Source of the DNA: Archaeoglobales archaeon
GTDB taxonomy: Archaea; Halobacteriota; Archaeoglobi; Archaeoglobales; Archaeoglobaceae
Reading direction: 5' to 3'
NCBI GenBank assembly: GCA_011605865.1
Contig: JAAOZI010000044.1
Span: 1-41,387, forward strand
DNA length: 41,387 nucleotides
Part shown: in pieces, positions 1 to 41,387 of the stretch
How positions within the stretch are numbered: the stretch's first letter is position 1
How the letters are laid out: each line of letters starts with the position of its first letter
Made by a program: the position numbers and the translations under genes
Notes under the pieces: generated by a model
What the model was told of the DNA's origin: nothing
The model's input: the letters and a program-made list of their open reading frames with translations, nothing else
Databases searched by the model: none

Positions 1-198
1 ACCGTGAAGGCCTTCATAGTGCTAAAGCCTGAATACAGGGGGAAGGTTACGGCTGAGGAGATAATTAAGTTCTGCCGCGAAAGGCTCGCAGCTTACAAGG
101 TGCCGAGGATAATAGAGTTCAGGGATGAGCTTCCGAAATCCGCTGTGGGAAAAATACTGAGGAGGATGTTAAAGGAGGAGGAGGCGAAGAAAAAGTAA
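1..198 (+). CDS. Acyl-CoA synthetase (AMP-forming), C-terminal end only
   Basis: This is the last 65 codons of an adenylate-forming acyl-CoA ligase; the rest lies before the window. The frame is open from base 1 and ends at TAA 196-198. The sequence ends in [11 protein letters not shown], the A10 motif of the family, whose lysine orients the carboxylate during adenylation. Before it lies the usual C-terminal subdomain wording (a lysine-rich helix followed by AAYKVPR). Family membership is clear, but the acyl substrate cannot be told because the binding pocket is missing. The gene is convergent with the shikimate kinase gene, 12 bases away. Confidence 0.9.
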
Positions 199-210
199 GT
201 TTCTCACCAA

Positions 211-1038
211 TCAAATGAATAATTCCCTATTTATTAAAACTTCTTCTGCCGGTTTTTCAGATATCTTTTTGATGAGAACTTTTCCAAACTCGCTCCAAAT
301 TTCCTTTGCAAAAATAACATCGCTCCTATCTCCTATAGCAACAAAAGAGGGGCCATTTCCAGACAGGCCGCAACATATTCCCTCTTTCCAAAGCCTTTCA
401 GCAATATCTATTGGATAACCCAACAAGCTACAGTAAAAAACTGTGTTTTTTCGCATAACTTCACAGAAATCATGCCTTCTCAACTTCTCCTCAACATTTC
501 CGAGCTTCTGCGATTCTCTTTTTATGGTTTCCCAGTCCACTTTACCTCGCTGAAAGTTAGGAATCAGAACCGCAGCGTAGCCTTTACAAATAAACCACTC
601 CCTTAAAGCACGCCTATAATTCTCAGAAATAACGAAACCCCCCAAAAGAGATGCTGAGGCATCATCAAACGCACCCGTATAGCTAATACCAGCTTTCAGT
701 GAAAGATCCGCATTCACCCTAAGTATTTCCGAGGCGAAGAGTTTTTTATCATTCTTCTTCATTATTGCCGATAAGAGGGCGTTCAGGAAAGCGCTGCTAC
801 TGCCCAAGCCGCTCCTTTCAGGAATCTCGGATTTAACGATTACACGTAACTTCTCCGAAAAGAAGTTCAGAACTTTTTCAAGGACTTCCGTACCCCTTTC
901 CTTTCCATTCACAATCAAGACGTTCTCATCAGAGGGCCTAATCTTCACTTCCAAAATTAGATTTATTCCGAAAGCACAACCAATTCCCGTAGCCAAAGCA
1001 TTTAAAACGGTTCCTGCTGCATATGCCTTCGCTCTCAT
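211..1038 (-). CDS. aroK: Archaeal shikimate kinase, GHMP family
   Basis: 275 residues. It should phosphorylate shikimate with ATP in aromatic amino acid synthesis; archaea use this GHMP-fold enzyme in place of the bacterial P-loop AroK. The start MRAKAYAAGTVLNALATG is typical of the archaeal enzyme. The GHMP phosphate-binding loop PERSGLGSSSAF is at residues 73-84, TGAFDDASAS at 121-130 and the C-terminal GLSGNGPSF glycine motif at about 224-232. The start codon touches the stop of the cgi121 gene, so the two are co-transcribed. Pantoate kinase and homoserine kinase are related GHMP enzymes, but the N-terminus fits shikimate kinase best. Confidence 0.88.
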   Translation of the reverse strand: MRAKAYAAGTVLNALATGIGCAFGINLILEVKIRPSDENVLIVNGKERGTEVLEKVLNFFSEKLRVIVKSEIPERSGLGSSSAFLNALLSAIMKKNDKKLFASEILRVNADLSLKAGISYTGAFDDASASLLGGFVISENYRRALREWFICKGYAAVLIPNFQRGKVDWETIKRESQKLGNVEEKLRRHDFCEVMRKNTVFYCSLLGYPIDIAERLWKEGICCGLSGNGPSFVAIGDRSDVIFAKEIWSEFGKVLIKKISEKPAEEVLINRELFI

Positions 1039-1464
1039 TTATTCACCGAGCAACGAAAAAAGAGCTATTCTCTCCCTTACAAGCAATGGGAGCTTTTTTA
1101 TTCCAACTATTTCCAGCTCCTCTTCAGTTATCTCGTAAAGATTCATAACTTCCCTCAGATCGTATTCTGGCACAAAGTCCCGCTCTTTAAAATCGATCTT
1201 TGAAAATTCGTCTTCATCTATGACAACAACAACCGCTTTTTCTTTTGCCGTCAATTTTTTTGCAATTTCTATCTGTCTAGTTGCCGCGAAATATAGAAGT
1301 ATCTCAACTGCAAGACTTTTTGATATTCTTCTACCATTTTCCCAGTTCTTAAAAGCTTTTTTCGCAGCAAACTCAACGGTCGATAGATCCACCACAAACT
1401 TCGGATCTATGAAACAGGCAAAATCACCAAAAATTTGTTTCGATGATCCAAATGTCACTCTCAT
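1039..1464 (-). CDS. cgi121: KEOPS complex subunit Cgi121
   Basis: 141 residues. Cgi121 is the KEOPS subunit that binds tRNA and contacts Bud32 during N6-threonylcarbamoyl-adenosine (t6A37) formation. The recognisable core is ISKSLAVEILLYFAATRQI at residues 47-65, the family's signature helix, followed by an acidic C-terminal half. Its ATG overlaps the stop of the upstream RecA-fold gene as ATGA (1461-1464), and its stop abuts the shikimate kinase start, so the three genes form a coupled operon. No other KEOPS subunit is in the window. The call rests on the helix motif and length; sequence identity in this family is generally low. Confidence 0.82.
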   Translation of the reverse strand: MRVTFGSSKQIFGDFACFIDPKFVVDLSTVEFAAKKAFKNWENGRRISKSLAVEILLYFAATRQIEIAKKLTAKEKAVVVVIDEDEFSKIDFKERDFVPEYDLREVMNLYEITEEELEIVGIKKLPLLVRERIALFSLLGE

Positions 1465-2144
1465 ATAACCCTCATTGTGGACTCCATTTTCACACCCTTA
1501 TCCGTTAAATCGTACCTTATCACAACCCTCGGAACTATTATTCCTTTAAACTTTATGAACTTCATTCTCCTCTGGATTTCGTTATCGGCTTCTTTAAGAG
1601 ATAACTCAATCACGCCATCACAGAGGTGCTTCATCATTGTTTCAATTTTTCCGTCAAGCATCCCTTTTGTCAGAAGTAGAAGATAGGCTGATTCCTTCTC
1701 TTTCGCATCGCTTAAGAAGAATCTCACCAGAGAAGAAACGTCTTCCACTGCATAATTAAAAAAGAAGTAGGTAAGATTATTCACCACTGTTCTATCAAAT
1801 CTTTCATTTTTTATTATAGTTTTGATTCCCCCTAGAGGGTCGTGCATGGTTTTCTTCAGATACCCCCTAGCATCACCCTCTTCTCTGTTTTTCAGGCTTA
1901 TCAGGGTAAATTCCCGATAATTCGGAAAGTATAAATTTATGTTTCTCTTCAAATCCTTTTCACTGTCATCTGTTGCTATATACAGCACATTTTCCCCAGA
2001 ATTTGATCCCTCAATTGCGAAATGGTATGAGAAGACTTCTCCTCCAGCTCCTGGCTCCTCCAGTATCAAAACAACAGAACCGCCGGGTATCCCACCACCA
2101 AGCTGAACGTCCAGCGGATGAACACCGGTTTTAAATATCCTCAT
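1461..2144 (-). CDS. RecA/KaiC-superfamily ATPase-like protein, degenerate P-loop
   Basis: About 227 residues from ATG 2144; a GTG three codons upstream (2153) would add three residues. It opens FKTGVHPLDVQLGGGIPGGSVVLI, the RAD55/KaiC wording, but the expected Walker A reads EEPGAGGEVFS with no lysine, so nucleotide binding may be lost or altered. From memory, related euryarchaeal proteins annotated as HTR-like also lack this lysine, so this is probably a family trait. A TATA-like run (ATATATA, about 2164-2173) sits some 25 bases before ATG 2144, suggesting an own, nearly leaderless transcript. It is coupled to cgi121 by ATGA. The function is not known; a signalling or regulatory role is a guess. 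Confidence 0.75.
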   Translation of the reverse strand: MRIFKTGVHPLDVQLGGGIPGGSVVLILEEPGAGGEVFSYHFAIEGSNSGENVLYIATDDSEKDLKRNINLYFPNYREFTLISLKNREEGDARGYLKKTMHDPLGGIKTIIKNERFDRTVVNNLTYFFFNYAVEDVSSLVRFFLSDAKEKESAYLLLLTKGMLDGKIETMMKHLCDGVIELSLKEADNEIQRRMKFIKFKGIIVPRVVIRYDLTDKGVKMESTMRVI

Positions 2145-2162
2145 TAAATTCACTCATAAGAC

Positions 2163-2174
2163 CACTATATATAT
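2163..2174 (-). promoter_or_regulatory. Probable TATA box of the RecA-like/cgi121/aroK operon
   Basis: The 35-base gap between the mcm stop and ATG 2144 contains the run CTATATATATG. Read on the minus strand it is about 20-30 bases before ATG 2144, the expected spacing for an archaeal TATA box driving a leaderless or near-leaderless mRNA. This argues that the three downstream genes can be expressed separately from mcm. Confidence 0.5.
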
Positions 2175-2179
2175 GTTTT

Positions 2180-4252
2180 TCATCTCTTTCTGACTATTTT
2201 GTAGAAACCCAATTTCGGGGAAAAAATTTCCCCGTTTATTTTAAGCTTTGAAAGAATTTCCCTGGCTTTTGATTCTTCAATTCCCTCACTTTCGGCCCTC
2301 TTTATTATCTCCTCTTCAGGAGCTCCATGCTGATTGGTTTCCTCTAGCTCCTCTATGATCTTCTTTATCGTCCAAATTCTATCCCTTTGTCTCTTAGATG
2401 TTCCGGCAAAGGCGAAATCTATATCCAGTTCCCCTGTTTCTGGATCTACCGCTATTTGCGCAAGACTCTTCTCCATTATTCTGGTCACCCTCTCGACATC
2501 CTCAGCGGTAATGATTTCGCTGAGTCTAATTCTTGCAGACGCTTCTGCAAGTCTTACAAGACTCTCAAGCTGCCTTGCTGTAATTGGCACAGGAGAATTT
2601 TCCTTTGCCTTCGATCTTAATGAAATATAGTATTCCCCAATTTTCTTCTTAGCCTCCTCGCTCAAAACTGGATTTATGTTCTTTGCATATGCGATGTACT
2701 TCCTAAACAGATCGGGATCGATTGCTGGCTCTATTTTTTCCACTTTCTGTCTTAGATCTTCGGTAATGGAGCTAGATTTTTCAATGATTTCCCCAAGCTG
2801 ATGGATGCTCAATATATGTTCCGCAAGCTTCCTGTCCCTTTCAACATTTGGTTCGTCGGTCATAACAAATATCAGATCAAATCTAGACAAAAGGGTTGGA
2901 GAAAGTTCTATTTGCTCGGCAATCGGAGAATAGCGATCAAATCTACCGTATTTTGGATTCGCCGCTGCCAGAAGAGCGCATCTCGCTTTAAGAATTGCAT
3001 TTATTCCAGCTTTCGCGACGCTTATCGTTTGCTGTTCTAGCGCCTCATGCAGAGCAGATCTATCTTCTTTCCTCATCTTATCTATTTCATCAACAAGAGC
3101 TATTCCCTTATCTGCCAAAACCAAGGCCCCCGCTTCGAGGGTCCACCTTCCATCGATTTCATCTCTCACCGCCGCTGCCGTAAGTCCTGCAGTCGTTGTG
3201 CCTTTTCCGGTTGTATAAATGCTCCGAGGAGCTATTCTGTGCACATATTTAAGCAATTGAGATTTTGCGACACCCGGATCTCCAACTAGGAGAATATGGA
3301 TGTCCCCTCTGATCTCAGTTCCATCCGGGAGTTTTTTAGGAACTCCACCGAAGAGCTGAAGAGCGATGGCCAGTTTAACATCTTCGTAACCATAGATGGA
3401 TGGAGCAATAGTTCCCACGACCCTTTCATATATATCATCGCTTCTTGCAAGCGCCAAAATCTTTTCTTTATCCTTTTCTGTTATCTCAAACTCTTCATAC
3501 TCCTGCTGAACAATTTCAATCGAGTTCCCTTCCACAAACAAGTCCAAATGAGTAAGCTTTCTTTGCTGAATTCCTCTTGGCCTTGCCCTTACTATTCCGT
3601 TGACAATAATCCTGTCTCCAGGATTGACGGTTCCAGCTATGTCAGCTTCCAGTATTACATCGATGCTCTGCGGTTGCTCGCCTCCTCTAAGGTTTTCCGG
3701 ATATTCTTGTATTCTCACCCTCTGGCTATCAACGGAAATGCTGTTTTCCGGCATGAATACAAACCTCTTTCCACCACAAGCGCACTGGTTAGGATACCTA
3801 AGCAAAGACTCATCCTGGGAAACATAGGAAAGGGATCCACATTCCAGACACTTGAATGCGGCAGAAACTACTCTCGGTCTCACTTCTGTAACTTTTCTGA
3901 CTATTCCTTCTATTGCAACAAATTTCGAAATGTGGATGCTTCTGAGATTCCTTATCAATACTTTCTTCGTAGCTGGAAGGGAAAATATCCTTGGCTTGCA
4001 CCCATCAAGCGAGACACCATAGATGTTTGTCGATCTTGCAAGTCCCTGCTCGGCATGGGTTAAAACAACATCTGGATGCTCGAGCAGTTCTTCACCAAGT
4101 CTACCTTCCTGAAAAACAAGCAAATCACGAGTAAAATTAATGTAAATGGACCTTTTATCTCCACCCTCCATTATACGGAAGGCCAACTTATTCAACTCTT
4201 CCGAATAGTACTTCTCAAAAAACTCTGTCCAAATTTCTGGACAGCTGATCAC
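2180..4252 (-). CDS. mcm: Minichromosome maintenance helicase MCM
   Basis: The replicative DNA helicase, a hexameric 3'-5' AAA+ motor. In order it shows an N-terminal helical domain, a zinc motif CLECG...CACGG, the OB fold, the Walker A-type motif GDPGVAKSQ, Walker [10 protein letters not shown], sensor AAANPKYG, the arginine finger LSRFDLIF and a C-terminal winged helix. The second zinc pair is spaced C-x-C, tighter than the common C-x2-C. The frame is open upstream to 4360, but that extension runs through the divergent promoter and into the neighbouring gene. I prefer GTG 4252 (about 690 aa, start [13 protein letters not shown]) or TTG 4267 as the start. Archaeal MCMs are usually near 690 residues. 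Confidence 0.95.
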
Positions 4253-4270
4253 ATCACACTTCTGCAAAAA

Positions 4271-4290
4271 GCTTAAAAAATTTATCCTAC
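4271..4290. promoter_or_regulatory. Shared divergent promoter of mcm and the thioredoxin-HEAT gene
   Basis: The sequence GCTTAAAAAATTTATCC lies between the two divergent genes. On the plus strand the TTAAAAAA part is about 25 bases before ATG 4302. On the minus strand AAATTTTTTAAGC is about 20-30 bases before GTG 4252. Both genes therefore appear to be read from one short AT-rich block, with leaderless or nearly leaderless mRNAs. No Shine-Dalgarno sequence is visible in front of either start. Confidence 0.5.
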
Positions 4291-4301
4291 AAATCCATTT
4301 G

Positions 4302-5201
4302 ATGCTCACAGAGAAACTGGTTAAGAGAGTAGTAGGGGAATTGCCAAAAAAAGTTCCCATAAAAGTATACCACGATCACAAGATGCTTGATTTCATAAAA
4401 AACTTGAGCCAAATGATTCCAATGGACTACGAATTCGAAAGCGAGAATGAAAAAGAGTTAAACTTACCAGCTATCGAAATAAAAGGAGCTAATTTATTCT
4501 TTCACACAGTACCGAGGCATTCTGATCTCGAATCTTTTCTGCTTGCCTTAAAGATATCATCCGAACTTGAGGGTAATTTGAAAAAATCGGAAGTAAAAAT
4601 CCTTACATTTATATCTCCACTCTGCCCAAACTGCAAGCAAACAGTGGATTCTTTGAACAGAATTGCAATAAAACATGGATTTGAACACCACATTCTTGAT
4701 GTAACTCTATTTCCGGAAATTGCTGAAATGAAAGGTGTTTACGGAGTACCAACAATTATCGTGAACAAAATTATAATTAGGAGCGCTCTGGGTGAGAGAT
4801 ATTTGGAAAGATTGATACTTTCGAGTCTTAAAGGAAATTACTACGATTACGTTGTTCACAAACTCGAAAGAGGAGAAATAGACGACTTGAAAATTTTGGA
4901 GGAGGCAGAGATTTTCGCTGAGCTAATTGCGCATGAAAACTTCTTTATCCGCCTTGGTGCAATGGCTCTAATTGAGAGCATCCTCAAGAACGGAGGAAAG
5001 ATTAGTAAAAAAGCAAAGGAAAAAATAATAGATATGCTCAATCACAACGACGGAAGAATAAGGGAGGATGCAATAATGATGCTAGGTTTGATCGGGGATA
5101 AAGAGGATATTTCACTTATCGAGCGATTTCTAGGAGATTCGAACCTTTCAGAACCCGCAAAAGAGGCAATTGAAATGATAAGGGATAGATATGGAGATTG
5201 A
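4302..5201 (+). CDS. Thioredoxin-fold domain with C-terminal HEAT-like repeats
   Basis: 299 residues from ATG 4302; an adjoining TTG at 4299 is less likely. The middle holds a thioredoxin/glutaredoxin-like domain with a CPNC active site (residues 108-111) and the cis-proline motif GVPT at about 148-151. The N-terminal 100 residues resemble a first, cysteine-free thioredoxin-like half, as in archaeal protein disulfide oxidoreductases. The C-terminal 90 residues are helical HEAT/PBS-lyase-type repeats ([20 protein letters not shown]). It probably exchanges disulfides with a partner bound by the repeats; the partner is unknown. It overlaps the next gene by 11 bases, so both are likely one transcript. 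Confidence 0.8.
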
Positions 5202-5748
5202 AATTGGCGGAATTGAAGCAAGTTACTGCCTTTCAGGAGAGAAAGCTGTACTTCTATGTCCCCCTCACCCACTTATGGGTGGAAATAGATTTGATGTCAG
5301 ACTGGTGAGAATCTCGGAAGAGCTGAATAAACTTGGTTTTTCTACACTCTCTTTTGACTACAAAGGTTACAGAAATGGGATCGGAGAGATTGAAGATGCA
5401 AAGACTTGCATAGAGTTCTTAAAATCGAGGCATTCAAACGTATCGGTTCTCGGATATTCCTTCGGAAGTGTCGTCGCCTCGAATGTTGCAAATATCTGCA
5501 ATTCTGCTATCTTCATCTCCCCCCTACCATCGATTGGATCAATAGTTTTTAAGGATGCAAATGTACCGAAACTCTTTATAATTGCAAAAAAGGACCAATT
5601 CCTACCTCTATCTGAGAGTTTAGATCTTTTTTTCAAACTCAGTGAACCTAAAGATTTTGTAATACTGGATACGGATCACTTCTACTCGGGAAAATTTGAT
5701 ATCCTAGCGAAGAAAGTCTGCGAATTTCTAAACATAGAAAGAAAATAG
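5191..5748 (+). CDS. Small alpha/beta hydrolase
   Basis: 185 residues, an alpha/beta hydrolase fold of the dienelactone hydrolase/small serine hydrolase type. Visible elements are the oxyanion loop PPHPLMGG (24-31), the nucleophile elbow GYSFGS with Ser90, a probable acid in AKKDQFLP and the catalytic histidine in DTDHFYSG. No signal peptide is present, so it should be cytoplasmic. The start lies inside the end of the thioredoxin-HEAT gene. The substrate is unknown; members of this group hydrolyse esters or thioesters. Confidence 0.82.
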   Translation: MEIEIGGIEASYCLSGEKAVLLCPPHPLMGGNRFDVRLVRISEELNKLGFSTLSFDYKGYRNGIGEIEDAKTCIEFLKSRHSNVSVLGYSFGSVVASNVANICNSAIFISPLPSIGSIVFKDANVPKLFIIAKKDQFLPLSESLDLFFKLSEPKDFVILDTDHFYSGKFDILAKKVCEFLNIERK

Positions 5749-5826
5749 ACAGATTTCCTTTGGCCAATGCCATTAATTCATGACTGGTTTTGTGAATACC
5801 CCCTTTATAAGATCCGGCTTTAAAAA

Positions 5827-5901
5827 TGCTCCGGCCGGGATTTGAACCCGGGGCGCGGGCTCGAAAGGCCCGAATGTTTGACCGGGCTACACCACCGGAG
5901 C
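5827..5901 (-). tRNA. tRNA-Glu, anticodon TTC
   Basis: A full cloverleaf is visible: acceptor GCTCCGG/CCGGAGC, a T arm with GGTTCAAATCC, and an anticodon arm CGGGC-CTTTCGA-GCCCG giving anticodon TTC (plus-strand GAA at 5863-5865). The discriminator is A and no CCA is encoded. A TATA-like GATTTAAATC at about 5921-5930 lies some 25 bases upstream on the minus strand. Outside the anticodon arm it is nearly identical to the tRNA-Glu(CTC) at 12767-12841. Confidence 0.95.
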
Positions 5902-5956
5902 GCAAAATAAACGTTATGAGAAGATTTAAATCTCTTTCGCTCATCGAAACCAAAAC

Positions 5957-5968
5957 AGTTATATTTAG
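5957..5968 (+). promoter_or_regulatory. TATA box of the tRNA-Trp gene
   Basis: GTTATATTTA lies about 25 bases before the first base of the mature tRNA-Trp (5988), the usual archaeal spacing, in an otherwise featureless AT-rich gap shared with the minus-strand tRNA-Glu. Confidence 0.55.
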
Positions 5969-5987
5969 CGAGAATATAACAAAATAG

Positions 5988-6122
5988 GGGGTCGTGGCGT
6001 AGCCAGGAAGCGCGGCGGGCTCCAGTGGTGTGATGAGTTGTGGGTCTACTGAAATGTGATGACCCATTGGAGCGCTGACCGAAGAGACCCGCAAGTCGTG
6101 GGTTCAAATCCCACCGGCCCCA
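5988..6122 (+). tRNA. tRNA-Trp, anticodon CCA, with a 61-nt intron
   Basis: Exons are 5988-6025 and 6087-6122. The acceptor stem GGGGTCG pairs with CGGCCCC (one T-G pair), the T arm is GTGGG-TTCAAAT-CCCAC, the discriminator is A and no CCA is encoded. The anticodon loop is C-T-CCA-G-A (anticodon 6022-6024), with the intron between positions 37 and 38. This is the canonical place for archaeal tRNA-Trp introns. The anticodon stem is GCGGG/CCCGC. The intron carries a box C/D guide, listed separately. Confidence 0.95.
6026..6086 (+). ncRNA. Box C/D guide RNA inside the tRNA-Trp intron
   Basis: The intron contains box C GTGATGA (6030-6036), D' CTGA (6049-6052), C' GTGATGA (6056-6062) and D CTGA (6075-6078). 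The guide before D pairs with GCTCCA of the 5' exon, and its fifth base before D faces C34. The guide before D' (TTGTGGGTCT) pairs with AGACCCGCAA in the 3' exon region with one G-U pair, and its fifth base faces C39. Both targets, positions 34 and 39, match the known 2'-O-methylation guides in the haloarchaeal tRNA-Trp intron; there residue 39 is U, here it is C. Confidence 0.9.
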
Positions 6123-6191
6123 TTATTTTATAACTCAAACTATCGAGCTAGTAGGCGAAAAACTTATAAATCTGCAAAACTAGGAGCTTTT

Positions 6192-6515
6192 ATGGAGATC
6201 GCAGAGATGTTCATCGGGACTCAAGAAATTATCCTAATCGCTTTAATAGTCCTCATTTTGTTTGGTGCACACAAGATTCCAGAAGTTGCAAGAAGTCTGG
6301 GAAGAGGTGTTGCCGAGTTCAAGAAAGCTCAAAAAGAAGCCGAGATGGAACTAAGAGAACTTGAGAAAAAAATGGAAATGTCAAAAGAGGAGAGAAGGGC
6401 AAAGCTTGAAAAGATTGCCAGAGATCTCGGGATAAATCCAGAAGGCAAAAGCGACGAGGCTTTACTTGATGAAATAGAGAGAGCTTTGCCAAAAGTAGAA
6501 AAGTCAAAGCCTTGA
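6192..6515 (+). CDS. tatA: Twin-arginine translocase subunit TatA
   Basis: 107 residues. TatA multimers form the pore that exports folded Tat substrates across the membrane. The order is typical: a short N-terminus, one membrane helix (IILIALIVLILFG, about 13-25), the hinge FGAHKIPEVARSLG, then an amphipathic and highly charged tail. The tail is rich in Lys and Glu and longer than the minimum. A TATA box (CTTATAAATC, about 6162-6171) and a Shine-Dalgarno TAGGAG (6181-6186) precede ATG 6192. No tatC is in the window. The UbiD-like gene follows after four bases. Confidence 0.92.
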   Translation: MEIAEMFIGTQEIILIALIVLILFGAHKIPEVARSLGRGVAEFKKAQKEAEMELRELEKKMEMSKEERRAKLEKIARDLGINPEGKSDEALLDEIERALPKVEKSKP

Positions 6516-6519
6516 TTTT

Positions 6520-7746
6520 ATGAATTTAAGGAGCGCGATAAAGGAAATAAATCCCATAATCCTTGATGTCAACCTTGAGCACGACAAAGTCGTTGATTTT
6601 CTAAAAGATCAGGGATTACTTAATACCCCTCTGATTCTGAGGGTTGAGGGAAAGAAAGTTGCAATGAACTTTTTGAGCTCAAGAGAAATTTTAGCAAGAT
6701 TCTTAAATGCGGATCCAAAAAAAATAGCCGTTGAGCTCGCCAAAATCTATGAAAAGCCAGAAAAGCTTGATTTTAGAAATTTCGAAGAAATAGAGCTCAA
6801 AAAGTTGCCCAAAAATCTTTATGAATTACCCATACTTAAGTTCTTCCCAAAAACAGCAAGATACATTACTGCTGGAATTGTGATTGCAAAGCGGGAACAT
6901 TACAACGCGAGCTTCCACAGAATGATGCTCATAGATGAGAGAAGGCTGGCTGTTCGCCTTGTTGCTCCTAGGCACACATATTTGATGTGGAAAGATGCTG
7001 TTGAGAACGGAGAAGAACTAAGAGTCGCTGTATGTATCGGAGTCCATCCACTTTTCATGCTTTCAGCGGCTACAAGAGTGCCGCCGGGCGAAGAATTCAG
7101 CTACGCTTCAAAACTAATGAATGGACTAACGGTCTACAAAAAAGATGAACTGATAATCCCGGACTCAGAAATTGTTTTATTCGGAAGATTAACCGCTGAA
7201 ACTACCGCTGAAGGACCTTTTGTCGATTTAACCGGTACATACGATGATGTAAGAAATGAACCGATTCTGGAAGTAGATGAGATCTTCGCCAAAAAGGATT
7301 ACATATACTACACCATTATTCCCGGTGGGATGGAGCACCGAATTCTCATGGGTATACCATATGAGCCGGTAATTTACAGATTCGTATCAAACGTCTGCAA
7401 AGTTAAAAACGTTGCAACAACAACTGGAAGTCGAAACTACTTCCATGCGATAGTCCAAATAGAGAAAAGAACCGAAGGGGATGCTAAAAATGCCATTCTT
7501 GCGGCTCTCGCTGCAAATCCAAGCTTAAAAGGGGTTATAGTCGTGGATGAAGATATAGACATATTCAGTTATGAAGACATAGACTACGCAATTGCGACTA
7601 GATTCCAAGCCGATAGAGGTTTTGTAATAATTACTGGTGCGAGAGGGAGCAGTTTAGATCCATCAACCGGTGAGACAACTGCAAAATGGGGTATAGATGC
7701 TACAAAGCCATTAAAAAATGCTGAGCAATTCGAGAGAGTAATATGA
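6520..7746 (+). CDS. UbiD-family decarboxylase, possibly anhydromevalonate phosphate decarboxylase
   Basis: 408 residues of the prenylated-FMN-dependent UbiD family. Recognisable blocks are GIVIAKREHYNASFHRMML (about 120-140), RLVAPRHT, and AEGPFVDLTGTYD near residue 240, which corresponds to the cofactor and metal-binding region. Archaea of this group use a UbiD homologue of about this length as trans-anhydromevalonate 5-phosphate decarboxylase in the modified mevalonate (isoprenoid) pathway. That role fits an archaeon with no other obvious UbiD context, but it is an inference; aromatic acid decarboxylation is the alternative. The gene overlaps mobB by four bases (ATGA, 7743-7746). Confidence 0.85.
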   Translation: MNLRSAIKEINPIILDVNLEHDKVVDFLKDQGLLNTPLILRVEGKKVAMNFLSSREILARFLNADPKKIAVELAKIYEKPEKLDFRNFEEIELKKLPKNLYELPILKFFPKTARYITAGIVIAKREHYNASFHRMMLIDERRLAVRLVAPRHTYLMWKDAVENGEELRVAVCIGVHPLFMLSAATRVPPGEEFSYASKLMNGLTVYKKDELIIPDSEIVLFGRLTAETTAEGPFVDLTGTYDDVRNEPILEVDEIFAKKDYIYYTIIPGGMEHRILMGIPYEPVIYRFVSNVCKVKNVATTTGSRNYFHAIVQIEKRTEGDAKNAILAALAANPSLKGVIVVDEDIDIFSYEDIDYAIATRFQADRGFVIITGARGSSLDPSTGETTAKWGIDATKPLKNAEQFERVI

Positions 7747-8177
7747 TCATCCTAAGTATAGTCGGAAAATCGGGATCTGGAAAAACGAGCCTGATAGAAA
7801 AGTTAGTTCCAGAGCTTATGAAAAATGGTCTTAGAGTTGCTGTGATAAAGCATGTGCATAGAGATTTCGACTTTGAAGAGAAAGATTCCACAAGAATTTT
7901 CAAAACAGGGGCAGACGTTGCATTAGTTTCAGACAAAAAGTTTGCAATAATACGAAAAGGTGAATTAAAAGAAGTTATAAACTTTTTCAAAGACTACGAT
8001 ATAGTCCTCACCGAAGGCTTTTCAAAGGAAAGTTATCCGAAAATTGCTTTAGATGATGGTGTATACGAAAACGTTGTCTTCAGATATAACGGAGACTTTG
8101 TCTCCCTAGTCAACTTCATTCTCTCTATTTTTACCTCCAAAGAGGGAAAAAGTTTATTTGAACTCATGCAAAAATAG
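7743..8177 (+). CDS. mobB: Molybdopterin-guanine dinucleotide biosynthesis protein MobB
   Basis: 144 residues, a P-loop GTPase-like adaptor in molybdenum or tungsten cofactor maturation. Walker A GKSGSGKT is at residues 8-15, followed by AVIKHVHRDFDFEEKDSTR, the signature of MobB (lysine-His box before the Asp-Ser-Arg stretch), and later TEGFSKESYPKI. It starts inside the UbiD-like gene, and the AAA ATPase gene follows five bases after its stop. No MobA or other cofactor gene is near. Confidence 0.88.
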   Translation: MIILSIVGKSGSGKTSLIEKLVPELMKNGLRVAVIKHVHRDFDFEEKDSTRIFKTGADVALVSDKKFAIIRKGELKEVINFFKDYDIVLTEGFSKESYPKIALDDGVYENVVFRYNGDFVSLVNFILSIFTSKEGKSLFELMQK

Positions 8178-8182
8178 AACAA

Positions 8183-9238
8183 ATGAGCGAGAAAGAAGTT
8201 GAACTCAAGTATGTCATACTTCGGCCACTGGGATACCCTCTAAAAGCAAGTTTTGTTGAATACCCGAAAGTAGATAACCCGAAAGTCTTCAATGTCTATG
8301 CTAGGGAACAATGGAGAGGTGAAATAGTCTATAAGGGAAAATTGATCTTTGACATGAAGATGTTTCCCGACTTCGCCTTTGAAGTCGTCGAAGCTGTCCC
8401 ACCCTCTGGTTACATCTCGGATTCCACTAAAATAATAGTCGAATCCGAAAGCAGAGTTATCGAAACAGAGATAGTCAAAAATGTGAGGCTCGAAGACGTT
8501 GTAGGGCAGGAAGAGGCGAAGAAGAAAGCCAAAGTGATCCTCGAATACTTAAGAAATCCGAAAAAGTTCGGTAAATGGGCTCCAAGAAATATATTGTTCT
8601 ACGGACCACCCGGAACCGGAAAAACGATGATGGCCAAGGCACTGGCAAATGAGGCAAATGCGCCATTTATCTCGGTAAAATCGACCAAACTAATAGGGGA
8701 GCACGTGGGGGACGGTGCTAGAAAAGTTCACGAGTTATATGACAGAGCGAGAGAACTTGCTCCATGCATAGTCTTTATTGATGAATTTGACGCAATTGCT
8801 TTAGATAGAAGCTACCAAGACCTAAGAGGAGACGTTTCTGAGATAGTCAACGCCCTCCTGACCGAACTCGACGGAATTCAGAATAATGAAGGTGTTTGCA
8901 CAATTGCTGCGACAAACAGAGTGGAATTCATAGATCTATCAATAAGAAGTAGGTTTGAGGAAGAGATAGAGTTCAAACTTCCGACTTATGAAGATAGACT
9001 GGAAATATTGAGAAGGAGTGCAAGAGAGTTGCCACTAAAAGTCTCTGCAAGACTGGAAACAATTGCTGAGCTATCGGAGGGTTTAAGTGGTAGAGATTTA
9101 GTTGAAAAGGTTATAAAAGCTACACTACATAGGGTAATAGTGGAAGGAAAAGAAATCATCGAAACAGAAGACTTTCTAAATTCGCTGGAAAAATTGAAAA
9201 TAACTTCTAAACAACCGCCAAAGCATATGTTTGTCTAA
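8183..9238 (+). CDS. AAA ATPase related to proteasome-activating and AMA-type ATPases
   Basis: 351 residues. The N-terminal 100 residues are mostly beta and carry no coiled coil, unlike PAN. They are followed by one AAA module: VVGQEEAKKKA, Walker A GPPGTGKT (141-148), Walker B CIVFIDEFDAIA, sensor AATNR and the arginine finger SIRSRFEEEIEF. The size and a beta-rich N-domain followed by a single AAA ring fit the AMA proteins described from Archaeoglobus and methanogens, hexameric ATPases with unfoldase-like architecture. The AMA assignment is from memory of the family. No protease gene is adjacent. Confidence 0.8.
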   Translation: MSEKEVELKYVILRPLGYPLKASFVEYPKVDNPKVFNVYAREQWRGEIVYKGKLIFDMKMFPDFAFEVVEAVPPSGYISDSTKIIVESESRVIETEIVKNVRLEDVVGQEEAKKKAKVILEYLRNPKKFGKWAPRNILFYGPPGTGKTMMAKALANEANAPFISVKSTKLIGEHVGDGARKVHELYDRARELAPCIVFIDEFDAIALDRSYQDLRGDVSEIVNALLTELDGIQNNEGVCTIAATNRVEFIDLSIRSRFEEEIEFKLPTYEDRLEILRRSARELPLKVSARLETIAELSEGLSGRDLVEKVIKATLHRVIVEGKEIIETEDFLNSLEKLKITSKQPPKHMFV

Positions 9239-9260
9239 AAAAAAGCGGCTGACTTCAAAA

Positions 9261-10094
9261 TCATCGCAAAATACCTGCGATTAGGATTCCAAGGAATATT
9301 GAACCGAGCTTAATGCTGGCAAGCTTGTACATTCCTCTGGCCTTCGATTTTTCTGGTCTCAAGGCAAAAAATATCACTTTCAACAAAAAGTATAAGGTTA
9401 TTGGCATCGAAACCAGGAAAAAGATCGGGTGCATCGGAAAAACCAGATATAGTGCAATCAGAACCCAAATCATTAAAAAAGTGGATAAAGATATTACTTT
9501 CGCAGTTTTTTGAATTCCAAATACCAAAGGAAAAGTCGGAATATTTGCCTTTCTGTAATCTTCCTCAAAGTAAATTGCAATAAACCATATATGAGACGGG
9601 ATCCACAGCAAAACGATCGAAGCTATTAGGAAACCTGGAATCGTAAACCCCTGAACGGCTACCCACCCGGCTAGGGCCGGCATAGCACCGGCTAAGCCAC
9701 CAATGACTACAGAGTAAGGACTTCTTCGCTTTAGCATCAAGGTATAAACGATTATATCAAAAAATAAACCCAACAAAAGAACCACTGCAAATTCGATCTT
9801 TGTTAGAAGGGCCAAAAAGAGTCCGATGGAAAAAAGAGTAGTTCCATAAATAAAACATGCCTTCGGACTTAGTGCCCCAGACGGGAGAGGTCTTTTTCTA
9901 GTCCTCATCATCATAGCATCTATGTCTCTATCAAGCCACATGTTCAGGGCTGTAGTACCTGCAATTGTTAAGAGAGTTGCAACTGCTGGTGTAATTTCTC
10001 TTCCACCAGCAACCAAAAAAGATATAAGGAATGTGATCATAAGCAAAAGGGTCTGTTTAGGTTTTATCAATTCAGCAAAGCTCATGAGCTTCAT
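9261..10094 (-). CDS. ctaB: UbiA-family prenyltransferase, heme O synthase-like
   Basis: 277 residues with about eight or nine hydrophobic membrane segments. The first Asp-rich motif is NMWLDRDIDAMMMRTRKRPLPSG (starting at residue 51), which is the heme O synthase version; the second is near YFEEDYRKANIPTFP (about 175-190). Heme O synthase adds farnesyl (or geranylgeranyl) to protoheme IX. The paired motifs make UbiA membership certain. The heme O assignment is likely but not proven, since no heme-copper oxidase gene is nearby. ATG 10094 is followed by a second ATG four codons in. Confidence 0.78.
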   Translation of the reverse strand: MKLMSFAELIKPKQTLLLMITFLISFLVAGGREITPAVATLLTIAGTTALNMWLDRDIDAMMMRTRKRPLPSGALSPKACFIYGTTLFSIGLFLALLTKIEFAVVLLLGLFFDIIVYTLMLKRRSPYSVVIGGLAGAMPALAGWVAVQGFTIPGFLIASIVLLWIPSHIWFIAIYFEEDYRKANIPTFPLVFGIQKTAKVISLSTFLMIWVLIALYLVFPMHPIFFLVSMPITLYFLLKVIFFALRPEKSKARGMYKLASIKLGSIFLGILIAGILR

Positions 10095-10153
10095 GAAAAA
10101 CGTAAGCTGTGGCTTTTTAAAACATTCTGAAATGAAAAATTATTTATTGGGCC

Positions 10154-10268
10154 CTTGCTTCTAAGGTGGGAACGGGATGAGGTGGGAGCCTAGAAGGGCT
10201 GTGAACAGCCTACCGATGAACACCTTAGAAGCAAGAATTTCCCGGCTTTAGCCGTGGGAGAGTGTCAA
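10154..10268 (+). mobile_element. Right-end remnant of an IS200/IS605-type (TnpB) element, structured
   Basis: Bases 10211-10268 match the right ends of the two composite elements at about 13170-13228 and 21313-21370, including GAACACCTTAGAAGCAAGAA, a small CCGGCTTTAGCCG hairpin and the terminal GTGTCAA. A perfect 15-bp inverted repeat (10154-10168 and 10221-10235) brackets an inner GGCTGT-GA-ACAGCC hairpin (10197-10210). This right-end region corresponds to where TnpB guide (omega) RNA is made in related elements. It ends exactly where the mer-like fragment begins. Confidence 0.7.
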
Positions 10269-10514
10269 TTTGAAAATCTATTGTTAACCGATGAAAGCCT
10301 AACAAAATTCGTCGAGTATTCCTCAAAAGTTGATGAAGAGATAATTTCAGACTTCTTTATAGTGAGGAATGTAGAAGAAGCTATTTCAAAAATAGAAGAG
10401 TTCAGAAGAGCCGGTGTTAGACATTTGATGATAATAAACGTCGGACCAGATCCAAAGTTCGTAAACAAAGTTTATTCTGAAAAAATAATTCCGGCCTTTG
10501 CGGAAAACAGATGA
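10269..10514 (+). pseudogene. C-terminal fragment of an F420-dependent reductase (Mer-like), truncated
   Basis: About 81 codons matching the end of the luciferase-like F420 family: a VRNVEEAISKIEEFRRAGV helix, then a NVGPDP loop and KIIPAFAENR at the C-terminus. This is the layout of 5,10-methylene-tetrahydromethanopterin reductase (Mer). The first 230 or so residues are absent, and the homologous part begins at the junction with the mobile-element end. An open frame can be extended to a GTG at 10254 inside the element, but the product would lack the F420 site. I read it as a pseudogene. An F420-dependent oxidoreductase other than Mer is possible. Confidence 0.75.
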
Positions 10515-10529
10515 GCAATCCAAGTGGTT

Positions 10530-11336
10530 TTAAACTATCTTTTGACCAATCCTTTTCTCTATCTCTGCAATCACTTCCTCGACTTTCTTTTTCGGAACAA
10601 AAACAGTTAGAGATTTCAAGGCTTTCCCAATAGCTCCAGCATTTTGAATCAAATCTCTCTCGCTCTTACAGGACTTTACTATATCCACAGCCTTTTTTGC
10701 AGCTTTTCCTAACCTTGAACTTATTGTCTCGACAATCTCGGCCTTTAAAGCTTCAAATTCTGGCTTTATTTCCTCTTCTTCATATTCACCCAAGACATTG
10801 GATATTATTGCATCTATCTCTTCTTCCCTCGGTCTTTTGATTCCGTACTTAGCAAGAGAGTCATGCTTCTCAATTTCGGAAAAAAATTCAGAATTTTCGA
10901 GCGAGTCTCTGATTATTTTCTGTATTTCCCATTCCTCAGGGGGTTTTATACCATATTTCTCATACAGAGCCTTTTTTTCCGGTTTGACTTTGGTGTCAAT
11001 TTCAACCTTTGCTTCTTTAACTTCGAGACCCCTGTTCATCTCCACAACTTTTCTCAGCTGATCTGTAGTCATGGTATAAATCTCCGCAACCACGTATTCC
11101 AGATTTTCGAGCTCTCTTATAGCTGCATCTCCCGATATGCTCGTTTTGCTTTTTAATTTTGAGACTTCAGCAATTATAGGTTTTCCATTCTCAAAAATAA
11201 TCTCTCCTAAACTCATTTCTCCTTTTTTAAATCCAACCCTAACGTATCCTGAAAATTTAGATTTTGACATGATTTCCAGTATTTCCTGAAACTTCCCTTT
11301 TTCCACTTTTGTAAGTGTGAGTTTTGGAACTATCAT
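10530..11336 (-). CDS. DUF2226-like protein, partner of a Roadblock protein
   Basis: 268 residues, cytoplasmic. The N-terminal half begins with a domain that predicts as a PATAN/DUF4388-like fold (FSGYVRVGFKKGEMSLGEIIFENGKPI). It is followed by two similar segments, KYGIKPPEEWEIQKII and KYGIKRPREEEIDAII (about 130-190), and a helical C-terminus. It follows the Roadblock gene with a one-base gap, so the pair is co-transcribed. Such pairs are frequent in Archaeoglobi and related to small-GTPase-type regulation, but no biochemical role is known to me. The DUF2226 name is my best recollection. Confidence 0.65.
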   Translation of the reverse strand: MIVPKLTLTKVEKGKFQEILEIMSKSKFSGYVRVGFKKGEMSLGEIIFENGKPIIAEVSKLKSKTSISGDAAIRELENLEYVVAEIYTMTTDQLRKVVEMNRGLEVKEAKVEIDTKVKPEKKALYEKYGIKPPEEWEIQKIIRDSLENSEFFSEIEKHDSLAKYGIKRPREEEIDAIISNVLGEYEEEEIKPEFEALKAEIVETISSRLGKAAKKAVDIVKSCKSERDLIQNAGAIGKALKSLTVFVPKKKVEEVIAEIEKRIGQKIV

Positions 11337-11337
11337 A

Positions 11338-11688
11338 TCATATCACTGTGGTCATCTTCTCGAGCGCTTTTTTAAATTCGATTCTCAGAAGACCGTAGTT
11401 GGCCTTAATGTCCGCCATTACACCAAGTATGAAGTCCCCAATCTTAGATATAAGTATCCTCCCTTTCTTGCCCTCAACGATTAACATCTCAACCGAATCC
11501 GACGACAACTTTCCCAAAATTTCTGATGCCCTATTAAACATTTCAGAACAAAGTGCTGCACACATTTCGTCATCTGATTGTGTAATTGACTCGGATTCGA
11601 CTAAAGTTCCGTCTACATTTGCAATATATACCCCCGTAACTCCAGGAACGCTCAACAAGTCGGCCATCACAGTTTCAAACATACTCAT
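11338..11688 (-). CDS. Roadblock/LC7 domain protein
   Basis: 116 residues, a single Roadblock/LC7 (MglB-like) domain: an N-terminal helix, then GVTGVYIANVDGTLVESES, a long helix, MLIVEGKKGRILISKIGDFILGVMA and a last helix. Roadblock proteins dimerise and act as GTPase regulators (MglB on MglA) or scaffolds. No small GTPase is adjacent, and the partner seems to be the downstream DUF2226-like protein. A GAGGAGGAG Shine-Dalgarno lies just upstream of ATG 11688. The first two codons (MSM) give a possible alternative start. Confidence 0.85.
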   Translation of the reverse strand: MSMFETVMADLLSVPGVTGVYIANVDGTLVESESITQSDDEMCAALCSEMFNRASEILGKLSSDSVEMLIVEGKKGRILISKIGDFILGVMADIKANYGLLRIEFKKALEKMTTVI

Positions 11689-11695
11689 CTCCTCC

Positions 11696-11727
11696 TCACA
11701 ATAATTGTGAAAATGGATATATAATAC
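11696..11727 (-). promoter_or_regulatory. Promoter and 15-bp palindromic operator of the Roadblock operon
   Basis: TCACAATAATTGTGA (11696-11710) is a perfect inverted repeat with 7-base arms around a central A. On the minus strand a TATA-like TATTATATAT lies at about 11716-11726, so the expected start of transcription falls within the palindrome. A palindrome over the start site is the classical position for an archaeal repressor. The cognate regulator is unknown. Confidence 0.55.
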
Positions 11728-11770
11728 TTATGTTCTGAGTTAATCTATAGAAAAATTTTATTTAAAAAAT

Positions 11771-12544
11771 TCAAGTTAAACCCATTACATCAAGCATGGT
11801 ATATATTCCGGGTTTTTCAACTTTTGCAATCCACTTCGCGGCAATTATAGCCCCTCTTGCAAAGCAGTCCCTGCTCGTTGCTCTGTGTATAATTTCTATT
11901 CTCTCCCCTTCACCAAAAAACATCACAAAGTGTTCTCCGACTACGTCCCCCCCTCTTATCCCGAAAACACCTATTTCGTTCCCCCTTTTGCCTTCTCTAC
12001 AAAACTTCAGCTCCAAATTCCTACCTCTCTCTGCAAGAATCTTTTTCACTATTTCAGCAGTTCTTATCGCAGTTCCACTGGGAGAATCTTTCTTGTGCTT
12101 ATGATGAATCTCGAAAATTTCGACATCATATTCATACAGAAGGGATGCTGCAAACTCCACTATTTTAAAGAAGGCATTCACCCCCAGACTAAAGTTTGGA
12201 GATATCACCGAAGGAACCCTCTTACATACTTCCTCAAGTTCAATTCTCTGTTCTCGATTGAAACCAGTCGTTCCGATGACCAACTTAACCCCCTTTCGGG
12301 ATGCAACTTTTGCATTTTTTAGACAAGCTTCAGGATTGGTGAAATCTATTAATACGTCAGCATCCAGCTTTTCTATATCTTTTTCAATCTTTACACCAAT
12401 ACTTCCAATTCCAGCTAATTCGCCTGCATCTCTCCCCACTTCGACGATATCGAAAGCTTGAACCACATTCAACCCTTCATTTATCGCATGCTTTACAACC
12501 AGCCTTCCCATTCTACCGGCAGACCCAGCAATTGCCAATTTCAT
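11771..12544 (-). CDS. dapB: 4-hydroxy-tetrahydrodipicolinate reductase DapB
   Basis: 257 residues. It reduces 4-hydroxy-tetrahydrodipicolinate with NAD(P)H in lysine/diaminopimelate synthesis. The Rossmann motif GSAGRMGRLV is at residues 7-16, IDFTNPE and IGTTGF follow, and the family signature EIHHKHKKDSPSGTA (about 145-159) holds the catalytic histidine and lysine. Length is standard. The Shine-Dalgarno GGAGGT (12553-12558 on the plus strand as ACCTCC) lies in a TnpB-tail remnant that directly abuts the gene. No other lysine gene is in the window. Confidence 0.93.
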   Translation of the reverse strand: MKLAIAGSAGRMGRLVVKHAINEGLNVVQAFDIVEVGRDAGELAGIGSIGVKIEKDIEKLDADVLIDFTNPEACLKNAKVASRKGVKLVIGTTGFNREQRIELEEVCKRVPSVISPNFSLGVNAFFKIVEFAASLLYEYDVEIFEIHHKHKKDSPSGTAIRTAEIVKKILAERGRNLELKFCREGKRGNEIGVFGIRGGDVVGEHFVMFFGEGERIEIIHRATSRDCFARGAIIAAKWIAKVEKPGIYTMLDVMGLT

Positions 12545-12547
12545 ATT

Positions 12548-12612
12548 GCGCTACCTCCGCCCTAAGGGCAAATTTTCCAGCGCTAAGGAGACTTTAGGCC
12601 TTGGAGTCTGTC
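12548..12612 (-). mobile_element. TnpB-tail/right-end remnant abutting dapB
   Basis: On the minus strand this short stretch reads KVSLALENLPLGRR, a decayed version of the TnpB C-terminus seen at 12851 and 20914 (SLNAGNLVFKGG type). Its GCCCT-A-AGGGC palindrome (12559-12569) corresponds to their CGCCTTTAAAGGCG hairpin. It ends about five bases from the dapB start codon and supplies the gene's ribosome-binding site. The rest of the gap up to 12733 is AT-rich with a TTTAAATAATTTT run near 12640-12655 that may be the dapB TATA box. Confidence 0.6.
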
Positions 12613-12733
12613 AGCATCGATTAAAGTTAAATTATCCAAAATTATTTAAAGCTTTTGACTATCTACCCTAGAATTTCTTTTCGTGAACTGCCTTCTATCA
12701 TCTGCCTATCCACAAAGAGAAGAATTAGTGAAA

Positions 12734-12745
12734 AGTTTTAAAAAC
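12734..12745 (+). promoter_or_regulatory. TATA box of tRNA-Glu(CTC)
   Basis: AGTTTTAAAAACC lies about 25-30 bases before the first base of the tRNA at 12767, the normal archaeal spacing. Confidence 0.55.
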
Positions 12746-12766
12746 CTTGAAGAATAGCAACGATGG

Positions 12767-12841
12767 GCTCCGGTGGTGTAGCCCGGTCAAACATAGGGGC
12801 CTCTCGAGCCCCTGCCCCGGGTTCAAATCCCGGCCGGAGCA
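12767..12841 (+). tRNA. tRNA-Glu, anticodon CTC
   Basis: Acceptor GCTCCGG/CCGGAGC, T arm with GGTTCAAATCC, and anticodon arm GGGGC-CTCTCGA-GCCCC giving anticodon CTC at 12803-12805. The discriminator is A and no CCA is encoded. Apart from the anticodon arm it matches tRNA-Glu(TTC) at 5827-5901, so the two isoacceptors look like recent duplicates. A TnpB-derived repeat begins ten bases after the tRNA. Confidence 0.95.
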
Positions 12842-12850
12842 TTTCAATAC

Positions 12851-13228
12851 GTGAGCTACCGCCTTTAAAGACGAGGTTTCCGGCGTTAAGGGAGGCTTTA
12901 AGCTTTTTATCTGCCGTTCAAAAGCTAAGCTCCTCTTCCGACCCCATTAACTAGACTATGTTGATCCTTCCACTTGGGCAACATGCCCGCATTGTTAGTT
13001 TTACATGAAAATCGAAGAAAGCCTACGGTTTTAACCGTGGGATGAATTGTCGAGAACGAACATGTTCATAATCGAGGACTGCTGCCCTATGGAAACTTGC
13101 TGACAGCTGCGCCAAGCTGTACAATGAGCTGAACTTCGAAAGGGGGCAGGCTTACATACGCTACAGGCGTTTCGAAATGAACACCTTAGAAGCAAGAATC
13201 TCCCGGCTTTAGTCGTGGAGAGTGTCAA
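12851..13228. mobile_element. Composite TnpB-derived repeat, copy 1
   Basis: Two pieces lie head to tail. Bases 12851-13005 read on the minus strand as a broken TnpB tail, with the zinc-finger piece CGHVAQ and SLNAGNLVFKGG separated by frame changes and stops. Bases 13006-13228 read on the plus strand as a miniature element: a left-end hairpin CCTACGGTT/AACCGTGGG (13022-13041), the TnpB start LWKLADSCAKLYNELNFER, then a jump to the right end with TLEARISRL and terminal GTGTCAA. About 1 kb of tnpB is missing. No gene fills the gap 12842-13240. The same arrangement recurs at 20914-21370. Confidence 0.8.
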
Positions 13229-13240
13229 TGTTTTAGTTCA

Positions 13241-14383
13241 TCATAGAAAGAAAGAGAAAAGAAGATGGAAGATATAAGAAGAAATAAGTGCGGGAACCAC
13301 AAGGCTCAACAAAATTCTATAACACTTTCCAAGTTCGGCTCTAAAGAACTCCACAGTTAAGGCATAGCATAAATGAAACGGAGATAGCATTACACCAAAA
13401 AATCCGGCAGAAATCGCGAGAAGTAGATTTCCTGGCTGTTCTGCAAACTCCCGAAATATCGGTAGGGCAATAGAAGAGTAGCTCAGCTCTATACCGGTTG
13501 AAAAACCAACTAAAAAGAATAATACAAAAGCCGTCAATTCTACTGGCATGAAGCTAATCTCCTCGTAAAGTGCTTCGGCAGACTTGCTGAACTCGATTAT
13601 GTTCTTATAACCTATTACAGCAAACACAAGAGCCAAAATTCTTAAATCGAACGCTTTTTTGATAACCAACTTCAAATCTTCAATACCTACCTTTTTATGA
13701 AGTATCACAATAAGAATTGAGACTATAACTGCCACTATAAGGTTTCTAAAAATCAAATAGATCAGTAAGAGCGCCAAAATTGGATAAATGTTAATAAAAG
13801 CATCTTTCAGCCCTTCTGCTCTAAATTCAAAATTTAGATCCTTCAGTAAGGTTAAACCCAGTAAAAAAGAAACAATAGCTATTGGAAAAGTTGAAAGAAG
13901 ATATTTTTCATATTGCATTCCCAATACCACTAAAGCGATAATTACGGAAGGATAAAGAGGCCAAACTGGAGTCCAGATATGACGGAACCAATAATTTATA
14001 ATCGTTATTCTTTCTGGACCGATTTTTGAGTCTTTGGTTAGAGGTGAAAGCATTGAAGCTGAAACCAGTGCTCCAGCAGGCATTGGGATGAGTCCTATAA
14101 GCAGGGGAATTAAAGAAATGCTGATCGATCCAAAAGACTGCTCAAGAGATCTCGATAGCTTTTCAAGCATTCCGAGTTTGTCCATTAGATTTGCAAGTGT
14201 ATACGTCAAGAAAACCAGTAGCATAATCTCAAAGCTTTGGATTTGAAGAAAGCAGGTAAGAAGTTTCCAGCCAATTCCAAGCGTTAAAATTCCCAAGATA
14301 AGAGATGCTATCAGCAAAGATAGCCCAATTCCAATTTTTCTCGCAAGTGTCAATGCTAATACTATTGAAACGAATAAATACAA
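13241..14383 (-). CDS. DUF401 family membrane protein, putative permease
   Basis: 380 residues, almost entirely hydrophobic, with about ten to twelve membrane segments. The block LIPLLIGLIPMPAGALVSASMLSP and INYWFRHIWTPVWPLYPSVI are the conserved parts of the DUF401 family known mainly from archaea and thermophiles. The family resembles Na+/H+ antiporter or gluconate-type permeases in layout; its substrate is unknown. The start must be TTG 14383, since no ATG or GTG is in frame upstream. The stop lies 13 bases beyond the right end of composite repeat copy 1. Confidence 0.82.
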   Translation of the reverse strand: MYLFVSIVLALTLARKIGIGLSLLIASLILGILTLGIGWKLLTCFLQIQSFEIMLLVFLTYTLANLMDKLGMLEKLSRSLEQSFGSISISLIPLLIGLIPMPAGALVSASMLSPLTKDSKIGPERITIINYWFRHIWTPVWPLYPSVIIALVVLGMQYEKYLLSTFPIAIVSFLLGLTLLKDLNFEFRAEGLKDAFINIYPILALLLIYLIFRNLIVAVIVSILIVILHKKVGIEDLKLVIKKAFDLRILALVFAVIGYKNIIEFSKSAEALYEEISFMPVELTAFVLFFLVGFSTGIELSYSSIALPIFREFAEQPGNLLLAISAGFFGVMLSPFHLCYALTVEFFRAELGKCYRILLSLVVPALISSYIFHLLFSFFL

Positions 14384-14446
14384 TACCTGTACAATCGCAA
14401 AAGTCTCTGGAGATAAAAAGTTTAATCTATTCCCCCTTCTAATTTC

Positions 14447-15118
14447 ATGAGACCATACGTTATCGTAAACGTCGCTTCAAGTATAGATGGCAAAATTAGC
14501 AACGAACAAAGAATTCAGCTCAGAATTTCATGTGAGGAAGATTTAAAAAGAGTGGACGAGTTAAGAGCGAGCGTTGATGCCATAATGGTCGGAATTGGCA
14601 CCATTTTAGTAGACAATCCCAAACTTAATATTAAAAGTGAGGAATTAAGAAAAAAAAGGATCGGAGATGGATTGAAACCCAATCCAATAAAGGTGATAGT
14701 GGACAGCAAGTGCAGAATTCCAGAAGATTCGGAAGTTCTAAAAGGAGAAGCTATTGTAGCAGTTGCTAAGATTGCCAATAAAGAAAGGATTGAAAGAATT
14801 TCAAAAAAGGCCGAAGTCGTCGTTTTTGGTGAGGAAAAAGTTGACCTGAAATTACTTATGGAATATCTCTACGGAAGGGGTATAAGAAAACTTTTAGTCG
14901 AAGGCGGTGGAACATTAATCTCTTCCCTAATATCCGAAGCGCTAGTGGATGACATATTCATTTACTTTGCCCCAATTTTCATTGGCGGCTCAAATTCTCC
15001 AACTATATGCGATGGCAGGTCATTTGAAAAACCGGTAGAGATGGAGCTCGTTTCAATCAAAAAGCTGGGAAAAGGAATTTTAATCCACCTCAAACCAAAA
15101 GTTCCATTATCTCCTTAG
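14447..15118 (+). CDS. arfC: Archaeal RibD-C-type pyrimidine reductase ArfC
   Basis: 223 residues: 2,5-diamino-6-(ribosylamino)-4(3H)-pyrimidinone 5'-phosphate reductase, which reduces the ribose ring in archaeal riboflavin and F420 synthesis. The opening NVASSIDGKISN (8-19), then RASVDAIMVGIGTILVDNP and KLLVEGGGTLISSLI are diagnostic of the dihydrofolate-reductase fold family of RibD-C. It is a stand-alone reductase with no deaminase domain, as expected in archaea and fungi. A TATA-like AAAAAGTTTAATC (about 14414-14426) lies upstream. The 3' end overlaps the next, convergent gene by 29 bases. Confidence 0.9.
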   Translation: MRPYVIVNVASSIDGKISNEQRIQLRISCEEDLKRVDELRASVDAIMVGIGTILVDNPKLNIKSEELRKKRIGDGLKPNPIKVIVDSKCRIPEDSEVLKGEAIVAVAKIANKERIERISKKAEVVVFGEEKVDLKLLMEYLYGRGIRKLLVEGGGTLISSLISEALVDDIFIYFAPIFIGGSNSPTICDGRSFEKPVEMELVSIKKLGKGILIHLKPKVPLSP

Positions 15119-15386
15119 CGATCCTCTCACCCTCCTCTCTGCTCGAAGCTTTAGTTACTATAAGTATTTCCTGATTAGAGGAGCCATGAGAGAGAACTGC
15201 TCTTATGTTTCCTTTCAAGTCGATTCTGGTGATTTTAAATCTCAAACCATGACCCGATCTTGAACCTTTTGCCTCAATTTGTCCAAAAATGACTCTTTTC
15301 ACTTTTTCATGTTTAAGTATTCTGCTAATTATTTTTAAACCCTCCCTCCCACCTACAACTGTTTTGTGCCTACCGCTGAAATGCAC
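15090..15386 (-). CDS. Small conserved archaeal protein, DUF2103-like
   Basis: 98 residues from GTG 15386. It starts HFSGRHKTVVGGREGLKI and contains FGQIEAKGSRSGHGLRFKI. The His-rich and Gly-rich start and length recall the DUF2103 predicted metal-binding proteins (COG4031), but this name is from memory. No enzyme motif is clear. It is likely cytoplasmic and basic. The 3' end overlaps arfC tail to tail. It is retained as a real gene because it ends and starts with normal archaeal composition and fills an otherwise empty interval. Confidence 0.65.
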   Translation of the reverse strand: MHFSGRHKTVVGGREGLKIISRILKHEKVKRVIFGQIEAKGSRSGHGLRFKITRIDLKGNIRAVLSHGSSNQEILIVTKASSREEGERIAKEIMELLV

Positions 15387-15454
15387 AAAAATACTCTCGA
15401 AATTTAAATTTTGGGTTTAGCAAAGTTTTAAAAATCTGAAAAATTCTTTCCGAC

Positions 15455-16051
15455 GTGAAACTCAACATTCTTGTAGTTGGAGTTGGAGGGCAGGGAGCGA
15501 TAACTACTGCTCACCTAATAGCCAGATCTGCTATGAAAGCCGGTTTAAACGCAATAACAGCCGAAACACATGGTATGGCCCAGAGAGGAGGTAGTGTGGA
15601 AGTCCATGTCAGAATAGGCGATGTCTCATCCCCTTTGATTCCCGATGGTTCGGCTGACATAGTTTTGGCACTTGAACCAGTAGAGGCACTTAGATACGCG
15701 AAATACATAGGAAGAAAAAGCAGCGTAGTTCTAAACTCAAGGAAGATAATACCTCCCTCAGTCACCATTGGCCTCGCTAAATATCCGGAACTTGATGAGA
15801 TTGCCGGGAACTTGAAGAAAATTGCAAAAAATATATATATAGTTCCAGCCTCGGAGATTGCCACAAAGCTCGGAGATTCTGTTGCGGCGAATGTAGTAAT
15901 GGTGGGTATTCTTCTAGCCTTATTTGACATGCCATTCAAATTGCAGCACGTTGAGGAGGTAATAAAAGAAACTATGAAAAATCCCGAAATGAACTTAAAA
16001 GCCCTAAAAATGGGATACGAATTCAGATCAAACCGGCTTTCTGAAGTATAA
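15455..16051 (+). CDS. iorB: Indolepyruvate:ferredoxin oxidoreductase, beta subunit
   Basis: 198 residues, the gamma-type subunit of the 2-oxoacid:ferredoxin oxidoreductase family. The start codon is GTG 15455. Diagnostic blocks are VGVGGQGAITTAHLIAR (8-24), AETHGMAQRGGSVEVHVR (about 40-57) and the ADIVLALEPVEALRY helix. With IorA it oxidises aryl pyruvates (from aromatic amino acids) to aryl acyl-CoA and reduces ferredoxin. The partner iorA is on the other strand at 37323-39170, so the two are not an operon here. The 3' end overlaps the convergent coiled-coil gene by 29 bases. Confidence 0.9.
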   Translation: MKLNILVVGVGGQGAITTAHLIARSAMKAGLNAITAETHGMAQRGGSVEVHVRIGDVSSPLIPDGSADIVLALEPVEALRYAKYIGRKSSVVLNSRKIIPPSVTIGLAKYPELDEIAGNLKKIAKNIYIVPASEIATKLGDSVAANVVMVGILLALFDMPFKLQHVEEVIKETMKNPEMNLKALKMGYEFRSNRLSEV

Positions 16052-16883
16052 GCAAATCCTCTGTGTCTATCTTTTCTCCTCTCTTGAACATTTCGTAGAT
16101 TTCCTTCGCTTTTCTTATCAGTTCTTCTCTTTCAAGCTGCTCTTTTGTCTTATATTGCCTAGATTTGAGGGTTTTTATTACTTTTTCAAGATCCCTTATA
16201 TCTCTTTTTCTCTTCAAAGCTTCTTCATGGCACTTATCGGCTTCTTTTCTGCTCTCCAGGAACTTCGCATGCATCTCATCTGCAAGCTTTCTTTTCTCAT
16301 CGAGCTGATTCACCAAAGCAGTCATTTCGGCGTGATATTTATCAGCTTCATCGCTATAGGCCTTTATTTCACTGGCCAGAACTCTAACTCTATCTTTAAG
16401 CTCCCTTATCCTAGAGATTAGTTTTCTGAACTCTTCATGTTTCTCGAGCTGGGCCTTTCTTTCTTCAAGCTCTTTTTTCAATTTTGATATCCTTTCTATA
16501 AGTGCCCTTTCTTTCTCTATGGTCATAACTGTTGTCTGTTGTCTGAATTCCAGCCTCCTTATTTCCTTCTCAATTTCACCCAAAGGTCTGCCTCCCTTGT
16601 CTATGTTCTTCCTAAGCTCGTCCAACTCCTTGTAGAGTTTGTCAATTTCTTTATAGAGCTCATTTTTCTCCGCTTTCAGCTCTCTGACTTTTTTGTTAAG
16701 TTCATCTCTTTTAGACCTTAGCTCCTTCACTTTGCTGGCAAGTTCCTTCACTTCCTTGTTGAGTTCATCCCTCTTATTTGCACTCTCTCTTGCTATTTGA
16801 TTCAGTTCATCCCTCTTTTTTATGAATTCCTGAAACTCCTTCTCAAGCTGATCCTTTCTCTCCTCCAGTTTCTCTATCATCAT
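16023..16883 (-). CDS. Long coiled-coil protein
   Basis: About 286 residues from ATG 16883 (a second ATG follows at 16880); a start at 16919 would add a Cys-rich leader unlikely to be real. Almost the whole sequence is alpha-helical heptads of Lys, Glu, Arg and Leu, broken near residue 95 (KGGRPLGEIEKEIRRLEFRQQT), with a short folded C-terminus MFKRGEKIDTEDLLILQKAG. It matches the archaeal COG1340-type coiled-coil proteins, which are widespread but uncharacterised. No membrane segment or catalytic motif is seen. The upstream GTGAG may be its ribosome-binding site. Confidence 0.82.
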   Translation of the reverse strand: MMIEKLEERKDQLEKEFQEFIKKRDELNQIARESANKRDELNKEVKELASKVKELRSKRDELNKKVRELKAEKNELYKEIDKLYKELDELRKNIDKGGRPLGEIEKEIRRLEFRQQTTVMTIEKERALIERISKLKKELEERKAQLEKHEEFRKLISRIRELKDRVRVLASEIKAYSDEADKYHAEMTALVNQLDEKRKLADEMHAKFLESRKEADKCHEEALKRKRDIRDLEKVIKTLKSRQYKTKEQLEREELIRKAKEIYEMFKRGEKIDTEDLLILQKAGLI

Positions 16884-16956
16884 GGTCTCACAACAGCAAA
16901 CTTTTGATATGGTGAGCATGTAGTCTGGATTTAAATTTTTCTCTACTCAACAAGAA

Positions 16957-17913
16957 TTACTCAAGCTCTTGTAATAGAGATTCATCTGGGCTTTTATCAT
17001 TTCTCAACCTCACAAATACAGGGGCGCGTAACTTCAAATCGCTCGTAACTTCCAAGTATTCCACCTCGCATACATAAACAGGCTTACACCAGTGAACCCC
17101 TTTCGCCCTAATTTCAAAAAATGGCTGGTTTGTTTCTATTTCCAAAAGTTTTTTATAAAACCATTCAATAAATTCGGAAGTAAATCCCGTCCCAACTTGT
17201 CCTACATGTACATAAGAATCTCCGGATTTCAACGCCAAAATCAGAGAACCGAAAAATCCCTCCCTTTTTCCTTCCCCTTCCAACCATCCGACAATTATGC
17301 AGTCTATCGTTTTTCTTTTCTTCATCTTTATCCAAAACTTCGACCTTTTTCCGATTAAGTAAGGGCTTTCTTTTTTCTTTGCAATTATTCCTTCAATTCC
17401 GAGCTTTACAGCCTTTTCATAAAGATCTTCCCCCCTTTCTTCGATAAAGTCTGTTAGAGCGATTCTCTTTGAATTCAAGGCAATCCTTGATAAAATTTCC
17501 TTCCTCTTTTCTATCTTCTCAGAAGTCAGCCATCCCAAGGATTCAGTGTATAGGACATCAAAGACAAAATAATTCGCGGGATACATTTTTGACAAAATTC
17601 CTATCTTCAGCTTGCTGTCTACATGTTCCCTTTTCTGCAACAGGTAAAATGATGGCAACTTCTCCTCGAAGACGACGATCTCCCCATCCAAAATTGCGCT
17701 TTCTTTAACAAAATCGAGCAGATCCAGCTCGGGATATCTGTATGCTATCTCCATCAGTCTGCGATTTTGAATTCTTATCCTTTCATTCTTGAGATCGACA
17801 AATGCTATTGCCCTAGTTCCATCCCATTTTATTTCGTATATATATTCGGGACTACTAAAGGGTTTTCCTCTAACTGCAAGCATTGGACTTATTCTTTCTT
17901 CAAACCAGCTCAT
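16957..17913 (-). CDS. ATP-dependent DNA ligase of the NHEJ (LigD-ligase) type
   Basis: 318 residues, only the nucleotidyltransferase and OB domains. The adenylation lysine is in YEIKWDGTRA (Lys29), with ILDGEIVVF, a VFDVLY motif, EGIIAKKKESPY and WIKMKKRKTIDCIIVGW as the later ligase motifs. The C-terminus matches the LigD OB fold. There is no polymerase or phosphoesterase domain attached. Its ATG overlaps the Ku stop as ATGA (17910-17913), so ligase and Ku are translated together, a minimal two-gene end-joining system. A second, replicative-type ligase is at 26117-27775. Confidence 0.92.
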   Translation of the reverse strand: MSWFEERISPMLAVRGKPFSSPEYIYEIKWDGTRAIAFVDLKNERIRIQNRRLMEIAYRYPELDLLDFVKESAILDGEIVVFEEKLPSFYLLQKREHVDSKLKIGILSKMYPANYFVFDVLYTESLGWLTSEKIEKRKEILSRIALNSKRIALTDFIEERGEDLYEKAVKLGIEGIIAKKKESPYLIGKRSKFWIKMKKRKTIDCIIVGWLEGEGKREGFFGSLILALKSGDSYVHVGQVGTGFTSEFIEWFYKKLLEIETNQPFFEIRAKGVHWCKPVYVCEVEYLEVTSDLKLRAPVFVRLRNDKSPDESLLQELE

Positions 17914-18674
17914 TTTACAGCTTCAAGACTTGCCTTCAAAGCCTCCATAAGAGATTTTGCTGACGGAACTTCTTCAGCAGCGGTTATTATCTCCCTTCCA
18001 GCAAGCTTCGCATCTATTAGTTTAAGCAATGCTTCTTTATACTCATTTCTAAATTCTTCAAGATTTAAAGGCTTCTTCATAGCCATTATCAGCTTTTTTG
18101 CCAAATCCAATTCTTCTTCGCTAATTTCAACATCAATTCCCCAATTTGGGATTTCTTTTGGATTTCTTATCTCGTCGACATAATGCAGACCCGCCATTAC
18201 AATCCCACCATTAAACCATTTAAGAGCTACTATTCCCTCCCTTCCCCGCATTCCAATCTTTCCAATTCCCATCAAATTCGTTGCCCTCATCGCTTCCCTG
18301 AGAAGAGCATAAGCCTTCTCTCCACCCCTATCGGGAACGACATAATAAAAACTGCTATAATATATTTCCCTAAGCTCAATTGGATCGAAGAATCTCTTTA
18401 TTTCGATGCTTTTTACGCTCTTTAATGGTATTTTTTCCAAATCCTCCTCCGTTAGTATTACATACTCGTTTTTCGCAATCTCGTAACCTCTAACGATTTC
18501 TTCGTCCGAAACGTCTTCTTTACACTTCTCACAGAATTTCCTATACCTTATTTTCCCTCCATCTTTTGAATGAAGGAGAGAAAATCGCACTTCTTTCGGA
18601 TTGGTAGCATTATAAGCCTTCACAGGTATGGAAACCAGCCCGAAACTTATCGAACCTTTCCAGACTGCTCTCAT
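17910..18674 (-). CDS. ku: Prokaryotic Ku DNA end-binding protein
   Basis: About 254 residues from ATG 18674 (the frame is open 13 codons further, but MRAVWKGSISFG is the canonical Ku start). Ku homodimers encircle broken DNA ends and recruit the ligase. FGLVSIPVKAYNAT, a HSKDGGKIRYRKFCEKC segment with paired cysteines, and the beta-barrel core YVVPDRGGEKAYALLREAM are typical. Length matches bacterial Ku cores without long tails. It leads the two-gene operon with the ligase. Ku is found in only a limited number of archaea, so this pair is a notable trait of the lineage. Confidence 0.93.
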   Translation of the reverse strand: MRAVWKGSISFGLVSIPVKAYNATNPKEVRFSLLHSKDGGKIRYRKFCEKCKEDVSDEEIVRGYEIAKNEYVILTEEDLEKIPLKSVKSIEIKRFFDPIELREIYYSSFYYVVPDRGGEKAYALLREAMRATNLMGIGKIGMRGREGIVALKWFNGGIVMAGLHYVDEIRNPKEIPNWGIDVEISEEELDLAKKLIMAMKKPLNLEEFRNEYKEALLKLIDAKLAGREIITAAEEVPSAKSLMEALKASLEAVK

Positions 18675-18804
18675 AATGTTACTATACAAGAGTGAATTAA
18701 TTTCTTTCGTCAAGTATTTTAATAATTTATTTAATATTTATTAATGATATTTTAAGTTTTAGTCTAGAATAACCAGAATACGTTTTTGATGAACTAGACA
18801 AAAG

Positions 18805-18815
18805 TTTTAAATATT
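18805..18815 (+). promoter_or_regulatory. Promoter of the structured leader and spoVG
   Basis: TTTTAAATATT is a good archaeal TATA box. Transcription should start about 25 bases later, near 18832-18836, which is exactly where a base-paired RNA region begins. The bases between the Ku start (18674) and here are AT-rich with nothing else recognised. Confidence 0.5.
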
Positions 18816-18829
18816 CCTTTGGGTAATCA

Positions 18830-18970
18830 CTTGAACGTTCCCGCGCAAACCAATGGTATTTAGAATAGCCGCAGAGACCCGCGGGAATGAGCTTAGCCCC
18901 GAATCGGCAGACGAGGGATGAAAGGTAATGCTAGACCGGAAGTGTAAATTGCATGTATTAAGAAGAAAAT
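18830..18970 (+). ncRNA. Candidate structured leader RNA or ncRNA before spoVG
   Basis: A G+C-rich island in an AT-rich gap. A 10-bp helix joins 18836-18845 (CGTTCCCGCG) with 18880-18889 (CGCGGGAATG, one G-U pair) around a 34-base loop holding a further GG-TAT/ATA-CC arm. A second domain pairs TTAGC (18893-18897) with GCTAG (18930-18934), enclosing CCC/GGG. CACTT near 18829 can also pair with AAGTG (18940-18944) to close the whole. No open frame, C/D or tRNA pattern fits, and I cannot name the family. The likely promoter sits immediately upstream. Confidence 0.55.
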
Positions 18971-18979
18971 AGGAGGAGG

Positions 18980-19243
18980 ATGAAATTGGCGGAAATAACT
19001 GAGGTTAGAATATACAAAACGAGGGGAGAGGGTAGTGTGAAAGCATACGCATCGGTTAGCCTAGACAATGAGTTTGTTGTGAAGGGTTTAAAAGTAATCG
19101 AGAGTGAAAAAGGTCTTTGGGTAAGCATGCCAAGTAAGAAAGGTAAAGATGGCAGTTATCAAGATCTTTTCCATCCCGTAAGCAAAGAAGCGAGAGATAA
19201 AATAGTAGAAGCCGTATTAAAAGCGTATAAGGAGCAGGAGTAG
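18980..19243 (+). CDS. spoVG: SpoVG family protein
   Basis: 87 residues, a full-length SpoVG domain: EITEVRIYK, KAYASVSLDNEFVVKGLKVIE, GLWVSMPSKKGKDGSYQDLFHPVSKEARDKI. In bacteria SpoVG is a small regulator that binds DNA and RNA. A strong AGGAGGAGG (18971-18979) ends directly at ATG 18980. This is too close for normal use, so TTG 18986 (six to nine bases after the core) may be the true start and give an 85-residue protein beginning MAEITEV. The long structured region upstream would be its 5' leader. The gene is convergent with gatA, 26 bases away. Confidence 0.9.
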   Translation: MKLAEITEVRIYKTRGEGSVKAYASVSLDNEFVVKGLKVIESEKGLWVSMPSKKGKDGSYQDLFHPVSKEARDKIVEAVLKAYKEQE

Positions 19244-19269
19244 TTTAGGTATTAAGTGTATTTTCTTGT

Positions 19270-20616
19270 TTAAATATTTTCTTCAATTATTTTTGCAAAG
19301 CTGAGGAGTTTATTTTCTTCAAAGTAATTCCCGATTACCTGCATCCCTACAGGTAAACCTCTAATAAAGCCTATTGGGATGCTCAGCGCTGGGAGACCTG
19401 CCAAGTTTACCGGCACAGTATTAACATCCATCTTGTACATAGTCAGCGGATCTTTCAATTCCCCAATTCTAAATGGAAGGGACGGCATTGTTGGAGATAC
19501 AAGAACATCAAATTTCGCGAAAGCTTTTTTGAAATCTTCTATTATCAGAGTTCTCGCTCTCAAGGCTTTCAGATAATATTTCCCATAATACCCGGCAGAC
19601 AACGCATAACTTCCCAACATTATCCTCCTCTTTACCTCCATTCCAAAACCTTCTGCTCTAACTCTCGAATAATAGTCGCTCCAAGAAGTTAAAAATGGAG
19701 AAAAATGACCGTATCGAACTCCATCGTATCTTGCGAGGTTCGATGATGCTTCGCTCATTGCTATAATGTAATAGGATGCAAGGGAATACTTTAGAGATGG
19801 AAACTCAATTTCTCCGTATTCAAAATTGCTCATAACCTCATAAAACTTGTTCATAACTTCCTCGCTGGCATCCATGTTTTTTATTATCCCAATTCTTTCA
19901 ACTTTCTCCTCTCTAAAGATAAAATCCCTTCCCGAATTGGTTGAATCTCTTTCATCCCTTCCAGCAATTACCTCTAAAATCAAAGCAAGATCCTCTATAC
20001 TTTCAGCCATCGGACCTATTTGTTCAAGCGAATTTGCATATGGGATTAAACCGTATCTCGAAACAAGCCCATAAGTTGGTTTCAAGCCATATATGCCACA
20101 AAAGCTTGCAGGACACCTTATACTACCCCCAGTATCACTTCCAAGAGCCAGAACAGCCTCATCATTTGCAACCGCCGCTGCGCTACCACCACTGCTCCCC
20201 CCGGCAACCCTGTCCAGGTCATATGGATTTCTAACAACTCCAAAATAGGAAGTTTCGGTTGTAGTCCCCATTCCAAACTCGTCCATATTCGTTTTCCCGA
20301 TTATTATAGCTCCTTCGGATTTCAATTTTTCAACCACATGGGCGTCAAAAACAGGTATATAGTTCAGGAGCATTTTGGATGCGCAGGTAGTCCTTATTCC
20401 CTTTGTCGTAATGTTATCCTTAACAGCCACGGGAATTCCCGCAAGTTTTCCTTTCAAATTACCCCTATCGTATTCTCTGGCCAGCCTCAACGCCTCATCC
20501 TTGCATATGGTTATGTATGCGTTGAGTTTGCTCCTCTCAATTCTGTCTATAAGCTCACTTACTGCTTCAAAACATCCTTTTTCGTCTACTAAGTTTTTCC
20601 ATTCAAAAACTTTCAT
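19270..20616 (-). CDS. gatA: Asp/Glu-tRNA amidotransferase subunit GatA
   Basis: 448 residues of the amidase-signature family. The catalytic triad is visible as Lys66 (PVAVKDNI), cis-Ser141 in [11 protein letters not shown] and the nucleophile Ser165 in [10 protein letters not shown]. GatA releases ammonia from a glutamine or asparagine donor to amidate misacylated Asp-tRNA or Glu-tRNA. Its ATG overlaps the gatC stop (20613-20616), so both are one operon; gatB is elsewhere. Length is slightly below the usual 470-490. Confidence 0.93.
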
Positions 20617-20894
20617 TCTACCACCTTTGGACCAACAAAATACCCTTCCTCCTTCCTAGGGCTGTTTAGTAACGCTTCGCTTTGTTCAAGACCCTTTTTT
20701 GCTACATCTTCTCTAAAAATGTTGCTAATCTCGAGAACGTGGAAAGTTGGAGGAATGCTTTCATCGATTTCGTCAAGGATATCGAAGTACGAAAGTATCT
20801 CTTCAAACTCTTTTCTGAACCTCTGGGCTTCTTCATCCGTGATCATCAACTTTGCCAATCTGGAAACGTGGTAGACTTCTTCAATCGAAACCAT
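20613..20894 (-). CDS. gatC: Asp/Glu-tRNA amidotransferase subunit GatC
   Basis: 93 residues. GatC is the small clamp that holds GatA and GatB together. The pattern [35 protein letters not shown], then LREDVAKKG-like [20 protein letters not shown] and the VGPKVVE end are typical. A strong ribosome-binding site GGGGAGGT (20901-20908) precedes ATG 20894. Beyond it, from 20914, the upstream DNA is a TnpB remnant, so the promoter must lie within or beyond mobile-element DNA. Confidence 0.92.
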
Positions 20895-20913
20895 ATCTTG
20901 ACCTCCCCTGCAG

Positions 20914-21370
20914 GTGAGCTGCCCCGCCTTTAAAGGCGAGGTTTCCGGCGTTAAGGGGGCTTTACGCCTCCTTTATCTGCAGGTTTAAAGCCAAGCTCCC
21001 CATCCCATGCCTCTCATTAAGGCATTGGCCATGTTGCAGCTCATCTTGGGCAACATGCCCGCATTTGCAATTTTTACATGTTTTATTTATTTAAGCTTTT
21101 TCATCCCGCCCTAAAGGGCGAGGTTTTTCGGTTATAAATTTATATGAAAATCGACAAGAAAGCCTACGGTTTTAACCGTGGGATGAATTGTCGAGAACGA
21201 ACACTTTCATAATCGAAGACTGTCTGCCCTATGGAAACTTGCTGACAGCTGCGCCAAGCTGTACAATGAGCTGAACTTCGAAAGGGGGCAGGCTTACATA
21301 CGCTACAGGCGTTTCGAGATGAACACCTTAGAAGCAAGAATCTCCCGGCTTTAGCCGTGGAGAGTGTCAA
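20914..21370. mobile_element. Composite TnpB-derived repeat, copy 2
   Basis: The same architecture as copy 1. Bases 20914-21082 on the minus strand are a broken TnpB tail (zinc-finger piece CKCGHVAQ, then after a stop SPLNAGNLAFKGG) ending in the perfect palindrome CGCCTTTAAAGGCG (20925-20938). Bases 21145-21370 on the plus strand are the miniature element: hairpin CCTACGGTT/AACCGTGGG (21163-21182), TnpB start LWKLADSCAKLYNELNFER, jump to TLEARISRL and terminal GTGTCAA. Between them this copy has an extra 60 bases with a GCCCTAAAGGGC hairpin (21108-21140). No gene is encoded between gatC and the HTH regulator. Confidence 0.8.
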
Positions 21371-21885
21371 CGCGACGCAACCTTACGCGCAGCTGTCTCG
21401 ATTGCTCTAATCAAATCTTCCCTTGGTAATATTGTAACTATTGGTATGCTAACTATTTTCTCGATGGTGGGACTCAAAATCGGTGCGCATACTATTGCCC
21501 TAGCTCCATCTCTTTCAGCTCTTATTGCAGAAATTATTGCCTCCTCAAAGGAGTTTGCCGAATACTCTCTTATAGCGATTTTCTTTCCGTCGATATCGAT
21601 CTCATAGGTCGTTAAGGCATTCAATACAGCTCTCGAAGCTATAACAGCCACAAAATAATCTTTTTTGTGTAGTATTTCCTCAATTCCCCGAGCAATTTGC
21701 TTTAAAGTCCTCAAATTCGGCTTTCTTTTGCCCGAAATCAACTTATAAACAGTACTCTCGGATAAACCAATTCTTCTAGCAAATTCTCTTACATTCATCC
21801 TTAGATCCTCTTTTATCAGCCTTTCCAGTCTTTTTCCAAATTCGTCATCCAAGAGAAGTGAAACGATCAAGTCCTTTGAGTTCAT
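21367..21885 (-). CDS. HTH transcriptional regulator with PrpR_N-like ligand domain
   Basis: 172 residues. An XRE-type helix-turn-helix occupies residues 30-65 (NVREFARRIGLSESTVYKLISGKRKPNLRTLKQIA). The C-terminal half (about 77-170) reads VAVIASRAVLNAL...AISAIRAERDGARAIVCAP..., the alternating pattern of a PrpR_N-like sensor domain. Its TGA stop (21367-21369) lies in the terminal TCAA of composite repeat copy 2, so the native C-terminus may have been shortened or replaced. It is divergent from the ABC transporter operon 96 bases away and is the obvious candidate regulator of it. Confidence 0.78.
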   Translation of the reverse strand: MNSKDLIVSLLLDDEFGKRLERLIKEDLRMNVREFARRIGLSESTVYKLISGKRKPNLRTLKQIARGIEEILHKKDYFVAVIASRAVLNALTTYEIDIDGKKIAIREYSANSFEEAIISAIRAERDGARAIVCAPILSPTIEKIVSIPIVTILPREDLIRAIETAARKVASR

Positions 21886-21899
21886 GATACAATTGGGAA

Positions 21900-21966
21900 A
21901 AAGTATTTTTAAATTTTCCTATAAAGGAAGATTTTTTGTGCAATAAGGAAAAATTTTTATTGATAG
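21900..21966. promoter_or_regulatory. Divergent regulator/ABC transporter promoter region with inverted repeats
   Basis: The 96-base gap contains TTCCT-ATAA-AGGAA near 21919-21932 and AATAAGGAAAAATTTTTATT near 21942-21961. On the plus strand the AATTTTTATTG box is about 20-30 bases before ATG 21982, and on the minus strand AATTTAAAAATAC is about 20-30 bases before ATG 21885. Both mRNAs look leaderless. The repeats are plausible operators for the adjacent HTH protein, but A+T richness makes chance repeats common. Confidence 0.45.
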
Positions 21967-21981
21967 TACCAACCTAAACTT

Positions 21982-22977
21982 ATGAAAAAGCTGATCTTCC
22001 TAATTGTTGTTGCAATGCTTCTGCTTTGCGTTCAGGAGAAGGGAGAGATAAGAGTCAGCTATCAACCCGGATGGCATCACACCGCTCTCTTCGTTATAGT
22101 TGAAAAAGGATGGGATGAAAAGATTCTGGGTAAAAAAATCGAGCTAACATCCTTCCCATCCGGACCCCCACAGATGGAGGCATTTTCCGCAAAACAGCAT
22201 GAAATCGCCTATGTTGGTGCAGCGCCGCCACTGTCGATATTTTCAAGAGGTTTTGATGCAAAGATAGTAGCAGTTGCCAACGTTGAGGGCTCATCGCTGA
22301 TTTCAACACCCGAATTTGAATACACAGGACCAAAGTCTCTGGAGGGGAAGAAGATAATGACTTACCCACCAGGCTCAATTCAGTGGACTGTGCTGAACAG
22401 ATGGTTAAAAAATAACGGGGTAAACGCAGAGATAATATCGGTAACCGGAGCGGCGGAGATAAGGGAAGCTTTGAGAACGAAATCGGTAGAACTGGCGTTT
22501 GTTCCCGATCCCGCTCCATATATAGCAATTCAGGAGGGCTATGGAAAGATAGTAATCAATTCCAGTGAAATGATGCCAATGCACCCCTGTTGCGTCCTGC
22601 TTATGAGGGGGGATTTCATCAGAGAGAGAAGGGATCTTGCGGTAAAATTTGTCGCTTTGCATATAATTGCGAGCGAATACATAAAAAAGGAGGGGAACAA
22701 AGAAGAAGTTGAACAGATAATTAAAAAATGGTTAAAAATCGATGAAAAAGTTGCAAAAGAATTTCCGGGCTCCACAAACTTTCAGACTGATCCAAGAAAC
22801 GAGACTTGGTTAAACGGACTTGAGGAGCTGTGTGAAATTCAGTACAAACTTGGAATGACGAGAGATTTGAACGGAAATATTGTTAAGTTAAATGCTAGGG
22901 ATATAGTTGATACAACGATCTACAGCGAGGCCCTAAAAATCGTTCCAGAAATAAAGAAGAAGCTAGGACTGCTATGA
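21982..22977 (+). CDS. ABC transporter substrate-binding lipoprotein, SsuA/NMT1-like
   Basis: 331 residues. An N-terminal hydrophobic signal KKLIFLIVVAMLLLC ends at a Cys near residue 16, a likely lipidation site. The mature part has the NMT1/THI5/SsuA layout: IRVSYQPGWHHTALFVIVEKGW, AFSAKQHEIAYVGAAPPLSI, and TYPPGSIQWTVLNRWL. Relatives bind sulfonates, nitrate, taurine or pyrimidine precursors; the ligand here cannot be read. It is the first of three overlapping genes (stop and permease ATG overlap at 22974-22977). Confidence 0.85.
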   Translation: MKKLIFLIVVAMLLLCVQEKGEIRVSYQPGWHHTALFVIVEKGWDEKILGKKIELTSFPSGPPQMEAFSAKQHEIAYVGAAPPLSIFSRGFDAKIVAVANVEGSSLISTPEFEYTGPKSLEGKKIMTYPPGSIQWTVLNRWLKNNGVNAEIISVTGAAEIREALRTKSVELAFVPDPAPYIAIQEGYGKIVINSSEMMPMHPCCVLLMRGDFIRERRDLAVKFVALHIIASEYIKKEGNKEEVEQIIKKWLKIDEKVAKEFPGSTNFQTDPRNETWLNGLEELCEIQYKLGMTRDLNGNIVKLNARDIVDTTIYSEALKIVPEIKKKLGLL

Positions 22978-23741
22978 GATTTCTCACAATCATTTCTATA
23001 TTTCTTTTTTTGAGCTTTTGGGAGGCGTTTTACTGGTTCTTTATAAAAGATCCATTTCTGTTTTCTCCACCTTCCAAAGTGATACCAACTTTTCTAAGGC
23101 TAATTCTAGGCCAGGATCCGAGCTTTTATCTCCCTACTGATATCCTATACAGCATCTACCACTACTTTCTTGGATTTTTCACCGCATTGGTACTTGGAAT
23201 CTCAATAGGGCTTCTAATGGGATATTCAAAAAAAACTGAAGCTCTACTGTTTCCCATACTCGAATTATTGAGGCCAATACCTCCAATTGCATGGATTCCA
23301 ATCGCAATTCTATTACTTAAGCTGACACACGCGGCAGCTGCCTTCATAATTTTCATTGGGTCTTTCTTTCCAATTTTGCTAAACACAAGAAATGGAGTTG
23401 CTAATGTTGAAATCAAGTTCATCGAAGCGGCCATGACTCTGGGAGCGAAAAAAAAGGATGTATTAACGAAGGTAATAATACCCGCCGCCATGCCTTCAAT
23501 CTTCACAGGAATAAGAGTTGGTTCGGGAGTTGCATGGATGTGTGTGGTCGCAGCTGAGCTATTCGGTGTTTCTGCATATGGTCTTGGATATCAAATAGAG
23601 ATTGCAAGACTTTACCATGCCCCCGAAATCGTTATATCGTACATGCTTGCAATAGGTTTGATAGGAATGCTCCTGGACAGATTTTATAGGATTTTAGAAC
23701 AAAAAACTCTGAAATGGAGGAGGGGATTGGTATTTGAGTGA
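22974..23741 (+). CDS. ABC transporter permease, SsuC-like
   Basis: 255 residues with about six membrane helices. The EAA loop EAAMTLGAKKKDVLTKVIIPAAMPSIFTGIRVG (about 150-185) is the contact with the ATPase, and the pattern is that of the SsuC/TauC/NrtB group. PPIAWIPIAILLL is also typical. ATG 22974 overlaps the upstream stop, and the ATPase gene begins in its last codons. Confidence 0.9.
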   Translation: MRFLTIISIFLFLSFWEAFYWFFIKDPFLFSPPSKVIPTFLRLILGQDPSFYLPTDILYSIYHYFLGFFTALVLGISIGLLMGYSKKTEALLFPILELLRPIPPIAWIPIAILLLKLTHAAAAFIIFIGSFFPILLNTRNGVANVEIKFIEAAMTLGAKKKDVLTKVIIPAAMPSIFTGIRVGSGVAWMCVVAAELFGVSAYGLGYQIEIARLYHAPEIVISYMLAIGLIGMLLDRFYRILEQKTLKWRRGLVFE

Positions 23742-24462
23742 AATTCTGTTAATCGAGGGATTGAGAAAAAAATTTGGAGACATCCTTGTTCTCGATGGAA
23801 TTGATTTCTCAGTAAATGAGGGTGAATTTTTTTCTATAATAGGTCCAAGCGGCTGTGGAAAGACCACCCTTCTTAGGATAATTGCAGGACTTGAAAGCTA
23901 TGAAGGAAAGGTGTTGCTGAGAGGTAGAGAAATAAAGGGACCGGGTGCGGATAGAGTGATGGTTTTTCAAGATTATGCGCTCTTCCCATGGAGAAATGTC
24001 ATAGGAAATATTGTCTTCGGTCTCGAGGTAAAGGGGTTAAAAAAAGAGAGACTCCTAGAAATTGCAAAAAAGATGATCGAAATCGTTGGACTTGCTGGTT
24101 TTGAATATAAATACCCTCATGAGCTTTCTGGGGGGATGAAGCAGAGAGTGGCACTAGCAAGAGCCCTAGTTTGCGATCCGGAACTTCTTCTAATGGACGA
24201 GCCGTTGAGTGCCCTTGATGCCCAGACTAGGCTGGAAATGCAAGAGGAAGTTGTGAAGATTTGGCAAGAAACCAAAAAGACTGTAGTATATGTCACCCAC
24301 AGCATCGAAGAAGCCGTTTATTTAGCAGACCGGATATTGGTTTTATCAAAAAGACCCGCAAAAGTAAAGAAAATCGTCGAAGTCCCAATTAAAAGACCGA
24401 GAAATAGGTTTTCCGATGAATTTTCAGAAATTTGTTCGAAATTGTACAATCTACTGAAGTAA
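23734..24462 (+). CDS. ABC transporter ATP-binding protein, SsuB-like
   Basis: 242 residues, start TTG 23734 inside the permease end. Walker A GPSGCGKTTLL (about 37-47), Q-loop VFQDYALFPWRNV, signature LSGGMKQRVALARAL and Walker B LLLMDEPLSALD, then the switch His in VTHSIEEA. The pattern LFPWRNVIGNI is that of the SsuB/TauB/NrtD importers. The stop is followed within a few bases by the tnpB pseudogene on the other strand. Confidence 0.92.
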   Translation: MSEILLIEGLRKKFGDILVLDGIDFSVNEGEFFSIIGPSGCGKTTLLRIIAGLESYEGKVLLRGREIKGPGADRVMVFQDYALFPWRNVIGNIVFGLEVKGLKKERLLEIAKKMIEIVGLAGFEYKYPHELSGGMKQRVALARALVCDPELLLMDEPLSALDAQTRLEMQEEVVKIWQETKKTVVYVTHSIEEAVYLADRILVLSKRPAKVKKIVEVPIKRPRNRFSDEFSEICSKLYNLLK

Positions 24463-24740
24463 CTCCCGTTCTGGTCTAGCATTAGCTTTCATCTTCCCTC
24501 CTCTTTTCATGGGAGGACCTTCGGGGTGAACGGAAGCTCCTGCATCCATCTGGTACCTGCGGAGCAGGTTCTTCACAGCTATGACATCCCTATCCTCTTC
24601 CAATCCGCATTTTCCGCACTTCATTCGCCTGTACCCCATTCGGGCTTATAACCCCTTGCTCTTGGCATACTCGACAAGTCTTTGTTTCTGCCTCTCCAGA
24701 TCCTGAGTACTGCTATCCTATCCTTCCTCCATACCACATT
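24451..24740 (-). pseudogene. tnpB pseudogene, C-terminal fragment
   Basis: Reading the minus strand, one frame gives ERQKQRLVEYAKSKGL, a stop, then MGYRRMKCGKCGLEEDRDVIAVKNL, the TnpB zinc-finger half and RuvC-end block. It continues ...MDAGASVHPEGPPMKRGG to a stop inside the ABC ATPase end. The first half of the zinc finger is deleted, the rest of TnpB is missing, and there is an internal stop. The interval 24463-24827 holds nothing else except decayed sequence and the bioY promoter region. Confidence 0.85.
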
Positions 24741-24827
24741 TAGACATCTTAGCGGGCTGGCTTTCAGTTGCAATTTCGCATTAGCTAAAAAGGAAAATTT
24801 TTAATTTTCTAATCCTCTAAAATTGAC

Positions 24828-25451
24828 ATGGAATTTTCAAGGGTAAACTTTTTCAGATGGAGATATGAAGCGGGCTTTGAGCAAAAGATGTTATTAGCTC
24901 TCGCATTCGCCGCATTTACAGGTATATGTGCCCAGATCCGCATACATCTCCCATGGACTCCGGTTCCAATAACTATGCAAACTTTTGCAGTCTTTCTAAC
25001 TGCAATAATCTTAGGAAGAAACTGGGGAGGCATATCTCAGACGTTCTACGTTCTCTTTAGCGCATTAGGGGTTCCATGGTTTGCTGGATTTAAAGGTGGT
25101 TTTTCAGCCTTTTTCGGGCCAACTGGAGGCTATTTAGTAGGCTTCGTAATCTCCGCCTTCTTTATAGGCTATTTCGTTGATAGATACATCGCTTCAAGAT
25201 TTCTGCTAACACTATTCCCCCTATTGCTGTTTGCAAATTTTGCAATAATCCACGGACTGGGCTGTCTCTGGCTATACCTTTGGACTGGAATGAGCGTTTC
25301 GATAATAGAACTGTTAATTATCGGTTCTCTGCCCTTTATACCGGGAGATATTGCAAAAATATTCGCGATTTCAGCTATTGGAAAAATTATTTTGCCCAAA
25401 GCTGCTTACAACGGTGAAGTGGATGCCGGAAGAAAGTACCGACTATTGTGA
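24828..25451 (+). CDS. bioY: Biotin transporter substrate-binding component BioY
   Basis: 207 residues with about six membrane helices. The BioY S-component pattern is seen: TGICAQIRIHLPWTPVPITMQTFAVFL (about 32-60), FFGPTGGYLVGF and FIPGDIAKIFAISAIG. It binds biotin for an ECF transporter; no EcfA or EcfT is in the window, so it may work alone or with shared modules. The TGA stop (25449-25451) lies at the edge of a TnpB-type hairpin repeat. Confidence 0.93.
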   Translation: MEFSRVNFFRWRYEAGFEQKMLLALAFAAFTGICAQIRIHLPWTPVPITMQTFAVFLTAIILGRNWGGISQTFYVLFSALGVPWFAGFKGGFSAFFGPTGGYLVGFVISAFFIGYFVDRYIASRFLLTLFPLLLFANFAIIHGLGCLWLYLWTGMSVSIIELLIIGSLPFIPGDIAKIFAISAIGKIILPKAAYNGEVDAGRKYRLL

Positions 25452-25487
25452 GCCACCTCCGCCCTGAAGGGCGAGGCTTTTTATAAA
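25448..25487 (-). mobile_element. Short TnpB right-end hairpin remnant after bioY
   Basis: GTGAGCCACCTCCGCCCTGAAGGGCGAGG matches the outer end of the composite repeats (GTGAGCTACCGCCTTTAAAG at 12851 and GTGAGCTGCCCCGCC at 20914), with GCCCTGAAGGGC as its hairpin. It overlaps the bioY stop, and its TTTTTATAAATC tail may serve as the TATA box for the next gene (ATG 25525). Confidence 0.6.
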
Positions 25488-25524
25488 TCAAAAATCTTTA
25501 TTTTTCTGCTAGGGTAAACTGGAC

Positions 25525-26130
25525 ATGGACCTAGTTGTAGGAGGGGGAAAATTTGGCCTAAAGGCTGCTGAATACCTGCTTTTAAGAAAGAGGGATTTTA
25601 TAATTATAGATCCAAGTGATGAATGTGCAGCTGCAAGAAAATTCAAAGAAAAGTTTGTGAAAGCGGAAGCAAAAGATTTAGAAAAATTCGTGAAAAAATT
25701 CGAACCTGAATGGATTTTTCCAACAGCTCCAATACATGTAGCAGCGGAGGCTTTGAAAGACAAATTCATACCCTGGAATGAAAAAGTTAACGAAATTCTC
25801 TCTGGTATTCCTGCAAGGGTAATAGTTTCAGTGGGAATGGGAAGTATAGTTGTCAGCTACAACAGGGATAAAATCTGCCTCGATAACTGCTCTTCTCCAG
25901 AAACCTGTCCGGTAACAAAAATAAAAAGACCTTGTCCGATGTATGAGCTCCTGAGATTCGCTTGTCCAGAAGCAAGGATTCTAATTAGCCACCAACTTTC
26001 CCCAGGAATTGGGGCAATAAATGGAAAAGACTTTGCATCTTTGTTAGAAGAGGCAAAAAAAGTTGAAAAAATAGTCGTGGCCACCGCATGCAATTGCCAT
26101 GGTGTGATCACCGCCCTCATGTCTTCTTAG
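25525..26130 (+). CDS. Conserved archaeal protein with Rossmann-like start and Cys cluster
   Basis: 201 residues, not a family I can name. It opens MDLVVGGGKFGLKAAEYLL, a nucleotide-binding-like GxGxxG, followed by a second alpha/beta half. Cysteines cluster in CLDNCSSPETCPVTKIKRPCP (about residues 113-133), with single ones at ACPEA and ACNCHG, enough for an iron-sulfur cluster or zinc. The final block ISHQLSPGIGAINGKDF...VVATACNCHG looks conserved. It overlaps the DNA ligase gene tail to tail by 14 bases. It could be a metal-dependent dehydrogenase-like or redox protein; this is not shown. Confidence 0.6.
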   Translation: MDLVVGGGKFGLKAAEYLLLRKRDFIIIDPSDECAAARKFKEKFVKAEAKDLEKFVKKFEPEWIFPTAPIHVAAEALKDKFIPWNEKVNEILSGIPARVIVSVGMGSIVVSYNRDKICLDNCSSPETCPVTKIKRPCPMYELLRFACPEARILISHQLSPGIGAINGKDFASLLEEAKKVEKIVVATACNCHGVITALMSS

Positions 26131-27775
26131 TCTGAAGCTCATACAATTTCTCGATTCTCTCAATTGTATCGGCCTCGTTTACATCTTTGTCATCCCTGAG
26201 TCTTATGAAGCGGGGGAACCTGAGTGCATATCCACTTTCATATTTCGGACTTTTCTGGATCTCCTGATAAGCAACCTCAAAAACGTATTTCGGTAGAAAC
26301 TCCACAATCTTGCCGTGTCTGTAAACTATCATCTGCTTAAATATTTCCGTAAGTTCTTCGAGATCTTCATCCGTAAAACCTGTTGCAACCCTTCCAACTT
26401 TCAGGAGTTTTCCAGTGGTGGTATCAAGACATGCAAGCTCATAGGAGCTGATAAGATGACTCCTCTTCCCCTCCCCCCATTCTCCACCGACAACGACCAG
26501 ATCAAGCGTTTCCATAACAGATTTCAGTTTTAGCCAGTGCTTTCCACGCTTTCCGGGGATATAAGGGGAATTAGGGTTCTTTAACATCACGCCCTCATGC
26601 CCAGCATTTACCGCCTCATTAAAAATTCTCTCTATCGTCCCCTTTTCATCGGTTATAATCTGTTCGGCTATCTTTAGTCTTTCAGATTCGTTTACATATT
26701 CCTTTAGTATATTCCTCCTTTCCTTCAGCGGCATATCTATTACTTCCCCATTGGCATACAGTACGTCGAAAACGTAAAGCTGGAGTGGAATCTTCTCCAC
26801 CATCTTTAAAACGTCATGTTTTCTCCTGAACCTCCTAAGAACGTGCTGGAAAGGCATCGGTCTTCCATCCTTAACAGCTATTACCTCCCCATCCAGAATA
26901 ACGCCCTCCTTTACATTCTTCTTCACTTCCTCAACTATCTCGGGCAGAGCATTTGTAACGTTTTCAAGTTTTCTGGAGTATATCTTCAGAATCCCGTTCC
27001 CCCAGTGAATTTGAACTCTGCTGCCATCGAACTTCCACTCAACAGCTATGTTCCCACTCCTTATAGCCTCCTCGAAGCTTTCTGCAACTTGGGCAAGCAT
27101 CATTTTTACTGGAATTCCAAGCTGAACCTTTAACTCTTCCAGTCCCTTTCTCCCGTACTTTTTGGCTATTACTGCAACTTTTCCTAGGTCGTTTGTTATC
27201 ATATAAGCCCTTTCAACGATTTCCTCGCTAACTCCAAATGCCCTTGCAATTGCATCTCTTACAATCCCTTCTCCCACTCCCAAGCGCATCTCGTTCATTA
27301 TGAGTCTGGTTATGTACTTGGCTTCAAGGGGTGTTGACTGCCCGTAAAGACCGGTTAGAAGTAGAATTTTTCTCTTTCTGCTGCCTTCCCCAGTAAGACC
27401 AGATATCTCATCAAATATCTCCCTCAAGCGCTTTATTGTCAGCTCCTCGAACTCAAGCGTTAGCATGCTTCTCTCGCCAACAAGTCTAGCGCTTACAAGA
27501 CCGAGATCCCCTAATTCCCTGACTAAGTCCTCTATTCTTTCCTTCTTTTTTCCGCTAACATTTTCTAAAGCTTCGTACAATAATCCAACTCCAACCCCGA
27601 GCTCTCTCTCATCCCAAGTGGGATAAATCCTACCCATTATGAATAGAACGACATTGTAAAGATCCTGTTCGTCTTCAATTTTACGAATGAACTCTGATAT
27701 TCTTGCAGTTAATTCAAGAGTTGAGGTTATCTTTTCGATGCTTTCACAGAATTCGGCGAATTCTCTGAACTTCAT
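26117..27775 (-). CDS. lig: ATP-dependent DNA ligase (replicative, archaeal LigI type)
   Basis: 552 residues with the three-domain plan: an N-terminal DNA-binding domain, then adenylation domain with Lys248 in EWKFDGSRVQ, and OB domain. Further motifs are VILDGEVIAV, QLYVFDVLYANG, HEGVMLKNPNSPY, WLKLK and GYALRFPRFIRLRDD. This is the archaeal chromosomal ligase that seals Okazaki fragments; length is normal. The window therefore holds two ATP ligases, this one and the Ku-associated one at 16957. Confidence 0.95.
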   Translation of the reverse strand: MKFREFAEFCESIEKITSTLELTARISEFIRKIEDEQDLYNVVLFIMGRIYPTWDERELGVGVGLLYEALENVSGKKKERIEDLVRELGDLGLVSARLVGERSMLTLEFEELTIKRLREIFDEISGLTGEGSRKRKILLLTGLYGQSTPLEAKYITRLIMNEMRLGVGEGIVRDAIARAFGVSEEIVERAYMITNDLGKVAVIAKKYGRKGLEELKVQLGIPVKMMLAQVAESFEEAIRSGNIAVEWKFDGSRVQIHWGNGILKIYSRKLENVTNALPEIVEEVKKNVKEGVILDGEVIAVKDGRPMPFQHVLRRFRRKHDVLKMVEKIPLQLYVFDVLYANGEVIDMPLKERRNILKEYVNESERLKIAEQIITDEKGTIERIFNEAVNAGHEGVMLKNPNSPYIPGKRGKHWLKLKSVMETLDLVVVGGEWGEGKRSHLISSYELACLDTTTGKLLKVGRVATGFTDEDLEELTEIFKQMIVYRHGKIVEFLPKYVFEVAYQEIQKSPKYESGYALRFPRFIRLRDDKDVNEADTIERIEKLYELQTKKT

Positions 27776-27795
27776 AAAAATCTTTCTTCAGGATA

Positions 27796-28575
27796 CTAAT
27801 TAACTTTTTCCCAACTTTTCATCGCCAACACAGCAGCTCCAAGTGCTCCAACGATCTGCGGTTCCTCCGGAATCTTTATTGTCAACCCTAGTTTCTCCTC
27901 AAGTGCCTTCTTCACACCCAAGTTCTTCGCCACACCGCCTGTAAGTACAACGTCTTCCCTTACACCAACTCTGCTGGCCAAGCCAACGATCCTGCTTGCA
28001 ATCGCGTCGCAGATACCGGCAACTATATTCTCAATTTCCTCTCCCGATGAGATATAGCTTATAACTTCTGATTCCGCAAAGACTGTACAGGTAGAAGAGA
28101 TCGTTATTTTCTTTTTTGCTCTTAATGCAATTTCTCCGAGCTGCTCCAATTTCAAATTCAACGCATTCGCCATTACTTCGAGAAACCTTCCAGTTCCGGC
28201 CGAACATTTGTCATTCATGGCAAAACTTAAAACTCTCCCTTCTTCGACTGCTATGACTTTACTATCCTGTCCGCCTATGTCAATTACAGTTCTAACAGTC
28301 GGAATCAAAAAATGCGCCCCCACTGCATGGCAGGTTATTTCAGTTACAGCTCTTTCGGCAAATCTAACCTGATATCTACCATAACCAGTTGAAAAAACTT
28401 TTGAAACGTCTCTTCCCTCCAAACCAGCAATTTTTAAAGCCTCTTGAAAAACCTCCAGTGCCGTCTCTTCCAGATTTGGTTTCACTTTCTGAATGCTATA
28501 AGCCAAAATCTCGGAGTCCTTAATCACCACACACTTTGCTGTGAGGGAACCTATATCTATTCCCGCGAAAATCAT
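27796..28575 (-). CDS. 2-Hydroxyacyl-CoA dehydratase activase (BadF/BcrA/HgdC ATPase)
   Basis: 259 residues. This ASKHA ATPase carries a [4Fe-4S] cluster and drives a low-potential electron into its partner at the cost of ATP. AGIDIGSLTAK (4-14), DIGGQDSK (99-106), the cluster cysteines Cys124 (NDKCSAGTG) and Cys163 (SSTCTVFAESE) and LTGGVAKN are all visible. Its start overlaps the end of the next upstream subunit gene by four bases. The operon order is D-like, B-like, activase. Whether the system dehydrates a hydroxyacyl-CoA or reduces an aromatic CoA ester cannot be read. Confidence 0.92.
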   Translation of the reverse strand: MIFAGIDIGSLTAKCVVIKDSEILAYSIQKVKPNLEETALEVFQEALKIAGLEGRDVSKVFSTGYGRYQVRFAERAVTEITCHAVGAHFLIPTVRTVIDIGGQDSKVIAVEEGRVLSFAMNDKCSAGTGRFLEVMANALNLKLEQLGEIALRAKKKITISSTCTVFAESEVISYISSGEEIENIVAGICDAIASRIVGLASRVGVREDVVLTGGVAKNLGVKKALEEKLGLTIKIPEEPQIVGALGAAVLAMKSWEKVN

Positions 28576-29738
28576 AAGCTCTCGAGAAAGGCCTCAAGCC
28601 TCGTAAGAACTTGCGCTTCGCTGAATGCTCTCTCGTCTACCATATCTGCCTCTATTATAACCGAGGGGACACTAAGTTTCTTTTGAATTTCATACTGGCC
28701 AAATGAATAGGGCTTGCAGCTTCTATTGGAGTGCATGACAACACCATCAACCCCATAGAAATCTATTAGTCCTTCTATTATTTCCACCATTCTATCGATT
28801 CCGATGTTCAGATACGATAAAGTATAAACTTCTGCGAGACTTGATATTACATCAGAACTTTTGACAGTCCCAAAACCGGTCCAAGCGTTCGTATAAGTGT
28901 CAGCAACAAGACAAGCGTTTCTCTTTTCAAAGAATTCTCCAAGCCACCTGAGACGGTACCAAATAGGAATGTTGTCCCACAGCAACCTTATTCTTTCGTT
29001 CTCTATCGCAGAAACTCCATTTTTAACCCTATCTTCCAATTCCCCTTTCATTTCTCTATAAAAGTTTACAGCATGCTCCGTCCCTCGAAGGCAGACTATT
29101 GGAGCCATGTTTATAAAAGCATCAAAACACGTCATCGGTGAAGGTCTGTTTTTTGCCATTCTCAGACATTCACCGTAAAGGTTAACGGCCTCTACCGATT
29201 TGGCTGCAACTTCTCTCAGTTTTGAATCATCCAAAGGATTACCCGTTAATTTTTCCACAAACTTTATAAAATCATACAACTGCTCCTCAACATAAAGTAT
29301 ATGGGATTCCTTCAACTCCTTCCTTATAAAGGGCATATCGAGGACAAAAAGTGGAACCTTGAAGATTCTGCTCAAGACTTCATACCACTTCACAACAGTA
29401 TTGCATATATTGTTACAGGCAAACAGAAAATTTGGTTTGGGCAATCCGCCAATTGGGCTCGTTCCAGCAAACACACAACCTATATCGCATCTAGCATACG
29501 AGCAGAGATCCCGAGAAAATCCTCTTTTTTCGGCAAATTCGGAAAAGTGCGAGCCCAACTTCGCAGCTCCGATTAGCGCCCCATGGTTTTCTGGATAAAC
29601 TGGATATACGTCCATTGCATAAAGAATCTCAACAGGAGCTCCGCTCGTTATCCAAGCCCTGAATTCTGCGGTATGGCCAAGCATGTAATAACCAGCCATC
29701 AAATCTCTCATTCTTTCGGATATCCTCAACCTTTTCAT
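28572..29738 (-). CDS. 2-Hydroxyacyl-CoA dehydratase/benzoyl-CoA reductase-like subunit (HgdB-like)
   Basis: 388 residues. The block GFSRDLCSYARCDIGC (about residues 74-90) is the family's Cys-bearing loop, and IIEADMVDERAFS near the end is the CoA-enzyme subunit signature. Such subunits hold a [4Fe-4S] or double-cubane cluster. It overlaps both neighbours by four bases, in the order 30706-29735, 29738-28572, 28575-27796, so the three are translated as one operon. Confidence 0.88.
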   Translation of the reverse strand: MKRLRISERMRDLMAGYYMLGHTAEFRAWITSGAPVEILYAMDVYPVYPENHGALIGAAKLGSHFSEFAEKRGFSRDLCSYARCDIGCVFAGTSPIGGLPKPNFLFACNNICNTVVKWYEVLSRIFKVPLFVLDMPFIRKELKESHILYVEEQLYDFIKFVEKLTGNPLDDSKLREVAAKSVEAVNLYGECLRMAKNRPSPMTCFDAFINMAPIVCLRGTEHAVNFYREMKGELEDRVKNGVSAIENERIRLLWDNIPIWYRLRWLGEFFEKRNACLVADTYTNAWTGFGTVKSSDVISSLAEVYTLSYLNIGIDRMVEIIEGLIDFYGVDGVVMHSNRSCKPYSFGQYEIQKKLSVPSVIIEADMVDERAFSEAQVLTRLEAFLESL

Positions 29739-30706
29739 TCGATCGCCTCCCTTAAAGCCTCAATTCTTGTTCTTATTTGTTCGGTGGATACCAAGGGAAA
29801 CTCTATCTCGATCAAAGCAACTTTCTTTCCCAATTCTTCAAGTTTTTCCTTCAACTGCGGAAAGTCAAAAAAGTGCGGCTCGCAGAATTTTACAAGCAAA
29901 AAGACTACAGCATCACAATCTCTTGCCAAATTTAAAACGTATTCAAATCTGTAATCCTCACTGTAATGCTTTGTGGGACAGGGTGCCTTGTGAAAATATT
30001 TCTCAGCAATATACTTTAAAGCGCTATCCAAATCTCTGGGTTCGAATTCCGGATATCTGAAATCAAAAAATCTCCTCCCCGTACACAAATCATCCTTAAC
30101 AACAAAACCGGACTTTCTAAATAACTCGTAGACTTCCGGATACGGGCAAACGCTTCCAGTTATTAAAACTCTCCTTCCCGACTCTTTCTTCGCTCCCTCC
30201 AGTTTTTTATCAACAAGTTCTATTGCCTTTCCAACTTCAAGCTGCTGAACTTTTGTTGCAACCTCATAATCAGCGTTGATTTCAAAAAGCTTTTTCATTT
30301 TTTCCTCAAGTATTCTGTAGAGCCTAATACTCTCCAAAATCTTTTCAAAGCTTATTTCCCCTCCCCAGTCCTCTAGGACCGCTAAAAAATCTTTTAGCTC
30401 GCGCATATAATACTCAACATTCCCTATTTTTGTCGGAAATTCGATATTGTACGCCCTTTTTCCAAGAAATTCCAATATGTCAGTTAATCGCATCAGAGTG
30501 TCGCAACTTCTTGTTACCACGAAACCGCAAAAATCGTTACTGAGAGCTTCTTCGATTGCTCCTCTCACCTGGGAGCAGGAATAGCTTTGTATATAACTTG
30601 ACGCCATACATATAGGTCTATTCGTTGCAAATATCCTGTAGGGTAGAAATCCGGCAGAATGAATCAATTCCTTCGGCGTGAAACTACAAAAGTAGCCAAT
30701 TTTCAC
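29735..30706 (-). CDS. 2-Hydroxyacyl-CoA dehydratase-type second subunit
   Basis: 323 residues. It begins MKIGYFCSFTPKELIHSAG, the motif of the HgdA/BcrB-type subunits, and has Cys in SYSCSQVRGAIEEA, VTRSCDTLMR, VCPYPEVY, LCTGRRFFD and FCEPHFFDFPQLKE. It is distinct from the downstream subunit, so the enzyme is probably a heterodimer reduced by the activase. It is the first gene of the operon. Upstream is alba in the same direction, after a 38-base gap, so the promoter may lie in that gap. Confidence 0.85.
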   Translation of the reverse strand: MKIGYFCSFTPKELIHSAGFLPYRIFATNRPICMASSYIQSYSCSQVRGAIEEALSNDFCGFVVTRSCDTLMRLTDILEFLGKRAYNIEFPTKIGNVEYYMRELKDFLAVLEDWGGEISFEKILESIRLYRILEEKMKKLFEINADYEVATKVQQLEVGKAIELVDKKLEGAKKESGRRVLITGSVCPYPEVYELFRKSGFVVKDDLCTGRRFFDFRYPEFEPRDLDSALKYIAEKYFHKAPCPTKHYSEDYRFEYVLNLARDCDAVVFLLVKFCEPHFFDFPQLKEKLEELGKKVALIEIEFPLVSTEQIRTRIEALREAIE

Positions 30707-30744
30707 GGATTAAAAACAATCTCAAAAAATTTAAAAAATTTTCT

Positions 30745-31014
30745 CTACTTTGCAATTGTTATCTCTATTGTTGAAACGTTTACTTTTCTTCCGTCTTGCG
30801 ACTCTAGTTCCTCGGTGTCTATTTTTATGTTCTTCACCTTAAGCCCCTGAACAAACCTGTTTCTCACTATTTCCACGACATCGACTGCCCTACTTATTGC
30901 CTTCCCTCTTGCCTTAACCGTTATCTCACTTGCCCCCTCATTTAACTGAGTAAGTGTCGCAAGCACATAATTCATAACTGGTTTTTTGCCCACCAAGATA
31001 ACGTTCTCCGCCAT
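30745..31014 (-). CDS. albA: Alba DNA/RNA-binding chromatin protein
   Basis: 89 residues of the Alba family, the acetylatable dimeric chromatin and RNA-binding protein of archaea. [42 protein letters not shown] and the beta-hairpin [10 protein letters not shown] fit the fold; the modified Lys is in the first of these. An AGGTGATG ribosome-binding site precedes ATG 31014, and an AGATTTAAATTTTAT box lies about 35-45 bases upstream. Confidence 0.95.
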
Positions 31015-31086
31015 GGCGCATCACCTGAATGCAGATTGCTCATAAAATTTAAATCTTGCTGCAAAATAAATCTAAAGTAATAAACA

Positions 31087-32556
31087 TTAAATTAGCATGT
31101 TAAGCCCCTCTATAAATGCCTCGACAGATGCCATTACAATATCGGCCCTTGCCCCGCGGGCTGTTACGGTTTTATTTCCCCTCTTGAGCTGCACTACAAC
31201 ATCTACAAGTGCATCTGTACCTCCGGTTATTGCTTCAACATGGTAACTTACAAGCTCTATATCCGCATAACTTTCTACAGCCTTCCTTATTGCGTTGATC
31301 GCAGCATCTACTGGCCCGACACCCAATGCGGTTTCAACTCTCTCTTCTCCATTTATCCTAAGCCTAACGCTTGCCATTGGTGTTATATTCTTCCCCGTTA
31401 CTATTGCAAAATCTTCTAGCTTAACTTTTCTTTCGCTCTTAACCTGCAAAACGGTTTCAACGATCGTTCTTACGTCTGCATCCGTAACCCTTTTTCCTTT
31501 ATCACCCAGCTCCTTTATTCTTGAGAGTATTTCCTCCATCTGCCGCGGAGTAGCCGTATAACCCAGTTCCTTAAGAATTGCTTCAACGCTAGCCCTACCA
31601 GCATGTTTTCCCAACACTATTATTCTCCTTCTTCCTATAACCTCGGGAGGCAATGGCTCGTATGTTCTAGAATCCTTGAGCAGGGCTGAGGTGTGAATTC
31701 CGCTTTCATGTGTGAAAGCGTTCCCCCCTACAATTGGCTTGTTTGGGGGCACAACGATTCTCGTAAGCTTCTCGACAAGCTTAGAAGTTGGATAGATTCT
31801 TTCCTTATTTATTTCCAACTTTATTCCGTAAAGGAACTCCAAAGCCATCACAATTTCTTCAAGAGCGGCATTTCCAGCTCTTTCTCCTATTCCGTTTATT
31901 GTCGCATGAAATTCATTGGCTCCATTTTTTACAGCACAAATTGTATTTATAGTTGCGAGACCGAAGTCGTCATGGCAGTGAATTGCAATTGGGCTCTTCA
32001 ACTCACTTTTAAGTCTTTTTATTACCTGTTCAGTTCTCTCTGGGGTTAAAACTCCAACAGTATCGGCAAAAGTTAGTCTTTCCGCTTTTGCTTCTTCTCC
32101 GGCTTTTAGCAATGATACCACAAACTCTAAATCGGCTCTAGAAGCATCTTCAGCCCCAAATTCAACCAATAAACCTCTTTCCCTTGCGTATTCAATTGCT
32201 TCTACACTCTTCTCGATAACGTAATCCTTTCCTTTTCCCGGAAACTTGACTTGAATGTGGTAGTCGGAAGAGGGCGCAACCATAAATACCGAGTCCGCAT
32301 TGGCATCTGCGGCTGCATCTATGTCTTCCTTCTTTATTCTTGCAAAGCTACAAATTTCAGCTTTCAGACCCCTTTCGGATATCTGCTTTATTGCCTCAAA
32401 ATCACCTTCAGAAGAAATTGCAGTCCCCGCCTCAATTATATCGACTCCCAACGAATCCAAGGCTTCTGCTATCATGACTTTTTGCTCAACCGTGAGCGAA
32501 ACGCCGGGCGTTTGTTCACCATCCCTAAGCGTTGTGTCGAGCACCAGCACTTTCAC
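31087..32556 (-). CDS. leuA: 2-Isopropylmalate synthase or citramalate synthase family
   Basis: About 489 residues from GTG 32556 (start MKVLVLDTTLRDGEQTPGVSL); the frame is open 14 codons further but that part overlaps the divergent gene's promoter. The TIM-barrel core has DTTLRDGEQ, IHCHDDFGLA, TINGIGERAGN and ESGIHTSALL, and the C-terminal regulatory domain is present. It condenses acetyl-CoA with a 2-oxoacid in leucine or isoleucine synthesis. LeuA, CimA and homocitrate synthase cannot be separated by eye; LeuA is the default. Confidence 0.85.
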   Translation of the reverse strand: MKVLVLDTTLRDGEQTPGVSLTVEQKVMIAEALDSLGVDIIEAGTAISSEGDFEAIKQISERGLKAEICSFARIKKEDIDAAADANADSVFMVAPSSDYHIQVKFPGKGKDYVIEKSVEAIEYARERGLLVEFGAEDASRADLEFVVSLLKAGEEAKAERLTFADTVGVLTPERTEQVIKRLKSELKSPIAIHCHDDFGLATINTICAVKNGANEFHATINGIGERAGNAALEEIVMALEFLYGIKLEINKERIYPTSKLVEKLTRIVVPPNKPIVGGNAFTHESGIHTSALLKDSRTYEPLPPEVIGRRRIIVLGKHAGRASVEAILKELGYTATPRQMEEILSRIKELGDKGKRVTDADVRTIVETVLQVKSERKVKLEDFAIVTGKNITPMASVRLRINGEERVETALGVGPVDAAINAIRKAVESYADIELVSYHVEAITGGTDALVDVVVQLKRGNKTVTARGARADIVMASVEAFIEGLNMLI

Positions 32557-32604
32557 ATGGCCACGTTGAGGGAAGATTAAAAAAGCTTGTGCACACATCT
32601 CTTG

Positions 32605-33588
32605 ATGAAAGTCGAGGACTTCATAAGACTTGCAAATTCTGGAGGGGGAGATTTAACAAAACTCTGCGAAATCGGAGAAGATCTTCTAAAAAACGCAAAT
32701 GATCATGAAAGAGGCAGAATTCTTGGAACACTCGGAAATTTGAACTATATGTTAGGAAATCTAGAAAAAGCTGAAAAATTTTACCGAGAAGCAATGGAAA
32801 TCTATCTGAAACTTTCCCAGGAAGATGAAAGCCTGATAAGATACGTTGCAGGTTGTCTTTTCAACCTCGGAAATCTGTACCATAGCTCCGGAAAACTTTT
32901 TGAGGCAAAAGAATGCTACATCGATGCTTTGAAAACAATGGAATTCTTTGAAGATGAAAGATTGAAGGCAGAAACACTATCTGCTCTTGGTTTGCTTGAA
33001 ATAAAGCTGGGAAACTATATCGATGCAGAAAAACTGTTAAAAGAAGCTATTTTAATTAGAAAAGACGTTAAAGATTTAAACAACTTAGCTGTTGCACTAC
33101 TAAAGCTTGGAAAGAAAGAGGAGGCGAGAGAAGCGCTTAAAGAGGCTTTGCTCATCGACAGAAACCTATCGATAATTCAAAACTTAATTGCACTGGGTGA
33201 CCTAGATGTTGAAGATTTTGATGAATCCGAATTCCCACTAGAAATCAGGGTGAAATTCAAATATCTCAAAGCAAAAAAGCTCGAGAAGGAAGGGAAAGAT
33301 GCCAGCAAGGAGTTTTTTGAAACCGGTTGCTTGGCCTTCCTGGCAATTAGGAACGGTTTAAGTAGCATAAACTACATGCACTGTTTTGACAAAGTTGCTG
33401 AGAGCAATTCCGAGCTTTCCAAAACAGCAGAAGAACTAAAAAAGATCATCCTCCGCTTTTATTACGGGGCGGGTATAGAGGTAGAAAATCTGGAACTTTT
33501 TCAAAGGATAAAAAACCGCAATTTTGGGTCAGGAGTTCTATCTGCCGTTCTTCAAAGGATTGCTGAGGATATCAAAGGACTTCTTTAG
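32605..33588 (+). CDS. TPR repeat protein
   Basis: About 327 residues from ATG 32605; a TTG six codons earlier is less likely. Several tetratricopeptide repeats occupy the first 200 residues (for example NLNYMLGNLEKAEKFYREAM, NLGNLYHSSGKLFEAKECY, LGLLEIKLGNYIDAEKLL). The C-terminal third is helical without a clear motif. It should be a protein-binding scaffold; the partner is unknown. It is divergent from leuA over about 50 bases and overlaps the HIT gene tail to tail by 51 bases. Confidence 0.85.
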   Translation: MKVEDFIRLANSGGGDLTKLCEIGEDLLKNANDHERGRILGTLGNLNYMLGNLEKAEKFYREAMEIYLKLSQEDESLIRYVAGCLFNLGNLYHSSGKLFEAKECYIDALKTMEFFEDERLKAETLSALGLLEIKLGNYIDAEKLLKEAILIRKDVKDLNNLAVALLKLGKKEEAREALKEALLIDRNLSIIQNLIALGDLDVEDFDESEFPLEIRVKFKYLKAKKLEKEGKDASKEFFETGCLAFLAIRNGLSSINYMHCFDKVAESNSELSKTAEELKKIILRFYYGAGIEVENLELFQRIKNRNFGSGVLSAVLQRIAEDIKGLL

Positions 33589-34041
33589 TTTATCATAAGT
33601 CTCCTCAAGCGCTTCTGGAACTATCTGGACGTCTGCAAGAACGGGCATAAAAGAGGTATCTCCATTCCATCTTGGAACTATATGAACATGCAGATGTTCG
33701 GCAATACCTGCACCGGCAACTTTTCCAATGTTTATGCCAACATTGAAGCCATCTGGATTCATACAGTTTCTTATGGCTTTTATCGAGAGAGTCGTAAGTT
33801 TCATTATCTCCAAAAGCTCATCCTCCTCCAGATCTTCGAGGTTTGCAACATGACGATTTGGACAAACCATCACATGACCCGGATTATATGGATTCCTGTT
33901 CATGATCACAAAACTCTTCTCGGCCTTGTATACAACGAGAGCGGCTTTTTCGTCGCTCTTTAAAGCACTGCAGAAAACACAATTTTTGGGCTTTGGAGCA
34001 AGGATATACCTTATCCGCCAAGGAGCAAATATCCTCTCCAT
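33538..34041 (-). CDS. HIT family nucleotide hydrolase or phosphorylase
   Basis: 167 residues. The histidine triad HLHVHIV is at 116-122, with the zinc pair CVFC (21-24) and NRNPYNPGHVMVCPNRH in front. The length and the RIFAPWRIRYI start fit the AP4A-hydrolase/phosphorylase-like HIT group. It acts on dinucleotide or adenylylated substrates. It starts one base after the TrmB-type regulator's stop and is probably co-transcribed with it. Confidence 0.9.
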   Translation of the reverse strand: MERIFAPWRIRYILAPKPKNCVFCSALKSDEKAALVVYKAEKSFVIMNRNPYNPGHVMVCPNRHVANLEDLEEDELLEIMKLTTLSIKAIRNCMNPDGFNVGINIGKVAGAGIAEHLHVHIVPRWNGDTSFMPVLADVQIVPEALEETYDKLKKSFDILSNPLKNGR

Positions 34042-34042
34042 A

Positions 34043-34354
34043 TTAGGCGTTACCCAGCATTTTTTCTATTTTCAGGAATTCCTCCAGTATCTGGGTCTTT
34101 ATTTTTTTAACAACTTCCCTTGGTTCTTCCGCCGCATACCTGTAGCCAAGCCATCTTTCCTCGACGAGCTTCCTTTTCACTATTCCCCTTTTTGTCAGCT
34201 CCTTAAGCCTTTCCCTTACGAACCTCGTAGATAGACCAAGCTCATTTGCTATCTCTCTTACCCCTAGCTCCCTGTTAAGGAGAAGTGAGTATATCTTAAC
34301 ATCAGAGGGTTTTAGTTTGAGCCTTTCAAAGACCTTCACTAGCTCGCCCAGCAT
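34043..34354 (-). CDS. TrmB-type winged-helix transcriptional regulator
   Basis: 103 residues, a stand-alone winged helix: KLKPSDVKIYSLLLNRELGVREIANELGLSTRFVRERLKELTKRGIVKRK. It is the DNA-binding part only, without the sugar-sensing TrmBL domain. It is divergent from the first radical SAM gene (34423), 68 bases apart, and in an operon with the HIT gene, so it is a likely regulator of the radical SAM pair. Confidence 0.82.
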   Translation of the reverse strand: MLGELVKVFERLKLKPSDVKIYSLLLNRELGVREIANELGLSTRFVRERLKELTKRGIVKRKLVEERWLGYRYAAEEPREVVKKIKTQILEEFLKIEKMLGNA

Positions 34355-34422
34355 TTATCCACCTCCAATGTGGGAAGTTTTTAGATCACAATCTATTTAA
34401 ACATTGCGGAAGTATAATTACT

Positions 34423-35811
34423 ATGATAGATAAAATAGCCATGTTTTCATACTTCCTCAATCCTCTCACCAGACTTGGTCTGAAACAAATTTCCTGTTAT
34501 TGCGAGGACTGCAAAAAGAACAGATTAGAAGTTGCACTTGAGCTTTTTGTTGGGAGTAGAAAGGATGCTTGCTGGAAGTGCAAAACTGCAGAAAAAATCA
34601 TAGAACCTGTTCTTTTAAAGGGAGCCGAAAGTTTCAACGCAACGGTTGAAGAAATGAAAATGAAATTCAAGGACCCATACTGGCGAAAGGGTCTTGCAAG
34701 TGTGATAAAAGGTCTTGCAGAGTTTGGCCTCCGAAAACCCTTTGTTCCGGGTGCACCTTTCCAGGTTGTATGGGATATAACCTATGCCTGTAATCTCAAA
34801 TGCAAACACTGCTACGCAACTGCGGGAAAAGCTTTAGAGAACGAATTAACAACAGAAGAAGCATTAAGAACGATAGATGCCCTAGATCGGCTTGGTGTAA
34901 CGATAATAGCATTCTCTGGCGGAGAGCCGCTAATAAGAAGGGATATATACGACCTGACCAGTTATGCTGCAGAGAAAGGGATTTACGTTGCAATTGCAAC
35001 AAATGGAACACTGATAAGCGAAGAAGTTGCTAAAAAACTGAAGGAAAGCGGTGTAAGCTATCTTCAGATAAGTCTTGATGGAACAAAAGAGACACATGAG
35101 GCTTTTCGTGGCATTAAAGGGATATTCAACAAGACTCTAGAGGGTATAAAAAATGCGGTGAAATATGGTTTCTTCGTAAATGTTTCGATGACAGTTACAA
35201 AATACAATTACGCGGAAGTCGAGGAAGTAATAAAAATTTGCGAAAAACTCGGAGTAAACTGGTTCATGCACTACAATTTCATCCCCACAGGAAGGGGAAG
35301 GGATATAGTTGAAGCGGATATAACCCCGGAGCAGAGAGAGAAGCTGTTGAGAATGCTTTATGAAAGGAATTTCAAGTCAAACATAAGCCTTCTCTCCACT
35401 GCTCCACAGTTTGCAAGGATTGCCCTGCAATGTAATGGCGGTATAATTCCTACCCATTTCTACAACGTTAATGCTGGAGAAAGGTTTAAACAGCTCGCTG
35501 AATTTATCGGTGGCTGTGGAGCTGGAAGATTTTACTTTGCAATAAAGGCAAACGGAGATATAACCCCATGCGTATTCTTCCCGCTCGTAGTTGGGAATGT
35601 AAGAACTGACGATCTCGAAGAGCTTTGGAAAAAGAATAAAGTTTTTGAGGATCTAAGAAATAAGGATAAGCTTGAAGGTTGTGGGGATTGCAACTACCGA
35701 TATGTCTGCGGCGGTTGCAGGGCAAGAGCTTACAACTATTTCGGGGACTATCTAAAGCCAGATCCGGGTTGTATAAGGAACAAGGCCCTCTGGGCAGAAT
35801 TGGTAACATGA
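34423..35811 (+). CDS. Radical SAM enzyme with SPASM-like C-terminus
   Basis: 462 residues. The radical SAM cluster motif CNLKCKHC is at residues 123-130, followed by SGGEPLIRRDI and SLDGTKETHE. The N-terminal 60 residues hold five further cysteines (CYCEDC and CWKC), a probable zinc or cluster site not found in ordinary PqqE-like enzymes. The C-terminus has CGAGRFYFAIKANGDITPC, GCGDCNYRYVCGGCRARAYN and a final DPGC, as in SPASM proteins that hold auxiliary [4Fe-4S] clusters. Substrate unknown; peptide or cofactor maturation is the usual role. The next gene starts in its stop codon (ATGA). Confidence 0.85.
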   Translation: MIDKIAMFSYFLNPLTRLGLKQISCYCEDCKKNRLEVALELFVGSRKDACWKCKTAEKIIEPVLLKGAESFNATVEEMKMKFKDPYWRKGLASVIKGLAEFGLRKPFVPGAPFQVVWDITYACNLKCKHCYATAGKALENELTTEEALRTIDALDRLGVTIIAFSGGEPLIRRDIYDLTSYAAEKGIYVAIATNGTLISEEVAKKLKESGVSYLQISLDGTKETHEAFRGIKGIFNKTLEGIKNAVKYGFFVNVSMTVTKYNYAEVEEVIKICEKLGVNWFMHYNFIPTGRGRDIVEADITPEQREKLLRMLYERNFKSNISLLSTAPQFARIALQCNGGIIPTHFYNVNAGERFKQLAEFIGGCGAGRFYFAIKANGDITPCVFFPLVVGNVRTDDLEELWKKNKVFEDLRNKDKLEGCGDCNYRYVCGGCRARAYNYFGDYLKPDPGCIRNKALWAELVT

Positions 35812-37166
35812 TAACCCTTGTAAATCCGAGTGCAAAAGTTGAAGTCGTAAAAACACTTGAAATATCCACTCCTCCCCTAGGTCTAGGCTATCTCGCATCC
35901 GTCCTCCGTGAAAGGGGATTCAAGGTCAGAATAATCGACGATCTTGTGGAAAATCTGAATTTTTCCGATTTTTTGAAAAAGATAAAGGATTCGTTGATCG
36001 TGGGAATTACATCAACTACTCCAACCTTTAAATCAGCGCTTGAATACGCAAAAAAGATAAAAAAGGCTTTTCCAGACATATTTGTAATACTCGGTGGAGT
36101 TCACGTTTCTTTTGAACCCGAAAAAGCGCTTAAAAACGAGTTCGTAGATGCCGTCTGCATAGGAGAGGGGGAGAGAACAATTGTTGAACTTGCGGAAAGG
36201 GTAGAATCCGGAAGGGATCTCGAAGATGTGAAGGGAATATATTTCAAAAAAGAGGATAAAATAGTTAAGAATCCGCCAAGAGAATTCATTCAAGATCTGG
36301 ATTCCATTCCATTTCCGGCATTCGATCTGATGCCACTGGAAAAGTATTCCCTTCTCGGAGAGAGGCTCGAAGTTTTTCCCATGATAACATCAAGGGGCTG
36401 TCCATTCTCCTGCAGATATTGTAGTTCTTCGCTGTTCATGGGTAGAAGATTTCGTGCAAGGAGTGCAAAAAATGTTGCAGATGAGATCGAATGGCTTGTA
36501 AACGATTTTAATGCAAGACACATAGCATTTGGTGATGACACGTTTACCTTGAGCAAGAAAAGAGTTGCGGAAATCTGCAAGGAGATAAAAAGCAGAAAGC
36601 TTGATATCACATGGAGCTGTTCTTCAAGGATAGACACCATAGACAGAGAACTGCTTGAAATCATGAAATCTGCAGGCTGTTCAGCAATTTACTACGGAAT
36701 AGAATCGGCGAGCGATAGAATTCTAAATTATTACAACAAAAGATTGTCGCTTGAAAAAGCAAAAGAAGTCATTAAAATCACAAAAAAGTTAAAAATATCT
36801 GCAATTTGCTCCTTTATAATCGGAGCTCCAGTTGAGACAAAAAAAGAGATGGAAGAGACACTAAAATTTGCGATAAAACTCGATCCAGATTATGCTCAAT
36901 TCTCAATACTGACCCCCTATCCGGGAACTGAAATTTACAGGGAAGCGAAAGAGAAGAATCTTCTATTAACCGAGGACTATGAAAACTACACAGCGGGGAA
37001 ACCTGTAATAAAAACATTAATCCCTGCTGAAGAGCTTGCGAGGTTTCTGAGAAAATGTTATCTCAAATTCTATCTCAGACCGAAATTCATATTGCGAGAA
37101 ATAAAAAAGGGCCATCTACGCGTGATTTTTAAAGTGATGAGAAAGGCTTTTCAAACTAAAGCTTAA
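35808..37166 (+). CDS. B12-binding radical SAM protein, class B-like
   Basis: About 452 residues from ATG 35808, which overlaps the stop of the first radical SAM gene; a longer upstream frame lies in that gene and is not real. The N-terminal 150 residues form a cobalamin-binding-like Rossmann domain (TPPLGLGYLASVLRERGF, VILGGVHVSFEPE), and the radical SAM CPFSCRYC is at 198-205, then GDDTFTLS and YGIESASD. Such proteins (class B methylases, lipid-modifying enzymes) act on unactivated carbon. The substrate is unknown. It ends a few bases before the convergent small membrane protein. Confidence 0.85.
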   Translation: MITLVNPSAKVEVVKTLEISTPPLGLGYLASVLRERGFKVRIIDDLVENLNFSDFLKKIKDSLIVGITSTTPTFKSALEYAKKIKKAFPDIFVILGGVHVSFEPEKALKNEFVDAVCIGEGERTIVELAERVESGRDLEDVKGIYFKKEDKIVKNPPREFIQDLDSIPFPAFDLMPLEKYSLLGERLEVFPMITSRGCPFSCRYCSSSLFMGRRFRARSAKNVADEIEWLVNDFNARHIAFGDDTFTLSKKRVAEICKEIKSRKLDITWSCSSRIDTIDRELLEIMKSAGCSAIYYGIESASDRILNYYNKRLSLEKAKEVIKITKKLKISAICSFIIGAPVETKKEMEETLKFAIKLDPDYAQFSILTPYPGTEIYREAKEKNLLLTEDYENYTAGKPVIKTLIPAEELARFLRKCYLKFYLRPKFILREIKKGHLRVIFKVMRKAFQTKA

Positions 37167-37353
37167 TCCTTGATATTCGAATTGCCAGATAAGTTGCCAG
37201 GGAACAAAGAACTGCAAACAAAAATGATTTTGAGCCAAATCCAGACAGATAGAAAGCAATGAAGCTAATAAAAAAGACTGAAACCACAGTTGAACTAACG
37301 GATATCCTCCAGCTGAGCTCCTTTATTCTCTCCTTATTGCCCCCTTCCTGCAT
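37156..37353 (-). CDS. Small membrane protein, two helices
   Basis: 65 residues with two hydrophobic segments (VVSVFFISFIAFYLSGF and SFLFAVLCSLATYLAI) and basic ends. I do not recognise a family. The frame overlaps the end of iorA by 31 bases and the radical SAM end by 11, so the start is uncertain; the ATG at 37353 has no clear ribosome-binding site. The transmembrane layout and the fit between the two flanking genes make it plausible but not secure. Confidence 0.5.
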   Translation of the reverse strand: MQEGGNKERIKELSWRISVSSTVVSVFFISFIAFYLSGFGSKSFLFAVLCSLATYLAIRISRIKL

Positions 37354-39170
37354 ATCTGGCTACAAACACCGCAACCAACGCAGACTTCCTGATCTATCCT
37401 AACCCTCCCATCATAGATCAGGGCAGGGCATGAGAATGTGTTTATGCATTCCATACACAGATCGCAGTCCTGAGTTACCTTCAGCGGAATTATTCTTCCT
37501 TTCCTTCTTCTCTCTCTAGCCCAGAGTATCGCACAAGGCTGTCTAGCGATTACAACCGCAACCCCTGGATGGGCTAAGGCTCTTTTGAGGGTTTCAATTG
37601 TCCTTTTAATGTTGTAGGGGTTCACAACTTCCACAAAATCGACTCCGCAAGCTTTAACTATATCTTCTATGATTACCTTCTTCCCCATCTCCCCACAAGC
37701 TCTCACCCCTGTTCCCGGATGCGGCTGATGCCCTGTCATACCCGTTGTTGAGTTGTCTAGGATTACAAGCACGAATTTTGCCCCATTGTATACGGCATTT
37801 ATCAAAGCCGGAATTCCAGCATGAAGAAAAGTTGAATCGCCAATTGTAGCGATTATCTTTTCTTTTAAAACATGTGCCAAACCATTGGAAACCCCGACAC
37901 TGGCACCCATGCATATTGTTATGTCCACCGCCTCGAATGGTTTGTTTATGCCGAGAGTGTAGCATCCTATATCGCTCGGCAGGCAAGCATTTCCGAGCTC
38001 ATTGACAACCCTTCGAATTGCGTAGAAAGTAGCTGTATGCGGACAACCGGCGCACAAGACGGGTGGTCTTGGTGGGGCCAATTTCTGGAGCTCGTCCTTT
38101 AAAGGATCTGATTCGAAGCTGGGATTCAATCCAAGTACCTTGGCAATTCCGGCCTCTACTATTGTCACGTTATATTCATAGTCCATAGGGAAATATCCGT
38201 TCATTTTTCCGTACGTCTTTATACCCATGGCTCTCAGGTGAAGCTCGATAAATGGATCAACTTCCTCAACAACAATCGCCGCGTCGAGATCTGAGATGAA
38301 CTTTTCCACAAGCATTTCCGGCACCGGATGAGCAGAAGAGAGTTTCAAAACCGGTAATTTTAAGTTTAAATTTTCCAAAGCCTCCTTAGCATAACTATAG
38401 CCCAGACCACAGGCAACTATTCCAATTTTTCCATCCCCATCAACTATCCAATTCATCTCCCAGTCGTTGAAGAATTTCTCAACGTCTGAGAGTTTTCTGT
38501 TCAGAATCTTTTTGAGCTTCCTCGCATTTGCTGGCAAAACAACATCCGTATCTGGACTTCTTTTCCAGCTTACCTTTTCCAGCCTCTTCTCGGGCAATTT
38601 TCCAAGAGTGACAATCCCGCTGGCATGACTAAGCCTTGTGTAGCTTCTCAGAATCACCGGAATCGAAAATTTTTCCGAAATTTGGAAACACTGCTTAGTT
38701 ATCTCCTTCAATTCAGCAACGTTCGAAGCTTCTACAACAGGAATCTTAGCAATCTTGCCATACCATCTGTTATCCTGCTCGTTCTGACTGCTATGCATCG
38801 TCGGATCATCGGCCGAAACCAATACAAGTCCACCCCTTGAACCAACATAGGCGAAACTCAAAAGAGCATCGGAAGCTACATTTACACCAACATGTTTCAT
38901 GCAAGCCATTCCCCTTTTCCCAGCCAATGAAGCTCCAATGGCAACTTCAAGCGCAACTTTTTCGTTCGTGGAGTATTCAACGTGGAACTCCAATTTACCC
39001 TTGAGCAAAGGACAGGCATTGCTAAGAGTGTCCAAAATTTCCGAAGATGGCGTTCCCGGATAAGCTGCACATACATCTACCCCTACTTCAAGTGCTCCCC
39101 GAGCAATTGCTTCGTTCCCAAGCAGAAAGACTTTTTCCCCAACGCTGTCCTTTATGACGTCCTTAAGCAT
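37323..39170 (-). CDS. iorA: Indolepyruvate:ferredoxin oxidoreductase, alpha subunit
   Basis: 615 residues. In order: a 2-oxoacid-binding domain (AAYPGTPSSEIL), a long pyrimidine/TPP region with VLCAGCPHTATFYAIRR and a thiamine-binding GDSTFLHAG, and a C-terminal 2x[4Fe-4S] ferredoxin domain (CDLCMECINTFSC and CVGCGVCSQICRK). It oxidises indolepyruvate and phenylpyruvate with CoA and ferredoxin in aromatic amino acid catabolism. The beta subunit is 21 kb away at 15455-16051, not adjacent as in many archaea. Confidence 0.95.
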   Translation of the reverse strand: MLKDVIKDSVGEKVFLLGNEAIARGALEVGVDVCAAYPGTPSSEILDTLSNACPLLKGKLEFHVEYSTNEKVALEVAIGASLAGKRGMACMKHVGVNVASDALLSFAYVGSRGGLVLVSADDPTMHSSQNEQDNRWYGKIAKIPVVEASNVAELKEITKQCFQISEKFSIPVILRSYTRLSHASGIVTLGKLPEKRLEKVSWKRSPDTDVVLPANARKLKKILNRKLSDVEKFFNDWEMNWIVDGDGKIGIVACGLGYSYAKEALENLNLKLPVLKLSSAHPVPEMLVEKFISDLDAAIVVEEVDPFIELHLRAMGIKTYGKMNGYFPMDYEYNVTIVEAGIAKVLGLNPSFESDPLKDELQKLAPPRPPVLCAGCPHTATFYAIRRVVNELGNACLPSDIGCYTLGINKPFEAVDITICMGASVGVSNGLAHVLKEKIIATIGDSTFLHAGIPALINAVYNGAKFVLVILDNSTTGMTGHQPHPGTGVRACGEMGKKVIIEDIVKACGVDFVEVVNPYNIKRTIETLKRALAHPGVAVVIARQPCAILWARERRRKGRIIPLKVTQDCDLCMECINTFSCPALIYDGRVRIDQEVCVGCGVCSQICRKGAIRRE

Positions 39171-39257
39171 GAAAGCAATGCTTGGTCAAGTTAAAAATTC
39201 TTTTGAAAATTTTTTGTAACTGAAAAACCCTCGCGACTGGCGGAGATTGAGAAGGCA

Positions 39258-39274
39258 AAAGCTTTAAATTAACT
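39258..39274 (+). promoter_or_regulatory. Probable TATA box of the amidohydrolase gene
   Basis: AAAGCTTTAAATTAAC in the 150-base gap between iorA and the deaminase gene is a TTTAAA-type box. It lies about 75 bases upstream of the start, which would give a leader of some 45-50 bases. The rest of the gap shows no gene or RNA fold I can name. Confidence 0.4.
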
Positions 39275-39339
39275 CCCGAACTAGGCAAATTAAAGAAGGC
39301 TAAAGCCATAGCTCACAGCAAATGAAAAGGGCTGAAAAT

Positions 39340-40596
39340 ATGTTCGATCTAGTAATAGAGAACGGCATTTGCTTCATTTCTGGAAATTTCGTTGAAAGCA
39401 ATATAGGGATAATAAACAACAAAATAGCCTATGTTGGAAAGGAATCGATTAAAGGAAGGGAAAAAATAAATGCACGGGGCTGTTTAGTTCTTCCAGGATT
39501 CTTCAACGCCCATACGCATTCCGCAATGACAATATTGAGAGGTTACGCAGAAGGCTTACCGCTTGACAAATGGTTGGATAAAGTTTGGAAGATTGAGGCA
39601 ATGCTAGATGAAAGATCTATTTACATCGCATCCATGCTTGCCTGCATTGAAATGCTGAAAAACGGAATAACCTGCTTCTCCGATATGTACATACATATGG
39701 ACAGCGTTGCAAGAGCTGTAGAAGAGACAGGGATTAGAGCTGTACTGGGTTACGGAATGGCGGATCGTGGAAGTGAGGAGAGAATGGAAAAAGAGCTCAA
39801 AATCGCATTAGATTTTATAAAAAATTGTGAGAACAAGGAGAGAATCAAACCGATGCTAACGCCCCATGCAATCTACACCTGCTCACCAGAATTTCTTTCA
39901 AGAATAAATGATCTTGCAAACGAAATGGGGCTCATAAAGCATATCCATGCTTCCGAGACCTTATGGGAAGTTAAGGAGTCCAAGAAAAAATTCGGTAAAA
40001 CCCCCATAAAGCTTCTGGATGATATAAAGTTCCTGGATCAGAGAACTGTTCTAGCCCACTGCGTTTGGCTCAGCGATGACGAAATAAACCTGATCGCTAA
40101 TAGGAGGACAAGTGTTGCGCATTGTCCGTCGAGCAACTTGAAACTGTCTTCCGGAATTGCAAAGATTGCTGAAATGACTGAAAATGGTGTAAATGTTGCA
40201 ATTGGAACTGATGGGGCAGCTAGCAACAATATGCTGAACATTTTCAGCGAAATTAGACTTTCCGCTTTACTTCAGCAACTCAGAAAAAAGTTCTTGAGTC
40301 CTGTGAAATACTTGGAAATGGCAACAAAAAACGGCTACAGAGCATATGGAATCGATGGCGGAGAAATAGAGAAAGGAAAAATTGCGGACATAATAGTAGT
40401 AGAACCGAAAATTCACCAAATGCCAATTTACAACTATGCGAATTCTCTTGTTTTTTCCTCCAACGGTTGTGAAGTGAGAGATGTAATCGTTAACGGGAAG
40501 ATAGTTGTCGAGGATAGGACTCCAATAAATGTTGATGATGAGAAAGTGGTGGATCAAATTTCAAAACTGAAAGAAAAAATACTGGGAAAAGCTTAA
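39340..40596 (+). CDS. SAH/MTA/5'-deoxyadenosine deaminase-like amidohydrolase
   Basis: About 418 residues from ATG 39340 (ATG 39322 would add six). The metal-dependent amidohydrolase fold is shown by PGFFNAHTHSAMTILRG, the HXH metal ligands, KHIHASETLWE, LAHCVWLSDDE, VAHCPSSN and IGTDGAASNN. This set is that of the adenosine-type deaminases acting on S-adenosylhomocysteine, methylthioadenosine or 5'-deoxyadenosine in archaea. The last two are products of radical SAM chemistry, which suits the neighbouring enzymes, but this link is only by context. The choice between the substrates cannot be read. Confidence 0.88.
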   Translation: MFDLVIENGICFISGNFVESNIGIINNKIAYVGKESIKGREKINARGCLVLPGFFNAHTHSAMTILRGYAEGLPLDKWLDKVWKIEAMLDERSIYIASMLACIEMLKNGITCFSDMYIHMDSVARAVEETGIRAVLGYGMADRGSEERMEKELKIALDFIKNCENKERIKPMLTPHAIYTCSPEFLSRINDLANEMGLIKHIHASETLWEVKESKKKFGKTPIKLLDDIKFLDQRTVLAHCVWLSDDEINLIANRRTSVAHCPSSNLKLSSGIAKIAEMTENGVNVAIGTDGAASNNMLNIFSEIRLSALLQQLRKKFLSPVKYLEMATKNGYRAYGIDGGEIEKGKIADIIVVEPKIHQMPIYNYANSLVFSSNGCEVRDVIVNGKIVVEDRTPINVDDEKVVDQISKLKEKILGKA

Positions 40597-40622
40597 TTAC
40601 CCCCAAATTAATAAAATTATTG

Positions 40623-41387
40623 ATGGTAAGAGTATCTATATCAATACTAAAAAAAGAGGCAAAGAAAAATATTGAAGAAGGGCTAGAGAAATTCGAAGAG
40701 GAAGCAATTGAGACGATAAGAAGAGCCAAAAAAAGACGAGTTCTGCTTAGAACCAAGAAAGAGAAGAGAATATTCCGTGAAATAACAAAAGAGTACAAAC
40801 CAGAAATTCACGGACCCCTAATAGAATTTACACCTCCCCCCGGCTGGAAAGTTATTGAAGAATACTGGATTGAAGAGCATTTTTGCAAGATTTTCATTCT
40901 ATACAACGAAGATGAACAGGATTATTGGTATTTTGTTGCTGAACCCAAGCTTTCACCGTATGAGATGGAAGTTTACGCCCAAATGTATCTCCTGATGCGA
41001 GATGAACTGGAAAGAATTTCAATTTCCGACGGCATGGAAAAAGAAGCAATTTTACAGAAAATTTATACCAAAGTGCTGAATGAATTGGGGATAAATCTAG
41101 ATGAGAAAGGATACGCAAAAATATTCTATTACCTAGAAAGAGACCTAATCGGCTACGGAAGGATCAATGCAATGGTAAGAGATAGAATGCTGGAAGATAT
41201 ATCCTGCAATGGCTACAGGAAACCTCTATATGTCTACCACAGATCCTACACAAATCTTAGAACGAACGTGGTCTTCGAAGATGAGAGCGAGCTTGATTCC
41301 TTTGTAATAAACCTGGCTCAGAAGTGCGGGAAGCATTTGAGCATCGCTGAGCCCATGGTTGACGCCACGATGCCCGATGGGAGCAGG
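40623..41387 (+). CDS. Type II/IV secretion (FlaI/TadA-like) ATPase, N-terminal part
   Basis: 255 codons are in the window and the gene runs off its end. The start is ATG 40623, before a basic, Lys/Arg-rich helix. The later part holds GWKVIEEYWIEE, the family linker, and RDLIGYGRINAMVRDRMLEDISCNG, then LAQKCGKHLSIAEPMVDATMPDGSR, the N-terminal half of the secretion ATPase fold that drives archaella, pili or Tad-type secretion. The Walker boxes lie beyond the window. The subgroup (FlaI, PilT/TadA or other) cannot be decided. Confidence 0.88.
   Translation, partial: MVRVSISILKKEAKKNIEEGLEKFEEEAIETIRRAKKRRVLLRTKKEKRIFREITKEYKPEIHGPLIEFTPPPGWKVIEEYWIEEHFCKIFILYNEDEQDYWYFVAEPKLSPYEMEVYAQMYLLMRDELERISISDGMEKEAILQKIYTKVLNELGINLDEKGYAKIFYYLERDLIGYGRINAMVRDRMLEDISCNGYRKPLYVYHRSYTNLRTNVVFEDESELDSFVINLAQKCGKHLSIAEPMVDATMPDGSR

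Follow-up and report, generated by a model that had tools for sequence, protein, structure and literature searches.

A coupled pair of radical SAM genes as a probable GMGT synthase and methylase operon in an Archaeoglobales archaeon

The closest described system is the GMGT synthase Gms of Methanothermococcus okinawensis (METOK_RS04425), which bridges two GDGT tails and yielded GMGT-0 in vitro as well as in a methanogen host (Li et al. 2024, PMC11186832). Gms consists of a six-helix N-terminal domain, a radical SAM domain, a bridging region, and a C-terminal SPASM domain, modeled on SuiB as template, and the residues C123, C127, C370, C372, C438, F326, N351, S334, and E346 were named in the enzyme (PMC11186832). 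The same authors set Gms apart from AhbC and AhbD and defined its homologs by a length of more than 420 aa, an identity above 30%, and a BLASTP E-value below 1e-50 (PMC11186832).

Methylated H-GDGTs occur in nature. Garcia et al. (PNAS, 2024) are said to have described Gmm, a radical SAM enzyme that works with Gms and adds methyl groups to the bridged lipid, and reportedly found that Archaeoglobus makes GMGTs. Among other enzymes of archaeal lipids, Tes is a radical SAM protein that forms C-C bonds on lipid tails, and GrsA and GrsB are B12-type radical SAM proteins that act on GDGT.

Locus anatomy and the identity of gene 1

The window analyzed here, a stretch of 41,387 nucleotides from a heat-loving Archaeoglobales archaeon, contains two coupled radical SAM genes (gene 1 and gene 2) in the following setting.

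33538-34041, minus strand: HIT-domain hydrolase (PF01230)
34043-34354, minus strand: TrmB-like winged-helix protein, probable gms regulator (PF01978)
34355-34422: divergent intergenic region of 68 bp, with a TATA-like TATTTAAA at 34394-34401
34363-34376: degenerate copy of the palindrome TTCCTACATAGGAA seen in relatives, a putative operator, weak here
34423-35811, plus strand: gene 1, SPASM radical SAM protein of 462 aa (Pfam PF04055 and PF13186)
34495-34581, plus strand: extra N-terminal Cys of gene 1, CYCEDC...CWKC, codons 25-53, a possible metal site
34789-34812, plus strand: CX3CX2C radical SAM motif CNLKCKHC of gene 1, codons 123-130, numbered as C123/C127 of M. okinawensis Gms
35515-35772, plus strand: SPASM domain of gene 1 (PF13186, residues 365-424), containing the seven Cys of the auxiliary clusters (C365 to C450)
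35808-37166, plus strand: gene 2, B12-binding radical SAM protein of 452 aa (PF02310 and PF04055)
35847-36191, plus strand: B12-binding domain of gene 2 (PF02310, E 4e-24)
36399-36422, plus strand: radical SAM motif CPFSCRYC of gene 2, its Cys invariant in relatives
37323-39170, strand opposite to the deaminase-like gene: indolepyruvate ferredoxin oxidoreductase (IOR alpha) gene, between the pair and the deaminase-like gene
39322-40596, plus strand: SAH/5'-dAdo deaminase-like gene

The ATG of gene 2 overlaps the stop codon of gene 1 (ATGA), the start of the TrmB-like gene lies 68 bases from that of gene 1 in divergent orientation, the HIT gene is found one base past the TrmB-like gene, and the deaminase-like gene is located about 2.2 kb downstream of the pair. 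An earlier note on this DNA had described an operon of the TrmB-like and HIT genes, the 68-base divergence, the assignment of SPASM and B12 radical SAM proteins, and the ATGA coupling, all of which were confirmed in the sequence. Elsewhere in the window, reading by eye on the minus strand located Ku-like and ATP-dependent LigD-like ligase genes side by side at 16957-18713, a bacterial-type end-joining couple in an archaeon, and a 2-hydroxyacyl-CoA dehydratase-like cluster at 27796-30706, made up of two dehydratase-like subunits and an ATPase resembling an activator.

We read the pair as a probable membrane-lipid modification operon comprising Gms, a GMGT methylase, and a TrmB-like regulator, with a probability of about 0.82. 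The Gms reaction was demonstrated in relatives; for the present locus, we infer the activities of both copies from homology, domain anatomy, tree position, the presence of Tes, and conserved pairing.

The sequence of M. okinawensis Gms was pinned by residue numbering, in which eight of the nine published positions matched and E346 did not. The names of other relatives (A. fulgidus, T. guaymasensis, A. profundus, P. yayanosii, Geoglobus, Ferroglobus, and others) are mostly presumed assignments. The gene 1 protein shared 52% identity with M. okinawensis Gms, 49% with the presumed T. guaymasensis ortholog, and 75% with that of the presumed A. fulgidus; the identity of 49-52% to the first two, a strong tblastn match, spanned nearly the full length. 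Therefore, with 462 aa, 52% identity, and AhbD-type sequences outside its clade, gene 1 falls within the published definition of Gms homologs. In a FastTree phylogeny of 163 sequences, gene 1 and M. okinawensis Gms formed a clade with a support of 0.98, outside which the presumed T. guaymasensis ortholog was placed, and gene 1 fell inside the bracket formed by these two proteins; AhbD-type proteins lay outside the gms family, whose deep nodes were weak (0.64).

The AlphaFold model of gene 1 (pLDDT 87) showed six N-terminal helices (residues 4-11, 14-23, 34-43, 51-70, 75-81, and 85-101) followed by the radical SAM and SPASM domains, in the order described for Gms and with a poorly modeled hairpin loop. 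The best PDB match of this model was SuiB. With Gms of M. okinawensis and the presumed T. guaymasensis, gene 1 shares the six-helix N-terminus, CX3CX2C at position 123, the bridging helices, and the SPASM Cys. Residues for three predicted [4Fe-4S] clusters are present in gene 1, namely the radical SAM cluster (C123, C127, and C130), AuxI, and AuxII, and the aligned auxiliary-cluster Cys (C365, C383, C420, C423, C429, C432, and C450) are invariant or nearly so across the family. M. okinawensis Gms has GCGCG at C370/C372, whereas gene 1 has GCGAG without a Cys equivalent to C372, as does the presumed T. guaymasensis ortholog.

Gene 1 also differs from Gms by its extra N-terminal Cys pairs (C25, C27, C30, C50, and C53). 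The added motif noted previously is really there; comparable Cys were present in some gms relatives and missing from others, indicating that the reaction does not require them. As judged by this comparison, the Gms N-terminal domain bears the motif as a variable decoration, in only part of the family.

In addition, the genome encodes Tes (756 bits with NF045702, whose cut-off is 450), which gene 1 matches over the radical SAM core only. We did not find gms in the presumed P. yayanosii genome, in agreement with Li et al. (PMC11186832). Gene 1 looks nameless because NCBIfam has no model for it and its score with the closest one, AhbD, is well under the cut-off. By alignment, domain anatomy, and phylogeny, gene 1 is identified as an ortholog of the GMGT synthase Gms.

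Gene 2 and its pairing with gms

Gene 2 has the layout of cobalamin-dependent radical SAM enzymes of the class B methylase type, with an N-terminal B12 Rossmann domain and a radical SAM barrel. Its model (pLDDT 88.9) best matched AprD4, MgmA, TsrM, CysS, OxsB, and TokK in the PDB; the top match, AprD4, is a dehydratase, and MgmA, TsrM, CysS, and TokK are methylases. Like Gmm as it is reportedly described, gene 2 is a Gms-associated radical SAM protein, being a conserved gms neighbor with a methylase-like fold, although some gene 2 homologs occur without gms. Architecture, context, and the reported description of Gmm suggest that this methylase is the most likely identity of gene 2.

A neighborhood search over 295 genomes of the phylum identified 25 adjacent pairs of gms-type and gene 2 genes in 24 of them; most pairs share a strand and are separated by short gaps, and the pair was also found in loci of Thermococci, Desulfurococcales, Thermoproteus, and other groups. 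Gene 2 directly beside gms-type genes recurs in Archaeoglobi, Thermococci, Thermoproteota, and methanogens, and the pairing is far beyond chance. Of the 115 Thermococci genomes, about half had a gms-family match, compared with all 14 of those with a close gene 2 homolog (counts that ignore phylogeny). No close gene 2 was found in the Methanococci examined, including the presumed M. okinawensis genome, though gms was present, and the gms locus of the presumed A. fulgidus lacked both gene 2 and HIT. The co-occurrence of the two radical SAM genes expected in the earlier note was thus borne out, and its guess of a biosynthetic unit was right.

Additionally, a divergent type of the gms family (approximately 40% identity, frames of 530-620 codons) was common in Thermococci, such as the presumed P. 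horikoshii and T. gammatolerans, and gms-type genes were observed in bacterial MAGs of Bryobacteraceae, an uncultured bacterium, Latescibacterota, and a planctomycete.

Grs-like neighbors provide a lipid context for the pair. In the presumed T. guaymasensis, the order is a Grs-like gene, gms, and gene 2 directly downstream of gms, and in the presumed A. profundus, a Grs-like gene comes after gene 2. It is possible, though unlikely, that gene 2 works on these lipids but, in place of methylating them, cyclizes or rearranges GMGT as a cobalamin-dependent radical SAM enzyme (Grs- or HpnJ-like), given that BchE and HpnJ, neither of them a methylase, are the named NCBIfam models closest to it, with scores under the cut-offs, and that Grs proteins, adjacent in these two genomes, are B12-type radical SAM enzymes as well. 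However, Grs proteins form a family of their own: in the presumed S. acidocaldarius genome, Grs-like matches were located at 0.2 and 1.35 Mb, presumably GrsB and GrsA, respectively, and the only gene 2 match was at 1.55 Mb. Because of these distinct loci, gene 2 was rejected as a Grs protein, and the occurrence of a Grs-like gene and gene 2 within a single cluster speaks for distinct functions. The genome of our archaeon likewise encodes a distinct Grs-like B12 radical SAM protein (contig C43:3864-5165), so ring-bearing GDGT or GMGT are possible.

The presumed Geoglobus and Ferroglobus genomes carried a gene 2 homolog (55-59%) and no gms was found in them, which is a new point; gene 2 may therefore also methylate plain GDGT. 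The Geoglobus homolog adjoins aspartokinase or RNA polymerase subunit genes. Several Archaeoglobi genomes harbored more than one gms paralog, up to three, and together with gene 2 homologs lacking gms, these results indicate that specificity could differ. Gene 1 might accordingly be imagined as a paralog that bridges another lipid or position, e.g., archaeol or a different GDGT isomer, and the presumed A. profundus type is indeed nearer to M. okinawensis Gms than the type in the window. We regard this as improbable, since the presumed A. fulgidus carries the window type as its gms-type gene, the residues and domains of gene 1 match Gms, and Garcia et al. reportedly found GMGT production in Archaeoglobus.

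We also considered gene 1 as a heme-pathway enzyme resembling AhbC, AhbD, or NirJ, which with a BchE-like partner would make the pair a tetrapyrrole pathway. The best NCBIfam scores point in this direction (AhbD 305 and NirJ2 285 bits for gene 1, BchE 269 bits for gene 2), but they are far under the curated cut-offs of 500, 500, and 481, respectively. Moreover, AhbD-type proteins have no N-terminal helical domain and branch apart from the family in the phylogeny, the genome has another SPASM protein related to AhbD, and Li et al. separated Gms from AhbC and AhbD (PMC11186832). This reading is very improbable and was rejected on the sub-cut-off scores, the other domain layout, and the separate tree position. 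A peptide product (RiPP) made by SPASM and B12 radical SAM maturases is the least credible and was rejected, for although SPASM enzymes are often peptide maturases and SuiB is the top fold match of gene 1, the 68-bp gap and the ATGA junction leave no space for a precursor gene, and the neighbors in relatives include lipid enzymes (Grs-like) and not obvious peptidases or exporters.

The earlier note had recognized no known pathway and had suggested an undescribed biosynthetic system. That part is not supported, as gene 1 is an ortholog of a proven Gms and gene 2 fits a GMGT methylase; the pair is a good new example of chemistry described since 2024, not an unknown pathway.

The probable TrmB-like regulator and neighboring genes

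The divergent TrmB-like gene lies beside gms in many Archaeoglobi, including the presumed A. fulgidus, supporting the regulator link beyond the window. Between the two genes, the palindrome TTCCTACATAGGAA was found with 0-1 mismatches in four loci (the presumed A. fulgidus and three others); the copy in the window has 5 mismatches and was not significant (shuffle p 0.21). The locus of the presumed A. fulgidus (L262, 6885-8707) has no gene 2, and an almost perfect palindrome lies between its divergent TrmB-like and gms genes. The TrmB-like protein is probably a local regulator of gms, and its link to gms is a new point.

Among the loci examined, linkage of the HIT gene was seen only in the genus of the window, and the HIT hydrolase, which is probably unrelated to the lipid enzymes, was rejected as a member of the unit. 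The deaminase-like gene, previously thought to clear radical SAM by-products, was likewise rejected as part of the unit, because its linkage was kept in only one relative examined and the IOR alpha gene intervenes on the opposite strand.

Proposed pathway and its meaning

In the proposed pathway, Tes, encoded elsewhere in the genome, would make the GDGT substrate. Gene 1, with its radical SAM cluster and the two auxiliary [4Fe-4S] clusters of its SPASM domain, would abstract hydrogens from two GDGT biphytanyl tails and join them by a C-C bridge, producing GMGT (H-shaped GDGT). Gene 2, a putative cobalamin-dependent radical SAM C-methylase, would then add methyl branches to the bridged lipid in the role of Gmm, and the divergent TrmB-like protein would regulate the locus.

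A wider proposal, which we offer tentatively and consider rather doubtful, is that Archaeoglobi control membrane cross-linking via the divergent TrmB-like regulator on a TTCCTACATAGGAA-type operator, and that gene 2 is a broader tetraether methylase, which in Geoglobus and Ferroglobus might act on GDGT that has not been cross-linked, so that methylation and cross-linking would be uncoupled.

Work on GMGTs treats them as stabilizers of membranes and as markers of temperature and oxygen-poor settings. The gene pair, its distribution, and the candidate regulator may allow genomes to be read for makers of plain, bridged, and methylated bridged lipids. In addition, the candidate TrmB-like regulator would provide a testable switch for the timing of membrane cross-linking in hyperthermophiles.
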